A DNA stretch of 64,000 nt. Origin: Gammaproteobacteria bacterium (lineage in GTDB: Bacteria > Pseudomonadota > Gammaproteobacteria > SZUA-140). The stretch's first letter is position 1; each line of letters begins with the position of its first letter. The notes beneath the pieces were generated by a model that had not been told where the DNA came from, ran no database searches, and saw nothing but the letters and a program-made list of their open reading frames with translations. The DNA is taken from positions 1-64,000 of the forward strand of contig JACREF010000012.1 of assembly GCA_016218365.1 (NCBI GenBank). Reading direction: 5' to 3'. Positions 1 to 64,000 of this stretch are shown here, one piece after another. A program made the position numbers and the translations under genes.

Positions 1-897
1 CGTTTCCGCGTCAACATCTTCAAGCAACGTGGCGAGATCGGCCTGGTCATCCGTAACATCAAGGTCGAGATCCCGAAGATCGAGGACCTCGGCCTGCCGC
101 CGGTGCTGACCAAGCTGATCATGTCCAAGCGCGGCCTGGTGCTGTTTGTCGGCGGCACCGGCTCCGGCAAATCGACCTCGCTGGCGGCATTGATCGATTA
201 CCGCAACACCAACAGCTCGGGCCATATCATCACCATCGAGGACCCGGTGGAATATGTCCATGCACACAAGAAATGCATCATCACGCAGCGCGAGGTCGGC
301 TCCGACACCAATTCCTGGGAAGAGGCACTGAAGAACACGCTGCGCCAGGCGCCCGATGTCATCCTGATCGGTGAGATCCGCGACCGCGAGACCATGGAAC
401 ATGCCTTGGCCTTTGCCGAGACCGGACACCTGGCGATCTCGACCTTGCACGCCAACAGCGCCAACCAGGCCTTTGACCGCATCATCAACTTCTTCCCCGA
501 AGAGCGCCACCAACAACTGCTGATGGATCTGTCGCTGAACGTGCGCGGCTTCGTGTCGCAACGCCTGATCCCGACGCTGGAGGGCAAACGCACCGCCGCG
601 ATCGAGATCCTGCTCGGCACCCCGATGGTCGCCGACCTGATCCTGAAGGGCGAGATCAGCCTGATCAAGGAGATCATGGAGAAGTCGGAAAACCAGGGCA
701 TGCAGACCTTCGACGGCGCGCTGTACAAGCTGTACAAGGCCGGCAAGATCTCCTATGAAGAGGCCATCCGCAACGCCGACTCGCAGAACAACCTGCGGCT
801 GCGCATCAGCCTCGAGGAAAAAGGCGCCGATGGCGCCACGGCCAGCGGTGTCAAGTTGTCACTGGCCGACAAGGGCGACGAAACGCCGGCGGGCTGA
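1..897 (+). CDS. pilU: Type IV pilus twitching ATPase PilU (5' truncated by window)
   Basis: The reading frame is open from base 1, so the N-terminus lies outside the window; the stop is TGA at 895-897. The visible part has the Walker A motif GGTGSGKST, the Asp-box region (TIEDPVEY), Walker B (VILIGEIRD) and the His box (STLHANSA) of PilT/PilU secretion ATPases. The GGTGSGKSTS form and the charged C-terminal tail after the LRLRISLEE stretch favour PilU over PilT. PilU is a cytoplasmic hexameric ATPase that helps PilT retract type IV pili. The gene is followed by a small repeat element and a convergent fic gene; pilT would be expected just upstream, outside the window. Confidence 0.9.
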   Translation, partial: RFRVNIFKQRGEIGLVIRNIKVEIPKIEDLGLPPVLTKLIMSKRGLVLFVGGTGSGKSTSLAALIDYRNTNSSGHIITIEDPVEYVHAHKKCIITQREVGSDTNSWEEALKNTLRQAPDVILIGEIRDRETMEHALAFAETGHLAISTLHANSANQAFDRIINFFPEERHQQLLMDLSLNVRGFVSQRLIPTLEGKRTAAIEILLGTPMVADLILKGEISLIKEIMEKSENQGMQTFDGALYKLYKAGKISYEEAIRNADSQNNLRLRISLEEKGADGATASGVKLSLADKGDETPAG

Positions 898-918
898 AAG
901 TACCAGAAGTCAACTCCT

Positions 919-1055
919 TTAGGGAGTCTCTGATTAATTCGAATTGTCGTCATGCCCGCGGAAGCGGGCATCCATAAACACCTGTAATACCTGGATTCCC
1001 GCTTTCGCGGGAATGACCGCCGTGGTAGTTTCTGAATTAATCAGAGGTTCCTTAG
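919..1055. mobile_element. Small inverted-repeat element (MITE-like) with two internal hairpins
   Basis: About 137 bp is bounded by imperfect 22-bp inverted repeats (919-940 and 1034-1055, 18 of 22 positions matching, sharing the core CTCTGATTAATTC). Inside are two stem-loops: ATGCCCGC/GCGGGCAT at 952-971 and ATTCCCGC/GCGGGAAT at 995-1014, each with a 4-base loop. It contains no credible gene. It sits between the convergent 3' ends of pilU and fic, a typical neutral landing site. It may be a non-autonomous transposon remnant or a REP-like repeat; no transposase is in the window to assign it to a family. Confidence 0.6.
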
Positions 1056-1066
1056 CCCTTCCTGGT

Positions 1067-2251
1067 CTATTCATCCTCTTCTGGGACTGTGTAACATCCC
1101 GGCCAGACACGGTTATGCTTGTCGACAATCACCAGTTCCATTTCACGCAGCCGGCTCAGATCACGCTGCCGGGTCTTGTCGGTTCGTCTGGTGTACATCG
1201 CGTTATACCACGGTGTCTTGCGTAATTCGGCAAGCCGGATCGGTGTCCCGGCAGAGAGCAGAAAGCTCAAAATGGCATATTGCCGGGCATTGATCTTCCG
1301 TTCATCATGCGCACGTTTGACGTTACTCTCGAACACCAGCAACGTAATCAGACTGTTTACCCGGTCATGGAGCTTGTTGATACCAGCCAGCATTCCTTGC
1401 AGGAAAAATTGCACAAAGGGGGTATTAGGAAACGCCACCTTCTTTTCCGCCTGTTTTCTGCAGACATTGAACAGCGTGAAATACTCGTCGATGTGATCAA
1501 AGTAATAGCGGGCCTGTGCAAAGGGCGCGTAGTGAAAGCCCTCGCGCTGCAACAAAATGGCCTCCAGCACCCGCCCGACACGACCATTACCATCCCAGAA
1601 CGGATGGGTCAGTTCAAAATATAAATGCACCAGCGGCGCACGAATCAGTACCGGTATATTCTGTTCCTGCAGTGCCTGATGCCATAACACGAGCGCCTCA
1701 AGCAACTGCCTGATGTCATGACCATACTGTGGTGGCTTATAACGGCCGCCATGCGCGGCGTCGCCGACAAACGTGACAATTCCTTCCGGGTTGTCACGCA
1801 CTATACCTGGCCGGTTATAGGGATGCGGAAGCTGATCGGTAATGATTGCATGCACGCGGCAGATGAAGCCAAGATCCAGCCGCCAGTCCTTTGCGACCAC
1901 CGCCACACGTGCAAAATCATAAGCGGCCTTGAGATTGAGCGCACGCCGTTGCTCGATATCTCTGACCTTGGTGGGCTCAAGCGCCAGCGCCTGCTCGGTC
2001 TCCTGCTCGCTAAGCGTGCCCCCTTCGATGCTGTTGGTGCCGAAGATGCTGCTGACGACGACCTCTTTTTCGAGACGATTGGCAACCTGAGACCAAGGGG
2101 AGACTCGGAAACGGGCCTGGGCATCACCCACCCTGAGCACTAATGACTCCAGCTCTGGCCTGGCCACCCCAATCTGGAAGGTAAACGGTCCAAAACGCGC
2201 GCTATCTACGCGCAGCAGCCCTGTTTCCTTGAGATTGTTGTCGGGAGTCAT
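1067..2251 (-). CDS. Fic family protein (putative AMP transferase, class II autoinhibited)
   Basis: The 394-aa protein carries the complete Fic catalytic motif HPFWDGNGRVGR at residues 216-227, including the catalytic His and the phosphate-binding GNGR. At residues 72-77 it has TNSIEG, matching the (S/T)xxxE(G/N) inhibitory-helix motif; its N-terminal position places it in class II, where the Glu blocks productive ATP binding. The N-terminal extension and the C-terminal winged-helix-like region (around 330-394) fit the common Fic/DUF4172-type layout. Fic enzymes mostly transfer AMP to hydroxyl side chains of target proteins; the target here is unknown. No separate antitoxin lies next to it. 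The ATG at 2251 has only a weak ribosome site. Confidence 0.85.
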   Translation of the reverse strand: MTPDNNLKETGLLRVDSARFGPFTFQIGVARPELESLVLRVGDAQARFRVSPWSQVANRLEKEVVVSSIFGTNSIEGGTLSEQETEQALALEPTKVRDIEQRRALNLKAAYDFARVAVVAKDWRLDLGFICRVHAIITDQLPHPYNRPGIVRDNPEGIVTFVGDAAHGGRYKPPQYGHDIRQLLEALVLWHQALQEQNIPVLIRAPLVHLYFELTHPFWDGNGRVGRVLEAILLQREGFHYAPFAQARYYFDHIDEYFTLFNVCRKQAEKKVAFPNTPFVQFFLQGMLAGINKLHDRVNSLITLLVFESNVKRAHDERKINARQYAILSFLLSAGTPIRLAELRKTPWYNAMYTRRTDKTRQRDLSRLREMELVIVDKHNRVWPGCYTVPEEDE

Positions 2252-2493
2252 GTCTGCAAAAATGTCCGCTTGATTGAAATATATAATATATAAATATCAT
2301 AAAGATAATTATATGCAGCCCATATTTCCGTACTGAAAAATGTCCAGCCGGAATAATCTTACTCCTCCAACCTTGCAATGTCAGCCAGGGGGCGAAATAT
2401 TGGCTGTTTTACGATATCTATCTAATGGTTAAGCGAGAGTTGCTGCTCACCAGCCTGTTGCAGAGGCGGCCCATCACACCCCAGACAAGACCG

Positions 2494-3705
2494 TTACTCC
2501 GCCAACAGGCGTTCCAGATCGGTCAACACGGTGCTCTTATCAAACATCGCCACGGCACGCTGGCGCGCCTGCTGGCCCATCGCCGCCCGCAACGCCGGTT
2601 GCCCGGCCAGGTGGATGATCATATCGGCAAGCGCCCGCGCATCGCCGGGCGCCACGCACTCACCACACCCCTGCAGCAATGTCGCCACCTCGGTGTTGGC
2701 CGCGACCGTGGCAATCACCGGCCGGCCGCTGGCAAGCATCGCCGTCAGCTTGGATGGCATGACCAGATCGGCGGCACCGGCGCGCTGCGGCAACACATGG
2801 ATCGTGGCAAGGTTGAGCAGGCCGTTAAGATCATCATGCGGCTGCAATGGCAACCAGCGGATGTTGGACATGTGACGGGTCTGCTGCTGCAACCGGAGCC
2901 GCGCACTCCCCTCACCACAGAACACAAACATGAACTCCCGCTGCCGCTCCAGCACGGCCGCTGCGGCAATGACCGTTTCAAGCCCCTGCTTTTCCCCGAG
3001 GTTGCCGGAATACAGCACAATGATCGCTGCCTGCTCGATCCGCAGGCCTGCACGTAACGGACTTTGTTCAGCCAGGGGATGGATCACCTCGCAATCGACC
3101 CAGTTCGGCAACACGCGGCAGCGCGCCGGATCAAGGCCCTTGGCGTGGAGCCTTGCCCGCATGGCCTCTGATATCGTTGATACCTGATCGAAGCGCCTCA
3201 GCATCAGCCTCTCAAATCCGAGTGCCAGCCTTTTGAACAGGCCTGATCTGAGCAGGCCAAGCGAGAAGGCCGCGTCCACCTCAAAATCCTGGATATGCAG
3301 CATCGCCCTGGCGCCTGACAAACGGGCCGTCAGCCATGCCGCCGGGGCACAGAATAACGGCGGCGCTACCGTCATGACGACGTCAGGTTTCCACACTATT
3401 TGACGCACCATGACAGGCAGGGCGCTGAGTGCAAAACTGGCCAGGTGCAGGATGCGCGTCAGGCCGCGCGGCCGCGCCGGCACCCACACCGGGCAGCGCC
3501 ACACCGTCAGGTTGTGCAGGGATTGTTTCCGGTAGCGCCAGGCTGAATACCCGTCCTGGACCTGCCACTGCGGGTAATAGGGTGGCGCGGTGACCACGCG
3601 CACCTGATGACCATGCCCGGCCAGCCACTGCGCCATCTCGCCGGTATATTTACCGATACCGGTCAATTCCGGCGAGAAATTGATGCCCTGGATCAGGATA
3701 CGCAA
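2494..3705 (-). CDS. GT4-type glycosyltransferase, WcaI-like
   Basis: The 403-aa protein begins MRILIQGINFSPELTGIGKY, the N-terminal pattern of the WcaI group (colanic acid-type glycosyltransferases). It has the GT-B fold with a C-terminal nucleotide-sugar region around residues 210-360 (LYSGNLGEKQGLETVI, then VMPSKLTAMLASGRPVIA). It probably transfers a sugar to a growing lipid-linked polysaccharide at the cytoplasmic face of the inner membrane. It is the last gene of a five-gene minus-strand set starting at 6941; 9 bp separate it from the upstream FkbM gene. Donor and acceptor cannot be read from sequence. Base composition is closer to the GC-rich backbone than that of the genes beyond 7000. 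Confidence 0.85.
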   Translation of the reverse strand: MRILIQGINFSPELTGIGKYTGEMAQWLAGHGHQVRVVTAPPYYPQWQVQDGYSAWRYRKQSLHNLTVWRCPVWVPARPRGLTRILHLASFALSALPVMVRQIVWKPDVVMTVAPPLFCAPAAWLTARLSGARAMLHIQDFEVDAAFSLGLLRSGLFKRLALGFERLMLRRFDQVSTISEAMRARLHAKGLDPARCRVLPNWVDCEVIHPLAEQSPLRAGLRIEQAAIIVLYSGNLGEKQGLETVIAAAAVLERQREFMFVFCGEGSARLRLQQQTRHMSNIRWLPLQPHDDLNGLLNLATIHVLPQRAGAADLVMPSKLTAMLASGRPVIATVAANTEVATLLQGCGECVAPGDARALADMIIHLAGQPALRAAMGQQARQRAVAMFDKSTVLTDLERLLAE

Positions 3706-3714
3706 GCCATGCCC

Positions 3715-4458
3715 TTAGCGATTCGCCGGCTGGCGGACAAACAGCGCGTCCATCTGCAACACCTCGCCGGTCTGCGGGGACTTGAGCCAGTCCAGCGGGC
3801 GTTGAAATTCGAAGCCGAACTGCCTCATGAATTCAATCAGCTCCATGAACAGCATTTCGCCCTGGTACAAAGGCTTCAACGACGCCTCCACTATAATATA
3901 GTCGACCTGCTGCAGTGTCTGGCGTCCCCCGGCCAACACCTGCCGCTCAAAACCTTGCACATCCAGCTTCAGCAGACAGGGGTGCGACAGGGTCAGCGCC
4001 GCTGTCTGTTCGTCCAGCGTCGACACCCTGATGGATTCGATACCTTCCTCTTGCGCATCCGGGAAGGCATGCAGATGCTGCTGCGTCATCGGCAGCAATG
4101 AACTGGAATGCCGGTGCCGATTGACATGCATCGCGGCCTGTCCCTCCACCTCGCCGAGCGCCAGCGCAATCACGGTGACATTAGCAAGCTGCGCGGTATT
4201 GCTGCGCAGCGCCGCAATACAGTCCGGCACCGGCTCAAAGGAATAGATCCTGGCCTGCGGATAAAACCGGGCCGCCGCCACCGCAAACTGGCCAACATTG
4301 GCACCGACATCCAGTATCGTCACCGGCCGGATGCCCTGGCACGCCAGATCCCTGACCATGAAATAGGAGGTCAGCGAGAACTTGGGCCAGGTCAGCAGGG
4401 CATGGAGCGCCCGCCAGTCACTGAGCACTCTCAAGATTGCATGGAGCTTGTTATACAT
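3715..4458 (-). CDS. FkbM family SAM-dependent methyltransferase
   Basis: The 247-aa protein has the Rossmann-type SAM-binding motif ILDVGANVGQFAVAAARF near residues 48-65, then the acidic motif YSFEPVP and the LKLDVQGFE block characteristic of the FkbM family. These enzymes O-methylate sugars or polyketides; inside a polysaccharide cluster a sugar hydroxyl is the likely target. It is cytoplasmic, with no signal peptide or membrane segment. It lies between the WcaI-like transferase and a second, longer FkbM gene, separated from the latter by 46 bp. The exact substrate is unknown. Confidence 0.8.
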   Translation of the reverse strand: MYNKLHAILRVLSDWRALHALLTWPKFSLTSYFMVRDLACQGIRPVTILDVGANVGQFAVAAARFYPQARIYSFEPVPDCIAALRSNTAQLANVTVIALALGEVEGQAAMHVNRHRHSSSLLPMTQQHLHAFPDAQEEGIESIRVSTLDEQTAALTLSHPCLLKLDVQGFERQVLAGGRQTLQQVDYIIVEASLKPLYQGEMLFMELIEFMRQFGFEFQRPLDWLKSPQTGEVLQMDALFVRQPANR

Positions 4459-4504
4459 AGCACGCGGCCATTATTGATTACCTGTCCACCGGGACGGTCT
4501 GCCC

Positions 4505-5335
4505 TTATTTCTTGATAAAAAACACATTGAAGATACTGTCGATGTCGCTGGGTGTAAACGGCGCAAGCTCGCCGTTATTCAGCGCATAATGGGGCCGGTA
4601 GCCATAGTTACCCATCAGCTGGATCACCTGGTCCACCGAGGCGCCGTATCTGGACAGAAAATGGTTGACCAGCTCCACCATGATTATTCGGGGCGCCGTG
4701 GCGCTGTCACCCAGCAGATGGGCGGCGCCTTCCAGTACCCGCTGCTCCGCACCTTCCACATCTATTTTGATGACATCGACGCGGGTCAGGCGGTTTTTTT
4801 CGGTAAACGAATCAACGGTAGTGCATTCAATTGCGGCAGCATTCTGCTCCAGCCCCCTGGTGGAGATGTGGGCGTATGCACCATCCTGCTCGGGAATGGT
4901 CAGCGCAATGGTGCCGCTGACATTTGACACCGCCTGCTGGATGACCGAAATATTATCGAGCCCGTTGATCTCTGCCGCGAGCGCGATGACCTGGGCATTT
5001 CGTTGCATCGGCTCAAACGTGTATACATGGCCTTGTCTGCCACAGAACCGGGCGAGATTCAGGCTGTAGTAGCCGATATTTCCCCCTATATCGAGGCACA
5101 TATCCCCCGCCGTGACATAGCGCCTGAATGCCGCCGTTTCGGCCATTTCGTATGATCTGGTCAGAAGCAGCTTCTTTCCGATATCCTCATTCGCCCACAC
5201 GATGTATTTGTTATCACCGATATTGACCTGTTTGATATCTTCCCGGCTGCGGTAGGAATTTTTAATATAGCGGTAGACCGCTCGCAACGGTCTCATCCAG
5301 ATCGGTATTGCCTTGTCTACGACCGTCTTTTTCAT
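4505..5335 (-). CDS. FkbM family SAM-dependent methyltransferase (second copy)
   Basis: The 276-aa protein shows the SAM motif CLDIGGNIGYYSLNLARF near residues 97-114, VYTFEPMQRN as the ribose-binding acidic loop, and VIKIDVEGAEQRVL, the FkbM hallmark. A basic N-terminal stretch of about 60 residues precedes the domain. It overlaps the upstream glycosyltransferase by 4 bp (5332-5335), which indicates translational coupling. It is clearly diverged from the 3715-4458 gene, so it is not a recent duplicate and probably methylates a different position. The predicted role is O-methylation of the surface polysaccharide or its precursor. Confidence 0.8.
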   Translation of the reverse strand: MKKTVVDKAIPIWMRPLRAVYRYIKNSYRSREDIKQVNIGDNKYIVWANEDIGKKLLLTRSYEMAETAAFRRYVTAGDMCLDIGGNIGYYSLNLARFCGRQGHVYTFEPMQRNAQVIALAAEINGLDNISVIQQAVSNVSGTIALTIPEQDGAYAHISTRGLEQNAAAIECTTVDSFTEKNRLTRVDVIKIDVEGAEQRVLEGAAHLLGDSATAPRIIMVELVNHFLSRYGASVDQVIQLMGNYGYRPHYALNNGELAPFTPSDIDSIFNVFFIKK

Positions 5336-6180
5336 AAAATTGAGTTGCGGTGCCGTGTTTCAAATATTTTCATATTTATAAATGAATGGTAGTAGGCAAG
5401 CACCAAGGCGTAATACAGTCCCGCCTTGCCATCCAATATGCCCAGTTTCAGGATATAGGAATAACAAAACATTGCCGCGCCGCGACATGGCAACCGGTCA
5501 CCCACACGCTGCATCAGCAAACGGAGCGGTGACAGCGCCGCCTGCTCGCCATGGCGCAGAGTGCCCTTGATGCGCAACGCGGCCTCCCAGTCCGAATATT
5601 TGTTCAGCTTGTTGATAAAATGATACAACGGGTCCTGGTCATTGTGCAGCATCCTGTTTTTCAGGACACCGGCCTTGCCCGCCAGCTTGGGCTGATAATG
5701 GCCCTCGACCTCCCACATATTGGCCACATCAAGGTCATCGTAATCAAGGAACCGCCCCTGGTGGCGATTGAACAATACAAGTTTATAAATACGATGACCG
5801 TGTTTTAAGGTCTTGCCGAGAAATGCGTAATCATACGATACAAAGAATCCTGTTTCAGCCGGGGCCGGGATCAGTCGCGCACGGATTTCATCGACCAGCC
5901 CCGGATACAGTTCTTCATCCGCATCCAGGTATAACACCCAGTCATAACTGAACGGCAGATTCTCCAGGCACCATTGCTTCTTCTTCGGGTACTTGCCATT
6001 CCAGGTAAAATTGACCACGCTGGCGCCCGTCGCCTCCGCGATCTTGCAGGTGTCATCGCTGCTGTTGGAATCAACGACGAATACCTCGGCAAAGTCCGAC
6101 ACCGAGCGCAGGCACTTGGCGATATTGCGCTGCTCGTTCTTCGTCATGATGATGACGGATACCGGAATCGTGTTGTTCAT
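5332..6180 (-). CDS. GT2 family glycosyltransferase (WaaE/KdtX-like)
   Basis: The 282-aa GT-A enzyme has VSVIIMTKNEQRNIAKCLRS at the N-terminus, VVDSNSSDDT as the nucleotide-binding loop and LYLDADEEL carrying the DxD metal-binding motif near residue 90. The overall pattern, including the KKKQWCLEN segment before the DxD, resembles the WaaE/KdtX group of beta-1,4-glucosyltransferase-like proteins. The C-terminal hydrophobic segment may associate with the membrane. Both ends overlap neighbours by 4 bp (5332-5335 and 6177-6180), so it is part of a tightly coupled operon. It probably adds one residue to the repeat unit or lipid-linked core; linkage is not predictable. Confidence 0.82.
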   Translation of the reverse strand: MNNTIPVSVIIMTKNEQRNIAKCLRSVSDFAEVFVVDSNSSDDTCKIAEATGASVVNFTWNGKYPKKKQWCLENLPFSYDWVLYLDADEELYPGLVDEIRARLIPAPAETGFFVSYDYAFLGKTLKHGHRIYKLVLFNRHQGRFLDYDDLDVANMWEVEGHYQPKLAGKAGVLKNRMLHNDQDPLYHFINKLNKYSDWEAALRIKGTLRHGEQAALSPLRLLMQRVGDRLPCRGAAMFCYSYILKLGILDGKAGLYYALVLAYYHSFINMKIFETRHRNSIL

Positions 6181-6941
6181 GAAAAGCGCAGTCTCTTATA
6201 TATAACCGGGAGCCGGGTCTTCATTACATGGGCCACGCCGTGTATCACCCTGATAACAAGACGCCCCGGATACGGAATCCCGAGCACATCCCTGCGGATG
6301 CGCCATTGATCATCCGCCCCCTGCGCCACCGTCCGTGACGACAAGCCCCCTTGCTGAAAGATACACACCGCACGATCAATCCTTGCGATGCTGCGGCTCG
6401 CCTTCAGCACCTCGGCGGTGAAGGCATAATCCGCGCCGATCGGATATTCCAGCCGGTATCGAATCTCGCCAATCGCTGACCGTTTATACAACATTGCCTG
6501 ATGGTGGGTAAACATGCCATACCATATATGCTTGTGTGATCGCGCCTTCTTGACCAGCAATTGCCCGCCCTGCGTCAGCTCCTGGGCATCACCGTAGATA
6601 AAATCCGCTCTGCCCGCATCGACAATCATTTCACTCAGGGCCTGTAACGTGCTGTTATCGGCCAGCCGGTCCCCGGCATTGAGAAACAGCAGGTACTCGC
6701 CGCTGGCCAGCTCAATCCCCTTGTTCATCGCATCATACAGGCCATCATCGGGCTGTGACAGCCAGCGTAATCGATCATCATTCAACTGCGAGAGGTATTC
6801 GGCGGTACCATCGCTGGAGCCACCATCTATCACGAGCCATTCATAATCAGCACACGATTGCCGGGCAATGCTCCGGCCGGTGTCGGCGACACCCTGCTTG
6901 TCATTCAGGCATACTGTTATGATAGAAAATAATATATTCAC
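6177..6941 (-). CDS. GT2 family glycosyltransferase (WcaE-like)
   Basis: The 254-aa protein begins MNILFSIITVCLNDK and has WLVIDGGSSDGTAEYL and FLNAGDRL, the pattern of the WcaE-like branch of GT2, in which the DxD is replaced by NAGD. It is the first gene of the five-gene minus-strand set (6941 down to 2494), so its promoter should lie in the AT-rich gap at 6942-7482. It overlaps the next gene by 4 bp. It likely transfers a hexose or deoxyhexose during polysaccharide assembly in the cytoplasm. Sugar specificity is unknown. Confidence 0.82.
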   Translation of the reverse strand: MNILFSIITVCLNDKQGVADTGRSIARQSCADYEWLVIDGGSSDGTAEYLSQLNDDRLRWLSQPDDGLYDAMNKGIELASGEYLLFLNAGDRLADNSTLQALSEMIVDAGRADFIYGDAQELTQGGQLLVKKARSHKHIWYGMFTHHQAMLYKRSAIGEIRYRLEYPIGADYAFTAEVLKASRSIARIDRAVCIFQQGGLSSRTVAQGADDQWRIRRDVLGIPYPGRLVIRVIHGVAHVMKTRLPVIYKRLRFS

Positions 6942-7482
6942 TTACTACTATCCTAACAATTAACTTATATAATTCAGGCAAAGCAAGGTGCGTTCAACAT
7001 CCAATCCCAGCTCAACCAGACTGAACAGAAGGACAAGCTGCGGTACCGGCTAAGCCCCGCCTTATGCCAAGAATGTGAAATACATATGTGATTTTACACG
7101 GAGCTGATCTAAGATCATAGATACCAAATTTGTGCCGCAATGCTAGCGGTAAATTATCAAGTGATATTACGGTGCTCATGAGCGTCTTAGATCCACGGCT
7201 AGCCGTGAGCTATGGACATAATAAGGCCTGAAGGACAACTGGAAATCATCAGACCAGAGGCGCATTAAGCACCGATGCCTATAGACTGCTATATGATCTT
7301 TTAATAATGGGCTATTCTTACTGCCATCCTTTGATTTATACTCCTTCCGAAATATATAATCTGTATCATTCGATATTGTGGCTTAAATTAATATTTGATC
7401 TTGCAGAATTGTTGCCTATTGTTACCTGAAACTCGTTGATTGACGTGATTCTCTGTATTTCATCGCGAGTAGAGGATGGATA
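6942..7482. other. Long AT-rich intergenic region between divergent gene sets
   Basis: No credible gene is seen in these 541 bp. The region separates the minus-strand glycosyltransferase set from the plus-strand gene at 7483, so it should hold both promoters, but no strong -35/-10 pair stands out. A perfect 14-bp palindrome, CACGGCTAGCCGTG, lies at 7194-7207 and could be an operator or hairpin. From here on the sequence is clearly more AT-rich than the flanking genes, which marks one edge of the low-GC part of the polysaccharide island. Confidence 0.5.
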
Positions 7483-8709
7483 TTGTCATACGGAATAATA
7501 ATGAGAGAAGCATCACAACATCACAATACCCTTAAAAGAATTTTGATTCTCCATAAAGAGGGTAATTTATTTAATAATCCTTCACTAAAATGTATTGTTG
7601 ATCTGCTGCTTTATCATGGTTGTGCCATCGATTATAGGTATTCTGCATCAGATATCACCATGCCTTATTATGAAGGCGTCCGTTATCTACCTTATGGACC
7701 ATGGTTACGGCGACTAAAATATGTCATCTTTGGTAATTATTATTTCAAGCCATTTGTTTTTTTGTCTGTCCTAACTGAGAAGATAGCTTACTACAAGAAT
7801 TATGATCTGATCATTGGCATCGATCGACTTGGACTTATCGAGGCAAGCGTCCTCAACAAAATCACTAGAGTACCTTATATATTTATCTCATTTGAAATTC
7901 TGTTTGAGGATGAAACATCTTCCCGATTCAAATTACTTGAAAAAGAAGCATCCCACAATGTCGCTATGTGGCTTGTCCAGGACCAGGTGCGCGCAGCGCA
8001 ACTTCAGCACGAAAACCTTCTTAATCTATCAAAACAGTTTTTGTTACCACTCGCATCAGCCGGGCTTGGTATGCCAGGAAATGATCGACTTCGTGACCGC
8101 CTAGGAATCCCTAAGGACAAAAAGGTGGCAATTGTCATTGGCTCAATATCAAAATGGGCGATGACAAGTCAAATATTAAAATGCGTTGCCGACTGGCCCG
8201 ATGAATGGGTTCTTATTATACACGCCCGCTACGGACAAACCCGTGAGATGTTATCTCGTGAGCTAGATAATTTCGAGAACTTACTTGATCATAAGATTTT
8301 TATTAGTAATGCGGCATCTGACATGGTCGATGATATGGGAAGTGTTTTTGCTGGAATCTCTGCGGGGCTGGCGCTATACCAACCAGAATATGGAAAGGAT
8401 AGCAATGGGCATTATCTAGGCATGAATCTACAGCACCTAGGACTGGCTTCTGGAAAAATCAGCACCTATTTGAGATATGGCATCCCTGTAATCATTAATG
8501 AGGTGGGCCTTTACGCTGATGAGGCTCGAAAATTCCGATTTGGTTGCGTTGTTGAGCGGCCAGAACAAATCAAAGACTGCTTGAATGAAATCAGGCATGA
8601 AGAATATCACCATGCTGCTGAGAATTACTATGCAAATAAGCTAGACTTCAATATCTATCGTGAAAATCTATGGTCACGCCTTCAATCGGTTGTTGACAAC
8701 ACCTATTGA
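7483..8709 (+). CDS. Putative glycosyltransferase-like protein, unassigned family
   Basis: This 408-aa protein is not confidently recognised. Features suggest a GT-B-like fold: an N-terminal RILILHKEGN strand-loop, a central VAIVIGSISKWAMTSQ segment after residue about 210 that resembles the start of a second Rossmann domain, and a C-terminal SGKISTYLRYGIPVIINEVG stretch similar to donor-binding regions of GT4-like enzymes. The longest start is TTG at 7483, supported by AGAGGA 6 bases upstream; an ATG at 7501 is the alternative. It is the only plus-strand gene of the island, is markedly AT-rich and converges on the methyltransferase at 8743, which suggests separate acquisition. Confidence 0.6.
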   Translation: MSYGIIMREASQHHNTLKRILILHKEGNLFNNPSLKCIVDLLLYHGCAIDYRYSASDITMPYYEGVRYLPYGPWLRRLKYVIFGNYYFKPFVFLSVLTEKIAYYKNYDLIIGIDRLGLIEASVLNKITRVPYIFISFEILFEDETSSRFKLLEKEASHNVAMWLVQDQVRAAQLQHENLLNLSKQFLLPLASAGLGMPGNDRLRDRLGIPKDKKVAIVIGSISKWAMTSQILKCVADWPDEWVLIIHARYGQTREMLSRELDNFENLLDHKIFISNAASDMVDDMGSVFAGISAGLALYQPEYGKDSNGHYLGMNLQHLGLASGKISTYLRYGIPVIINEVGLYADEARKFRFGCVVERPEQIKDCLNEIRHEEYHHAAENYYANKLDFNIYRENLWSRLQSVVDNTY

Positions 8710-8742
8710 ACAATAATCGAGTTCAGCAATGGCCGATAATTA

Positions 8743-9519
8743 CTATTCCGCAATGTTCCTCACAACAAAATAAACATACCAGGTATCAAATCCAGGCTCA
8801 TCACTACTCATCCATTTTCGACATTCAATACACTCCATCCCTACTTCCTTTAGAAACAGGTCAAACTCAGGATTGAAAAAATAGCGCATTCTATGCGTTT
8901 CATTGAGCTGATCTACATTCAGACTCGATTTATCCTTTACGAATACTTGATAGTTTACATCAACAATGTTTTCTGTGGCGTGCATTACTGGCTCAGCAAT
9001 TCGGACAATCTCGATATCCTCATTACTTAACCGCTTAACGCGAACAGCCGGAGGATCTGTCAACACTGCCGGGCCATACCAAATATCAAAGATCAGGACA
9101 CCATCTTTTTTAAGATGCTTTTTGGCCGATATTAATGTGTTAATCACATCCACATTAGATGTTTGGTAACTCATTACGTGAAATAGAGATAACACCACAT
9201 CAAATGTCAGACCAAGTTCTACATTCCTGACATCACCCTTTGAGAATTTAATCTTTGTGGCCGATTTATTATAAAGTGAAGCAAGTCGCTTATTAGCACG
9301 CGATAGCATTTCATCACTAATATCTATGCCATAAACATCATACCCTGCGCGGGCTAAATATTCGGCATGCGCGCCTGTGCCACATCCTAACTCAAAAATC
9401 GATTTAGCATCACCACCGTGGGTTTTTATCAGATCAATAACAAAGGATGTCTCGCCTTTATAGTCCTTATCATGGTAAAGCGCATCGTAATACCTGGAAT
9501 AGCCGTCAAATACAGCCAT
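8743..9519 (-). CDS. Class I SAM-dependent methyltransferase
   Basis: The 258-aa protein has a canonical class I SAM motif, SIFELGCGTGAHAEYLARAG, near residues 40-59, the acidic YGIDIS loop that binds the SAM ribose, and FDVVLSLFHVMSY as the later core strand. This is the Methyltransf_25/11 type used on small molecules and sugars. It closes a four-gene minus-strand set (11934 to 8743) with a cupin, a PLP aminotransferase and an FkbM-like protein, 2 bp after the upstream gene. It may N- or O-methylate an amino sugar made by the aminotransferase; this is inferred from neighbours only. Confidence 0.8.
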   Translation of the reverse strand: MAVFDGYSRYYDALYHDKDYKGETSFVIDLIKTHGGDAKSIFELGCGTGAHAEYLARAGYDVYGIDISDEMLSRANKRLASLYNKSATKIKFSKGDVRNVELGLTFDVVLSLFHVMSYQTSNVDVINTLISAKKHLKKDGVLIFDIWYGPAVLTDPPAVRVKRLSNEDIEIVRIAEPVMHATENIVDVNYQVFVKDKSSLNVDQLNETHRMRYFFNPEFDLFLKEVGMECIECRKWMSSDEPGFDTWYVYFVVRNIAE

Positions 9520-9521
9520 AA

Positions 9522-10370
9522 TTATATCTCTATGAACTCTCTATGGGATATTGATTCAAACTGCTGCCGCCATTCACATTTGTACTTCCTCATTTGATAA
9601 AAGTTTTCACGATAATTATACCCAGAAATATTTTCAACAAATGCACTCTCGAATCTATCCGGCATTATAAAAAAGGCATTAACTCCACGGCTATCCACGC
9701 ACACAAACCTATAGCCATAGCCGCCAAGAAACCTTCTCCATGCCGTGATGGATACCCCATAATATAGGTACTGATCACCCATCATATCAATAACAAACCC
9801 AGGATCATATTTGATTGTTAGCGATGCATCAGGCCCAAATGCAGAATTATACTCCACTGCAAGGACGGCTGGTCTAAACCCGCCATCCAGAATTTCTGAC
9901 ATGAGATAATAGTCATTACCATCGATATCGAGAGAGAAAAAGTCAGGCGTCAATGTCTGCGCCAGACTTCTCAGGTCACTTATATTTTCCTTATTTACAA
10001 AAATATTTACGCACTCAACTCCCAGGTTTATTCTGCCCAGTAGAATCCTGGATAATTCTGACGATCCATGGCTACCTTCAATCATCAATCCATTAAATTT
10101 TCTGGCGATTGCAAGCCACGCAGTATTATTATCTATGCCGGTTGATGCGCCTATTTCAATAAATTGACGATTTGGATTCTGTATTTTGCTCATCAAAAAA
10201 TCTGTAACGCCATCCTCACCATTTTGACTGAATCCTGAAAACTCCCATGTCTCAGGCTTGCTCTCGTCAATATTCCTTAGATTCGCTGTTACTGAAGCTC
10301 TCGCCAAGGCTTGGCTAATATAGATCTCGGCCTTGTACGCTTTGATTTTGCGTATAATTTTGTTAAGCAT
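9522..10370 (-). CDS. FkbM-like putative methyltransferase
   Basis: The 282-aa protein contains FSQNGEDGVTDFL followed by QFIEIGASTGIDNNTAWLA, a SAM-binding-like glycine motif around residues 70-90, and FFSLDIDGNDYYL, which corresponds to the LDVDG block of FkbM enzymes. The SQxGEDG signature marks a subgroup often found in surface-polysaccharide loci and usually left as hypothetical. Catalytic function is therefore likely but unproven. It sits 2 bp from both neighbours in the 8743-11934 set. The N-terminal 50 residues are basic and amphipathic. Confidence 0.65.
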   Translation of the reverse strand: MLNKIIRKIKAYKAEIYISQALARASVTANLRNIDESKPETWEFSGFSQNGEDGVTDFLMSKIQNPNRQFIEIGASTGIDNNTAWLAIARKFNGLMIEGSHGSSELSRILLGRINLGVECVNIFVNKENISDLRSLAQTLTPDFFSLDIDGNDYYLMSEILDGGFRPAVLAVEYNSAFGPDASLTIKYDPGFVIDMMGDQYLYYGVSITAWRRFLGGYGYRFVCVDSRGVNAFFIMPDRFESAFVENISGYNYRENFYQMRKYKCEWRQQFESISHREFIEI

Positions 10371-10372
10371 TA

Positions 10373-11497
10373 TCAGGCTCTAAATATATCAATCAATGAT
10401 TCACATACCCTTGTTTGCTGCTCATCTGTCAACGCAAGGCCACTCGGCACATAAAACCCCTTCTTGTATATATTTTCAGATACTGAATACTCGCCGCTAA
10501 AGTTGAATCCAAGATTTTTTAGCGCGGGCTGCTGATGCATTGGATAAAAGAATGGGCGAGTGCCTATATTTCTCTTGCTCAACTCAAGCGCGGCGCCAGA
10601 TGCCTCCATCTGAAACTCAGATTTAATTACCAAGCCATACACCCAATAAATATTATCTGCATATGGCTTATTCTTAACCGGCATTTGAACTGTTCCAATC
10701 CCGCACAACAACTCAGAGTACCGGATACCTATTTCACGTTTACGCTGTATTGTCATATCCAGCCGCTCAAGCTGCGCAACGCCAATTGCCGCTTGTAGAT
10801 TTGTCATGCGGTAATTCCAGCCTAGCTCTTCATGAACAAATCGTTTGTTATTATTGAAGCATAAGTTACGTAAGCTGCGGCACCGCTCGGCGAGATCTTT
10901 ATCATCCGTCATCACCATCCCGCCTTCGCCGGTAGTAACATGTTTATTTGGATAAAAACTGAATGTACTGATATCACCAAAACTACCGCACTCTTTTCCT
11001 TTATAGGTCAGACCAATAGCTTGAGCAGCATCTTCAATAACCTTAAGGCCATATTTCTTTGCCAGGGCCAATACCGGGTCCATATCAACAGGCAGACCGT
11101 AGATATGAACTACCATGATTGCTTTTGTTTTTTTGGTAATTTTTGCTTCAATTTGATTAACATCCATATTCCATGTATCTGGCTCGCAATCAACTACAAC
11201 AGGAGTACCACCTGCCCTTACAATAGCGGTAGCACATGAAATAATGGTAAATGTAGGCAATATTACCTCGTCGCCAGCTCTAATCCTCAAGGCGGCAATG
11301 GCGACATCTAAGGCCGCTGATCCATTTGCTACGGCTATCCCATATTTTCGGCCGATACGTTTTGCTAATTGTTCCTCAAACCTTCCAACAAAAGGCCCCT
11401 CCGATGATATCCAGCCAGTATCAATGCACTCATTGAGATATTTTTTTTCATTGCCACCTAAAAATGGCTCATTGACAGGTATAAAGTCATTGGACAT
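10373..11497 (-). CDS. DegT/DnrJ/EryC1/StrS family sugar aminotransferase (perosamine synthase-like)
   Basis: The 374-aa PLP enzyme shows IPVNEPFLGGNEKKYL at the N-terminus, EDAAQAIG, and the PLP-lysine motif FSFYPNKHVTTGEGGM with Lys185. Because this Lys is present, it is a true aminotransferase and not the RfbH/ColD-type dehydratase that replaces it. The closest functional pattern is perosamine-type C-4 aminotransferases acting on NDP-4-keto-6-deoxyhexoses. The CDP-4-keto-6-deoxyglucose made by rfbF/rfbG in the neighbouring operon is a possible substrate, but a GDP sugar made elsewhere is equally possible. Its start shares one base with the upstream cupin stop. Confidence 0.88.
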   Translation of the reverse strand: MSNDFIPVNEPFLGGNEKKYLNECIDTGWISSEGPFVGRFEEQLAKRIGRKYGIAVANGSAALDVAIAALRIRAGDEVILPTFTIISCATAIVRAGGTPVVVDCEPDTWNMDVNQIEAKITKKTKAIMVVHIYGLPVDMDPVLALAKKYGLKVIEDAAQAIGLTYKGKECGSFGDISTFSFYPNKHVTTGEGGMVMTDDKDLAERCRSLRNLCFNNNKRFVHEELGWNYRMTNLQAAIGVAQLERLDMTIQRKREIGIRYSELLCGIGTVQMPVKNKPYADNIYWVYGLVIKSEFQMEASGAALELSKRNIGTRPFFYPMHQQPALKNLGFNFSGEYSVSENIYKKGFYVPSGLALTDEQQTRVCESLIDIFRA

Positions 11498-11934
11498 TAG
11501 TCGCCACCCTTTATGATCGCGTCCTTGGCAACAATCCCATCAAATCGAGTCTTGTCACTCTCCCCCACATAGGGCCCCTGCTTAACCTCCAGCATCTCGA
11601 CTTCTTCTAGCACCTCAAAGCCATGGCCGCCGGTTGCCAGCAGAATAGTATCACCTTGGCAGAGGATGCGGCTTTCAAGGTAACTCTTCTCATCATCATA
11701 CAAATCCACTCTTAGCTTACCTTTCTTTATAAATAAAACTTCTTGAGTATAGTGGACTTGCCTTGGAACTGGGTTATGCACATGCGCCTGGATGATCTTG
11801 CCTTGTGGGTGATGCATATAGGCCAATTGCTGAGACAGATCATTTGATGTAAAAAATGATACCCCCGGCTCAGCATAAGCAGCCCGTATAATTATACATA
11901 GCAACTTTCCGTTATATTCAAATTTTTCTACCAC
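11497..11934 (-). CDS. Cupin-fold protein of the polysaccharide cluster
   Basis: The 145-aa protein has a single cupin barrel: the GKIIQAHVHNPVPR segment holds the first histidine motif, then EVLFIKKGKLRVDLY and GDTILLATGGHGFEVLE form the second motif. Such small cupins occur in NDP-sugar clusters beside DegT-family aminotransferases, where some act as isomerases or accessory factors. The catalytic residues of the FdtA/WxcM ketoisomerases cannot be matched by eye, so activity is left open. It is first in the four-gene set ending at 8743, so the promoter should be in 11935-12296. Confidence 0.7.
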   Translation of the reverse strand: MVEKFEYNGKLLCIIIRAAYAEPGVSFFTSNDLSQQLAYMHHPQGKIIQAHVHNPVPRQVHYTQEVLFIKKGKLRVDLYDDEKSYLESRILCQGDTILLATGGHGFEVLEEVEMLEVKQGPYVGESDKTRFDGIVAKDAIIKGGD

Positions 11935-12296
11935 AGGATTTCACCCTAAATTTTGGTGGCTATCGCGTAAATCGCTGAATTAATTATTGTCAAATTTATG
12001 AGATCCGCTTGGGTCCGAGATACCCTATTAAATTAATGCTAACGTTTTATCTTTTTAATTCGAGATTATATCGTTATACCTCTCAAGCAACCCTGTACTC
12101 AGCACTAGCAATGTTTAATAGTTATAACTTTACAATTAATTCACACTTATTTAATTACATCTCTATGGTAGGATGGCGTCATATCATACTACTGTAACGA
12201 GTTAACAATTGATATAATCTATACGTCGTGCGCCTGTTAACTTTCATCCCTACGGAAGCGGCAATCATGACAAGCATAATATATTACAGCCCTCAG
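11935..12296. other. AT-rich intergenic region between two minus-strand operons
   Basis: These 362 bp lie between the end of the twelve-gene operon (12297) and the start of the cupin gene (11934). No convincing gene, terminator hairpin or strong promoter box is visible; the only open frame is a short AT-rich run without coding character. It presumably carries the promoter of the 11934-8743 set. Confidence 0.45.
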
Positions 12297-13265
12297 CTAT
12301 TTAACTCTGATATTATTTTTTATGGACATGTCTTCGCCGATTAACCATATTCTACGCACTACTCTGGTCACAAAAGTATAAATATGGATACTTATTATTC
12401 GTCGCGCTATACATTTGATCAAAGCTATATGAAAAGATGTTCCAATCGTCTTTTTCATAATTTGTTGTGCTTCAGTATAAAATCCCATGCGCATCGCTTT
12501 AAGTGCATTCTCTTCTAGATGCCGATTCAGCGTCTCGATATCGCACACTCGAATAATGTCCTCTCGATGCTTGTCTAATATATATTGATAACCTTTAATA
12601 TTTTTCATGTTGTCTTTAGAAATGGTTTCGCCTGCATGGATATGGTATACAAACAGCGGCTCACGAATATGGATAAAGCGGCATTTTTTTGCTAGCCGGA
12701 TCGCTGTATCCCATTCCTGATATGAAGGTACGGCCTCATCTAGCAATCCGATCTGAATTAGTGACGATTTTGAAGTTAGCATGGCAGGGAAAAGCGGTGC
12801 TGGTGCGCGCAACAGGTCGGCATGCACCCACCCTTCACATAGCTGAACGTTCCATATTTTTCGCTCTCCACTAACAGGGTTATGGCGCCATGCATCCGTA
12901 TGTACCACTGTCAATGGATCATAGCCAGTTTTTGCAAGCGCTGAAATCTGCTTTTCCAGCTTGTCTAGCGTCCACTCGTCATCAGAATCCTGGAACGCAA
13001 TCCATTCACCCTTCGCTTCCACAATCCCGCGATTTCGCGCTGCTTGCGCTCCGGAATTATGCGCTAACTCCACAACCTTTACTAATGGATGTAAACGGCT
13101 ATAGTCATTTACCACCTGAACCGTGTTATCAGTCGAACAATCGTCCACAACGATTACCTCTAGCGGCTTTGCCGTCTGGTTGCAAACAGAATCGAGGCAA
13201 TACCCAATTGTCTTGGCGCGGTTGTGGGCGGGGATAACAACAGATATAGATATAGTTGATGCCAT
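12297..13265 (-). CDS. GT2 family glycosyltransferase
   Basis: The protein of about 322 aa has ISVVIPAHNRAKTIGYCLDS, VVDDCSTDNT and FQDSDDEWTLDKLEKQ, the full GT-A set of UDP-sugar loop and DxD-type metal site. The C-terminal 100 residues are helical and of unknown role. The start is placed at the ATG at 13265, 7 bp after the upstream stop; a TTG at 13292 would give nine more residues but a worse ribosome site. It is the last gene of the twelve-gene minus-strand operon. It probably transfers one residue of the O-antigen or capsule. Confidence 0.82.
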   Translation of the reverse strand: MASTISISVVIPAHNRAKTIGYCLDSVCNQTAKPLEVIVVDDCSTDNTVQVVNDYSRLHPLVKVVELAHNSGAQAARNRGIVEAKGEWIAFQDSDDEWTLDKLEKQISALAKTGYDPLTVVHTDAWRHNPVSGERKIWNVQLCEGWVHADLLRAPAPLFPAMLTSKSSLIQIGLLDEAVPSYQEWDTAIRLAKKCRFIHIREPLFVYHIHAGETISKDNMKNIKGYQYILDKHREDIIRVCDIETLNRHLEENALKAMRMGFYTEAQQIMKKTIGTSFHIALIKCIARRIISIHIYTFVTRVVRRIWLIGEDMSIKNNIRVK

Positions 13266-13272
13266 AGGTTTC

Positions 13273-14214
13273 TCAAATATCCTTCCGCTCAAGCCACTTT
13301 AAACACTTTCCAATCCACCGCGAATTCATTTCAAGAAGCCAATCAATACTATGCGTCGTGAACGTTTCACCAAATGGACCAAATCGTTGAATCAAATAGA
13401 ATCGTGTCCTTAACCGAAAGAAGAAACCAGACAAACCATCACCCTTAGATACGGCCTCTGCTTGAGCATACTGTCGGCACTGCATTTCACGATATGGAGA
13501 TTGAGTCCTATTTGATTCTAGTGGATTCATTCGTTTCACCTGCGCATCTGATGTATCTATAGGATGCGCCTCGCGGCGAATTAAATATGTCTCTGGAGAA
13601 TACAAAAATGGCCCCCTCAATGAGGCATTTGTTAAAAGGACATGGTCCGCACCGAGATATGCGCTTGTACCCGTATCCTCCCATGCGGCTTGTAATGCAT
13701 CAGTCCGAAATATTCCATGTATCAGTGAACAATAGCTAAGATGCCGTATCAAGCTCAATACTCGCGTTTTAGCCAAGCGGTCAGATAGCTTTGAATTGAA
13801 AAAATAGTCATAGTCGTGGATCGTTTCTCCTTTCAGATTTATCTGACGAGAAAATCCATATGCCAAAACAGCCTCTGGAAATTCTTCAAGAAGTATTAAT
13901 AGCTTTTTAACATAGCCATCAGGCAGTGCATCGTGCCCACCCAGCCACATAAAATAGGGTGTGTCAGCCCTATCTAACAAAAATTTGAAATTGGCGATTG
14001 CGCCCACGTTATGAGGTTGCCGAACAAAATGAACATTGGGGTATTCTCGACTCACCTTCTCACAAATTTCCGCAGACTCATCAGTTGATGCATTGTCGGA
14101 CACCCATACCGTTGCACACTGCGATGCAGCGGAGCGGATCGCATCCTCAATATATTTTTCCTCGTTATATAAAGGGATGCCAATTGTAACTAACTGTTGA
14201 ATTTGACTAATCAA
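13273..14214 (-). CDS. GT2 family glycosyltransferase
   Basis: The GT-A domain begins with VTIGIPLYNEEKYIEDAI and has VSDNASTDESAEICEK, and FMWLGGHDALPDGY where most GT2 enzymes have a DxD, so metal binding would rest on the HD pair. The start is uncertain: TTG at 14214 has GGAG 8 bases upstream, while TTG at 14244 would add ten hydrophobic residues. The protein is about 313 aa in the shorter form. It follows the CmcI-like gene and precedes another GT2. Its role is assembly of the polysaccharide repeat; specificity is unknown. Confidence 0.78.
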   Translation of the reverse strand: MISQIQQLVTIGIPLYNEEKYIEDAIRSAASQCATVWVSDNASTDESAEICEKVSREYPNVHFVRQPHNVGAIANFKFLLDRADTPYFMWLGGHDALPDGYVKKLLILLEEFPEAVLAYGFSRQINLKGETIHDYDYFFNSKLSDRLAKTRVLSLIRHLSYCSLIHGIFRTDALQAAWEDTGTSAYLGADHVLLTNASLRGPFLYSPETYLIRREAHPIDTSDAQVKRMNPLESNRTQSPYREMQCRQYAQAEAVSKGDGLSGFFFRLRTRFYLIQRFGPFGETFTTHSIDWLLEMNSRWIGKCLKWLERKDI

Positions 14215-14313
14215 CCAACACGCTCCAAAGATCACGATTGACAAGGATCCGAATTCACTCTAGCTCCAATTCAATATTTATTCAGAATATAGGTGATTAA
14301 CAATCGAAAAATA

Positions 14314-15066
14314 TCACTTAACCCGCTTCAAATATCCATCCGGTGCCACAGTAATCAGAAGCTTGTTCTGGATACTTTTGTCAATCACAAACTCATTATG
14401 ATTTTTTAAATACTCATGCACTGCTGTCTTCGGGCTATTACCGGGATGCCAAGGGCGATTTTGAAAAACATCCGCTGGCACATCCTCCACAAATGTATCG
14501 AAGACAACACAGTAACTCCCTACGCTCGTAAGTGGCGCATACGCTTCTAATTCAGCAAGCACATGATCGTGAGTGTGGTTCGAGTCCATAAAAACTAATA
14601 TTCGTTTTTTTTCCTTTAACTTTTCTTTCACTTGCACAATAATTTCGGGAGCGATGCTGGAACCTTGAATCATAGTGATACGCTTTGATAAGGGATGTGC
14701 CTCAATTGCTTCTCGATTGTGGGGTCGAATATCTATATCAATACCGAGCACCTCTGCATCACCAGGGCCACCACAGGCAGTATTTAACATCAGCATGGAA
14801 GCTGAAAATATAAGTGAGCCTCCATGGGCTATTCCTGTTTCAATAATCAAGTCAGGCTTGACCTCCCAGATAATTTCCTGCATTGCCATTATATCGATTG
14901 GGTTTTGAATAATAGGCCGACCCAACCAGGAAAAATTGTACACATAGGATTTACGCATACTTTCTTCAAGCCAATCACGTGAATGATTCTGAAACTCGAC
15001 ATCTCTCCCAAGTGCTTCTATGCGGGCGCTTTTCTCTGCTTCGAATTGCTTAACAAATTCGTTCAT
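14314..15066 (-). CDS. CmcI/RhmD-like (cephalosporin hydroxylase family) putative methyltransferase
   Basis: The 250-aa protein matches the cephalosporin hydroxylase (CmcI) family: WEVKPDLIIETGIAHGGSLIFS is the SAM-binding region, then LGIDIDIRPHN, and VFMDSNHTHDHVLAELEAY contains the acidic and histidine metal-site residues. Despite the name, the family is built on a methyltransferase fold, and mycobacterial relatives methylate rhamnose. In a cluster making deoxyhexoses, sugar O-methylation is the best inference. It lies 8 bp downstream of the epimerase-like gene. Hydroxylation is the alternative but less likely reading. Confidence 0.82.
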   Translation of the reverse strand: MNEFVKQFEAEKSARIEALGRDVEFQNHSRDWLEESMRKSYVYNFSWLGRPIIQNPIDIMAMQEIIWEVKPDLIIETGIAHGGSLIFSASMLMLNTACGGPGDAEVLGIDIDIRPHNREAIEAHPLSKRITMIQGSSIAPEIIVQVKEKLKEKKRILVFMDSNHTHDHVLAELEAYAPLTSVGSYCVVFDTFVEDVPADVFQNRPWHPGNSPKTAVHEYLKNHNEFVIDKSIQNKLLITVAPDGYLKRVK

Positions 15067-15074
15067 CTATGGCC

Positions 15075-15896
15075 TCATTGTGTTTGAGAATAACAACTAA
15101 ATAAATTATCAAATTCGCAGATCAGGCTACTTTTCGCACCGCCAAATTCCTGAGCTAGGCGACTAGTATCAATAACGGGGAAAGACCATAGCGGGGCTTC
15201 TGCCGCAAAACGTACAACAACCCCCTTTCGTTCAAGCATTGCGGCAATATCTGCATTACTTGTATTTTTTCCGCTTGCAACATTGTAAATAGAATGCACC
15301 CCTTGCAAAGCAATTTGTGGCAACCACCGAACCACATCTGTAATGGAAACATAATCTTTGGCTGACGAAGGGGCTGTCAAAAAATCTAATTGCCCAGTAT
15401 TTGAAGCTGTCTTAAACACTTGGCTGAGAAAATTCTGCTGCGGCATTACACAACCAATTACATTTGAAAGGCGAGCCACTCTAGTCTTGAGTCCACTAGA
15501 AAGACATAATGATTCCCCCATGAGTTTGCTGATATTGTATATGTGTCCAGTGTTTTCAGGAGATACATGCAAGACTGCTGACTCATGTGTAGTTGCCGCT
15601 CCTTCATAAATACGGGTGCTAGACAAATACGTGAGTGATTCAAAACGTCCTCGCTCTAGCAGTCTTCGCAATAAACACACATGCGCATCCACCGTATCAA
15701 AAGGCCTATTCCTGAAATTTGCGGTGAGTCCAATACAATAAAAAACATGGCCCAATTCGCGCTCTAATACCTCGTCAAATAAGTTAATCCCTTCTTGGCG
15801 CAATGGCGCATAGACATTTCCAACACCTGTATTCTTAAGCGCCTCCGTTAATTGGCTACCAATAAAGCCGGCGGCGCCAAGCACCGTAAACATCAT
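15075..15896 (-). CDS. NAD(P)-dependent epimerase/reductase (sugar nucleotide)
   Basis: The extended SDR protein of about 273 aa has the nucleotide-binding motif VLGAAGFIGSQL at its start and the catalytic YNISK (YxxxK) near residue 142. The ATG at 15896 overlaps the upstream acyltransferase stop as ATGA, so it is preferred over a start at 15926. In the order rfbF-rfbG-rfbC-C-methyltransferase-reductase, the expected job is reduction of the 4-keto group to finish a CDP-deoxysugar, possibly C-methyl branched. No direct evidence fixes the nucleotide or stereochemistry. Confidence 0.78.
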   Translation of the reverse strand: MMFTVLGAAGFIGSQLTEALKNTGVGNVYAPLRQEGINLFDEVLERELGHVFYCIGLTANFRNRPFDTVDAHVCLLRRLLERGRFESLTYLSSTRIYEGAATTHESAVLHVSPENTGHIYNISKLMGESLCLSSGLKTRVARLSNVIGCVMPQQNFLSQVFKTASNTGQLDFLTAPSSAKDYVSITDVVRWLPQIALQGVHSIYNVASGKNTSNADIAAMLERKGVVVRFAAEAPLWSFPVIDTSRLAQEFGGAKSSLICEFDNLFSCYSQTQ

Positions 15897-16426
15897 TCGC
15901 GCCACCCTATGATTTTTAGTGGGCATCCTGCATTGATAGAATATGCAGAAACTTCACCCCGAACGATAGAACCAGCAGCAATCACACAACCTCTCCGCAA
16001 GAATGCCCCATCCAGCAATACGCAATTGGCGCCAATCCAGACATCTTCCTCTACAAGGATGCCGCCCTTACTGGGTCTAAATCCTTGCTTACGAATCACC
16101 GTGTCTCGCGATTTAAACTCGTGGTTGACCGGTGCAAAAGTACAGTTGGCTGCAATAGCAACATCATTACCAATAGTAATACCGTTTCCTGTGTAAAGCA
16201 CGACACCGGAATTAATCGTCACATTTTCGCCGATAATTAGATCACCAGAACCACCAGCTGGCTTAATTTTTACAAAACTATCTATCATTGAGTGTGCGCC
16301 AATAACGATGCGGCTCCCCTTAACGGAATCCTCAATATCCGCAAGCGACGAAACTCTCGCAGTATTGTGAATTTCTATCAAATTTGATCTCCCCCTATAA
16401 TCTAAAAGTTTTCTGTCGCTTCTCAA
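15893..16426 (-). CDS. Left-handed beta-helix acyltransferase (hexapeptide repeat)
   Basis: The 177-aa protein consists of imperfect hexapeptide repeats ([LIV]-G-x4 type): LIIGENVTINSGVVLYTGN, ITIGNDVAIAANCTFAP, ILVEEDVWIGANCVLL and CVIAAGSIVRGEV. The NHEF stretch supplies the catalytic histidine expected in the maltose/galactoside acetyltransferase group. It probably acetylates a sugar hydroxyl or amino group using acetyl-CoA. It lies between the C-methyltransferase and the epimerase-like gene and overlaps the latter by 4 bp, so it may modify the same CDP-sugar or the polymer. Confidence 0.82.
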   Translation of the reverse strand: MRSDRKLLDYRGRSNLIEIHNTARVSSLADIEDSVKGSRIVIGAHSMIDSFVKIKPAGGSGDLIIGENVTINSGVVLYTGNGITIGNDVAIAANCTFAPVNHEFKSRDTVIRKQGFRPSKGGILVEEDVWIGANCVLLDGAFLRRGCVIAAGSIVRGEVSAYSINAGCPLKIIGWRE

Positions 16427-16463
16427 TTAATTTTATAATTACTGGCTCATGAATTCATCAAAT

Positions 16464-17690
16464 CTACTCAATATTAATGCTCGGCACAGCCACAACAAAC
16501 CGTCCACCCCATTCACGAATATAATCCAATTGCCAAATAACTTCTGTACGTAGATTCCAGGGCAGGATCAGCACGTAATCAGGTTTGTTATATATTAGAT
16601 GCGCCTCCGCAACAATCGGGATACGGGAACCAGGCAAGAACTTATCTTGCTTGGAGGGATTAAGATCTACTACATAGGGCAATAAATCAGGTCGAACGCC
16701 GGCATAATTCAGCAAGGTATTGCCCTTGGCCGCCGCGCCATATCCGGCCACTGATTTACCAGCCCGCTGCGCCTCAATCAAAAACATCAATAGATCGTTT
16801 TTTACTTTATTTGCTTTAGCTTGGAAATTAGCATAGAAGGACGCAGTGTTAATTCCTGCTGCTGATTCGCATTCTAATATTTTTGCCACATTCTGACTAG
16901 TCTCGTGCACAGCCGAGCCCCTCTGTTGCGCATAGACTCGTAAGCTGCCGCCATGCGTTGAGAGCTCTTCAACATCGAACACACTCAGGCCATTACGTTC
17001 AAGAATGCGTTTCACTGCGGTCAAAGACAGGTAGGAGTAATGTTCGTGATAAACGGTATCGAACTGGTTTTCAGTCACCAATCGAAGAAGATGAGGAAAC
17101 TCAAATGTTGACACACCTGTAGATTTTAGCAGTACCGCAAAACCACTGACGAAATCATTGATGTCCGGCACATGCGCCAGCACGTTATTCGCAACTATCA
17201 AATCTGCCTGTTTGCCTCGTGCAGCAAGTTGTTGGGCTAGCTTTACACTAAAGAATTCTTCAACAATTTCTATGCCACTAGCACGTGCGACATCCGCGGT
17301 GCTGGTCGTTGGCTCGATTCCCAGGCAGGGAATTCCCCTTGCTTTGACATATTGCAGCAGATAGCCATCATTCGCTGCCACCTCGACGATATGAGAGTTT
17401 GCATCCAACGCAAAACGCTGCACCATATCACCAACATACTGTTCGGTATGTTTTAGCCAGGTTGTAGAGAACGAACTGAAATAGGCATAATCTGCGGAGA
17501 ATAGCTCGTCTGCTCCGGTGTAGTCTTCGGTTTGTACCAGCCAGCATTCAGTACACACCAGCACGCGTAAAGGAAACCATTTTTCAGGCCCGTGCAATGA
17601 CTGATAGTTGAGATATGCGTTGGATGGAGGTGCCGATCCCAAATCGATCAGTGGCAATGTTAGATTTGCTTGGCAATGACGGCACTTCAT
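16464..17690 (-). CDS. NDP-sugar C-methyltransferase (TylCIII/NovU-like)
   Basis: The 408-aa protein has three parts typical of sugar C-methyltransferases: an N-terminal zinc domain (CRHCQANL with a second pair CTECW near residue 46), a central SAM domain (IVEVAANDGYLLQYVKARG near 100), and a C-terminal domain with AGYGAAAKGNTLLNYAG. Characterised members add a methyl group to C-3 of NDP-4-keto-6-deoxyhexoses, as in mycarose synthesis. It directly follows rfbC with a 4-bp overlap, so a CDP-4-keto-6-deoxyhexose is the probable substrate. The expected product is a branched-chain deoxysugar. Confidence 0.85.
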   Translation of the reverse strand: MKCRHCQANLTLPLIDLGSAPPSNAYLNYQSLHGPEKWFPLRVLVCTECWLVQTEDYTGADELFSADYAYFSSFSTTWLKHTEQYVGDMVQRFALDANSHIVEVAANDGYLLQYVKARGIPCLGIEPTTSTADVARASGIEIVEEFFSVKLAQQLAARGKQADLIVANNVLAHVPDINDFVSGFAVLLKSTGVSTFEFPHLLRLVTENQFDTVYHEHYSYLSLTAVKRILERNGLSVFDVEELSTHGGSLRVYAQQRGSAVHETSQNVAKILECESAAGINTASFYANFQAKANKVKNDLLMFLIEAQRAGKSVAGYGAAAKGNTLLNYAGVRPDLLPYVVDLNPSKQDKFLPGSRIPIVAEAHLIYNKPDYVLILPWNLRTEVIWQLDYIREWGGRFVVAVPSINIE

Positions 17691-18247
17691 AAAATGACAC
17701 CCTGATACTCCGCGCTAATAAATGGATGGCTGATATCTCGCTCTGAAAGTTCGCTTATCGGTAAAGGCCAGGAGATGCCCAGCCTTGGATCTGCTACGTT
17801 AATTGCGCCTTCAGCTTCCGGCTGATAAGTTGCCGTGTGCAAATAGATCAATTCACAATCTTCTGTCAGCGCCTGAAACCCGTGCGCATAACCTTCAGGG
17901 ATCAGCATGCTCATCCGATTGGATGCAGAAAGAATTTCTCCATGCCATTTCAGGAAGGTGGGCGAGCTTCTCCGAAGGTCCACAGCCACATCCCATATCG
18001 TGCCTCTCAAGCAGCTCACAAGTTTTATCTCGGCATGCGGTGACCGTTGAAAATGCATACCTCTGACTGCACCTATTTTTCGTGTAAGCGTGTGATTGAT
18101 TTGGGCGATTGATTTGTTGATACCTGCTTCGGTGAATTCCTCAGCGCAGTAAAGCCTCGACAAGAAACCCCGCTGATCTTCTAATACCTTGCGCTGTACC
18201 AGCTTGAGGCCAGATAAGGAGGTCTGGATAAAATCAAAGCGTGACAT
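17687..18247 (-). CDS. rfbC: dTDP-4-dehydrorhamnose 3,5-epimerase family protein
   Basis: The 186-aa protein carries the RmlC pattern: DQRGFLSRLYCAEEF near residues 24-38, NHTLTRKIGAVRGMHFQ with the catalytic His, and MLIPEGYAHGFQALTED. RmlC enzymes epimerise C-3 and/or C-5 of NDP-4-keto-6-deoxyglucose. Its place between rfbG and the C-methyltransferase, and the absence of rmlA/rmlB/rmlD here, suggest it works on the CDP-linked intermediate and not on dTDP-rhamnose. It starts 2 bp after rfbG. The gene symbol is assigned by family only. Confidence 0.85.
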   Translation of the reverse strand: MSRFDFIQTSLSGLKLVQRKVLEDQRGFLSRLYCAEEFTEAGINKSIAQINHTLTRKIGAVRGMHFQRSPHAEIKLVSCLRGTIWDVAVDLRRSSPTFLKWHGEILSASNRMSMLIPEGYAHGFQALTEDCELIYLHTATYQPEAEGAINVADPRLGISWPLPISELSERDISHPFISAEYQGVIL

Positions 18248-18249
18248 GG

Positions 18250-19320
18250 CTAATCTAATTGATTCACTTTTTGGTAAGCTAGAATCTGTGCCAACGTGAC
18301 TGCGCGCATGTCTTCAGCCTTGCGCCATGCCTCATGCCACGCCAACGTTTTATTTAATGCGGTTTGCAATCGCCAGCGAGGGAGCCAGTTCAGCTGTTTG
18401 CGCGCCTTGCTGCTATCCAGCTTGAGATAATTGGCCTCATGTGGCTGCGGCGCTTTATCGCATTGCCACTTCACGTCTTTGCGCATTTCGGCCATACGCT
18501 CAACTATCCATTTTACCGTATGCGCATCTTCATCTGCCGGCCCAAAATTCCAGGCATCGGCATAGCCTGGGCCGCCCGAATAAAGCTGTTCTGCCAGTAA
18601 TAAATATCCGGACAACGGCTCCAACACATGCTGCCAAGGTCGCGTAGATAGCGGGGAGCGAATTATTAGCGTTTCACCTGCATCCAAGGCGCGCAGTAAA
18701 TCTGGAATCAACCGATCTGCTGCCCAGTCACCGCCACCTATCACATTCCCGGCCCTTGCACTTGCCAGTGCGATGCCTGATGGTTCTAAAAATGATCGTC
18801 GGTAAGCCGACGTAACCAATTCTGCGCATCCCTTGCTACTCGAATAGGGATCAAAACCGCCCATTGCTTCGTTTTCGCGGTAACCCCACACCCATTCTTT
18901 ATTTTCATAACATTTATCAGTAGTAACGTTGACCACCGCTTTCACGCTTTGTGTGCCGCGCACTGCCTCGAGCACGTTCACCGTACCCATCACATTCACT
19001 TCATAGGTTTCTACCGGTTGGTCATAGGAATAACGCACCAGTGGTTGTGCGGCAAGATGAAATACAATCTCCGGCCTCGTCATCTGCATTGTCTGCTTAA
19101 GCTTGCTCGCCTCCCGAATGTCCGCGATCACGCTGCTCGCCATACCCTTGCTCACCTCGGCTACAGTGAAAATGTTCGGCTCAGTTGGCGGGTCGAGCGC
19201 GTAGCCATGTACTTCTGCGCCCATGGATTGAAGCCATAGCGAAAACCAGCCACCTTTGAAACCGGTATGGCCGGTCAGCAAGACACGTTTGCCTTGCCAA
19301 AAATCTGCCTTCACTTCCAT
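18250..19320 (-). CDS. rfbG: CDP-glucose 4,6-dehydratase
   Basis: The protein of about 356 aa begins [25 protein letters not shown]; the [16 protein letters not shown] motif is the signature of RfbG. It also shows the [17 protein letters not shown] segment, [13 protein letters not shown] and [12 protein letters not shown] containing YSSSK. It converts CDP-glucose to CDP-4-keto-6-deoxyglucose. The start at 19320 overlaps the rfbF stop by 10 bp and has a GGAAGG run just upstream; a longer frame to 19398 lies inside rfbF and is rejected. With rfbF it forms the entry to all CDP-deoxysugars. Confidence 0.93.
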
Positions 19321-20084
19321 ACCTTCCATGGTGCTTTGCCGCGTTGCCATAGATCTTCTAAATGATTTTTCTCGCGCAATGTGTCCATAGGCTGCCAAAA
19401 CCCTCTGTGCTCGTAAGCCATCAGCTCTCCTTGGGCAGCAAGTTTAATCAGGGTCTCAGCTTCCCATGAAGAATTATCATCGGTGATCATGTCTATGCAG
19501 CTTGGTGATAACACAAAGAACCCGCCATTGATCCATCCGCCATCACCTTGCGGCTTTTCAATAAAGCCCCGTACTGTCTTCCCCTCCATATTTAGCGCAC
19601 CATATCGACCTGGCGGTTGAACAGCGGCGACTGTGGCACGCTTACCGTGCTGCCTATGGAAGGCCAATTGCCCAGATATATCAATATTGGAGACCCCGTC
19701 TCCATATGTAAAACAGAACGCCTCTTCTTCCTTTACATAGTCTGCCACGCGCCTCAAACGCCCGCCAGTCATGGTGTTATCGCCGGTCTCTACCAGAGTC
19801 ACCCGCCATGGCTCGGCATGTTGTTCATGCACTTCCATGTTATTTCTCTGCATGTCGAATGTTACGTCCGACATGTGTAAAAAATAGTTGGCGAAATATT
19901 CCTTGATAACATAGCCCTTGTAACCGCAGCACACTACAAAATCATTTATGCCATGCGAAGAATAGATTTTCATGATGTGCCACAGGATGGGCTTGCCACC
20001 GATCTCTATCATAGGCTTGGGGCGCATGGACGATTCTTCACTTATGCGAGTACCCAACCCACCGGCCAAAATAACAACTTTCAT
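19311..20084 (-). CDS. rfbF: Glucose-1-phosphate cytidylyltransferase
   Basis: The protein of about 257 aa starts [18 protein letters not shown], the nucleotidyltransferase motif, followed by [20 protein letters not shown] and FVVCCGYKG, all diagnostic of RfbF. It forms CDP-glucose from CTP and glucose-1-phosphate in the cytoplasm. The ATG at 20084 is chosen because the family starts exactly there; the upstream ATG at 20108 adds eight residues outside the family. It is followed by rfbG with a 10-bp overlap. A 190-bp gap separates it from the sulfotransferase upstream. Confidence 0.93.
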
Positions 20085-20274
20085 TAGGCAACCCCGCAAA
20101 TGTTCCATGTTAGCATATGTCTGATTTTACCTTGAGCTGCCCCTGCATAGCAGTAAAATACTGAACACTTATCCATACTGTCAGCAAAATTCGGCAACAA
20201 GCCGCTGCTCATTTTTCCAATCTTTCTTGACCGCAAAACCACCGTAGAAAGCGAGAATTTTTGAGTGGCACTGC

Positions 20275-21102
20275 CTAGTCTTCCCATGTATATCCCCATA
20301 AGGCCAACTGTTCGTCACTAAATACTCTTCTGAAGGCATCTATATGTTCTAACTTATATTCATTTTTCCACCCACCAGATACTCCATCTCTAAAGGTGTG
20401 GGACTTCTTCGGATTATATCCTTCACTATTTATCTTGCTCAGAAGATCAATTGAATAGTTGACCTCGATAAATTTCAATATGGATTCTACCGTTTGTATA
20501 CGCGCCGGACCTATTAAATCCTCATACCTCACGGCAAGTACGTCTGGCCTATTCATCCATGACTCATAACTCTCGTATGCTAACTTGATTGACGGAATTT
20601 CCTCAGGAGAATTTCTGTATTCCTTTTCTCCTCCTCCAAATCCCGAAATTACTTTCATTAGCCTAACATGATCACTACCAAATTTTGAAAACATATCATA
20701 GTAAGCGTGGCGAGGGGTTTTTTCCTTCATAATGTAATGATAAATAGAAACCGTTACATCTCTGGGATCTCTGTATAAAAAAATATGCTTTAATTTCTGC
20801 TCGCTCAACCATGAATGGATCTCTTCAGAAAATGGGATGTGGCCGGTATATATACAACCGGGCTTGGATTTTCCGATGCTAGATCTTATATATGCAATCC
20901 GCTCTACAGAGTCGTATCGCTGCGCTGCCAAGGATACATCGCCACAAACAGACATATTTGGGACGGTTGCAACTATATTCTTAAGCAGGTTAGTACCAGA
21001 CTTAGGAATGCTATTCACCATAACACGTGGCAAACTATGCCGCTTACTGGCTATGCTAACCTGATTCAATATATATTTGAATTTTTCCCGTATCATAAGC
21101 AT
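20275..21102 (-). CDS. Sulfotransferase domain protein
   Basis: The 275-aa protein has the 5'-phosphosulfate-binding loop PKSGTNLLKNI near residue 34, with the catalytic Lys, and the 3'-phosphate motif IFLYRDPRDVTVSIYHY near 107-123. Both match the Sulfotransfer_1 family that uses PAPS. In this operon its likely acceptor is a sugar of the exported polysaccharide. It lies between wzt (12 bp upstream) and rfbF, is AT-rich, and is followed by 190 bp without a gene. No signal peptide is present, so sulfation would occur in the cytoplasm before ABC export. Confidence 0.83.
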   Translation of the reverse strand: MLMIREKFKYILNQVSIASKRHSLPRVMVNSIPKSGTNLLKNIVATVPNMSVCGDVSLAAQRYDSVERIAYIRSSIGKSKPGCIYTGHIPFSEEIHSWLSEQKLKHIFLYRDPRDVTVSIYHYIMKEKTPRHAYYDMFSKFGSDHVRLMKVISGFGGGEKEYRNSPEEIPSIKLAYESYESWMNRPDVLAVRYEDLIGPARIQTVESILKFIEVNYSIDLLSKINSEGYNPKKSHTFRDGVSGGWKNEYKLEHIDAFRRVFSDEQLALWGYTWED

Positions 21103-21114
21103 AACTCATTTGAT

Positions 21115-22416
21115 TTATTCATTAAAAGTGGTACTCCATTCTAAAATGGGCCTCACCACACCATAATAGGCTCCACTGTGATCGCCTCTTGCAGAGCCCC
21201 CTTCTAGCGCATCATAAATCTTGAATCCCACCGCATATTTTTGATCCACGTGGACAACAGGTGCATTCCATGCATCGCGTGCATTGATAATCGCTCTTAT
21301 GTAAAACGAACCTTCAGCTAGAAAATTACCTGGAATGTAACACCGACTTTTGTATAACCCTGGCTGACGTTGTCGATTTACCCATTCTGTATCATGCGCA
21401 CCACTGGAAATAAATACGACGATGTCGTCTTGATTATATAAAAAAAACGCTGGATTTAAATTTGAACACGTCCTATATACCTTATAGGTGAACTCAATAA
21501 TTATCGGATGCCTGATGTCTAAAACATCACGATTGTTATCGGGTTCAGAATGAATTCCTATGGAGAGTAGCCGTACTACTTCATCCCCTGGCGCGGCGTT
21601 TTCAGGCCAATCTTTATGTGTTTGGAGTCGATCTGATGTAATCTCTGAGTATCGACTGGCAGCATCTAACGCACTTCCTTCATAATTTACATAACCGGAC
21701 TGGAGAACTATCCCTCTATTACACAGCCGACTTATTACGGCTATGTTGTGCGATACCACCAACAATGTCATTCCAGTTGTGCTAAATTCACCCATCTTTC
21801 TTACACATTTATTTTGAAAGGCCATGTCGCCTACAGCAAGCACTTCGTCCACGATGAGTATTTCTGGCTCTAAATGCGCGGCCACTGAAAAAGCCAATCT
21901 GACGTACATGCCAGAAGAATACCGCTTGACCGGGGTATCGAGGAACTTCTCGACCTCGGCAAAGGCGACGATCTCATCAAACTTGCGTTTGATCTCATTC
22001 CGGCGCATGCCGAGGATCGCGCCGTTCAGATAGATGTTCTCCCGGCCGGTCAGCTCCGGGTGAAAGCCGGTGCCGACCTCGAGCAGGCTCGATACTCGGC
22101 CCTTCAGCGTGATCTTGCCGCTGGTCGGCTCGACGATGCGGCTTAGTATCTTAAGAAGTGTCGATTTGCCGGCGCCGTTGTGGCCGATGATGCCAACGCG
22201 GTCGCCCTGCTTGATCTCGAGGTTGATGTCCTTTAATGCCCAGAACTCCTCGATGTCGATGTCCTCGCGGTTCTGTGACAAGGGATGCAGCACCCGCTGC
22301 TTGACGCCGCGCAGCTGGTGCATCAGCACATCGCGCAATGCGACGTATTTTTCCTTGCGCTGGTGGCCGAGCAGGTAACGCTTGCTCAGGTTCTCGATGC
22401 GGATGGCGGTGGTCAT
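21115..22416 (-). CDS. wzt: ABC transporter ATP-binding protein Wzt with C-terminal polysaccharide-binding domain
   Basis: The 433-aa protein has Walker A GHNGAGKST at 78-86, the ABC signature RYSSGM at 165-170, Walker B EILIVDEVL at 185-193 and an extra domain of about 170 residues after residue 260. That length and the beta-rich C-terminus match Wzt proteins whose Wzt_C domain recognises the modified end of the O-polysaccharide. It energises export of the finished lipid-linked chain. Base composition changes sharply near 21915 (codons for the ABC signature): the N-terminal part is GC-rich like wzm, the rest is AT-rich like the sulfotransferase. Confidence 0.92.
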   Translation of the reverse strand: MTTAIRIENLSKRYLLGHQRKEKYVALRDVLMHQLRGVKQRVLHPLSQNREDIDIEEFWALKDINLEIKQGDRVGIIGHNGAGKSTLLKILSRIVEPTSGKITLKGRVSSLLEVGTGFHPELTGRENIYLNGAILGMRRNEIKRKFDEIVAFAEVEKFLDTPVKRYSSGMYVRLAFSVAAHLEPEILIVDEVLAVGDMAFQNKCVRKMGEFSTTGMTLLVVSHNIAVISRLCNRGIVLQSGYVNYEGSALDAASRYSEITSDRLQTHKDWPENAAPGDEVVRLLSIGIHSEPDNNRDVLDIRHPIIIEFTYKVYRTCSNLNPAFFLYNQDDIVVFISSGAHDTEWVNRQRQPGLYKSRCYIPGNFLAEGSFYIRAIINARDAWNAPVVHVDQKYAVGFKIYDALEGGSARGDHSGAYYGVVRPILEWSTTFNE

Positions 22417-22420
22417 CAGG

Positions 22421-23245
22421 TCAGATCACATCCGCAAAGACGCGCTCGGAGCGCAGGAAATAGCGCACGCCATACAGGAACAGGCCGATGCCAATGCCGA
22501 TCGACAGCAGGAAACCGGGCCAGTATATAAGTGTATCACCGCCGAGGATTGCCCAGCGGAAACCGTCGATGACACCAACCATCGGGTTCAGTGAATAGAC
22601 CAGCCGCCATTGCTCCGGGATCACGCTGCTGGAAAAGCCGACCGGCGACACATACAGCCCGAACTGCACCATGAACGGCACCACATAGCGGAAGTCGCGG
22701 TATTTGACCGACAGCGCCGAGATCAGATAACCAATCCCTAAGGATGTGATCATCGCCAGCACCAGCAATAATGGCAAGATGAGGAATCGGACATCGGGCC
22801 ACACCCCGTACCACAGCATCAACCCCAGCAGCAGCACGAAGGCGATGGCGAAATCGACCAGGCTGACGACCATCGCCGTGGTCGGGATGATGATGCGCGG
22901 GAAATAGACCTTGGACACCATCTGGGCGTTGGCGATCAGCGAGTTGCTGCTCTCGGTGACGGTGTTGGCGAAGAACTGCCACGGCAGCATCGCGGCGAAC
23001 ACCAGCAGCGCATAGGGCGCGCCATCTGATGGCAATTTGGCGATCTTGCCGAACACGATGACGAACACCACCATCGTCAGCACCGGCCGCAACACGCTCC
23101 AGGCGATGCCGATCACCGTCTGCTTGTAGCGCACCAGGATGTCGCGCCACGCCAGGAAGAAGAACAGGTCGCGGTATTCCACCAGCTCCAGCAGGAAGCC
23201 CCGGGCGGTGCGGCCGGGCTGGATGATGGTTTGTTTGGTGGACAT
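22421..23245 (-). CDS. wzm: ABC transporter permease Wzm
   Basis: The protein of about 274 aa has six hydrophobic segments and the ABC2-membrane layout, with FFFLAWRDILVRYKQTVIGIAWSV-type coupling-helix sequence near the N-terminus and LYVSPVGFSSS near 190. It forms the inner-membrane channel that works with Wzt to export a completed polysaccharide. The start at 23245 is preferred over 23278 because the family begins close to the amphipathic RDLFFFLAWRD segment and GGAAA lies upstream. It is the first gene of the twelve-gene operon; 4 bp separate it from wzt. GC-rich, unlike most of the operon. Confidence 0.92.
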   Translation of the reverse strand: MSTKQTIIQPGRTARGFLLELVEYRDLFFFLAWRDILVRYKQTVIGIAWSVLRPVLTMVVFVIVFGKIAKLPSDGAPYALLVFAAMLPWQFFANTVTESSNSLIANAQMVSKVYFPRIIIPTTAMVVSLVDFAIAFVLLLGLMLWYGVWPDVRFLILPLLLVLAMITSLGIGYLISALSVKYRDFRYVVPFMVQFGLYVSPVGFSSSVIPEQWRLVYSLNPMVGVIDGFRWAILGGDTLIYWPGFLLSIGIGIGLFLYGVRYFLRSERVFADVI

Positions 23246-23413
23246 GGCTTCGATCTGTTTCCTGTGGCGCTCGGTCACTGTGGCTGGCGGGCCTTAGAGT
23301 TATCCGCTGGATTCGTAACAACTTTACCGAATATCTTACTACCATTGACGCACTATAATATATGCAATCCACTGCGTGATGATATTCACCTCTCAATGAT
23401 GATCGCCGATACG

Positions 23414-23447
23414 TTGACAGTTGATGTGTAACTATATATGGTTACAC
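23414..23447 (+). promoter_or_regulatory. hicAB promoter with overlapping inverted-repeat operator
   Basis: TTGACA at 23414-23419 is followed after 17 bp by TATGGT at 23437-23442. A perfect inverted repeat GTGTAAC-8 bp-GTTACAC (23426-23447) covers the -10 region and ends one base before the hicA ATG. HicB proteins repress their own operon through a DNA-binding domain, so this is the expected operator. If the promoter is used, transcription would start at about the ATG itself, giving a leaderless hicA message. Confidence 0.6.
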
Positions 23448-23448
23448 G

Positions 23449-23691
23449 ATGGGCAAAACGGAGAAATTGCTGGAAAAAGCCCGCCGCCACCCCGAAAACT
23501 TGGATTTTGGTGATTTTGAGACGCTGTTGGGGCGGTTGGGCTGGGCCATGGATCGGCAAGCGGGGAGCCATCGACTGTGGATTTCCCCCAAGGGTGCCCG
23601 GCTGCCCATACAGCCCAGGGGCGCTCAGGCCAAGAGTTATCAGATCAAGCAGTTTCTGCGGATCCATGATGAGGAATCAGATAATGAGTGA
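23449..23691 (+). CDS. hicA: HicA family toxin (mRNA interferase)
   Basis: The 80-aa protein has the HicA pattern: KLLEKARRHPENLDFGDFETLLGRLG, then AGSHRLW with the catalytic histidine (His of GSH), and a basic double-stranded-RNA-binding-like C-terminus ending in IKQFLRI. HicA toxins cleave mRNA and are neutralised by HicB. The ATG at 23449 is only 7 bases beyond the predicted -10 box and no ribosome site is visible. The stop overlaps the hicB start by 8 bp (23684-23691), the usual coupled arrangement with toxin first. Confidence 0.85.
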   Translation: MGKTEKLLEKARRHPENLDFGDFETLLGRLGWAMDRQAGSHRLWISPKGARLPIQPRGAQAKSYQIKQFLRIHDEESDNE

Positions 23692-24040
23692 CCGTTTCGA
23701 TGGCTACACCGTGGAGATCTTCCAGGACGAGGACGGTGACTGGCTGGCACGTCTTGAGGAGTTGCCGGAGGTGTCCGCGTTTGCGCCCACTCCCGAACAG
23801 ACACTGACCGAACTCGATGTGGCGTGGACACTGGTCAAGCAAAGTTACCACTCACGCGGTGAAGCCGCCCCGGTCGCGCCGTCGCGCAGGCAGTACAGCG
23901 GTCAGTTCAATGTGCGGGTCGACAAGCGTGTGCATCGGGCGCTGGCGATCGAGGCTGCCCGCGTTGGCGTCAGCCTCAATGCACTGGTCTCTCTCAAGCT
24001 GGCCGAGGCCGCGAACGAGATGAAAAGCAAGGCCTCATAA
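23684..24040 (+). CDS. hicB: HicB family antitoxin
   Basis: The 118-aa protein has an N-terminal partial RNase H-like fold (YTVEIFQDEDGDWLARLEEL, the HicB hallmark with EDGDW) and a C-terminal ribbon-helix-helix DNA-binding part (SGQFNVRVDKRVHRALAIEA, then GVSLNALVSLKLAEA). It binds and inhibits HicA and represses the hicAB promoter. The ATG at 23684 lies inside the end of hicA; a longer frame to 23438 is out of register with any homologue. Its last 25 codons begin a repeated sequence that recurs at 25657 and 26734. Confidence 0.88.
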   Translation: MSDRFDGYTVEIFQDEDGDWLARLEELPEVSAFAPTPEQTLTELDVAWTLVKQSYHSRGEAAPVAPSRRQYSGQFNVRVDKRVHRALAIEAARVGVSLNALVSLKLAEAANEMKSKAS

Positions 24041-24270
24041 ACGACTTGGGCATATCGATGATCCGATCATCATTTGACAAAGCAGCGTGGCGACGGACAC
24101 GGAGGTCTGAAGTGCGGTGACGCGTCACCGCTTTGGTGGCATGCCTGACTAAAAGTGGCGTCGTGCCGCCACACTCCACAGGCAAAACATGACGCGGAAC
24201 AATGGGCCTGTTAGCTATAGGCTGGATTTCCGCTGCCATGTTGTCGCTGGCTTACGACTTAGCAGCGGAT
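23967..24270 (+). repeat. hicB-tail structured repeat, copy 1 (inside intact hicB)
   Basis: This stretch starts in the last 25 codons of hicB and runs about 230 bp beyond its stop. The same order of sequence recurs at 25657-25921 and 26734-26902. It contains a perfect 18-bp palindrome (24114-24131, arms GCGGTGAC/GTCACCGC) and a second stem GTGGCG/CGCCAC at 24155-24172. It lies at the junction between hicAB and the oppositely oriented res gene. Confidence 0.75.
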
Positions 24271-24362
24271 CAAACGCCTTTCATGGGAAAAATGCGCGCG
24301 GGAGACGCTGAATGTTTAGCAGAAAGTGCTGGAAGACTGAGCAGGCAGAAACGGGCGCTGAT

Positions 24363-25118
24363 CTATATGCATGGACTCGGCAGTTGCCCCCGCACCAGAA
24401 ATGATTCGCGCGCGAAGGTATGAACCTCGCGGGTTTCTGAACTGTAGAAACCGACCTGCCCTGCGCGGGTCCGGCACAACCAGTGCTGCTGGAAGGTCGG
24501 TCGCGGGGATGCCAGCGCTGCCGGAGACAACAGCCCGACATTGATCGTGCGCTCCACGGTGCGTGCCGACAGATATTCGATGGCCTCGATGCCGGCACTG
24601 CGCAGTGCGCTGCCCAACTGTTGGGTCGCGGCGTAGTCGGCGGGATCGGTTAATGTCTTTTCATAGGCGGCAAACGGCGGGTGTTGCAATGCCGCGCCCT
24701 GCGCACTGTGATAGCGGGCACCAAACACGGTGTGCTCGGTGACCAGGGTCCCGGAGGGTGGCGGGACCTGCATGCCAGCCCAGAATACCAGTCGATAATA
24801 TCCAGCCTCGGCCAGCACGCCGTGGGTCTGCTGTGATCCATACAGCAGACCGGGTTCAAAACGGCTGCCAAGGCGTGAGCCATGCGGCAGTGGCGGGTAG
24901 CGAAACGGCGTGGCCAGCAAATAATGCAAGGACTCGGTAGCCGGACGTCGGGGCGGCTTGGAGTATTCGAGCATCTGCTCCAGCAGATCCTGTTCCTGCA
25001 GATCATCGACCAGCGCCGTGGTGGCAACCTGCTCCTGGCTCTCAACGATCCGGATCAGCTCGCCCTGCAACGTGCGCGGCGTGAATGACTGACGACAGGC
25101 CGACCAGATGTCGATCAT
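24363..25118 (-). CDS. RES domain toxin (putative NAD-degrading, MbcT-like)
   Basis: The 251-aa protein has the RES pattern: an internal FRYPPLPHGSRLGSRFEPG region with the catalytic Arg, YGSQQTHGVLAEAGYYRL carrying the second conserved polar residues, and the family name triplet region near SARTVERTIN. RES toxins degrade NAD+ in partnership with an Xre-type antitoxin. The ATG overlaps the antitoxin stop (ATGA at 25115-25118). It is longer than many RES toxins by about 50 N-terminal residues, as in the MbcT subgroup. Confidence 0.8.
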   Translation of the reverse strand: MIDIWSACRQSFTPRTLQGELIRIVESQEQVATTALVDDLQEQDLLEQMLEYSKPPRRPATESLHYLLATPFRYPPLPHGSRLGSRFEPGLLYGSQQTHGVLAEAGYYRLVFWAGMQVPPPSGTLVTEHTVFGARYHSAQGAALQHPPFAAYEKTLTDPADYAATQQLGSALRSAGIEAIEYLSARTVERTINVGLLSPAALASPRPTFQQHWLCRTRAGQVGFYSSETREVHTFARESFLVRGQLPSPCI

Positions 25119-25471
25119 GTCTTGCCGCGCATCGCATCCAGATAGCGCAGCACTGCCGCCAAGCCCTCGACCTGCCGGATCTGCTCGGCCGGCACACCGC
25201 CGGTATGCAGGTTCCCGGTGCGCATCCAGTGCTGCATGTCCTCGGCACGGCCACCCACCAGCACATAGAGGCTGCGATAACAGCGGATCAACATCAGCGC
25301 CAGTTCGCCGGCCTTGCTGTCGGGATCAAGGCCGCGGCTCAGCGAGGAACGGTTCCTGCCGATCACGTCACTGACCTCGGTCTGCGACAGACCGAGCATC
25401 TTGCCGGCGTTGATCAATGCCTTATACAGGACTTGGCGCGGGTCCCTGGCAGAGTCTTTTGCGATGGGCAT
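25115..25471 (-). CDS. Xre/MbcA/ParS-type antitoxin
   Basis: The 118-aa protein has a helix-turn-helix (KMLGLSQTEVSDVIGRNRSSLSR) and a C-terminal toxin-binding DUF2384-like domain (LMLIRCYRSLYVLVGG, then HWMRTGNLHTGGVPAEQI). This is the standard antitoxin partner of RES toxins. The start is the ATG at 25471 because GGGAGG lies 7 bases upstream; the TTG at 25492 lacks such a site. Toxin follows with a 4-bp overlap. Binding to the inverted repeat at 25494-25541 would give autorepression. Confidence 0.85.
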   Translation of the reverse strand: MPIAKDSARDPRQVLYKALINAGKMLGLSQTEVSDVIGRNRSSLSRGLDPDSKAGELALMLIRCYRSLYVLVGGRAEDMQHWMRTGNLHTGGVPAEQIRQVEGLAAVLRYLDAMRGKT

Positions 25472-25493
25472 CCGGGTGACCTCCCGTCTCAAT

Positions 25494-25541
25494 GTGTTGC
25501 GTATAAAACATTATCGGCATGTTTTGTTATAAATGCAACAC
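25494..25541 (-). promoter_or_regulatory. xre-res promoter inside a long imperfect palindrome
   Basis: Read on the minus strand, TTGCAT (25533-25538) and GATAAT (25510-25515) are separated by 17 bp. The pair is enclosed by an inverted repeat with outer arms GTGTTGC/GCAACAC (25494-25500, 25535-25541) and inner arms related to AAACAT/ATGTTT. An operator covering both promoter boxes is the usual layout for antitoxin autoregulation. Confidence 0.65.
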
Positions 25542-25656
25542 TCTTTCCCGACCATCCCATGCCCGGACTGTAAGCTATACCTGGCAAGGACACGGCCTTC
25601 ATGGCCCATGCCGCACTTTGTACATCAACCTCCCCAAAGTACCGGGGGGGGTACCA

Positions 25657-25921
25657 TCGTCAGCCTCAATGCGCTGGTCGCACACAAGCTGGCCGAGACC
25701 GCACATGAGATGAAACGCAAGGCCTCGTAGACGGACTGGATGGTAGCGGTACTCGTGATGATCAAGTGCGGTGACACATCACCGTTTTCGTGGTCATGAA
25801 CCCAAAAGCGGCGGCGCGCCGCCGCGCTCCACAGGCAAAACATGACGCGGAACAATGGGCCTGGTAGTTGTAGGCTGGATTTCCGCTGCATGCTGTCGCT
25901 GGCTTATGATGACTTAGCGGG
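25657..25921 (+). repeat. hicB-tail structured repeat, copy 2
   Basis: This copy starts with the last 24 codons of a hicB-like gene and continues through the same downstream segment as copy 1, to just inside the 3' end of the PIN toxin gene. Stems are CGGTGA/TCACCG (25769-25784) and a perfect 18-bp GC palindrome at 25808-25825. The second stem replaces the T-A pair of copy 1 by C-G, a compensated change. Confidence 0.75.
25659..25730 (+). pseudogene. hicB 3' remnant
   Basis: The frame VSLNALVAHKLAETAHEMKRKAS plus stop (quoted length above 20 only in total; core NALVAHKLAE) matches the C-terminus of HicB at 23684-24040 with few changes. No hicA or hicB 5' part precedes it; the upstream bases contain a G-run at 25643-25650 and no coding continuation. 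It is therefore a broken end of a second hicB that now serves only as part of the repeat. Confidence 0.7.
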
Positions 25922-26333
25922 CGCCAGGATCCAGATTGGCCAGGAATTCCGCGACCGTCTGGATGATGATCCCTGCCGTCACCTCGGGTTGGTTCATGTA
26001 CGGGCCAAAGTCCTTGATGTCTCCAGTCAGCAAATGGGTAGCGTTCGAGCGCATCGCCCCTTCGAGTATGGGTTTATCCTTATCGGGCAACGGGACCGGG
26101 CACAGCTTTCCGGGGCCGCTGGGGATCACGGTCATCCGCGCTGTGACTTGTTCCAGCGCGCCAAGCTGGGCTGGAAACTTCAGCCGGATGTTGTGTGCGG
26201 CCTCTTCGACGGCATAGGCGCTGGTCACCAGCTGCCAATGTCCGTGACTGCCCAGCTCGATGATGAAGGCCGCCTTACCGGATGGATTGTGGGCTGCGGT
26301 AAACAGCACATTGGCATCGAGAAACAATTTCAT
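25914..26333 (-). CDS. PIN domain toxin (VapC-like)
   Basis: The 139-aa protein begins MKLFLDANVLFTAA with the first PIN acidic residue (Asp6), has EEAAHN near residue 43 as the second, and HLLTGDIKDFGPY with the third acidic cluster near 104. These residues build the Mg-dependent RNase site. It follows an AbrB-type antitoxin with a 4-bp ATGA overlap, the typical VapBC-like operon. The stop codon falls within the end of repeat copy 2, so that repeat and this gene are joined without a spacer. Confidence 0.82.
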   Translation of the reverse strand: MKLFLDANVLFTAAHNPSGKAAFIIELGSHGHWQLVTSAYAVEEAAHNIRLKFPAQLGALEQVTARMTVIPSGPGKLCPVPLPDKDKPILEGAMRSNATHLLTGDIKDFGPYMNQPEVTAGIIIQTVAEFLANLDPGAR

Positions 26334-26584
26334 CGTGGCGTGCGGCCCAGCCGTTTTGTAACCGCCGCGCGTTCGCCCTGTTCCAGCTGGTCTTGCTGTT
26401 GCCAGCGGTCGATCTCGGCGTCGCTGTAGGTGTCGATCTCCATCACCACGGCCGGCCGCAGGACAATCTCGCCGTCGCGGTCTTCGACGGTGATGATGCC
26501 GCCGGGTTTGATGCCCAGTTTTTTGCGCATCGTGGCCGGCAGGGTGATCTGCCCGCGATCAGAGACTATGAGGTTTTCACGCAT
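26330..26584 (-). CDS. AbrB/MazE/SpoVT-type antitoxin
   Basis: The 84-aa protein has the swapped-hairpin AbrB domain: VSDRGQITLPATMRKKLGI followed by PGGIITVEDRDGEIVLRPA. The C-terminal 35 residues (DTYSDAEIDRWQQQDQ) are acidic and polar, suited to wrap the PIN toxin. It would bind its own promoter region just upstream (26585-26650), where the sequence is AT-rich. Toxin follows with a 4-bp overlap. Assignment to a VapB subtype is not attempted. Confidence 0.83.
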   Translation of the reverse strand: MRENLIVSDRGQITLPATMRKKLGIKPGGIITVEDRDGEIVLRPAVVMEIDTYSDAEIDRWQQQDQLEQGERAAVTKRLGRTPR

Positions 26585-26733
26585 GACTGGTCTCCAACAT
26601 TCAATTGATTTTCAGAATATCTGATTTTCAGTAATTATGCAATGCGCGATATCCTCGTCCAAAAGCATCCTTTTGTCAAGGATGCTTTATCTAGAATCAG
26701 GTCGTTTGGCAAGGCCACCAGAGCGCCTCTCCA

Positions 26734-26787
26734 GTCGCCCACAAACTGGCCGAGGCCGCGCATGAGATGAAACGCAAGGCCTCGTAG
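26734..26787 (+). pseudogene. hicB 3' remnant, second
   Basis: The last 17 codons of a hicB-like frame (core VAHKLAEAAHEMKRKAS) plus stop are present, nearly identical to the remnant at 25659-25730. Nothing upstream continues the frame. It marks the distal boundary of the toxin-antitoxin island. Confidence 0.65.
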
Positions 26788-26902
26788 ACGGACTGGATGG
26801 TAGCGGTACTCGTGATGATCAAGTGCGGTGACCTGTCACCGCTTCGGTGGCCGCATGCCTGAAAGCGGCGTCGTGAGCCGCGCTTCACAGGCAAAACATG
26901 AC
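26734..26902 (+). repeat. hicB-tail structured repeat, copy 3 (truncated)
   Basis: Same order as copies 1 and 2: hicB tail, perfect 18-bp palindrome GCGGTGAC-CT-GTCACCGC (26825-26842), then stem GCGGC/GCCGC (26865-26881) and the CACAGGCAAAACATGACGCGG motif region. It stops at about 26902, where the array of short hairpin repeats takes over. Confidence 0.72.
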
Positions 26903-26939
26903 GCGGTGGCAGCTTTGCCGTGGTATGGGTGGCAGGAGG

Positions 26940-27340
26940 TAGCCTGAATAGCGCACAGCGCGTATCGAAGGGCCTGTCCTGAGTAGCGGCGCGTATCGAA
27001 GGGCCTGTCCTGAGTAGCGCATAGCGCGTATCGAAGGGTGTAATGACATGAGGTGACCGTTCATGGTTCGATACGGCGCTACGCGCCTACTCACCACGAA
27101 CGGGCGTTGTGACGCTGGGCCTGCTCACACTACGAACGGGGTTGTGGCGCTAGACTACTCGCACCACGAACGGGTGGATGTGGCGCTGGCGCGTATTCTC
27201 ACCATGAACTGAACTCTCTCCCGCTCGTCCTGAGTAGCAATGCGGAGCATTGCGTATCGAAGGATCAAAGGGCCTGTCCTGAGTAGCGCACAGCGCGTAC
27301 CGAAGGGCCTGTCCTGAGTGGCGTCGCATAGCAGCGCCTA
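26940..27340. repeat. Array of short hairpin (REP-like) repeats
   Basis: Multiple units share the flanks GTCCTGAGTAG and GTATCGAAGGGCC around a short self-complementary centre such as GCGCACAGCGCG, mixed with units of the form GGTTCGATAC...CTACTCACCACGAACGG. No gene is seen here. The array abuts the 3' end of the flippase gene. Related arrays occur at 28755-29212 and 31482-31735. Confidence 0.8.
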
Positions 27341-27344
27341 TGGA

Positions 27345-28682
27345 TCAATGCCGGATCAATGACAACAACCTGTTTGGCCGCAGCAGATCGCGCAGCCTGA
27401 CATGGGTCCAGATCCCGAGCCGCCGCTGCACTGCCAGCGTCATCAGGATGTTCTGCGATGCCATCGACAGCGCATAGCTGGCCGCCACCGCCACGGCGCC
27501 GTAGTGGCGGACCAGCAGCGCGGCACTGGTCAGCGCCAGCAGGCCGTTGCCCACGGTGATGAGCATCACCGTCTTCTGGTGACCGGTCATCATCAGCGTC
27601 AGCCCGCACGACCCGGTCAGGGCATTGAGCAGATTGCCGCTGGCGAGTAATGCCAGCAACAGCGCCCCCTGTGCATAAAAGTCGCCATAGATGATACCGA
27701 GCAGCGCGCCGCCAAACAGCAGGTAGCACGCATAGATCACCAGCGCCGGCAGTGCGACCAATGTTGCGGCGCCACGGATCATCTTTTCGAGGCGGCGCAT
27801 GTCGCCGGCGACGTGCAGCTCGGCGATGTTCGACGGGATCACCGCGTTGATCATCGTCAGCGGCAGGATGATCAGCGCCGCCAGCTCGACCACAGCGCCA
27901 TAGATCGCGACGCTATGCTTGTCCAGCGTGGCGCCAACGATCCACAGGTCAGCCTGGCTGAGAAAGAAATAGGTCGCCTGGATGATCCACATCGGCCACG
28001 CCATCGTCAGCAACTCGCGCGCGCCCATGCTGCGATCGGCCGCGGCGCGCGGTAGCCGCAGCCACAGAAAGAATGCCGAGATGCTCGCGGCGCCAACGGT
28101 GGCAAACAGGCCCAGCTCGACCATCAGCTGCAGATCGGCCTGGTGGTACAACCACCAGGCCGAGACGATGGCCGCCGCGTTCAGCAATGAGCTGAGCAAG
28201 GCGCTCAGCAGCGTCGCGAGATGGATCGCCTGCAGGCCGCGAAAGCTCTCGGTGATGAAGACCTGGAGCGGCGCGCAAAGGATCAATAACGCAACCAGCG
28301 GTGTCAGCTCGGCGATCACCGGTGCGTTAAACACCACCCGTCCCAGCCAGTCGCCCAGCCCCAACACAAACAGCGCCGCGGTCAATGCCGCAGAGAGGGC
28401 GGTCAGCCGCAGACCAAGGCGGATGGCCTGACGCGAGCGGCCCGGCGTGCCCTGCGCCCGGTCCTCACCGAGGATGCGGACGATACACGCCGACAGGCCG
28501 CCTTGCGCCAGCGTCGAAAACAGCGTCACGAGGCTGAAGATCAGAAAATAGCGGCCCAGGTCATCGGGGGCCAGCAGCCGCGCCAGCATCGCGCTGATCG
28601 CCAATCCCAATGCGCCGCTGATCAGTCGGCCTGATGCCGCCCACAATCCACCGGTGATCAGCTTTCGTTTCAGGGATGACAT
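27345..28682 (-). CDS. Wzx-like polysaccharide flippase (MOP/PST family)
   Basis: The 445-aa integral membrane protein begins KRKLITGGLWAASGRLISGAL and has about 12 hydrophobic helices, with LARLLAPDDLGRYFLI after the first, the pattern of Wzx/RfbX-type lipid-linked oligosaccharide flippases. It would move an undecaprenyl-linked unit across the inner membrane for a Wzy-dependent pathway. No Wzy polymerase or glycosyltransferase lies next to it; it stands alone between repeat arrays. It is GC-rich like the backbone, unlike the main island. A role for the neighbouring ABC-exported polymer is not required. Confidence 0.85.
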   Translation of the reverse strand: MSSLKRKLITGGLWAASGRLISGALGLAISAMLARLLAPDDLGRYFLIFSLVTLFSTLAQGGLSACIVRILGEDRAQGTPGRSRQAIRLGLRLTALSAALTAALFVLGLGDWLGRVVFNAPVIAELTPLVALLILCAPLQVFITESFRGLQAIHLATLLSALLSSLLNAAAIVSAWWLYHQADLQLMVELGLFATVGAASISAFFLWLRLPRAAADRSMGARELLTMAWPMWIIQATYFFLSQADLWIVGATLDKHSVAIYGAVVELAALIILPLTMINAVIPSNIAELHVAGDMRRLEKMIRGAATLVALPALVIYACYLLFGGALLGIIYGDFYAQGALLLALLASGNLLNALTGSCGLTLMMTGHQKTVMLITVGNGLLALTSAALLVRHYGAVAVAASYALSMASQNILMTLAVQRRLGIWTHVRLRDLLRPNRLLSLIRH

Positions 28683-28754
28683 TGGCGCTTCTAGTACACG
28701 CTGTTGGTATGACTATCTTAGCTGATCCGCGACGAGATATCGCAACCCGCCTCT

Positions 28755-29212
28755 GAGTCATGGTTCGATACGCGGCTGACGCCGCTACTCACCACGAACG
28801 GCCTCCTTATGAGGCTGACGCCTGTCCTGAGTAGCGCGCAGCGCGTACCGAAGGGCCACTACTCACCACGAACGGATTTCTTAGGAAGGCTGGCGCCCGT
28901 CCTGAGTAGCGCGCAGCGCGTACCGAAGGGCCGCTGCTCACCACGTTCGGATATTTACCCGCTCGTCCTGAGTAGCGGCCTTGGCCGCGTATCGAAGGAT
29001 CGAAGGAGCGTAGAGTCTGCCCTGAGTCATGGTTCGATACGGCGCTGCGCGCCTACTCACCACGAACGGATTTCTTATGAGGCTGGCGCCCGTCCTGAGT
29101 AGCGCACAGCGCGTACCGAAGGGCCACTGCTCACCACGTTCGAACATTTACCCGTTCGTCCTGAGTAGCGGCCTTGGCCGCGTATCGAAGGGCCGCTACT
29201 CACCATGAACGG
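28755..29212. repeat. Array of short hairpin (REP-like) repeats downstream of groEL
   Basis: At least six units alternate between the GTCCTGAGTAG...CGAAGGGCC type and the GGTTCGATAC...CTCACCACGAACGG type, with varying palindromic centres (GCGGC-TGAC-GCCGC, CGGCCTTGGCCG, GGCGCTGCGCGCC). A 39-bp block at 28859-28897 recurs exactly in inverted orientation at 31556-31594, beyond groES, and approximately at 29053-29092. No coding function is seen in this 660-bp gap apart from the groEL terminator at its right end. Confidence 0.82.
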
Positions 29213-29276
29213 CCGCCTACTGTACGTCAGAATGTGAGAGTTATTATTGCGCGATAGATCACATAGTAATGCACCA

Positions 29277-29310
29277 TAAAAAAGCCCCGCCATCTCTGGC
29301 GGGGCCTTTG
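29277..29310 (-). terminator. Rho-independent terminator of groESL
   Basis: On the minus strand the sequence forms GGCCCCGCC-AGAGAT-GGCGGGGC followed by six T, beginning 33 bases after the groEL stop. A GC-rich stem with a short loop and a T-run is a textbook intrinsic terminator. Confidence 0.9.
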
Positions 29311-29342
29311 GTCTTTCCGATGGACTGGAAAGGCGGGACGAC

Positions 29343-31004
<1,662 letters not shown>

Positions 31005-31024
31005 TCAATTCCTGAAAATGACGA

Positions 31025-31318
31025 TTATTTGCCTTCGATGATTGCCATGATGTCCTCTTCGCGCAGGACCAGCAGATCTTCGTTGTTGATCTTTACTTCG
31101 TTACCGGAGTACTTGCCGAACAGCACCTGGTCGCCGACCTTGACGTCGAGCGGGCGCACGTCGCCGTTTTCAAGGATCTTGCCCTTGCCGATGGCAACGA
31201 CGACGCCGCGTACCGGCTTCTCGGTGGCGGAATCCGGGATCAGGATGCCGCCGGCGCTGGTCCGTTCTTCTTCCTGGCGGCGCACGATAACGCGATCATG
31301 CAGTGGACGAATGTTCAT
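31025..31318 (-). CDS. groES: 10 kDa co-chaperonin GroES
   Basis: The 97-aa protein [18 protein letters not shown] has the mobile loop ([18 protein letters not shown]) that contacts GroEL and the [22 protein letters not shown]-terminus of the family. The start is the second ATG (31318) because GGAGAG ends 6 bases before it, whereas the first ATG at 31324 directly abuts that site. It caps the GroEL ring. It is the first gene of the groESL operon, with CIRCE and promoter 69-125 bp upstream. Confidence 0.97.
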
Positions 31319-31386
31319 GAACATCTCTCCTTTAAATCTATATTGGTCAGATTGTTACAACCGTGTTGAGGATCACCGGGGACGAA

Positions 31387-31413
31387 TTGGCACTCCCCCC
31401 CGGAGAGTGCTAA
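31387..31413. promoter_or_regulatory. CIRCE operator (HrcA-binding)
   Basis: TTGGCACTC-9 bp-GAGTGCTAA matches the CIRCE consensus TTAGCACTC-N9-GAGTGCTAA with one mismatch. It lies just downstream of the -10 box, where HrcA would block groESL transcription until heat or folding stress. hrcA itself is not in the window. Confidence 0.93.
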
Positions 31414-31415
31414 CA

Positions 31416-31443
31416 ATGATAGGGCCGAAATCGGCTGAGTCAA
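31416..31443 (-). promoter_or_regulatory. groESL promoter (sigma-70 type)
   Basis: On the minus strand TTGACT (31438-31443) and TATCAT (31416-31421) are separated by 16 bp, close to the sigma-70 consensus. The CIRCE element begins two bases after the -10 hexamer. No clear sigma-32 box is seen. Confidence 0.8.
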
Positions 31444-31481
31444 GGGCGCAGGGGGAAAATATTTGCGGGGGAGGGGGCGGG

Positions 31482-31735
31482 TCCTTCGATACGCCATGCT
31501 CCGCATGGCTACTCAGGACGAACGGGGCGGGAATTGAGGCCGTTCATGGTGAGTAGGCGCCAGCCTTCCTAAGAAATCCGTTCGTGGTGAGTAGCGGCGT
31601 CAGCCGCGTATCGAACCATACGCCATGCTCCGCATGGCTACTCAGGACGAACGGGGGAGTTGAGGCTGTTCATGGCGAGCAACGGACCCAGGCCCGTCGT
31701 CGCAGTGAGTAGCGGCACCAGTTCAGTAGGTTGGG
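31482..31735. repeat. Array of short hairpin (REP-like) repeats upstream of groES
   Basis: Units of the same family as at 28755-29212, mostly in opposite orientation: two with the centre CCATGC-TCC-GCATGG and one with GCGGC-GTCA-GCCGC between GTGGTGAGTAG and GTATCGAACCAT. Contains the 39-bp block (31556-31594) that is the exact inverse of 28859-28897. It fills the gap between the fxsA 3' end and the groESL promoter. Confidence 0.8.
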
Positions 31736-31765
31736 CTGAATGCAATGAAGCCCAACGCCTCCCCG

Positions 31766-32215
31766 CTATTGATCGCGCCAGTACTCGCCATCGATGGTGC
31801 GCGGACCTGCCTTGCCCGGCTCCGGCCTGACCTCAGGGCGCGGACCGGGCGGTGGCGCGGCGCGGTGACCGCCGATATGACGGACCAGGTAGCGCCGGAT
31901 CAGCACCCGGCGCAACGGCCCGATCAGCATCAGCAGCGCCAGCGCATCGGTCAAAAATCCGGGGATGATCAGCAGGATCGCCGCGACCGCGCGTACCAGC
32001 CCCTCGAGCACCGGCACCGCCGGCAGCTCGCCGCGATTCAGCGTCATCTGGACACCGCGCAAGGTCATGCCGCCCAGGGCACGCAGCAGCGTCACGCCGA
32101 GCACGGCCGCGCTGATGACCAGCGCGAGCGTCGGCCATGCGCCGATCCGGCCGCCGACCTCGATGAACAGGTAGATCTCGACCACCGGGATCGATAACAA
32201 GGCCAGAAACCACAC
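31766..32215 (-). CDS. fxsA: FxsA family membrane protein
   Basis: The 149-aa protein has three to four hydrophobic segments: FLALLSIPVVEIYLFIEVG, TLALVISAAVLGVTLL and a third around residues 75-95 with LLIIPGFLTDALALLMLIG, matching FxsA. FxsA is an inner-membrane protein that, when overexpressed in E. coli, relieves phage T7 exclusion by F; its normal role is unknown. The start is GTG at 32215 with a GGGGG run 9 bases upstream. It is divergent from cutA, with about 93 bp between them holding both promoters. Confidence 0.9.
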   Translation of the reverse strand: MWFLALLSIPVVEIYLFIEVGGRIGAWPTLALVISAAVLGVTLLRALGGMTLRGVQMTLNRGELPAVPVLEGLVRAVAAILLIIPGFLTDALALLMLIGPLRRVLIRRYLVRHIGGHRAAPPPGPRPEVRPEPGKAGPRTIDGEYWRDQ

Positions 32216-32308
32216 CGTCTATACCCCCTGAACCATCAACTGGCACGCCGCGCCCACCACTTATAGTATATTACCCGCTTGGCCACAAACTGACGGATCG
32301 AACCTTTG

Positions 32309-32638
32309 ATGCACAACCGGCATATTGTCATGCTGACGACCTGTCCGGATATGGACTGCGCCGAGACCGTGGCCGCTCATCTGATCGACAACCAGCTCGC
32401 ATCCTGCGTCAACATCGTGCCGGGGGTGCGCTCGATCTACCGCTGGCAGGGCGAGACGCACCAGGACAACGAACTGCTGCTGCTGATCAAGACCCGCACC
32501 GAGCTCAGCGCCGCGGTGCAGGCGGCGATCGTCGAGGTCCATCCGTATCAGCAACCCGAGGCGATCGCACTGCCGATCCAGTCCGGGCTTGCCGGCTATC
32601 TGGCGTGGATCGATGACAACACGGCCACCCCGCAGTGA
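32309..32638 (+). CDS. cutA: Divalent-cation tolerance protein CutA
   Basis: The 109-aa protein has the CutA1 fold pattern: IVMLTTCPDMDCAETVA, LASCVNIVPGVRSIYRWQGE and EVHPYQQPEAIALPI, all strongly conserved. CutA1 forms very stable trimers and is linked to copper tolerance in E. coli, though the mechanism is unclear. The ATG at 32309 is chosen over the preceding TTG. Its stop overlaps the possible GTG start of dsbD, and the pairing cutA-dsbD (dipZ) is common in gammaproteobacteria. Confidence 0.95.
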   Translation: MHNRHIVMLTTCPDMDCAETVAAHLIDNQLASCVNIVPGVRSIYRWQGETHQDNELLLLIKTRTELSAAVQAAIVEVHPYQQPEAIALPIQSGLAGYLAWIDDNTATPQ

Positions 32639-32655
32639 GCACTGATGATAATGCC

Positions 32656-34530
32656 ATGACGTTGTGTGTCGCCCTGTGGTCCCGCCCGCTACGCCGCACA
32701 CTGACGCTGCTGGCGCTGTGGCTGGTGATGGCGCCGTTGCACGCCGACAGCAGCGGCCTGCTCGGCACGCTGTCGAACCGGCTGGGCCTCGGCGCGGCCG
32801 ACACCGGCACGTTTCTGCCGCCGGAGCGCGCCTTCATCTTCAGCGCCGAGGTCGTCGATGACCACACACTGCGCGCGCACTGGCAGATCGCCGATGACTA
32901 TTATCTGTATCGCGACAAGTTCCGCGTCGAGCTGACGGCCGCCCCGGCCGGCATCCGCCTCGGTGCGCCGCAGTTTCCGCCCGGCGGCGTCACCAAACAC
33001 GATGAGTATTTCGGGGATCAGGTGGTGTATTACCACGAGGTCGAGCTGCGGGTCCCGGTGCTGCGTAGCGGCACGGCGGACGGCGGCACATTGCAACTGA
33101 CTGCACACTATCAGGGCTGTGCCAGCGCCGGTTTTTGTTATCCGCCGCAACAGGCCAGCACCAGCCTGGCGCTGCCGGCCGCCGACGCGGCGGGCGCGGG
33201 CGGCTCCGAGCAACAGCGTTACGCCGCGGCGCTGTCCGGTGATCACCTGGCGCTGACGCTGCTGGGCTTCTTTGGCATCGGACTGCTGTTGTCGTTCTCG
33301 CCGTGCATGCTGCCGGTGTTCCCGATCCTGTCGACGCTGCTGGTCGGTGACAAGCGCGCGACCGCCAGCGCCAGTCATGGCTTCATGGTGGCGCTGGCCT
33401 ATGTGCTGCCGATGGCAATCGCCTATGCGGCGGCCGGCGTCTTTGCCGGCCTGTTCGGCCAGAACCTGCAGGTGCTGTTCCAGAATCCGTGGATCATCGG
33501 CAGCTTCAGCGCGCTGTTTGTCGTGCTGGCCTTGTCGATGTTCGGCTTTTATCAGCTGCAACTGCCGTCAGCATGGCAAAGCCGGCTCAACGATGTCGGC
33601 AATCGCCAGCCGCGCGGCAGCCTGCTCGGGGCCGCGATCATGGGGCTGCTGTCGGCACTGATCGTCGGACCGTGTGTCGCGGCGCCGCTGGCCGGCATCC
33701 TGATCTACATCAGCATGAGCGGCGATGGCTGGCTCGGCGGGCTGGCGCTGTTTGTCATGGGGCTGGGCATGGGTGCGCCGCTGCTGCTGCTCGGCGCCTC
33801 GGCCGGCCGGCTGCTGCCGAAGGTCGGCGGCTGGATGGAGAACATCAAGCAGGTGTTCGGTGTGTTGTTGCTCGGTCTGGCGATCTGGATGCTGGAGCGT
33901 ATCGCGCCCGCAGCGCTGACGATGCTGCTGTGGGCGGCGCTGCTGATCAGCAGTGCGATCTTCCTCGGTGCGCTCGATCGCCTCGAACCCGAGGCCACCG
34001 GCTGGCGCCGGCTGTGGAAGGCCAGCGGCATCCTGCTGCTGATCTACGGCGGACTGCTGATCGTCGGCGTCAGCACCGGCTCCAGCGATGTATTCCGGCC
34101 GCTGGACCGGTTGACGCTGCCCGGCAACCGGCCGGCGGCCGCGGCGACCCGGAGCACCGACGAGCTGCTGTTCCAGCCGGTCAAGGGCATCGCGGGCCTG
34201 CAGCAGGCCTTGCAGCAGGCGCGGGGCCGGCCGGTGCTGCTGGATTTCTATGCCGACTGGTGTGTCGAATGCAAGCGTATGGCCAAGACGACGTTTGCCG
34301 ATCCGGCGCTGCGCCAGCAGCTGGCGGATGTGGTCATGCTGCAGACCGATGTCACCGCCAACGATGCCGATGACCAGGCCCTGCTGCAACGTTATCAGCT
34401 GTTCGGTCCGCCGGCCTTGCTGTTCTTCGACGCCCGCGGCCAGGAACTGCCCGACTACCGGCTGATCGGCTATCTCGCTGCCGATCCACTGCGGGCGCGG
34501 GTGCGCGACGCCTTCCAGATCCAGGGATAA
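32656..34530 (+). CDS. dsbD: Thiol:disulfide interchange protein DsbD
   Basis: The protein of about 624 aa has a signal-like N-terminus (hydrophobic LLALWLVMAPL), an alpha domain with the redox pair in CASAGFCYPP, an eight-helix membrane core with SFSPCMLPVFPI and IVGPCVAAPLAG holding the two core cysteines, and a C-terminal thioredoxin domain with YADWCVECK. It carries electrons from cytoplasmic thioredoxin to periplasmic partners. All six redox cysteines are present. Start ATG 32656 is assumed; GTG at 32635 would overlap cutA by 4 bp. The next gene is a TlpA-like thioredoxin 5 bp on, a probable recipient. Confidence 0.95.
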   Translation: MTLCVALWSRPLRRTLTLLALWLVMAPLHADSSGLLGTLSNRLGLGAADTGTFLPPERAFIFSAEVVDDHTLRAHWQIADDYYLYRDKFRVELTAAPAGIRLGAPQFPPGGVTKHDEYFGDQVVYYHEVELRVPVLRSGTADGGTLQLTAHYQGCASAGFCYPPQQASTSLALPAADAAGAGGSEQQRYAAALSGDHLALTLLGFFGIGLLLSFSPCMLPVFPILSTLLVGDKRATASASHGFMVALAYVLPMAIAYAAAGVFAGLFGQNLQVLFQNPWIIGSFSALFVVLALSMFGFYQLQLPSAWQSRLNDVGNRQPRGSLLGAAIMGLLSALIVGPCVAAPLAGILIYISMSGDGWLGGLALFVMGLGMGAPLLLLGASAGRLLPKVGGWMENIKQVFGVLLLGLAIWMLERIAPAALTMLLWAALLISSAIFLGALDRLEPEATGWRRLWKASGILLLIYGGLLIVGVSTGSSDVFRPLDRLTLPGNRPAAAATRSTDELLFQPVKGIAGLQQALQQARGRPVLLDFYADWCVECKRMAKTTFADPALRQQLADVVMLQTDVTANDADDQALLQRYQLFGPPALLFFDARGQELPDYRLIGYLAADPLRARVRDAFQIQG

Positions 34531-34535
34531 CCCAC

Positions 34536-35168
34536 ATGACCCGTACTCGACTGGCACTGTCTCTGCTGCTCGGCATCTCGGCGCTCGGGCTGACCGCCGT
34601 GGCCGGCTATCAATTATATAAGGCGACCGTGACGCCGCAGGCCGCCGCCCCGGCCAACTCGCCGTCGGCGCTGATGGGGGCGGCCATGGATGCCTCCGAT
34701 GCGACTGTCTCCGATACGGATGTCTCCGCTGCCGCCGCGACGGTGATGCTGACCCGGCGCCCGGACCTGACACTGCCCGATGACCACGGCCTGCCGCGCT
34801 CGCTGTCGGAATGGGACGGCAAGGTCATCGTGCTGAACTTCTGGGCCACCTGGTGCCAGCCGTGCCAGCGCGAGATCCCGATGTTCATCGAACAACAGGC
34901 CAAGCTGGCCGCGCAGGGGGTGCAATTCATCGGCGTGTCGTTTGATGACCGCCAGGCCGTCGAGACCTTCGGCCAGCGCACCGGTATCCGCTTCAACTAT
35001 CCGATCCTGATCGGTGAAGATGCGGCCATCGACGCCGCCAAGCAGTATGGCAATGACTTCGGCATCCTGCCCTATACCGTCATCATCGACCGCCGCGGCA
35101 TGCTGCGCGACCAGAAGTTCGGCCAGATCGACCGGGACGAACTCGAGGCGGCGCTGCGCGGCCTGTAG
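34536..35168 (+). CDS. TlpA/ResA-like periplasmic thioredoxin
   Basis: The 210-aa protein has an N-terminal membrane anchor or signal (LALSLLLGISALGLTAVAGY), a linker of about 50 polar residues and a thioredoxin domain with FWATWCQPCQREIP (WCxPC site) near residue 108 and the cis-proline region GILPYTVIID. Such proteins reduce cytochrome apoproteins or other periplasmic thiols and take electrons from DsbD, encoded 5 bp upstream. It probably stays anchored facing the periplasm. About 200 bp follow before aroQ. Confidence 0.88.
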   Translation: MTRTRLALSLLLGISALGLTAVAGYQLYKATVTPQAAAPANSPSALMGAAMDASDATVSDTDVSAAAATVMLTRRPDLTLPDDHGLPRSLSEWDGKVIVLNFWATWCQPCQREIPMFIEQQAKLAAQGVQFIGVSFDDRQAVETFGQRTGIRFNYPILIGEDAAIDAAKQYGNDFGILPYTVIIDRRGMLRDQKFGQIDRDELEAALRGL

Positions 35169-35366
35169 CCGCTGCTGGACCCCGCTTTTGTCTATAACTG
35201 CGATGATCACGCGGTCAACGACCGGCAAATCCGGTCGCCGCTGGCGATCGGCAGCGAATCCGTCTGGACAAGCCCCAAACCCGGTGTTATCGTAGCCCCG
35301 CTGCTGAAGTGGGACGAACGTCCGCCAGTTGGCAGCCAACAGCGGCAAATCTACAGAAAACGGCAC

Positions 35367-35822
35367 ATGGCTAACATACTGCTGCTCAATGGACCCAACC
35401 TGAACCTGCTCGGCAGCCGCGAGCCCGCTCACTATGGCAGCGACTCGCTGGCGCAGATCGTCGCGCGGCTCGAACAGCTGTGCACGGCGGCCGGCCATAC
35501 GCTCTCCCATCTGCAGAGCAATGCCGAACATGAGCTGGTCGGGCGCGTCCAGCAGGCGCGCGATGACGGCACGGCATTTATCCTTATCAATCCGGCGGCC
35601 TTTACCCACAGCAGCGTCGCGTTGCGCGATGCGCTGGCCGCGGTGCAGATCCCGTTCATCGAAATCCATCTGTCCAATGTGCACGCCCGCGAGGCATTCC
35701 GTGCCCATTCCTATTTTTCTGACCTGGCCGTCGGCGTCATCAGCGGCCTGGGTGCGATCGGTTATGAACTGGCGCTGCAGGCAGCGTTCCAGCGTCTGAA
35801 CCCAAACTACAAGGCAAAGTGA
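35367..35822 (+). CDS. aroQ: 3-dehydroquinate dehydratase, type II
   Basis: The 151-aa protein begins [20 protein letters not shown] and has [36 protein letters not shown] and GAIGYELAL, the type II DHQase pattern with its catalytic Tyr/Arg loop and His in the AHS motif. It dehydrates 3-dehydroquinate in the shikimate pathway. Its stop is 5 bases before the accB ATG, so it is part of the aroQ-accB-accC operon found across gammaproteobacteria. Length is normal. Confidence 0.96.
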
Positions 35823-35827
35823 TCACC

Positions 35828-36271
35828 ATGGATATCCGCAAGATCAAAAAACTCATCGAAATGCTCGAGGAATCGAACCTGGTCGAGATCGAGATCAAGG
35901 AAGGCGAGGAATCGGTGCGCATCAGTCGCGCCACGGCGCAGGTCAGCTATGCCGCCCCGCAGCCGCAGATGATGATGGCGCCCGCCGCCAGCGCCGCGGC
36001 CCCGGTGGAGGCCAGCAGCGGCAGCAGCGAACCGGAAGGTCACAAGGTCAAGGCACCGATGGTCGGCACCTATTACAGCGCGCCGACGCCGGGCGCCAAG
36101 GCCTTCATCGAGGTCGGCCAGCATGTCAACGTCGGCGATACGCTGTGCATCATCGAGGCGATGAAGATGATGAACCAGATCGAGTCCGACAAGGCCGGCA
36201 CGATCAAGGCGATCCTGGTCGACAACGGCGAGCCGGTCGAGTACGGCGAGACCCTGGTCGTCATCGGATAA
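35828..36271 (+). CDS. accB: Biotin carboxyl carrier protein of acetyl-CoA carboxylase
   Basis: The 147-aa protein begins [20 protein letters not shown] and ends in a biotinyl domain with the EAMKMMN motif whose Lys carries biotin. A flexible Ala/Pro-rich linker (residues about 45-70) separates an N-terminal helical region from the biotinyl barrel. It carries CO2 between AccC and AccAD in the first step of fatty-acid synthesis. The ATG at 35828 is preferred to an in-frame GTG 9 bases upstream. accC follows after 4 bases. Confidence 0.96.
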
Positions 36272-36275
36272 CGCC

Positions 36276-37628
36276 ATGTTCGAAAAAATCGTCATTGCCA
36301 ACCGCGGCGAGATCGGCCTGCGCATCCTGCGTGCCTGCAACGAGATGGGCATCAAGACCGTCGCCGTCCATTCGTCGGCCGACCGCGACCTGATCCATGT
36401 CCGGCTCGCCGATGAATCGGTGTGTATCGGGCCGCCGGCCTCCAGCGACAGTTATCTGAACATCCCGGCGATCATCAGCGCCGCCGAGGTCACCGATGCC
36501 ATGGCGATCCACCCCGGCTACGGCTTCCTGTCGGAAAACGCCGACTTTGCCCAGCGCGTCGAGGAGAGCGGTTTCGTGTTCATCGGCCCCAGGGCCGAGA
36601 CCATCCGGCTAATGGGCGACAAGATCTCGGCGATCGAGGCAATGAAGGCGGCCGGCATCCCGACCATCCCCGGCTCCGACGGTCCGCTCGGCGATGATCC
36701 GAAGCACAACCTGAAGCTGGCGCGCAACATCGGCTTCCCGGTCATCATCAAGGCCTCCGGTGGCGGTGGCGGTCGCGGCATGCGCGTGGTCCACAGTGAT
36801 GCGGCATTGAGCAGCGCGATCAACATGACCCGGGCCGAGGCGCGCGCCGCCTTCGGCAATGACACGGTTTATATGGAGAAATTCCTCGATCACCCGCGCC
36901 ATATCGAGGTGCAGATCCTGGCCGACAAACACGGCCATGCGCTGTATCTGTTTGAACGCGACTGTTCGATGCAGCGCCGCCACCAGAAGGTCATCGAGGA
37001 GGCGCCGGCCCCGGGCATCACGCCGGAGCAGCGCGCCCAGATCGGCGAGCTGTGCGCCAAGGCCTGCCGCGACATCGGCTATTCCGGCGCCGGCACCTTC
37101 GAGTTCCTGTATCAGGACGACAAATTCTATTTCATCGAGATGAACACCCGGCTGCAGGTCGAACATCCGGTCACCGAACTGATCACCGGCATCGACATCG
37201 TCCAGCAGCAGATCCGCATCGCCTTTGGCGAGCCGCTGTCGGTCCGCCAGGAAGACCTGAAGATCACCGGCCATGCCATCGAATGCCGGATCAATGCCGA
37301 GGACCCGCTGACCTTCACCCCGTCGCCGGGCCTGGTCACCCAGTCCCATATGCCGGCCGGCCCCGGCATCCGCGTCGACTCGCACCTGTACAACGGCTAC
37401 CGGGTGCCGCCGTATTACGACTCGATGATCGCCAAGATCATCGCCCATGGCCCGGACCGCGGCTCGGCGCTGCGCCGGATGCGCGGCGCGCTGTATGAGC
37501 TGGTCATCGACGGCATCAAGACCAATGCCGACCTGCATCGCCGCTTGGTCAACGACGCCGCGTTCGTCGCCGGCGGCATCAATATCCATTATCTGGAACA
37601 GAAACTGAAAAACATGAACAAGGAGTAG
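36276..37628 (+). CDS. accC: Biotin carboxylase subunit of acetyl-CoA carboxylase
   Basis: The 450-aa ATP-grasp enzyme begins [20 protein letters not shown] and shows [32 protein letters not shown] (glycine-rich ATP loop), [18 protein letters not shown] and RINAEDP. It carboxylates biotin on AccB with bicarbonate and ATP. It follows accB by 4 bp and ends the operon. Length and motifs are canonical, and no anomaly is seen. Confidence 0.98.
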
Positions 37629-37687
37629 TGCCCCCCCTGGCAGGCGCCCCCATTCGCCGTCGGGTCATTATGCGCTGCGCTTTCACC

Positions 37688-37718
37688 TTGGCAGCGCCCC
37701 CCGCCACTGGACTATAAT
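37688..37718 (+). promoter_or_regulatory. Candidate gcv operon promoter
   Basis: A perfect TATAAT (37713-37718) lies about 107 bp before gcvT, with TTGGCA (37688-37693) 19 bp upstream, a wider spacing than usual. The downstream leader was checked for a glycine riboswitch core; none was convincing. Confidence 0.5.
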
Positions 37719-37825
37719 GTGTCGCCCGGGCACGCTCACCCCCCGGACAGGTTCCACCGTACAGCGCCGCACGACGGTTGTATGTTCACCGTCCGTCCCC
37801 GGTTCGTCCTCGGAGTAAAGGCAAG

Positions 37826-38917
37826 ATGGCCAACAAGACAGTGTTAGTGCAGGAACACCAGAAGCTCGGCGCCAAGATCGTCGACTTCGCCGGTTGGGAC
37901 ATGCCGCTGCATTACGGTTCCCAGCTCGATGAGCATCGCATGGTGCGCAGCGATGCCGGCATGTTCGATGTGTCACACATGACCGTCGTCGATGTCAGCG
38001 GTGATGACGCTGCGGTGTATCTGCGCTATCTGCTGGCCAACAACGTCGACCGCCTGACCCGACGCGGCAAGGCGCTGTATTCCTGCATGCTCAACGAATC
38101 AGGCGGCATCATCGATGACCTGATCGTATTCTGGTGCGGTGATGATTTCTATCGCGTCATCGTCAACGCCGCGACCCGCGACAAGGATCTGGCGTGGATG
38201 AAAAAACAGGCGCAGGATTTCCTGGTGCAGGTGCGCGAGCGCGACGACCTGTCGATGATCGCGGTACAGGGTCCGAATGCCCGCGCCAAGGCCCATGTGG
38301 CGCTGGGCCGTGAACTGGCGGCGCGCGTCGAGGCCCTCGGGATATTTTTTGGCGAGCAGTTCGGATCGCTGTTCATCTCCCGCACCGGCTATACCGGGGA
38401 AGACGGTTACGAGATCGTGTTGCCGCACAATGAGGCGGTGGCGATGTGGCAGGCGCTGCTCGCTGCCGGTGTCGCCCCGGCCGGTCTCGGCGCGCGCGAT
38501 ACACTGCGCCTGGAGGCCGGCATGAACCTGTACGGCACCGACATGGACGAGAACACCTCGCCGCTGGAATCAGGCCTGGCCTGGACCATCGGCTGGGAAC
38601 CGAAGGATCGCGACTTCATCGGCCGCGCCGCGCTCGAGGCACAACGCGGCGACCCGCAGCTGCCGCATTTCATCGGCCTGATGCTCACCGATCGCGGTGT
38701 GTTGCGCAATCACATGACCGTGCAGCTCGACGGCCAGCAGGTCGGCGAGATCACCAGCGGCACCTTCTCGCCGACGCTGGGCCAGGCGATCGCCATGGCG
38801 CGGGTATCCGGCGCGGTGAAGAACCGCTGCCAGATCGACATCCGTGGCAAGCTGCACGACGCGCGCGTCGTCAAGCTGCCGTTCGTCCGCAACGGCCGGT
38901 CGTGCGTCGAGGCCTGA
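37826..38917 (+). CDS. gcvT: Glycine cleavage system T protein (aminomethyltransferase)
   Basis: The protein of about 363 aa has [17 protein letters not shown] near the N-terminus, [10 protein letters not shown], and [13 protein letters not shown], the folate-binding pattern of GcvT. It transfers the methylene group of the aminomethyl-lipoyl H protein to tetrahydrofolate, releasing ammonia. The ATG at 37826 is preceded by CGGAG; an upstream frame beginning at 37778 has no family match. It opens the gcvT-gcvH-gcvPA-gcvPB gene order. Confidence 0.96.
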
Positions 38918-38951
38918 ACCCGATTCGTATTCCAGTCATCACGAGGTCACC

Positions 38952-39341
38952 ATGAGCAACATACCCGCCCAACTCAAATACACCCGCAGCCATGAATGGC
39001 TGGAACAGCGCGCCGATGGCACGGTGCGGGTCGGCATCACCGACCATGCCCAGGACCTGCTCGGCGACATGGTCTATGTCGAACTGCCGGAGGACGGCCG
39101 CGTCGTCAAGGCCGGTGAGGAGTGCGCAGTGGTCGAGTCGGTCAAGGCCGCCTCCGATGTCTATGCCCCGATCTCCGGCACCATCACGGCCATCAATCCG
39201 GCACTGGCCGGCGCACCCGAGATCGTCAACAGTGACCCCTATGGTGATGGCTGGCTGTTCTGCATCCAACCGGCCAATCCCGCCGAGATCGCCCAGTTGC
39301 TGGACGCCACGGCCTATGAAGCGGCCGCCCAGGATCATTGA
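38952..39341 (+). CDS. gcvH: Glycine cleavage system H protein
   Basis: The 129-aa protein has [19 protein letters not shown], the H-protein start, and [14 protein letters not shown], which contains the lipoylated Lys in the VKAAS motif. It shuttles the aminomethyl group between P, T and L proteins. The start ATG at 38952 is preceded by GAGGT 5 bases upstream. It lies 34 bp after gcvT and 21 bp before gcvPA. The L protein is not in the window. Confidence 0.97.
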
Positions 39342-39362
39342 TCACCCTATCCGGATATCACC

Positions 39363-40727
39363 ATGCCTTTTATTCCCCATACCGAGACCGACATCCGCCA
39401 GATGCTGGATGTCATTGGCGTCCCGACCATCGAAACGCTGTTTGACGAGATCCCGGCCCGGCTCACCCAGGCCGACATCTCGTCGATCCCGAGCGGTCTG
39501 AACGAACAGGCGACGACGCGGCTGCTGCTGCAACGCGCGCAACAGGATGCACAGCCGCTGTGTTTCCTCGGCGCCGGCGCCTACGAACATCACATCCCGG
39601 CCGCAGTCTGGCAAATCGCGGCCCGCGGCGAATTCTATTCGGCCTATACGCCGTACCAGGCCGAGGCCAGCCAGGGTACGCTGCAGCTGATCTATGAATA
39701 CCAGAGCATGATGGCCCATCTGACCGGCATGGATGTGTCAAACGCCTCGCTGTACGACGGCGGGTCGGCACTGTCCGAGGCGGTGCTGATGGCGGTGCGC
39801 GCCAACCGCAGCTCCAAATCGCGCCGCATCCTGATGCCGCGCACCGTGCATCCGCATTACCGCGCCGCGACCCAGGCCATCGTCCGCAACCAGGACATTA
39901 TCCTTGACGAACTGAACTTTGACCTGCAGCACGGCGTCATCGATGTCGCGTCATTGCCGGATGCGCCCGGCGACTTTGCCGCGCTGGTGATCCCGCAACC
40001 GAACTTCTTTGGTGCGCTGGAGGATGTCGATGCACTGACCGACTGGGCACACCGCCACGGCGCATTGGTCATTGCCGTCGTCAACCCGCTGGCGCTGGCC
40101 TTGCTGAAGGCGCCGGGGCAGTGGGGTGCAAACGGCGCCGACATCGCCTGCGGTGATGGCCAGCCCTTGGGCATCCCGCTGTCTTCCGGCGGTCCGTATT
40201 TCGGATTCATGTGCTGCAAGCAGGCCCAGGTGCGGCAGATGCCGGGGCGTATCGTCGGCCGCACCGTCGACCTCGATGGCAAGACCGGTTACACGCTGAC
40301 GTTGCAGGCGCGGGAACAGCATATCCGCCGCTCCAAGGCGACGTCGAACATCTGCACCAACCAGGGCCTGATGGTCACGGCGGCAACGATCCACATGGCG
40401 CTGCTCGGTGCCGAAGGCCTGCGGCGCGTCGCGCTGTCATCCCACGACAATCTGAATGGCTTGCTGCAACGGCTACAGACCCTGCCCGGCATCGAGCGCG
40501 CCTTTGCCCGACGCCCGTTCTTCCATGAGACGGTGCTGCGCATCAAGCAGCGCCATGTCTCACAGCTATTGCAGACCATGCTGCAGGACGGCGTGCTCGG
40601 CGGTCTCGATCTGTCCCGTTATTATCCGGAACTCGGCAACACACTGCTGCTATGCGTCACCGAGACCAAGACCGCTGATGACCTTGATCGTTATGCCAGG
40701 TCACTGGCGACTGCGCTGCAGCAGTAA
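39363..40727 (+). CDS. gcvPA: Glycine decarboxylase P protein subunit 1
   Basis: The 454-aa protein begins [20 protein letters not shown] and has [39 protein letters not shown] and [13 protein letters not shown], typical of the alpha-type half of P protein. It lacks the PLP lysine, which is on subunit 2. Together the two form the decarboxylase that attacks glycine and loads the H protein. The two-gene form (PA plus PB) occurs in many bacteria and archaea, whereas E. coli has one fused gene. 30 bp separate it from gcvPB. Confidence 0.96.
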
Positions 40728-40757
40728 CGCCGCCACATTATGAGACAGGAAACCGTC

Positions 40758-42224
40758 ATGACCGCCGACACACTGATCTACCAGAAGTCTCACCACGGCC
40801 GCCGCGCCACCGCCCAAGCGCCGGCGGCGGTCGTTGCCTGCGATATCCCGGCCCAGTTTCTGCGCAGCCCGCCGCCGCTGATGCCGGAGGCCTCGGAGAT
40901 GCAGGTGGTGCGTCATTACACCCGGCTGTCGCAGAAGAACTTCTCGATCGATACCCACTTCTATCCGCTGGGTTCGTGCACGATGAAATACAATCCGCGC
41001 GCCTGCAATTCACTGGCGATGCAGACCGGCTTTCTCGATCGGCACCCGCTGGCGCCCGAGGCCACCGGCCAGGGTTTTCTCGCCTGCATGTATGAACTGC
41101 AGCAGATATTGAAGACCGTCACCGGCATGAAGGGGGTATCGTTGACGCCGATGGCCGGCGCCCAGGGTGAATTCGCCGGCGTGGCGATGATCCGCGCCTA
41201 TCATGATGCACGCGGCGATCAGGCGCGGCGCGAGATCCTGGTCCCCGATGCCGCGCACGGCACCAATCCGGCCACGGCGGTGATGTGCGGCTTTAGCGTG
41301 CGCGAGATCCCGACCGATGCCCATGGTGATGTCGACCTGGCCGCGCTCAAGGAGGCGGTGGGTCCACAGACTGCCGGCATCATGCTGACCAACCCGTCGA
41401 CCATCGGCGTGTTCGAACGCAACATCACCGAGATCGCCGCCATCGTCCATCAGGCCGGCGGTCTGCTGTATTATGACGGCGCCAACCTCAATGCCATCCT
41501 CGGCAAGGTCCGCCCCGGCGACATGGGCTTTGACGTCATCCACCTCAACCTGCACAAGACCTTTTCGACACCGCATGGCGGCGGCGGTCCCGGCGCCGGC
41601 CCGGTCGGTGTCAGCGAGCGGTTGCTGCCGTTCCTGCCGATCCCGGTCGTTGACCGCAACAGCGATGGCCGCTACCGCTGGCTGACCGAACAGGATTGTC
41701 CGCAGACCATCGGCCGGCTGTCGACCTTCGCCGGCAATGCCGGCATCCTGCTGCGTGCCTATATCTATGCGCGGCTGCTCGGTCGCGAGGGCATGCAGCG
41801 CGTCGCCGAGTTTGCCACGTTGAATGCCAATTATCTGATGGCGCGGCTGCGCGAGGCCGGCTTCGAACCGGCGTTCCCCAAGCGCCGTGCCACCCATGAA
41901 TTCATCATCACGCTGAAGAAGCAGGCCAGGGAGCTGAACGTCACCGCGATGGATTTTGCCAAGCGGCTGCTCGATTATGGTTACCATGCACCAACGACCT
42001 ATTTCCCGCTGCTGGTCCCGGAATGTTTCCTGATCGAACCGACCGAGAGCGAGGACAAGGACACGCTCGACGGTTTCGTCGCGGCGCTGGTCGCGATCCA
42101 GCGTGAGGCCGAGGCCGATTCGGCCCGCGTCAAGGGTGCGCCGTACACCTTGCCGGTGCGCCGCCTCGACGATGTGCGCGCCGCGCGGGAGCTCGACCTG
42201 ATCTGGAAACACGACAACGCATAA
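40758..42224 (+). CDS. gcvPB: Glycine decarboxylase P protein subunit 2
   Basis: The protein of about 488 aa has the PLP-lysine motif [18 protein letters not shown] near residue 265, together with the N-terminal [20 protein letters not shown] block. It is the catalytic half of the split P protein. The start ATG at 40758 has AGGA 8 bases upstream; an ATG at 40740 would add six residues. The PfkB kinase gene follows after 53 bp in the same direction. Confidence 0.96.
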
Positions 42225-42277
42225 CATCCGTGGGATGCCGGTCCCGCGATCACCTATCACTGAACGGGAGAATAGCG

Positions 42278-43219
42278 ATGACGGCCCTGATTTGCGGTTC
42301 CTATGCCTTCGACACCATCATGGTGTTTCCGGATCATTTCAAGAATCACATCCTGCCGGACAAGGTGCACATGCTGAATGTGTCGTTTCTGGTACCGGAG
42401 ATGCGGCGCGAGTTCGGCGGCTGCGCCGGCAATATCGCCTACAACCTGCAGCTGCTCGGTGGCAGCTGTCTGCCGATGGCCACCGTCGGCAAGGACTTTG
42501 CGTCCTACGCTGCGTGGATGGACCAGTGCGGCATCAGCCGCCGCCATATCAAGGTCATCGACCACAGTTATACCGGTCAGGCCTATATCACTACCGACCA
42601 GGCAGACAACCAGATCACCGCCTTTCATCCCGGCGCCATGACCTGGTCACATGAGAACAAGGTCGGTGACGCGCAGGGCGTCACGGTCGGCATCGTATCA
42701 CCCGATGGCCGTGATGGCATGATCGAGCATGCGCGCCAGTTCCATGAACACGGCATCCCGTTCCTGTTCGATCCGGGCCAGGGTCTGCCGATGTTCGGCA
42801 AGGACGATCTGCTGGCCTTTCTCGACCAGGCCAGCTGGCTGGCCGTCAATGACTACGAGGCGCAGCTGCTGCAACAGCGCACCGGCCTGTCGCCACACGA
42901 GATGGCGCAGCGGGTCGATGCCGTGATCATCACCCGCGGCGCCAAGGGTTCACAGATCTATGCCGGCGGCCATGAACTGAATATCCCGCCGGTGGCCGTG
43001 TCGGCGATTGCCGATCCAACCGGCTGCGGCGATGCCTATCGCGCCGGGCTGCTGTACGGGCTGATGCATGGCCTGGGCTGGGAGGTCACCGGCCGTATTG
43101 CGTCCTTGCTCGGCGCCATCAAGATCGAGCACCACGGGACACAAAACCATCGCTTCACGCAGCGTGAATTCGAACAGCGCTATCGCATGGCGTTTGGCAG
43201 CACGTTGTCGCTGGGTTGA
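42278..43219 (+). CDS. PfkB family carbohydrate/adenosine kinase
   Basis: The 313-aa protein begins MTALICGSYAFDTIMVFPD and carries GGCAGNIAYNLQLLGG (first PfkB signature) and DPTGCGDAYRAGLLYGLM (second signature with the catalytic Asp). The N-terminal sequence resembles the adenosine-kinase-like group common in Chromatiales-type genomes. It phosphorylates a sugar or nucleoside with ATP; adenosine is a candidate but not proven. It follows gcvPB after 53 bp, with GGGAG upstream of the ATG, so it may be in the gcv transcript. A hairpin follows at 43247. Confidence 0.85.
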   Translation: MTALICGSYAFDTIMVFPDHFKNHILPDKVHMLNVSFLVPEMRREFGGCAGNIAYNLQLLGGSCLPMATVGKDFASYAAWMDQCGISRRHIKVIDHSYTGQAYITTDQADNQITAFHPGAMTWSHENKVGDAQGVTVGIVSPDGRDGMIEHARQFHEHGIPFLFDPGQGLPMFGKDDLLAFLDQASWLAVNDYEAQLLQQRTGLSPHEMAQRVDAVIITRGAKGSQIYAGGHELNIPPVAVSAIADPTGCGDAYRAGLLYGLMHGLGWEVTGRIASLLGAIKIEHHGTQNHRFTQREFEQRYRMAFGSTLSLG

Positions 43220-43246
43220 GCGGTTAGCCGATCACCGTCTTAGACA

Positions 43247-43273
43247 CTGCCGGGTGTTACCCGCGCCCGGCAG
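43247..43273. terminator. Candidate bidirectional terminator hairpin
   Basis: A perfect 8-bp stem CTGCCGGG/CCCGGCAG with an 11-base loop lies between the convergent 3' ends of the PfkB gene (43219) and the FTR1 gene (43283). It has no T-run on either side, so efficient intrinsic termination is not assured. Confidence 0.45.
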
Positions 43274-43282
43274 CGGATCGTC

Positions 43283-45208
43283 TCACGTCCGGCGGCCCTT
43301 GTGGCGATACTGATAAATGGCCCAACCCAACACCAATGCTGTAATCAGCAGTTGCGCACCCAGGCTTTGCAGGTTCGGATAGACGCCAAGCATGTCGATC
43401 TGGATGAACCTCACCTGGGTGATCGCCACCAGCCCGGTCTCCTGCAGTGCCACGATCCCCTTGCCGGTGAAGATCACTGCCAGCACAAACATCAGGATCA
43501 TGTTGACCCTGAAGAAGGACTGCAATGGCAGGCGCACACTGAGACGCATCACCATCCAGCCCAGGGCCAGCAACAACCCGGCCGCGACGACGATGCCACC
43601 GATGATGTACTTGTGATCCTGCTCCCCGGCATTCATCCACAGCGACTGGTAGAACAGGATGCTCTCGAACATCTCGCGATATACTGCCATGAATGACACC
43701 AGCGCCAGGCCCGACAACGCCCCGGCCCCCAGCGAGGTGCTGACCTTGCTGTGGATGAACTTGCGCCATTGCGCCGAGTGACTGTGGTTGTGCAGCCAGA
43801 AGCCGACGTACAGCAGCATCGCTGCCGCCAGCAAGGCGGTCAGTCCTTCGGTCAGTTCCCGGTTAGCGCCACCGAGCACGACATAACGCTCAGCCAGATA
43901 CCAGGTCGCCACACCCAATGCCAGCGCCACGCCCCAGCCGACATGGATATAGCGGATCGCGTCCCGGCGCCCTTCCTTGATCAGCAACGAGATGATTGCC
44001 GCAATCACCAGGATGGCCTCCAGGCCCTCGCGCAACAGGATCGCCAGCGCCGAGATGAAATTGACCGATGGCGACGCCGCGCGTTCGGCGTTGAGGGTAC
44101 GTGTCGCGGTGCTCAGCAGCATCAGCAGCAGGTCTTGCTGCATCTGCAACGTGGCGGCCGGCAGCCGCGACTTGATCATGTTGCGGTAGGCGATCATTTC
44201 GTGTTCGATCTGATTGCGCAACTCGGGTGCGCTGGCATTCAGCCGGGTCTCGACCAGTTCAAAACCTTCGAGATAGGCCGACAAGGCCAGCTCAAAGGCC
44301 GCGGCGCTGTCACCGGCGCGATATTCATTCATGCTGGCGATCAACTTGCTGCGACTCAGTTCCAGCGGTGATTGTCCCTGCACGGTCTGCGGCTCGGCGC
44401 GCAGATAGGCCAAGACCTTTGCAGTGTCTTCTCCATACTGCGCCGTCACCTGCGCGGGCGCGGCCTGCACCAGCTGTGTATGAGACATGAATTCCCCGCG
44501 ACCCACACCGTCCAGCCACAACTGACGTCCTGCGGCCCGTTCGCTGTCGCTGGCATAATACTGGCTGACATAAAAAGCCAGTGCCCAGCGCTGTTGCGTG
44601 GTCAGCTGCGGGTAGGCCGCCATCGCCGTACCATCGACACCCAGCGTGATGGTGTTGTACAGCGAATAGATGTTGCGATGCTGCTGACGGCCGCGATGAT
44701 GAAAATCAATCGGCGGCGGCTCCATGCCGGCGGCGCGCGCGCCATCGCCGCGGCCCTCTGCGCCATGGCAGGACGCACACTGTTGCTCAAAGATGCCGGA
44801 TACGGCCCGCCAGTCCGGCAGCGCCGCCGGTGCAACTATGACCTGGAAACGGGAGATCAGGTCAGCAATGACCTGCTGACACTGTGCAGCGACACTATTA
44901 CCGTCCTGCTTGTCATGAACCGCCTGCTGCAAGGCCTGCGCCTTGGAGAGCAATACACCGCTGCCCTCCAGTTCATGCAACCGCTCCACGGCATGATCGA
45001 CCATCTCCAGCTGTTCGCCGTATTCTGATGGGCTGATGACCTTGCCCTGCTGCACACTGCCCGGATAATCGACGGCTACATAGTCGAGACTGTGGATGAT
45101 GGACTCAACGATGGCCTGCTGCTTCGTTGCGCCCGGTGCCGCAACGGCCGCGCCCACCATCAGCGATGTGGCGGCCATTATCCATGCAAGATATCTGGTT
45201 AACTTCAT
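43283..45208 (-). CDS. Cytochrome c / FTR1 family iron permease fusion
   Basis: The 641-aa protein has a signal peptide, a periplasmic part with a c-type haem motif CASCH (C144-C147-H148) and possible axial Met196, then an FTR1 membrane domain with the paired iron motifs REGLE (393-397) and REMFE (511-515) and about seven helices. FTR1 proteins import ferric iron through REXLE motifs; the attached cytochrome may provide the oxidation step that yeast Fet3 performs. A Fur box lies 55 bp upstream. It is transcribed towards the PfkB gene. Confidence 0.88.
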   Translation of the reverse strand: MKLTRYLAWIMAATSLMVGAAVAAPGATKQQAIVESIIHSLDYVAVDYPGSVQQGKVISPSEYGEQLEMVDHAVERLHELEGSGVLLSKAQALQQAVHDKQDGNSVAAQCQQVIADLISRFQVIVAPAALPDWRAVSGIFEQQCASCHGAEGRGDGARAAGMEPPPIDFHHRGRQQHRNIYSLYNTITLGVDGTAMAAYPQLTTQQRWALAFYVSQYYASDSERAAGRQLWLDGVGRGEFMSHTQLVQAAPAQVTAQYGEDTAKVLAYLRAEPQTVQGQSPLELSRSKLIASMNEYRAGDSAAAFELALSAYLEGFELVETRLNASAPELRNQIEHEMIAYRNMIKSRLPAATLQMQQDLLLMLLSTATRTLNAERAASPSVNFISALAILLREGLEAILVIAAIISLLIKEGRRDAIRYIHVGWGVALALGVATWYLAERYVVLGGANRELTEGLTALLAAAMLLYVGFWLHNHSHSAQWRKFIHSKVSTSLGAGALSGLALVSFMAVYREMFESILFYQSLWMNAGEQDHKYIIGGIVVAAGLLLALGWMVMRLSVRLPLQSFFRVNMILMFVLAVIFTGKGIVALQETGLVAITQVRFIQIDMLGVYPNLQSLGAQLLITALVLGWAIYQYRHKGRRT

Positions 45209-45262
45209 CGTCCGTGCATCCTGTTAATGTCCCTGTTACATATCTATAGTCTCGGCCTTTCG

Positions 45263-45283
45263 TAATGATAATTATTCTCATTA
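45263..45283. promoter_or_regulatory. Fur box upstream of FTR1 gene
   Basis: TAATGATAATTATTCTCATT matches the Fur consensus (GATAATGATAATCATTATC) closely and lies 55-75 bp upstream of the 43283-45208 gene on the strand-proper side. It implies repression of the permease when iron is plentiful. Confidence 0.85.
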
Positions 45284-45311
45284 AAAAAATCAAAGGGGAT
45301 CGATAACCCCG

Positions 45312-45338
45312 CCCTGACCATACACATCATGGTCAGGG
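45312..45338 (-). terminator. Candidate terminator hairpin downstream of degQ-like gene
   Basis: A perfect 10-bp stem CCCTGACCAT/ATGGTCAGGG with a 7-base loop starts about 42 bases after the protease stop. It lacks a T-run, so it may slow or protect the transcript end instead of terminating it alone. Confidence 0.5.
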
Positions 45339-45379
45339 AGCAGGGACAAAAGCTGGGTCCTTGCAGACCCCGCAACTAT

Positions 45380-46759
45380 TTACTGGATCAGCACAAACAG
45401 TGCGCTGCTGCCCCGGTTGATGTTCAGCAGGATGCCGCGCTCCGATAGTTTAAGGGCCTGCTTCATCTCCTCGAGCGTCGTCACCGGGCGTCGATTGATC
45501 GACGTGATGACATCCCCCTTGCGCAGATTGACCAGCCAGGCCGGGCTGCCCTGCGCGACATCGGCGACCTCGATCCCGGTCATGTCCTGGCTCTCGCTCT
45601 GGCTTGGATCCTGGGTGACAAAGACCGCGCCGGCCAGCCGTGGTGACAGGCGATCGCCTTCGATGCTGGTGCGCTTGGGCGCCGCGATCGTCGCGACCAG
45701 GGTCTCATTATGGCCATCGCGTGACACCAGCATCGTCAGCTGCTCGTCGACACGCAACAGGCCCAACGCGTTACGCATGTCCGAGGCGCTGGCGATCTTC
45801 TTGCCGTTGATGGCGATGATGACATCCCCCACCTTGATACCGGCCTTGGCGGCAGCTGATCCCTCGGCGACCTTGGCGACAACCGCACCCTTAGCAGCAT
45901 TCTTGATATCGAAGGCCGCGGCCAGCTCCGGCGTCAGGTCCTGGGCCGCCAGGCCCAGCCGGCCACGATGCACCTCGCCGAACTCGATCAGCTGATCGAT
46001 GACCTTGCGCGCCATATTGATCGGGATCGCAAACCCGATCCCGACATTACCCCCGCCGCCGGGCGAGACAATCGCGGTGTTGATGCCCACCAGATGGCCG
46101 TCGAGATCGACCAGCGCCCCGCCGGAATTACCCGGGTTGATCGAGGCATCGGTCTGGATGAAGTCTTCATACCCTTCGATACCCAGACCGCTGCGGCCCA
46201 ACGCGCTGACGATCCCCGAGGTCGCCGTCTGCCCCAGACCAAACGGGTTGCCGATCGCCGTGACGAAATCACCGACTCGCAGCGCGTCCGAATCACCAAG
46301 GTCCAGCGCCTTCAGCCCGGCATCCTGGATCTGGACCACGGCCAGATCCACCTCAGGGTCGGCGCCGATCAAGGTCGCCGTCAGGTTACGTCCGTCCTGC
46401 AGCGTGACCGTGATCTCTGCGGCCTTGTCCACCACATGGTTGTTGGTGACGACATAGCCGCGCCCGGCATCAATGATGACCCCGGAACCCAGGCTTTGCG
46501 GGACCCGCTGACCCTGCTGCGGCCGTTGTGGGCCACCGAAGAAATAGCGGAAAAATGGATCGCGCATCAACGGGTTGTCCTGCGGCGTGAGGTGGCCACG
46601 GGTCGAGATGTTGACGACGGCAGGCATGACACGCGACAACATCGGCGCCAGGCTGGGCAGCGGCTGCCCCTGCGAATCGCGGGTTGGCAGTGCCGCCCAA
46701 GCTGTGGTCGTCATGACCAGTCCAATCAGGCATGCCCCGATGATCTTCACGCTCTTCAT
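45380..46759 (-). CDS. DegP/DegQ-type periplasmic serine endoprotease
   Basis: The 459-aa protein has a signal peptide (IGACLIGLVMTTTAWA), the trypsin-like triad His108 (TNNHVVD), Asp138 (DPEVDLA) and Ser212 (NPGNSGGAL), and two PDZ domains (near 255-340 and 375-455). It degrades or refolds damaged periplasmic proteins. The start is the ATG at 46759, with AGAGG 5 bases upstream; the frame to 46834 runs into upstream bases with no signal sequence. It could be called DegQ or MucD; the family pattern does not separate them here. Confidence 0.94.
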   Translation of the reverse strand: MKSVKIIGACLIGLVMTTTAWAALPTRDSQGQPLPSLAPMLSRVMPAVVNISTRGHLTPQDNPLMRDPFFRYFFGGPQRPQQGQRVPQSLGSGVIIDAGRGYVVTNNHVVDKAAEITVTLQDGRNLTATLIGADPEVDLAVVQIQDAGLKALDLGDSDALRVGDFVTAIGNPFGLGQTATSGIVSALGRSGLGIEGYEDFIQTDASINPGNSGGALVDLDGHLVGINTAIVSPGGGGNVGIGFAIPINMARKVIDQLIEFGEVHRGRLGLAAQDLTPELAAAFDIKNAAKGAVVAKVAEGSAAAKAGIKVGDVIIAINGKKIASASDMRNALGLLRVDEQLTMLVSRDGHNETLVATIAAPKRTSIEGDRLSPRLAGAVFVTQDPSQSESQDMTGIEVADVAQGSPAWLVNLRKGDVITSINRRPVTTLEEMKQALKLSERGILLNINRGSSALFVLIQ

Positions 46760-46932
46760 AGATACCTCTCTTGCATTCATTGCGGCCCAAACCTGCGCCG
46801 CCGGACGATTCAGTTCCATGCTTTGACCGACCATGTCGCATCCGGTTCCATCGAACCCGCCCGCTGCCTGCAGAGCAGATTATCTTGATCATCCAGCAGC
46901 TTAACAACATGCTGGGAAGGATGTTTTTTAAA

Positions 46933-46948
46933 ACACTATATATTGTGT
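46933..46948. promoter_or_regulatory. NrdR box (consensus)
   Basis: ACACTATATATTGTGT matches the NrdR-box consensus ACACwAtATaTwGTGT perfectly. It lies 285 bp before nrdJa and 174 bp before the divergent protease start, so its target is most likely nrdJab. NrdR represses ribonucleotide reductase genes when dATP is high. A second, looser NrdR-like site sits 168 bp downstream at 47101-47116. Confidence 0.8.
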
Positions 46949-47060
46949 TTGTACCTGCTTATCAGATCTGTCAACAGCTCTAGTATTTTTTTCCCTAGGC
47001 TTTATCTTTATAAAAATAACTAATTGATAAATATATACAAAAAAATATTTGCCTGCTCAA

Positions 47061-47089
47061 TTGACAGCATTCGCTCTGGGCTCTACCCT
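47061..47089 (+). promoter_or_regulatory. Predicted nrdJab promoter
   Basis: A perfect TTGACA (47061-47066) is followed after 17 bp by TACCCT (47084-47089), a weak -10. Transcription would start at about 47096, at the left edge of the palindrome 47095-47122. Confidence 0.55.
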
Positions 47090-47094
47090 TTGCA

Positions 47095-47122
47095 GGTCGA
47101 ACACAACATGTTGTGTTCGACC
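47095..47122. promoter_or_regulatory. 28-bp perfect palindrome with NrdR-like core at the nrdJab promoter
   Basis: The arms GGTCGAACACAACA and TGTTGTGTTCGACC are exact reverse complements with no spacer. The inner 16 bp, ACACAACATGTTGTGT (47101-47116), resembles an NrdR box with changed centre. It begins 5 bases after the -10 hexamer, an ideal operator position. As RNA it could also form a 5' hairpin. Confidence 0.7.
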
Positions 47123-47217
47123 AATACAGGAAAAAACTTCGAAAAAACATATTTTTCCGTATTCACTCAGTTTCTGATGCGCCCAGCATCACCATAACAA
47201 CAAAGAGGGGACGCAAC

Positions 47218-49371
47218 ATGGAAAATGCTCACCTGAAACTGGTTTCGACCGGCAATCAGCCACAGATCCCGTATCAGCCCGCATCACAGGATATCTGGGA
47301 CAAGAAATACCGGCTGAAAAGCAAGGATGGCCAGACCATCGACCACAGCATGGAGGATACCTACCGGCGGGTCGCGCGGGCGCTGTCTGACGTCGAGACC
47401 AGCGTGGAAAAACGTGCCGAGTGGCACGACAAGTTTCTGTGGGCACTGCTGCATGGCGCGATCCCGGCGGGTCGCATCATCTCCAACGCCGGCGCACTGG
47501 AACACAAGCCGGCAACCTCAACGATCAACTGTACCGTATCCGGCACCATAGAGGATTCGATGGACGGCATCCTGCAGAAGGTCCACGAGGCCGGGCTGAC
47601 ACTGAAGGCCGGCTGTGGCATCGGTTATGAATTCTCGACGCTGCGGCCGCGCGGCGGTTATGTGTCGGGCGCCGGCGCCTATACCTCGGGCCCGATGTCG
47701 TTCATGGATATCTATGACAAGATGTGTTTCACGGTGTCCTCGGCCGGCGGCCGGCGTGGCGCCCAGATGGGCACCTTCGATGTCGGCCACCCCGATGTCG
47801 TCGACTTCATCCGCGCCAAGCGTGAGGATGGCCGGCTGCGCCAGTTCAACCTGTCGCTGCTGGTCACCCGCGAATTCATGGAGGCGGTCCGCAATGATCA
47901 GCACTGGGCACTGGCCTTCCCGATCCGCACCCGTGAGGCCGAGACACTGGATCTGAACGATGCGCAGCAGGTGGTATGGCGGGAATGGCCGACCAAAAAG
48001 GGCTACATCACCAATGACCAGGGCCTGGTCGCATGCCGCGTCGAGAAGGTGATGCGTGCCCGCCGGCTGTGGGACGTCATCATGAGCTCGACCTATGACT
48101 ACGCCGAACCTGGTTTCATCCTGATCGACAAGGTCAACGAGATGAACAATAACTGGTTCTGCGAAGACATCCGCGCCACCAACCCCTGCGGCGAGCAGCC
48201 GTTACCGCCGTATGGCTCATGCCTGCTGGGCTCGATCAACCTGACCTGCTTTGTCCGCGACCCGTTCACGGCCAAGGCACGTTTTGACTGGGAGGAGTAT
48301 CGCCAGACGGTCGCCATCTTCACCCGCATGCTCGACAACGTGGTCGAGATCAACGGGCTGCCGCTGGCAGGCCAGCGCAACGAGATCCATCGCAAGCGCC
48401 GCCATGGCATGGGCTACCTCGGCCTCGGCTCGACACTGACGATGCTGCGCATGCGTTATGATGCTGCCGATGCCGTCGAATTCACCGAACGCGTCACGCG
48501 CGAGATGGCGGTGATGGGCTGGCGCACCGCCTCCGAACTGGCGGTGGAAAAGGGCCCGGCACCGATCATGGAAGAGGACTTCACTGTCGATGCCGACATG
48601 CTGCGCAAGCGCCCGGAGATGGTCCGTGACGGCTATCGCATCGGCGATGTCGTCAAGGGCAAGGTGCTGCACGCCCGCTACAGCCGCTACATGCAGCAGA
48701 TCGGCGAGATCGCGCCGAACCTGATCGACCAGCTGGCCGAGGTCGGCGCCCGCTTCACCCATCACTCATCGATCGCCCCCACCGGCACCATCTCGCTGAG
48801 CCTGGCCAACAACGCCAGCAACGGCATCGAACCGAGTTTCGCCCATCACTATTTCCGCAATGTGATCCGCGAAGGCAAGAAATCCAAGGAAAAGGTCGAT
48901 GTCTTCTCCTATGAGCTGCTGGCCTATCGCACCTTGATTGACGGCGAGGCCAATCCCAATGCCGCCGACGGCGCCCATGATGCCCTGCCGGACTACTTCA
49001 TCAGCGCCGACAACATCACGCCCAAGGCCCATGTCGATATCCAGGCCGCGGCCCAGCGCTGGATCGATTCGTCGATCTCCAAGACCGCCAACGTTCCGAC
49101 CGACTATCCTTATGATGACTTCAAGGATATCTACATGTATGCCTACGAACAGGGGCTCAAGGGTTGCACGACCTTCCGCTTCAACCCCGAGGCCTTCCAG
49201 GGGGTGCTGGTCAAGGAGAAGGATCTGGCCGACACCACCTACCAGTTCACGCTTGAGGATGGCTCGATCATCGAGGTCAAGGGCAACGATGAGATCGAAT
49301 ACGACGGCGAGCTGCATACCGCCGCCAATCTGTACGATGCACTGAAGGAAGGCTATTACGGTAAATTCTGA
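47218..49371 (+). CDS. nrdJa: Adenosylcobalamin-dependent ribonucleotide reductase, large part (NrdJa)
   Basis: The 717-aa protein has the class II RNR core: TINCTVSG with one active-site Cys, GCGIGYEFSTLRPRG, and NPCGEQPLPPYGSCLLGSINL with the radical-site NxCxE triad, plus SIAPTGTISLSLANNASNG near residue 520. The ATG at 47218 is preceded by GAGGGG; the longer frame from 47113 covers the palindrome. The C-terminal redox/TSCPD part is missing and is supplied by the next gene. It converts ribonucleotides to deoxyribonucleotides using coenzyme B12, with or without oxygen. Confidence 0.94.
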   Translation: MENAHLKLVSTGNQPQIPYQPASQDIWDKKYRLKSKDGQTIDHSMEDTYRRVARALSDVETSVEKRAEWHDKFLWALLHGAIPAGRIISNAGALEHKPATSTINCTVSGTIEDSMDGILQKVHEAGLTLKAGCGIGYEFSTLRPRGGYVSGAGAYTSGPMSFMDIYDKMCFTVSSAGGRRGAQMGTFDVGHPDVVDFIRAKREDGRLRQFNLSLLVTREFMEAVRNDQHWALAFPIRTREAETLDLNDAQQVVWREWPTKKGYITNDQGLVACRVEKVMRARRLWDVIMSSTYDYAEPGFILIDKVNEMNNNWFCEDIRATNPCGEQPLPPYGSCLLGSINLTCFVRDPFTAKARFDWEEYRQTVAIFTRMLDNVVEINGLPLAGQRNEIHRKRRHGMGYLGLGSTLTMLRMRYDAADAVEFTERVTREMAVMGWRTASELAVEKGPAPIMEEDFTVDADMLRKRPEMVRDGYRIGDVVKGKVLHARYSRYMQQIGEIAPNLIDQLAEVGARFTHHSSIAPTGTISLSLANNASNGIEPSFAHHYFRNVIREGKKSKEKVDVFSYELLAYRTLIDGEANPNAADGAHDALPDYFISADNITPKAHVDIQAAAQRWIDSSISKTANVPTDYPYDDFKDIYMYAYEQGLKGCTTFRFNPEAFQGVLVKEKDLADTTYQFTLEDGSIIEVKGNDEIEYDGELHTAANLYDALKEGYYGKF

Positions 49372-49424
49372 GCGTACGGCACATGCTGATTGCCCCGCTA
49401 CCCAAGGACAGAAGGATACAGACC

Positions 49425-50135
49425 ATGACTATCAAGGTTAATAAAAAGATCGTCGGCTACAAGGTGGCGCAGGATAGCGCCGAACCGAACAAGGCACCGC
49501 AGGTACCGGTCGTCGCCCCGGCCTCGAACATCATCCAGATGCACGAGAAGCTGGAGCGCCCCGACATGCTGCTCGGCTCCACCTACAAGATCAAGACCCC
49601 GCTGACCGAGCACGCACTGTATGTCACGATCAATGATGTGGTACTGAACGCCGGCACTGAACATGAGCTGCGCCGCCCGTTCGAGATCTTCATCAATTCG
49701 AAGAATATGGACCATTTCCAGTGGATCGTCGCGTTGACGCGGATCATCTCGGCGGTGTTCCGCAAGGGTGGCGACATCACCTTCCTGACCGAGGAGCTGC
49801 ATTCGGTGTTCGACCCGCGGGGTGGCTATTTCAAAAAGGGTGGCAAGTTCATGCCCTCGCTGGTCGCCGAGATCGGTGATGCCATCGAGAATCACCTGCG
49901 GATGATCGGCATGCTGAAGAGCCCGGGCCTGGATGAACACCAGCAACGGCTGATCGCCGAGAAACGCGCTGAATACGAGACGCGCCACAAGGGCGTCAGC
50001 ACCGGCGACAGCGCCGGCAACAACGGCGCCTTTCCGGACGGGGCACAGCTGTGTGTAAAGTGTTCGACCAAGGCCATGATCAAGATGGACGGCTGTCTAA
50101 CCTGCCTGAACTGCGGTGACAGCAAATGCGGCTGA
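49425..50135 (+). CDS. nrdJb: NrdJb, TSCPD-domain and C-terminal subunit of class II RNR
   Basis: The 236-aa protein contains a TSCPD-like middle region (RPFEIFINSKNMDHFQWIVA) and a C-terminal zinc-ribbon-like cluster: CVKC, then CLTCLNCGDSKCG. This matches the NrdJb of Pseudomonas aeruginosa, where the class II enzyme is also split. The C-terminal cysteines probably re-reduce the active site of NrdJa. ATG 49425 is preceded by AAGGA; 53 bp separate it from nrdJa, so both share one message. Confidence 0.9.
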   Translation: MTIKVNKKIVGYKVAQDSAEPNKAPQVPVVAPASNIIQMHEKLERPDMLLGSTYKIKTPLTEHALYVTINDVVLNAGTEHELRRPFEIFINSKNMDHFQWIVALTRIISAVFRKGGDITFLTEELHSVFDPRGGYFKKGGKFMPSLVAEIGDAIENHLRMIGMLKSPGLDEHQQRLIAEKRAEYETRHKGVSTGDSAGNNGAFPDGAQLCVKCSTKAMIKMDGCLTCLNCGDSKCG

Positions 50136-50392
50136 AGCCAGCCAGGGTTAGCGGGCACGGGAGCTCTAACTAGCAGGGCTCCGTCCCGGCCTGCTGCGGC
50201 CGTTTGTACACAAACACATCCTGATTATATTTGTAAGGTGATGCTAATAACCTGTAATTAAACATAATTTATTTAAAATTAGCCATCTTAATAAACCCCG
50301 TGATAGAATCAAATCTGATCGTTCCTTGACCAGCTCGACGTCGCCCAGGGAGCGAAAACACCCAATATTGTGTAAGCGAGAGTACAGAGATT

Positions 50393-50617
50393 ATGGCAAT
50401 TCAGCAGCAGCCCTTCGTCGGCAATTGGTATGTCAATCTCACCGGCCAGCTGATCAAGGTCGTCGCCGTCGGTTATGCAGACGGCTGGATCTCCAAGGTG
50501 GTCATCGAGCACATCAACGGCAAGCGCCAGATTCTCGGTATCGATACCTGGGGTCTGCTTGACCTGGAGATGCATCTGTACAACGCGGTACAGCAGGTCA
50601 AACAGCAGGATCTGTGA
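50393..50617 (+). CDS. Small conserved-looking protein of unknown function
   Basis: The 74-aa protein (GNWYVNLTGQLIKVVAVGYADGW near the start) is not recognised. It is rich in alternating hydrophobic and polar residues, suggesting a small beta-barrel with a C-terminal helix. It has no signal peptide or Cys pair. The ATG is preceded by GCGAGAG and lies 257 bp after nrdJb; its codon use looks like the backbone, and both neighbours run in other transcripts, so it probably has its own promoter in the AT-rich stretch 50220-50320. Confidence 0.6.
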   Translation: MAIQQQPFVGNWYVNLTGQLIKVVAVGYADGWISKVVIEHINGKRQILGIDTWGLLDLEMHLYNAVQQVKQQDL

Positions 50618-50757
50618 TCGGTGCCGGACGGGACAACAACCCGCCCGGCACCAGATACAACTCCCACCTTCGGCCTGCAGCGGCAACGCGATCAACGACT
50701 GGTCAGCACACACGGACCCTGCCATCCCGCAATGCCGTCACAATGAACACCATGTGC

Positions 50758-51627
50758 TCATGGCTGAGCCAGGGCCTGCGACAACCCGTGCTCCAGATCG
50801 GGATACTGCAATACCACCCCAAGCTCTGTTAGCATCCGCCGGTTGTCGACCTTTTTGCGCTCCATCAAATACTCCATCATCGCGGCCGACAGATGGTGCG
50901 GCGCCTCGGCCAGCGTGACCCGGCGCGGCGCGCTCAATCCGGCCAGGCGTGCGACCCGCACAAAATAGTCCGTCATCGTCGTCGGATGGCCATCGCTTAC
51001 ATTGAAGACATGATGGTCGCCACGGTAGGCAGCAGCGGCAATACAGACTGCGGCCAGGTCCTCGACATGGATGCGGTTGCTGGGCGGCGCCTCATTGTCG
51101 TTGATGACGACCATGCCGCTGCGCAGCCGCTGCAGCGGCAACCGGCCCGGCCCGTAAATGCCGGCGACCCTGAGGATGACATGCCCCAGCCGATGCTGCG
51201 TAGCCCACTGCGTCAAGACCTGTTCGGCATCGTGGCGGCGGTGGCCCCGATCAGTGCCGGGTGCAATCGGACTCTGTTCATCGACCCATGCACCTGCCCG
51301 ATCACCATACACGGCAGTGGTGCTGATCAGGATGAAGCGCTGCGGCAGACTGTGGGCCGGCCAGCGGGCCAATACTGCACGCAACCGGCTGTCGCGTACG
51401 CCCTCCACCGGGGGGGGTGCCAGATAAAATACCGTGTCATGCCCCTGCAACCAGTCAGCGGGCCAGCCGGCTGGCTGGTCAAGATCAATCGACATCCACT
51501 GTACCGCTGCTGACAGCGGTGTCTGGTGGCGGCTGGCGGCCACCACATGCTGGCCTTGTGCCATACAATGCCCGGCAATCCGTGCCCCGATGTCTCCAAA
51601 ACCGATGATCAGTATCCTGTGTGGCAC
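50758..51627 (-). CDS. NAD-dependent epimerase/dehydratase-like protein (YeeZ-type)
   Basis: The 289-aa protein has the Rossmann motif ILIIGFGDIGARIAGHCMAQG and FILISTTAVYGDRAGAWVDE, then the HDAEQVL stretch in place of the usual YxxxK. The GFGDIG variant and the STTAVYGD block match the YeeZ-like atypical extended SDR group, where catalysis is not established. It is divergent from the ferredoxin reductase at 51692 with 64 bp between them. A sugar-nucleotide substrate is not implied by neighbours. Confidence 0.8.
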   Translation of the reverse strand: MPHRILIIGFGDIGARIAGHCMAQGQHVVAASRHQTPLSAAVQWMSIDLDQPAGWPADWLQGHDTVFYLAPPPVEGVRDSRLRAVLARWPAHSLPQRFILISTTAVYGDRAGAWVDEQSPIAPGTDRGHRRHDAEQVLTQWATQHRLGHVILRVAGIYGPGRLPLQRLRSGMVVINDNEAPPSNRIHVEDLAAVCIAAAAYRGDHHVFNVSDGHPTTMTDYFVRVARLAGLSAPRRVTLAEAPHHLSAAMMEYLMERKKVDNRRMLTELGVVLQYPDLEHGLSQALAQP

Positions 51628-51691
51628 GGGGTTTTTCTCATGGCGGAAATAGGCGACAATGCCGCGTTGGTATTACAGATAAGGTATCACA

Positions 51692-52702
51692 ATGCCGGTC
51701 AAGATCACTGTGCAACCCAGTGGCGTCATGTTTGATGTGCTAAATGGCGAGAGTATTCTCGATGCTGCCATCCGTCACAACATCAACCTGCCCTATGGCT
51801 GCCGTAATGCCATGTGTGGCACCTGCAAGGCCAAGCTGATCTCCGGCGACATCGATTACGGCGGGTTCACCCCGTCCGGCGTCAATGATGACGAACGGGC
51901 ACAGGGTTATATCCTGCCCTGCCGCGCACTGCCGCATGGTGATCTGTGCATTGAATCACCGCATGTGACCTCGGCCAAGACCTTGCCAGTAAAAAGGTAT
52001 CCGGTGACCGTGGCCCGGATGGAGCGGTTGTCGCATGATGTGATGCGGCTATTGCTGAATCTCCCTGACCAGCAACGGCTGCAGTTTTTCTCCGGCCAGT
52101 ATATCGATGTCCTGCTCAATGATGGTCGGCGCCGCAGCTTTTCGCTGGCCAATGCCCCGCATGATGACCAGCATATCGAGCTGCATATCCGCCACGTCGA
52201 TGGTGGCGAGTTTACCGATTACGTGTTCAATATCATGCGAGAAAACGACCGGCTGAATATCGAAGGTCCATTCGGAAGTTTTTATTTCCGCGAGGAGTCA
52301 CTGCGGCCGGTGATCCTGATGGCCGGTGGTACCGGGTTCGCGCCGATCAAGGGCATCGTTGAACATGCGTTGGCACAACACATCACGCGGCCGTTGCACC
52401 TGTACTGGGGCGTGCGGGCGCAACGTGATCTGTATCTCGATGCATTGGCGCGCCAGTGGTTGCCCAAACTCAACCTGCGGTACTGTCCGGTGCTGTCCCA
52501 GCCCGCCGTGGAGGATCACTGGCAGGGCCGTACCGGCTTTGTCCATGAGGCGATCGCAGCCGATTTCCCCGACCTGTCAGGGTTCGACATCTATATGTGC
52601 GGTCCACCGATCATGATCCACAGCGCCGTCGAACGCTTCCGTGCGCTGGGCGCGGTCGAAGACCAGCTCTACTCGGACGCCTTCGAGTTCGCGCCAAAAT
52701 GA
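51692..52702 (+). CDS. CDP-6-deoxy-3,4-glucoseen reductase (E3)-like ferredoxin-NAD(P)H reductase
   Basis: The 336-aa protein has an N-terminal plant-type [2Fe-2S] domain with CRNAMCGTC (Cx4Cx2C) and the fourth Cys in ILPCRALP, followed by an FAD domain (RRRSFSLANAPHD) and an NAD(P)H domain (LMAGGTGFAPIKGI). This order is that of AscD/RfbI, the E3 reductase of 3,6-dideoxyhexose synthesis, but many bacteria keep such a gene far from sugar clusters. No RfbH-type E1 partner is in the window. Its 3' end overlaps hemD by 34 bp, tail to tail. Confidence 0.85.
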   Translation: MPVKITVQPSGVMFDVLNGESILDAAIRHNINLPYGCRNAMCGTCKAKLISGDIDYGGFTPSGVNDDERAQGYILPCRALPHGDLCIESPHVTSAKTLPVKRYPVTVARMERLSHDVMRLLLNLPDQQRLQFFSGQYIDVLLNDGRRRSFSLANAPHDDQHIELHIRHVDGGEFTDYVFNIMRENDRLNIEGPFGSFYFREESLRPVILMAGGTGFAPIKGIVEHALAQHITRPLHLYWGVRAQRDLYLDALARQWLPKLNLRYCPVLSQPAVEDHWQGRTGFVHEAIAADFPDLSGFDIYMCGPPIMIHSAVERFRALGAVEDQLYSDAFEFAPK

Positions 52703-53502
52703 GGTCCGGCCGGACGGGTCGGCCGGGTGCTCCACCAACCCGACAACACCGCCAGCAGACCCGGATCGCTGGCCTCGTGCGCCGGCAGCAGGCTGCCGCG
52801 AAACCCCAGGCTGCGGGCATGTTGTGCGCCACGCTCGCTGATCAGCGCCAGCGTCTGCGCCAGCAACCACTGACGATGATGATCACCTGCCATGGTATAT
52901 AGATTATCGAGACCTTCATTGCTGGTGACGACGATGGCATCGATGCCAGCATTACGCACCGGCACCAGATCACTGGCAGGACAGCGCCGGTCATAGACCT
53001 CGACATACTCGACGTGCGCTCCGCGCGCGCGCAACACATCTCCGAGCAGCTCCCGCCCGCCGCCACCACGGAAGATCACCACGCGCCGACCCTGCATGGC
53101 CTGCAGACGTGGGTCAGCGAGCAAGGCCTCAGAACTGAACGCTGCAGGTACGATGTCCGGGGTGATGCCCTGTCCCTGCATGGCCGTGGCAGTCTTCTGG
53201 CCAACCGCCGCATATTGCAGCTGCCGCGGCCAGCCGCCAAGACGAGCAAGCAATTGTCCGCCATAGTACACGGCATTGGCGCTGATGAAGATCGCCACAT
53301 CAAACTGAGACAACTGTTGCAATGTCTGCAATAAGGCCGGTGACATCGGCGCGGCGATGATCTCGATTGCCGGCAAGCGTATCGCGATGCCACCGGCCTG
53401 TTCGATCAGACTGCACAGCGCACCGGCCTGATGGTGCGGCCGCGTGACCAGGATCCGGCACCCGACCAGGGCCTGCCCGTCTGTGGCGCCGTCACTGGGC
53501 AT
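52669..53502 (-). CDS. hemD: Uroporphyrinogen-III synthase
   Basis: The 277-aa protein has the low-conservation HemD pattern: [20 protein letters not shown] at the start, [19 protein letters not shown], and [14 protein letters not shown], in the two-lobed order of the family. It cyclises hydroxymethylbilane to uroporphyrinogen III. It overlaps hemC by 11 bp (53492-53502), the standard hemCD operon. Its C-terminus converges on the reductase gene with a 34-bp overlap; residues past about 255 may be poorly conserved. Confidence 0.92.
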
Positions 53503-54421
53503 AGATCTCTTTCAGGATCACATCGGCACCGCGGCGCAGCAGGTCGTCGGCCAGTCGCACGCCAATCGCCTCGGCATCATCCGGATGACCGAGCTGTTCG
53601 CCCTGGATGATCTCGCTGCCATCGATGCGGCCCACCAGGCCGCGCAACTGCAGCTGGCCGCGCTCAAGGCGGGCAAACCCCGCGATCGGAACCTGGCAAC
53701 CCCCTTCGAGCCGGGCATTCAACGCCCGCTCGGCGCGGACACAGACCGCCGTCTCGGCATCATTCAACACGGCAACCAAGGCATTGACGCGGGCGTCATC
53801 GCGGCGGCACTCGATGCCCACTGCGCCCTGACCGATCGCCGGCAGGCACAGTTCTGCCGGCAGCCGCCAGCGGATGCGCTGCGGGAAGCCCAGCCGGATC
53901 AACCCGGCGCAGGCCAGGATGATCGCATCGAACTCACCATCGTCGAGCTTGCGCAACCGGGTCCCGACATTGCCACGCAGGCTGAGGATCTGCAGATCGG
54001 GGCGACGGGCCGTCAGCTGGGCCTGACGGCGCAGGCTTGAGGTACCAACCCGCGCGCCCTGCGGCAGCTGGTCGAGGGTGTCGTAGCGATTGGAGACAAA
54101 GGCATCACAGGGCTCTTCGCGCTGCAGAATCGCCGCCAGATGCAATCCGGCCGGAAAGGCCACCGGTACATCCTTCATTGAATGCACGGCCAGGTCGGTC
54201 TCGCCCTCCAGCAGGCTCTTCTCCAGCTCCTTGACGAACAGCCCCTTGCCACCGATCTTGGCCAGCGGCGTATCGAGGATCTTGTCGCCCTCGGTGGTCA
54301 TGGTTACCAGTTCAACCCTCAGGCCGGGATGGGCCTGTTGCAGCCGTGACCGGACATGTTCGGCCTGCCACAAGGCCAGCGGGCTCTTGCGGGTCGCGAT
54401 TCGAATGATGTGGTCTGACAT
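53492..54421 (-). CDS. hemC: Porphobilinogen deaminase (hydroxymethylbilane synthase)
   Basis: The 309-aa protein begins with [19 protein letters not shown], has [19 protein letters not shown] and [16 protein letters not shown], whose Cys carries the dipyrromethane cofactor. It assembles four porphobilinogens. The ATG at 54421 is chosen over the preceding TTG because GGGGG stands 5 bases upstream. It is the first gene of hemCD, divergent from argH with 180 bp between them. Confidence 0.96.
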
Positions 54422-54601
54422 CAATACCCCCCTGTTTCACCTGACGCTAATGCTACGTTCTGTGCCCCCTGCTGGCAATTGATCTGTGCGGCAGCGGCCG
54501 ATTAAACTTCCGCCGCATCGCCCTGCCGGCGCCAGTGGTGCAGGCGCTGGCGGGGTGATCTGATATACTGCGGCGCAGATCACCGGATGAGACTTGAAAC
54601 C

Positions 54602-55999
54602 ATGAGCCACGATTCTGGAGCCGAAAAACCCTGGGGCGGACGTTTCAGCGAGGCCACCGACCGTTTCGTTGAGATCTTCACCGCCTCAGTCGACTTTGAC
54701 CGCCGGTTGTACGCCTATGACATCCAGGGCTCACTGGCTCACGCCCGGATGCTGCAACAGATCGGTGTACTAACGGCCGCCGAACTGCAGGCCATCGAGA
54801 CCGGCCTGGCCGAGATCCGCACCGCCATCGAGAGCGGTGATTTCAGCTGGCTGATCGAGTTCGAGGATGTGCACATGAACATCGAGGCACGCCTGACCGA
54901 ACGCATCGGTGATGCCGGCAAGAAACTGCACACCGGCCGCTCGCGCAATGACCAGGTCGCAACCGACATGCGCCTGTACCTGCGCGATCAGATCGACCAG
55001 ATCCTGGACGACCTCGCCAGCACCCGCAGCGCACTGGTCGATCTGGCCGAGCGCGAGGTCGACACCATCCTGCCCGGCTTCACCCATCTGCAGGTTGCGC
55101 AACCGGTGACCTTCGGTCATCACATGCTGGCATGGCAGGAGATGCTGGCCCGCGATGCCGAGCGCCTCCGTGATTGCCGGCGCCGCGTCAATGTCATGCC
55201 GCTGGGGTCGGCGGCCCTGGCCGGCACCAGTTACCCGATCGATCGCGCGTTGACCGCCCGCCTGCTGGGCTTTGATGCCATTTCCGAGAACTCGCTCGAT
55301 GCTGTCAGTGACCGCGACTTCATCATCGAGTTCTGCGCTGCGGCATCGTTAGTGATGATGCATCTGTCGCGGTTCGCTGAAGAGCTGATCATCTGGTCGT
55401 CGGCCCAGTTCGATTTCATCGAACTCTCGGACAGCTTCTGCACCGGTTCATCGATCATGCCACAGAAAAAAAACCCGGACGTCCCCGAGCTGCTGCGCGG
55501 CAAGTCCGGGCGGGTGTTTGGCAGCCTGGTCAGCGTATTGACACTGATGAAGGGACAACCGCTGGCCTATAACAAGGACAACCAGGAAGACAAGGAGCCA
55601 CTGTTTGACACCGTCGATACGGTCCGGGGCTCGCTGAAGGTCTTTGCCGCGATGATCCCGGCCCTGCACGTCAAACGTGAGAACATGAAGGCCTCGGCCC
55701 GGCGCGGCTTTGCCACGGCTACCGACCTGGCTGACTACCTGGTCAGACACGGCACCGCGTTCCGCGATGCCCATGAGATCGTCGGCAAACTGGTCCGTTA
55801 TGGCATTGAAAGGAAAAAAGATCTTTCCGAGATGACCTTGACCGAGCTGCGCCAGTTCGGCGGACAAATCAATGACGATATCTTTGCGGTCCTGACGCTG
55901 GAAGGTTCGGTGGCGGCACGTAACCATATCGGCGGTACCGCCCCGCAACAGGTCAGGGCGGCCATCCAGCGTGCCCGTGGCCATCTGCCACCGGTCTGA
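54602..55999 (+). CDS. argH: Argininosuccinate lyase
   Basis: The protein of about 465 aa has [52 protein letters not shown] and the fumarase-superfamily signature [18 protein letters not shown]. It cleaves argininosuccinate into arginine and fumarate. The ATG at 54602 is the family start; 54587 would add five residues. A 9-bp-stem hairpin follows at once (56003). Divergence from hemC suggests a shared promoter region; TATACT at about 54563 could be its -10. Confidence 0.97.
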
Positions 56000-56002
56000 G
56001 TC

Positions 56003-56026
56003 GATGGCCGCATCATTGCGGCCATC
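56003..56026 (+). terminator. Candidate terminator hairpin downstream of argH
   Basis: A perfect 9-bp stem GATGGCCGC/GCGGCCATC with a 6-base loop starts 4 bases after the argH stop. There is no T-run, so it is only a candidate for termination or 3' protection. Confidence 0.5.
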
Positions 56027-56172
56027 CCTATCGACGCCTATGAATATGAAAAATATATAATATTCATCAATCTCCGGTCACCATTCATCACCTGTCATCC
56101 AGCCCATCACACCGGCGCTGGTGATGAAGAAACCCCTCCCGCCAGCCGATACAGCAATCATGCAGAGTGGGT

Positions 56173-59043
56173 ATGGCCGGGGGGCGCGTGTTGCACGATA
56201 TCAATTCCATTAAAAAGCGTTTTCTGGCCTTAAACCGCGATCGGCTGAACCGAACCCGCGACACACTACGGCCACGGCAGCGTGAGGTCATGGATCTGCT
56301 GCCACTGCTGTTTCATTACAATCACCCGACCTTCCCCGGCTTTGTCTCCAAGGAGACGCCGGCCGGGATTTCAGAATATACGCCGAGCAGCCGCGAACTG
56401 GACGCCTGCAAGAGCCTGGTGCCCAGCTTTGATTTCAGGTCACGCGCATTGGCCCGCTATGACCTGCAAGCGCTGTTCCTGATGGGCAGTTGCGGCTCGA
56501 TCGCCTTCTCTTCCGACAGTGATTTCGATATCTGGCTGTGTCATCGCTCTGATCTGAACGAAAAGCAGCTGGCTGAACTGCAGGGCAAAGCGACGGCGAT
56601 AGAAAACTGGGCCGCGACTTATAATCTTGAAGTACATTTTTTCCTGATGGATGCAGAGAAATTCCGCTCCGGGCAGAACGTCGAGCTTTCTTCTGAAAGC
56701 AGCGGCAGCGCTCAGCATTTCCTGCTGCTCGACGAGTTCTACCGGACCAGCATCCTGTTTGCAGGTCGTTACCCTTTGTGGTGGCTGGTCCCGCCTGACA
56801 TGGAGGGTGACTATCAGCTCTACACCCGCAATCTGCTCGAGAAACGCTTCATCCGGGATGGCGAAGTTATCGACTTCGGCACCATCCCCGAGGCGCCGGT
56901 GCAGGAATTTTTCGGCGCTGCATTATGGCAGTTATACAAAAGCATCGACTCTCCATACAAGGCGGTGCTCAAGCTGATGCTGATGGAGGCCTATGCCAGT
57001 GAATTCCCGCGGACCCAGATGTTGTGCTCGATCTTCAAGAAACACATCTATGCCGGTGAGACCGATCTGCTGAAGCTCGATGCCTATATGATCCTGTACC
57101 GCAAGATCGAGGATTATCTGAATCAGGGCAATGACAACATCCGGTTGAATCTGGTCCGGCAGGCCTTCTATTTCAAATCCAATCAGAATCTCGGGCTCAC
57201 AACCCTGTCCGGACGATCCACCTGGCAGCAGGAAATGATGCTGACCGTGGTGCGCTCGTGGGGATGGAACGACGGCCAGCTGATGACGCTGGACTCCCGA
57301 CCCAAATGGAAAATTCTGCGCGTAACCGATGAACGTAATAACCTGATCAATGCACTGACGCAATGCTACCGTTTCCTGTCGAACTTTGCCCGCATGACGG
57401 TCCGGCTCTCGGATATAAACCAGAATGATCTCAATATTCTCGGACGTCGCCTGTATTCGGCCTTCGAGCGCAAGGCGGGAAAGATCGAGCTGATCAATCG
57501 CGGCATATCTGACGACATCCATGAAACCCATCTTACTTTCCATCAGATCTCAAAGACCGGCCATGATAGCTGGTCGCTGTATCAGGGCGCGGTTTTTTCC
57601 GATCAACTGTCTGCCACCAAGCCGCTGAAGCGTTCGCGCAGCCTGGTGGAACTGATCGCATGGTGCTTCCTCAACAAGCTGTTCGATGACCGGACCTCGA
57701 TTGCCGTCTTTTCCCGCGACGATGCCCTGAACAGCAATGATCTGAAGGCGATCATCCGGGTGCTGTCCAAGGTATTCCCTGGCGGGAATTCGATCAGCGT
57801 TTCATCGACTGATCTGCTTGAGCCGCCACGTACCCTGAATTCCACTGCGTTTATCAATGTCGGCTGCGAACCCTCCAGTCAGCTGCTGATCAATGGCATG
57901 CAGATGACCAGCAACCGGGTCGATGCCTTATGCTACAGCGGGATCTGCCAGAATCTGGTGTACTCCATTGACCAGGTTTCACAAAACAGCTGGCAGGAAG
58001 TCATGTCCCACCATTTTGAGGGAGAACACGGCACCATCGACTATATCTCGACCGTGTTGCAGGCCTCACCCCCCGGTACCGACGCCCGCCCCCCGGAGAT
58101 CTCCGTCAGCTGCTTCACCCCGGGACGCGGCATGAGCATCACCCAGCGGATTAACGAGCTGTATCGTGATATCACCAAATGTTACTATGGTGGCAAGCAT
58201 CCGATCACCACCCGTTATATCCTCAGCATTGCCAGAAATTATTATGCACTGTACTTTGACGATGGCATCTTGAAGTATAAGGTCTTCTCTTCCCTGTCCA
58301 CGCTGACTACCTTTCTTGCGCAGCCCATGGATGAGTTCTCCCCGGTGGTCATTGATCGTAATGCCATCAATCTGCAATTGCTGCCTTTGGTCTATTCACA
58401 TAATAAACCGGGTCAGATCCAGTTTTTTTACCAGGCGCAGGATTCCGATATTGACTGTCTGGTACTGGATGAACATGGATCGCTGTTCACACAACGGATC
58501 TCCGGTGTCAATGATCAGATCGTGATCCGTCATTTCAAACGTTTTCTTGACTCGGTGCTCTATCGCCAGCATATCGAGACTGTTGAATCAAAGCAGATGA
58601 TGGCTGGTAAACACCAGACCAAACCTGTACTGTTTTATCAGATTGGACGGGGACAGGATGGTCGGCTGGTTGCCGCAAGACAAACCCTGCATGAGCAACC
58701 ACGCGAGCAAGCCGGATATGTTGAGCTGCAGGTCATCACCGATGCCAATGAGCAAGGCGTCAAGATCTACACTATCTACCACGAAAATCAGGAATACTCA
58801 TCACTCGAATTCGGTGACAAGGTCTTCGAGGAGGTTGCGCGCAGCGTACTGCAACGCCGGGTCGGCAGTTCCATTTATCCGATCTATATCACCGATTTGG
58901 ACCTATCACGTAATGCGGTCGGCAAGCAACGGGGCGAATATCTGCAAACCCAGTTTTATTTGCTCAACAAACGCGAGATCGAGGAACGGTTCGCCCAAGC
59001 CCTGGCAGCAATGAGCCAGGGGAATCAGTCGGCGCGGGCCTGA
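56173..59043 (+). CDS. cyaA: Class I adenylate cyclase
   Basis: The 956-aa protein has the class I cyclase catalytic motif GSCGSIAFSSDSDFDIW near residues 105-121 (nucleotidyltransferase GS...DxD), then FFLMDAEKFRSG, and long conserved regions up to residue 650 including YLNQGNDNIRLNLVRQAFY. It makes cAMP from ATP in the cytoplasm. It is about 110 residues longer than E. coli CyaA, mainly in the C-terminal regulatory half. The start is uncertain: ATG 56173 is used, GTG 56167 and GTG 56188 are alternatives. It converges on ycgL with a 2-base gap. Confidence 0.94.
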   Translation: MAGGRVLHDINSIKKRFLALNRDRLNRTRDTLRPRQREVMDLLPLLFHYNHPTFPGFVSKETPAGISEYTPSSRELDACKSLVPSFDFRSRALARYDLQALFLMGSCGSIAFSSDSDFDIWLCHRSDLNEKQLAELQGKATAIENWAATYNLEVHFFLMDAEKFRSGQNVELSSESSGSAQHFLLLDEFYRTSILFAGRYPLWWLVPPDMEGDYQLYTRNLLEKRFIRDGEVIDFGTIPEAPVQEFFGAALWQLYKSIDSPYKAVLKLMLMEAYASEFPRTQMLCSIFKKHIYAGETDLLKLDAYMILYRKIEDYLNQGNDNIRLNLVRQAFYFKSNQNLGLTTLSGRSTWQQEMMLTVVRSWGWNDGQLMTLDSRPKWKILRVTDERNNLINALTQCYRFLSNFARMTVRLSDINQNDLNILGRRLYSAFERKAGKIELINRGISDDIHETHLTFHQISKTGHDSWSLYQGAVFSDQLSATKPLKRSRSLVELIAWCFLNKLFDDRTSIAVFSRDDALNSNDLKAIIRVLSKVFPGGNSISVSSTDLLEPPRTLNSTAFINVGCEPSSQLLINGMQMTSNRVDALCYSGICQNLVYSIDQVSQNSWQEVMSHHFEGEHGTIDYISTVLQASPPGTDARPPEISVSCFTPGRGMSITQRINELYRDITKCYYGGKHPITTRYILSIARNYYALYFDDGILKYKVFSSLSTLTTFLAQPMDEFSPVVIDRNAINLQLLPLVYSHNKPGQIQFFYQAQDSDIDCLVLDEHGSLFTQRISGVNDQIVIRHFKRFLDSVLYRQHIETVESKQMMAGKHQTKPVLFYQIGRGQDGRLVAARQTLHEQPREQAGYVELQVITDANEQGVKIYTIYHENQEYSSLEFGDKVFEEVARSVLQRRVGSSIYPIYITDLDLSRNAVGKQRGEYLQTQFYLLNKREIEERFAQALAAMSQGNQSARA

Positions 59044-59045
59044 GT

Positions 59046-59297
59046 TCAGCGCTGCGGATGGTAATCCCGCGGTGGTAACTGCAGATAATAGCCTGAATGC
59101 GACAGCTGCTGCTGCACCTCTATAATATCGGCACCCACCAGTCTTTTCCCCGCACCCAGATCCAGGTCCATGACCAACTCGAGCGAACCCAGCATCCGCA
59201 GCAACTCGGCTGGCAGACGCGAGAAATCCCCCCTGCGTTCAATATACAGATAGGCCCCCGGCTTGCGGCTCCCCTTGTAGATACTGCATATTTGCAT
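59046..59297 (-). CDS. YcgL domain protein
   Basis: The 83-aa protein begins MQICSIYKGSRKPGAYLYIE and has LPAELLRMLGSLELVMDLDL, the pattern of the small YcgL family, whose structure is known but whose function is not settled. It lies 6 bp after mnmG, so it is probably in the same transcript, and ends 2 bases from the cyaA stop. No signal peptide. It is common across gammaproteobacteria, which supports the taxonomic call. Confidence 0.88.
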   Translation of the reverse strand: MQICSIYKGSRKPGAYLYIERRGDFSRLPAELLRMLGSLELVMDLDLGAGKRLVGADIIEVQQQLSHSGYYLQLPPRDYHPQR

Positions 59298-59303
59298 AGT
59301 TGC

Positions 59304-61205
59304 TTATGATGCCTTTCTGGCGCCGCCGCTGGCTTCCGTCTTCTTCAGATGGATGTGCAGGATGGCGACAGCGGCCGGTGTAATGCCTGGTATCCGTGCT
59401 GCCTGGCCAATGGTAGCGGGACGAATGTGCTGCAGTTTTTGCTGCGCCTCTGCAGACAGGCCCGACACCTGCCGGTAATCGAGATCTGCGGGCAATTGTT
59501 TATCATGCTGGCGCCTTAACTTGTCGATCTCTTCATGCTGGCGATCAATATAGCCAGAATATTTGGCCTGGATCTCCAGTTGTTCCCACACCCGTGGATC
59601 CGACGTCATCGACTCCAGCCCCGCCAGCTGCAACAACGCGGAATACCCGACCTCCGGCCGGCGTAACAAATCCATCAAGGTATGTTCACGACTCAATGTG
59701 GCGCCAAACACTGCCCGCTGGCTGTCCTCATCGATGCGCTGCGGATGCATCCAAGTGCTGTTAAACCGCTGTTGCTCAAGCTCGATCGCCTCGCATTTTT
59801 TATTGAATGCCCGCCAGCGTTGCTCATCGATCAAACCCAGACGCTGAGCGCTTGGCGTCAGCCGCAGATCGGCATTGTCCTCACGCAACAGCAGCCGGTA
59901 TTCGGCACGGCTGGTAAACATCCGATACGGTTCCTTGGTCCCCAGCGTCACCAGGTCATCGATCATCACCCCGATATAGGCCTCATCACGGCGCGGACTC
60001 CAGCCTGGCAGGCCCTGTACCTGCAGTGCGGCATTGATGCCAGCAATCAACCCTTGCGCCGCCGCCTCTTCATACCCGGTGGTGCCATTGATCTGGCCGG
60101 CAAAAAACAGTCCGCCTACCAATTTGGTCTCCAGTGTATTGAACAAATCCCGGGGATCGAAAAAATCATATTCGATGGCATAACCGGGACGGGTAATATG
60201 TGCATGTTCAAAGCCGCGGATGCTGCGCACTAACTGGTGCTGGATATCATAGGGCAGGCTGGTCGAGATGCCATTGGGGTAGACTTCGCAGCTGGTCAGG
60301 CCTTCCGGCTCGACAAAGATCTGATGAGAGGTCTTGTCTGCAAAGCGCACCACTTTGTCCTCTACAGACGGGCAATAACGTGGCCCGACCCCTTCGATGA
60401 CGCCGCTGTACATCGGTGAACGATCAAGCCCGCTGCGAATGATGTCGTGGGTACGTTCACTGGTAGCGGTGATATAGCAGGAGCGTTGCGCTGGATGCTG
60501 GCTCGCCTCGCCAATAAACGAAAATACCGGTCGCGGCACATCCCCCGGCTGCTCGGTCATGCGTGAGTAATCCAGCGTCCGGCCATCCAGCCGGGGCGGG
60601 GTACCGGTCTTCAGCCGCGCCACGTGCAAGGGTAGCTCCCGCAGCCGTCGCGCCAGCGCATTGGCCGGAGGATCTCCGGCGCGCCCACCCTGATAGTTTT
60701 CCAGGCCGATGTGGATCCGGCCGCCGAGGAACGTCCCGACCGTCAGCACCACGGTCGGGGCCGCAAACTTGAGCCCCGCCTGGGTCACGACACCGGCAAC
60801 CCGGCCCTGCCCATCGATGATCAGGTCATCGACGGCCTGCTGGAACAAAGACAGATTCGGCTGGCCTTCCAGAACTTGTCGCACCATCTGGCGATACAGG
60901 TTGCGATCGGCCTGGGCGCGGGTGGCGCGCACCGCGGGCCCCTTGCGACTGTTCAAGGTACGAAAATGGATACCGGCATGATCGGCCGCCCGCGCCATCA
61001 GCCCGCCCAACGCATCGATCTCCTTGACCAGATGTCCCTTGCCGATCCCGCCGATCGCCGGGTTACAGCTCATCTGCCCCAAGGTGTCAAAGTTATGGGT
61101 CAGCAACAGCGTCCGGGCACCCATACGCGCCGCCGCCAGGGCCGCCTCGGTCCCGGCATGGCCGCCTCCAACCACTATCACCTGATATGTGTCATGAACC
61201 TTCAT
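59304..61205 (-). CDS. mnmG: tRNA uridine 5-carboxymethylaminomethyl modification enzyme MnmG
   Basis: The 633-aa FAD enzyme begins [21 protein letters not shown] (dinucleotide fold), has [22 protein letters not shown] and [11 protein letters not shown], and the [18 protein letters not shown] block near 370. With MnmE it adds the carboxymethylaminomethyl group at U34 of several tRNAs. The ATG at 61205 is the family start. In most gammaproteobacteria rsmG follows mnmG; here ycgL does, 6 bp downstream. Confidence 0.97.
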
Positions 61206-61350
61206 GGGCTGTGAGCATCAAAATGGCTTGATCGCTGAAAGGATGGCAATTATATCATCTCTTAGCACCGGATCCTGGCAGTTTCAGTTATTTAGCGGAT
61301 TGACGACATAGCTATAGCAGCCCCAGGCCTTTAACTATGTGGTACCTGTC

Positions 61351-61848
61351 ATGAATAAACTTCCGGGATTAGAGGAGATCGGCTTCGGCGATGCTTTTCG
61401 TCGTGAACTAATCGATCTAATTGAAAAATCAAGTATATTTGATGATCTTCACCCTGAAGAACTGTCCCATCTGTCAGAATATATTCATGCCTACCGCGCC
61501 CTGACCGGGATCCGCCTGTATAAGGAAGGTGAGCGCAACAGTCACCTCTGCCTGCTGGTCGAGGGCCGGCTCGAGGTTCACAAGGAAGTGAAACCGGGCA
61601 CTGTGAAAAAACTCGCCGACATCCGGCCGGGACGCGTCATCGGCGAGATGTCTGTCATCGACGGCTATAATAACTCTGCATCGGTGCTGGTCGCCGAACC
61701 CTCTGTGCTGCTGTTGCTGACCCGTCAGAATCTTGAGCGGCTGTCCAGCGAATACCCTGCGCTCGGCGTCAAGCTGTTATGGAAGCTCGCCACCGGCCTG
61801 AGTCAGCGCTTGCGCCAGACCACTGGTCGCTTGGTAAATTACCTGTAA
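61351..61848 (+). CDS. Stand-alone cyclic-nucleotide-binding-fold protein
   Basis: The 165-aa protein has one cNMP-binding (cupin-like) domain: LRLYKEGE-type start (IRLYKEGERNSHLCLLVEGRL), then PGRVIGEMSVIDGYNNSASV, which corresponds to the phosphate-binding cassette. The Glu of GEM is present, but the Arg that binds the cyclic phosphate in CRP is replaced within NNSAS. There is no helix-turn-helix or kinase domain. The ATG at 61351 is used over GTG 61339. It could be a regulatory subunit or a binder of another ligand. Confidence 0.83.
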   Translation: MNKLPGLEEIGFGDAFRRELIDLIEKSSIFDDLHPEELSHLSEYIHAYRALTGIRLYKEGERNSHLCLLVEGRLEVHKEVKPGTVKKLADIRPGRVIGEMSVIDGYNNSASVLVAEPSVLLLLTRQNLERLSSEYPALGVKLLWKLATGLSQRLRQTTGRLVNYL

Positions 61849-61967
61849 AAAATTAAGTCGTCTATATCGCATTCTGATTTCATCCAGGTTCGTTGCTCAA
61901 CATGCGAAATCTATATTTTTTCGCTATGATGATTAATCCTTAACGGCAACGAAGACCTGCAAGCCCT

Positions 61968-64000
61968 ATGACATTACCGGTACGACTGGGTGTGATGCCG
62001 CCGTGGACCGGCCTGGTCGAACTTTATGGCCCGGAGATCACCTGGGCGGCCGAGATCGCGTGCGAAGAGATCAATGAGCGCGGCGGCCTGCTCGGGCGCC
62101 CGCTGGAGTTGATTATTGAGGATGACGGTAGCCTGCCGGCGACGGCGGTGCCTGCGGCGCGGCGCCTGATCGAGGAACATCATTGCTGCGCCATCATCGG
62201 CAATCTACTGTCCAACTCGCGCATTGCTGTGGCCACCCAGGTCGCTGAACCGTTACATATCCCCTACCTTAATTTCTCTTTTTATGAAGGCAGCATCTTC
62301 GGTCGCTACTTTTTCCATTTTGCGGCGCTGCCCAACCATCAGATCGACAAGATGATCCCGTACATGGCTCAACATTACGGACCAAAGATGTTCTTTGCCG
62401 GCAACAATTATGAATGGCCGCGCGGTTCGATTGATGCTGCCAAACGCTCCCTGGCACTGGCAAAGGGGGAAGTCGTCGGGGAAGAATATCTGTCCATAGG
62501 TGTGCAACCTGATGAGTTCGAACGTCTTCTCGATCAGCTCGCTAGCTCCGGTGCTAATGTGTTTGTGCCCTATTTTGCCGGTTCAGATCAGATCACCTTG
62601 CTGACCCGTTTTACCGAACGGGGATTAAAAAATCGCATGGCTGTGGTAATGGGGCACTATGATGAGGCCATGGTCAGCCATCTGCCGGTTCATGTTCGCG
62701 TCGGTTTGTATTCCAGTAACACCTACTTCATGTCGGTACAGACCCCGGAAAATCAGGCCTATATCAAACGTCTATCACGCAAGCTGGGGGTGGATGGTAT
62801 CTGGCCGTATGGCAAGGGTGTATTGACCAACTTTGGAGAAGGCACTTACCTGTGTGTCCATGCCTTTGCCAAGGCCGTGCAACAGGCGGGTAGCACCGAC
62901 GCCGAGGCGCTGGTGGCCGCACTGGAGCATGTCAGCCTTAAGGGTCCGCAGGGTAGTGTAACCATGGATCCACTAACCCATCATGCCCATGTAAACACCT
63001 TTTTGGCCCGCTGTAATGCCAACGGGACGTTTTCCATCATCGAGAAATTTGGTTGCACCCCGCCGAAGATTCCCGACCGCTATCAGGATACGATTGCGGC
63101 CTATACTACAAGGACTTTGCCACTACCTAACGCCTCGCAGCTGCCGCAGACTATCACAAACTCTGACAGTGATAGTTTGGCAGAACGGATACTGGGCGTG
63201 GCTGATACCACGCTGCTGGCGGCCAATGAGGCCGGCTCCATCGTTCACGTTACGCCCTCCGTTTGCCTGATGTTTGGTTACAATCGCGATGAGCTTATTA
63301 ATCAGCCAATGGATCAACTGCTCCCACCCCACCTACGCACCAAACATACACAACACATCCAAAAGTTTCTGGTGAGCGATAATACCGAACGACGCATGGG
63401 TTCACGCTCCGAGATCATAGGCTACCGTAAGGATGGCAGCTTTTTCCCGCTTGAGGCGTCTATTGCCAAGGTCCGCAATGGAGACGGGTGGATACTGGTC
63501 GTCACCATGAAGGATATTTCGTCACGTAAAATTCTTGAAGAAGATCAGTTATGGCTGGCCACCCATGACCCGCAAACCAAACTGCCCAATCGGGTACTGA
63601 TTCGGCAACGGCTCACCATGGCCCTGCAACGCCCTGACTTCGAACAGGGCCGCCACGTTGCAGCGATATTCGTTGAACTGAGCGGCCTCATTCCGTCTGC
63701 AATGGACTCCGGCAGCGAAAATCAACGCGGCTTCTTGAAAATGGTTGTTGAGCGCATACAGCGGGAGTTACGCCCCGGTGATATTGCTGGCCGGCTTGCC
63801 GCTAACCGATTTATCGTGGTCTGCGAGCGGGTGGAATCGCTGCAGACCCTCCAGTTCCTGTCAGAGGCCATCCGTGACTCATTGCAGTTGCAGGTCAATA
63901 ACGCTGATGCCAATAATAATATTATAATTAGCGTCGACTTCATCCTCGACCATGGCCTGGACACTACCGCAGACGAGTTACTGAACCCGCCGGTGACGGC
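61968..64000 (+). CDS. Cytosolic AmiC-like ligand-binding - PAS - degenerate GGDEF sensor (3' truncated by window)
   Basis: The frame is open from ATG 61968 to the window end (at least 677 residues). Residues about 5-370 match AmiC/UrtA-type type I periplasmic-binding-like domains (VRLGVMPPWTGLVELYGPEI, EINERGGLLGRPLELIIEDD). A PAS domain spans about 404-525 (ILGVADTTLLAANEAGSIVH, SEIIGYRKDGSFFPLEAS). Then THDPQTKLPNR (near 531) starts a GGDEF fold whose signature is LAANRF near 609, so diguanylate cyclase activity is unlikely. No signal peptide or membrane helix is seen, so the ligand domain should be cytoplasmic. An EAL domain may follow outside the window. Confidence 0.85.
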   Translation, partial: MTLPVRLGVMPPWTGLVELYGPEITWAAEIACEEINERGGLLGRPLELIIEDDGSLPATAVPAARRLIEEHHCCAIIGNLLSNSRIAVATQVAEPLHIPYLNFSFYEGSIFGRYFFHFAALPNHQIDKMIPYMAQHYGPKMFFAGNNYEWPRGSIDAAKRSLALAKGEVVGEEYLSIGVQPDEFERLLDQLASSGANVFVPYFAGSDQITLLTRFTERGLKNRMAVVMGHYDEAMVSHLPVHVRVGLYSSNTYFMSVQTPENQAYIKRLSRKLGVDGIWPYGKGVLTNFGEGTYLCVHAFAKAVQQAGSTDAEALVAALEHVSLKGPQGSVTMDPLTHHAHVNTFLARCNANGTFSIIEKFGCTPPKIPDRYQDTIAAYTTRTLPLPNASQLPQTITNSDSDSLAERILGVADTTLLAANEAGSIVHVTPSVCLMFGYNRDELINQPMDQLLPPHLRTKHTQHIQKFLVSDNTERRMGSRSEIIGYRKDGSFFPLEASIAKVRNGDGWILVVTMKDISSRKILEEDQLWLATHDPQTKLPNRVLIRQRLTMALQRPDFEQGRHVAAIFVELSGLIPSAMDSGSENQRGFLKMVVERIQRELRPGDIAGRLAANRFIVVCERVESLQTLQFLSEAIRDSLQLQVNNADANNNIIISVDFILDHGLDTTADELLNPPVT

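Follow-up and report, generated by a model that had tools for sequence, protein, structure and literature searches.

The receptor gene at the end of the 64,000-nucleotide stretch analysed here (the window) raises the question of whether a protein that resembles an intact c-di-GMP sensor has an output to act on. The initial annotation described a soluble AmiC-like binding domain fused to a PAS and a degenerate GGDEF domain, and predicted a one-component cytosolic sensor that controls c-di-GMP, probably through an EAL domain just past the window. The source genome is a 2.26 Mb draft of 33 contigs, with the window on contig 26. The frame was still open at position 64000, and when it was followed into the contig, its TGA was found 16 bases beyond the window end. 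The features of the gene are as follows.

61968–64000, + strand, running on to the TGA at contig positions 64014–64016: receptor open reading frame of 682 amino acids, starting with the ATG at 61968
61977–63092, + strand: ligand-binding domain of the Peripla_BP_6, AmiC/UrtA type, residues 4–375 (Pfam, column conservation, AlphaFold2, Foldseek)
63198–63527, + strand: PAS domain, residues 411–520 (Pfam, family comparison, PDB matches)
63543–64000, + strand: degenerate GGDEF fold, shortened at its C-terminus, residues 526–682 (column losses, model, branch length)
63798–63812, + strand: AANRF, residues 611–615, where relatives have (G/A)GDEF (sequence)

The domain search proposed by the annotation, for Peripla_BP_5/6 and PAS, found both: Pfam matched Peripla_BP_6 at residues 4–353 (E 2.4e-66) and PAS_9 at residues 416–518 (E 8e-14), as well as GGDEF at residues 531–656 (E 2e-11), the last over profile positions 1–127 of 161 only. 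The further Pfam matches were to overlapping related families only. An AlphaFold2 model built from a 21-sequence family alignment had a mean pLDDT of 81 and showed a GGDEF-like fold that lacks the final helix; residues 575–582, 644–650, and 675–682 were modelled at low confidence. The best PDB matches of the model in Foldseek were UrtA (8tg1) and AmiC (1qnl/1pea), with a target TM of 0.91, and the binding domain has the cytosolic AmiC fold by both sequence and model. The receptor has no signal peptide because its first codons already encode β-strand 1 of the binding fold, in the same register as in the relatives. No membrane helix was found in it either, the maximum 19-residue Kyte–Doolittle mean being 1.23. 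The soluble architecture that had been annotated, without signal peptide or membrane helix, was thereby borne out, and it is far above chance level.

The positions 80, 82, 102, 104, 105, 107, 148, and 150 of the binding domain are nearly invariant across the family. Ser82, Glu107, and Tyr148 align with Ser122, Glu146, and Tyr190 of Prochlorococcus UrtA, and Ser82 and Tyr148 also align with Ser85 and Tyr150 of AmiC, which we take to be ligand residues. Two of the four residues that hydrogen-bond urea in UrtA are kept, and UrtA Trp120 is replaced by Leu. Gln144 and Asn246, which bond urea in UrtA (PMC10392092), are Phe105 and Ala204 in the window copy, and the TIGR03407 score was 152 bits against a cut-off of 493. 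Since Gln144 and Asn246 are not retained, it is unlikely that urea is bound in the UrtA manner; an amide-like compound, held in a modified pocket, is a reasonable guess for the ligand. No second match to the binding domain was found in its own genome. For the PAS domain, the best solved matches in the PDB search were FixL, and His460 falls at the position of the FixL haem ligand. This position is His in all GGDEF-type members of the family and is not His in most of the kinase-type members described below, and haem binding by the PAS domain is plausible.

The output domain was expected just past the window. The contig extends 16.9 kb further, through mnmE to gyrB, indicating that the receptor end is not a contig end. 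Beyond the stop lies a convergent mnmE on the other strand, with its 3′ end 73 bases past the receptor stop, followed by yidC, dnaA, dnaN, recF, and gyrB (names assigned from sequence). Neither EAL nor BLUF was found 3′ of the receptor stop in the downstream contig sequence, and the stop with mnmE directly beyond it leaves no space for an EAL. A frameshift masking an EAL was ruled out, since 73 bases are too few. Elsewhere in the genome there are eight EAL matches, all on other contigs, but a domain search detected no BLUF in the whole genome, and no orphan EAL-BLUF of the receptor type was found. An immediate stop without an EAL was the very outcome that the annotation had named beforehand as counting against its proposal. 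A working sensor acting through an EAL beyond the window would match the architecture of the relatives, but it is refuted for the present assembly by the stop at 64014–64016 and the EAL-less sequence downstream, and we give it almost no credence.

The remaining GGDEF domain lacks the features of an active diguanylate cyclase (GG(D/E)EF, the NDxxGH..GD site, and the metal aspartates). The window copy has AANRF, the motif KLVNDTYGHExGD is changed to IPSAMDSGSENQRG, and the metal Asp is replaced. The EAL phosphodiesterase domain, present in the relatives, is missing. With a dead GGDEF and a deleted EAL, the window protein alone can neither make nor hydrolyse c-di-GMP. The predicted c-di-GMP switch is missing from the window genome, and the case is a warning that an intact-looking sensor is no proof of a working output.

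When a single genome was scanned for each species, about 40 relatives, 46–70% identical, were found in Gamma-, Beta-, and Alphaproteobacteria, Desulfamplus, Nitrospirota, Myxococcota, and others. The intact relatives consist of a binding domain, PAS, GGDEF, and EAL, mostly in about 970–1,200 amino acids, and almost all members retain the EAL catalytic motifs. In 19 relatives (L015, L019, L022, and 16 others) the C-terminus carries a BLUF blue-light domain, giving up to three sensors within one phosphodiesterase. Every relative with a complete open reading frame has an EAL or, in one clade, a histidine kinase. The five kinase-type members (L036, L037, L047, L052, and L053, four of them identified by reading the sequence) form a single clade (support 100/99) and carry a PAS different from that of the GGDEF-type members. 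Two other sequences, L046 and L066, also scored as EAL-less, but their open reading frames reach the end of their sequence, and L066 matches the complete L051; the window copy is thus the sole genuine case without an output. One member (L034) is interrupted by a stop. A stand-alone relative of the binding domain (L054:2876-4277) has a twin-arginine-like signal (RRDFLKTGAAIGAGAG) and is apparently exported.

The window copy shares with the family the conserved Peripla_BP_6 columns, a PAS directly after the binding domain, and the absence of a signal or helix; it lacks the EAL, as well as the BLUF expected in its clade. It is a family descendant that lost its output. The annotated mechanism, a one-component cytosolic c-di-GMP sensor, fits the relatives with GGDEF-EAL(-BLUF), to which it probably applies, but fails for the window copy, which has no EAL. 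Judging from the domain order and the intact motifs, closure of the amide/urea-type domain together with PAS (and BLUF) signals would set the EAL phosphodiesterase activity, and hence c-di-GMP, in the intact members.

In the binding-domain tree, the window copy groups with L015, L016, L017, L019, and L031 (support 88/82), all of which carry EAL and BLUF. Their absence from the window copy is therefore a loss, and its ancestor most likely had both. Conservation was compared over columns that are conserved at 90% or more among the other family members. Of 170 such columns in the binding domain, the window copy keeps 164 and changes 6 (median of the other members, 4), and in the PAS domain it changes 2 of 25 (median 0, highest 4). 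In the GGDEF domain, 19 of 47 columns are substituted and 4 more are gapped, so that 23 are lost, compared with a median of 1 in the others. On a fixed topology, the terminal branch of the window copy measured 2.31 in GGDEF, compared with 0.32 in the binding domain and 0.55 in PAS. The ratio of the GGDEF to the binding-domain branch was 7.2, versus a family median of 1.3, and that of the PAS branch was 1.7, versus 1.5. Since a few very short branches also give high GGDEF ratios (6.2 in L027, 4.2 in L021), more weight belongs to the absolute GGDEF branch, which is the longest in the family. Constraint on the binding and PAS domains of the window copy looks normal.

The second-longest GGDEF branch belongs to the Thiocapsa imhoffii member (L035:5995-9348), in which the GGDEF is decayed (TGRCEF) while EAL and BLUF are intact. 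This member is a natural phosphodiesterase-only form. It can be regarded as an intermediate of the loss, indicating that GGDEF decay can come before EAL loss, and a well-preserved binding domain is therefore no proof of present function.

The state of the GGDEF domain also bears on whether the truncation is an assembly error, with some 1.3 kb left out during assembly from a gene that actually extends into EAL-BLUF. The draft status of the genome (33 contigs) and the EAL of all intact relatives speak for such an error, but the site lies within a contig, the end of mnmE 73 bases away is intact, the GGDEF is already degenerate ahead of the break, and the genome holds no orphan EAL-BLUF of the receptor type. 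We consider such an error quite improbable.

Taken together, we favour the reading, with a probability of roughly 0.6, that the window gene belongs to a family of cytosolic one-component c-di-GMP phosphodiesterases but is truncated, enzymatically dead, and decaying after the loss of its output. In the window lineage the nucleotide and metal sites of the GGDEF are gone, and EAL and BLUF have been deleted. The binding and PAS domains are well conserved, which suggests that the output was probably lost fairly recently or in part; most likely, the receptor is at present in evolutionary decay following this loss.

The same conservation tells against decay, since binding and PAS domains without relaxation fit a protein still in use. 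The degenerate GGDEF frame contains neither a stop nor a frameshift; in a simulation of neutral substitution from the relatives' DNA, about 20% of the runs were stop-free at the observed identity loss, indels being uncounted. At most, the open frame is a hint that selection acted on the GGDEF or beyond it until recently. No GC3 shift was detected in the decayed part. An output-less yet working receptor, which passes its ligand and PAS signals by protein contact via the leftover GGDEF fold, for instance to another GGDEF/EAL protein of the genome or to a regulator, much as AmiC does with AmiR, is a possibility that we entertain tentatively. It would account for fully constrained binding and PAS domains beside a diverged GGDEF, for the frame open across the whole of that domain, and for the GGDEF-like fold retained in the model; the eight EAL matches elsewhere are possible partners, and E. 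coli BluF is a precedent for a degenerate domain acting by contact (PMC3509220). However, the output-less form was seen in a single genome, the GGDEF lacks its last helix and parts are modelled at low confidence, and the alignment behind the model consists of intact GGDEFs, so that the fold is partly assumed. Moreover, no conserved partner gene adjoins the family members. Somewhat more doubtful is a working receptor independent of c-di-GMP, whose AmiC-like domain and PAS, the latter perhaps with haem bound, would signal by protein contact through the leftover GGDEF fold; if true, a c-di-GMP enzyme would here have been converted in nature into a pure sensor-adaptor.

The gene neighbourhood was compared across the family, and no conserved neighbourhood was found. 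By eye, no AmiR-like gene was recognised among the open reading frames beside the window receptor, and the promoter and terminator scans gave nothing above chance. A stand-alone cyclic-nucleotide-binding protein of 169 amino acids without a DNA-binding domain is encoded at 61339–61848, 120 bases upstream of the receptor; on visual inspection, it seems to have Asn at the position of the CRP Arg that contacts the cyclic phosphate. Its gene is an old mnmG neighbour in the bacterial family of the window organism and lies near mnmG in related genomes. As no relative of it stands beside the receptor in the fetched loci of the relatives and the gene is tied to mnmG, it was rejected as a family-wide functional partner. 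Two genes from it, at 56167–59043, lies a probable class I adenylate cyclase, CyaA-like by sequence. The receptor was found in 0 of the 19 genomes searched in its bacterial family, which suggests that the gene was probably acquired by the window lineage.

Among known systems, the binding domain resembles AmiC of Pseudomonas aeruginosa (1pea, 1qnl, 1qo0; target TM 0.91), in which a cytosolic binding-protein fold serves as a regulator. AmiC (~23% identity) stands alone and acts on AmiR, whereas the window domain is fused to PAS and GGDEF. The best match in both sequence and fold is UrtA (8tg1, 7s6e, 7s6f, 8hic), which is an exported transporter subunit, unlike the cytosolic receptor. The haem PAS domains of FixL and DosP are the best PDB matches of the receptor PAS, which has His at the haem-ligand position of FixL and Ser481 at that of FixL Arg220.

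RmcA of P. aeruginosa, like the receptor family, combines a binding-protein domain, PAS, and GGDEF-EAL in one protein. It is a GTP-dependent phosphodiesterase responding to L-arginine (PMC9028604), and its binding domain is a periplasmic SBP_bac_3 (PMC8846402). In contrast, the receptor family has Peripla_BP_6, no signal or membrane helix, and often BLUF; EAL is missing from the window copy. A 2022 review (PMC8846402) names SBP_bac_3 as the one part of the binding-protein clan that had been studied in c-di-GMP networks, and no description of the binding domain-PAS-GGDEF-EAL(-BLUF) architecture was found in the literature searched. The intact family appears to couple a cytosolic ligand domain of AmiC/UrtA type to c-di-GMP turnover, often joined by a blue-light domain and a PAS with a FixL-like histidine, and its ligand is a directly testable question.

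For the window copy itself, FimX and BluF (YcgF) are precedents for degenerate c-di-GMP domains that have been retained to regulate or to make contacts (PMC8846402, PMC3509220). FimX retains an EAL with phosphodiesterase activity and BluF a whole, degenerate EAL, whereas the window copy retains a degenerate GGDEF and no EAL.
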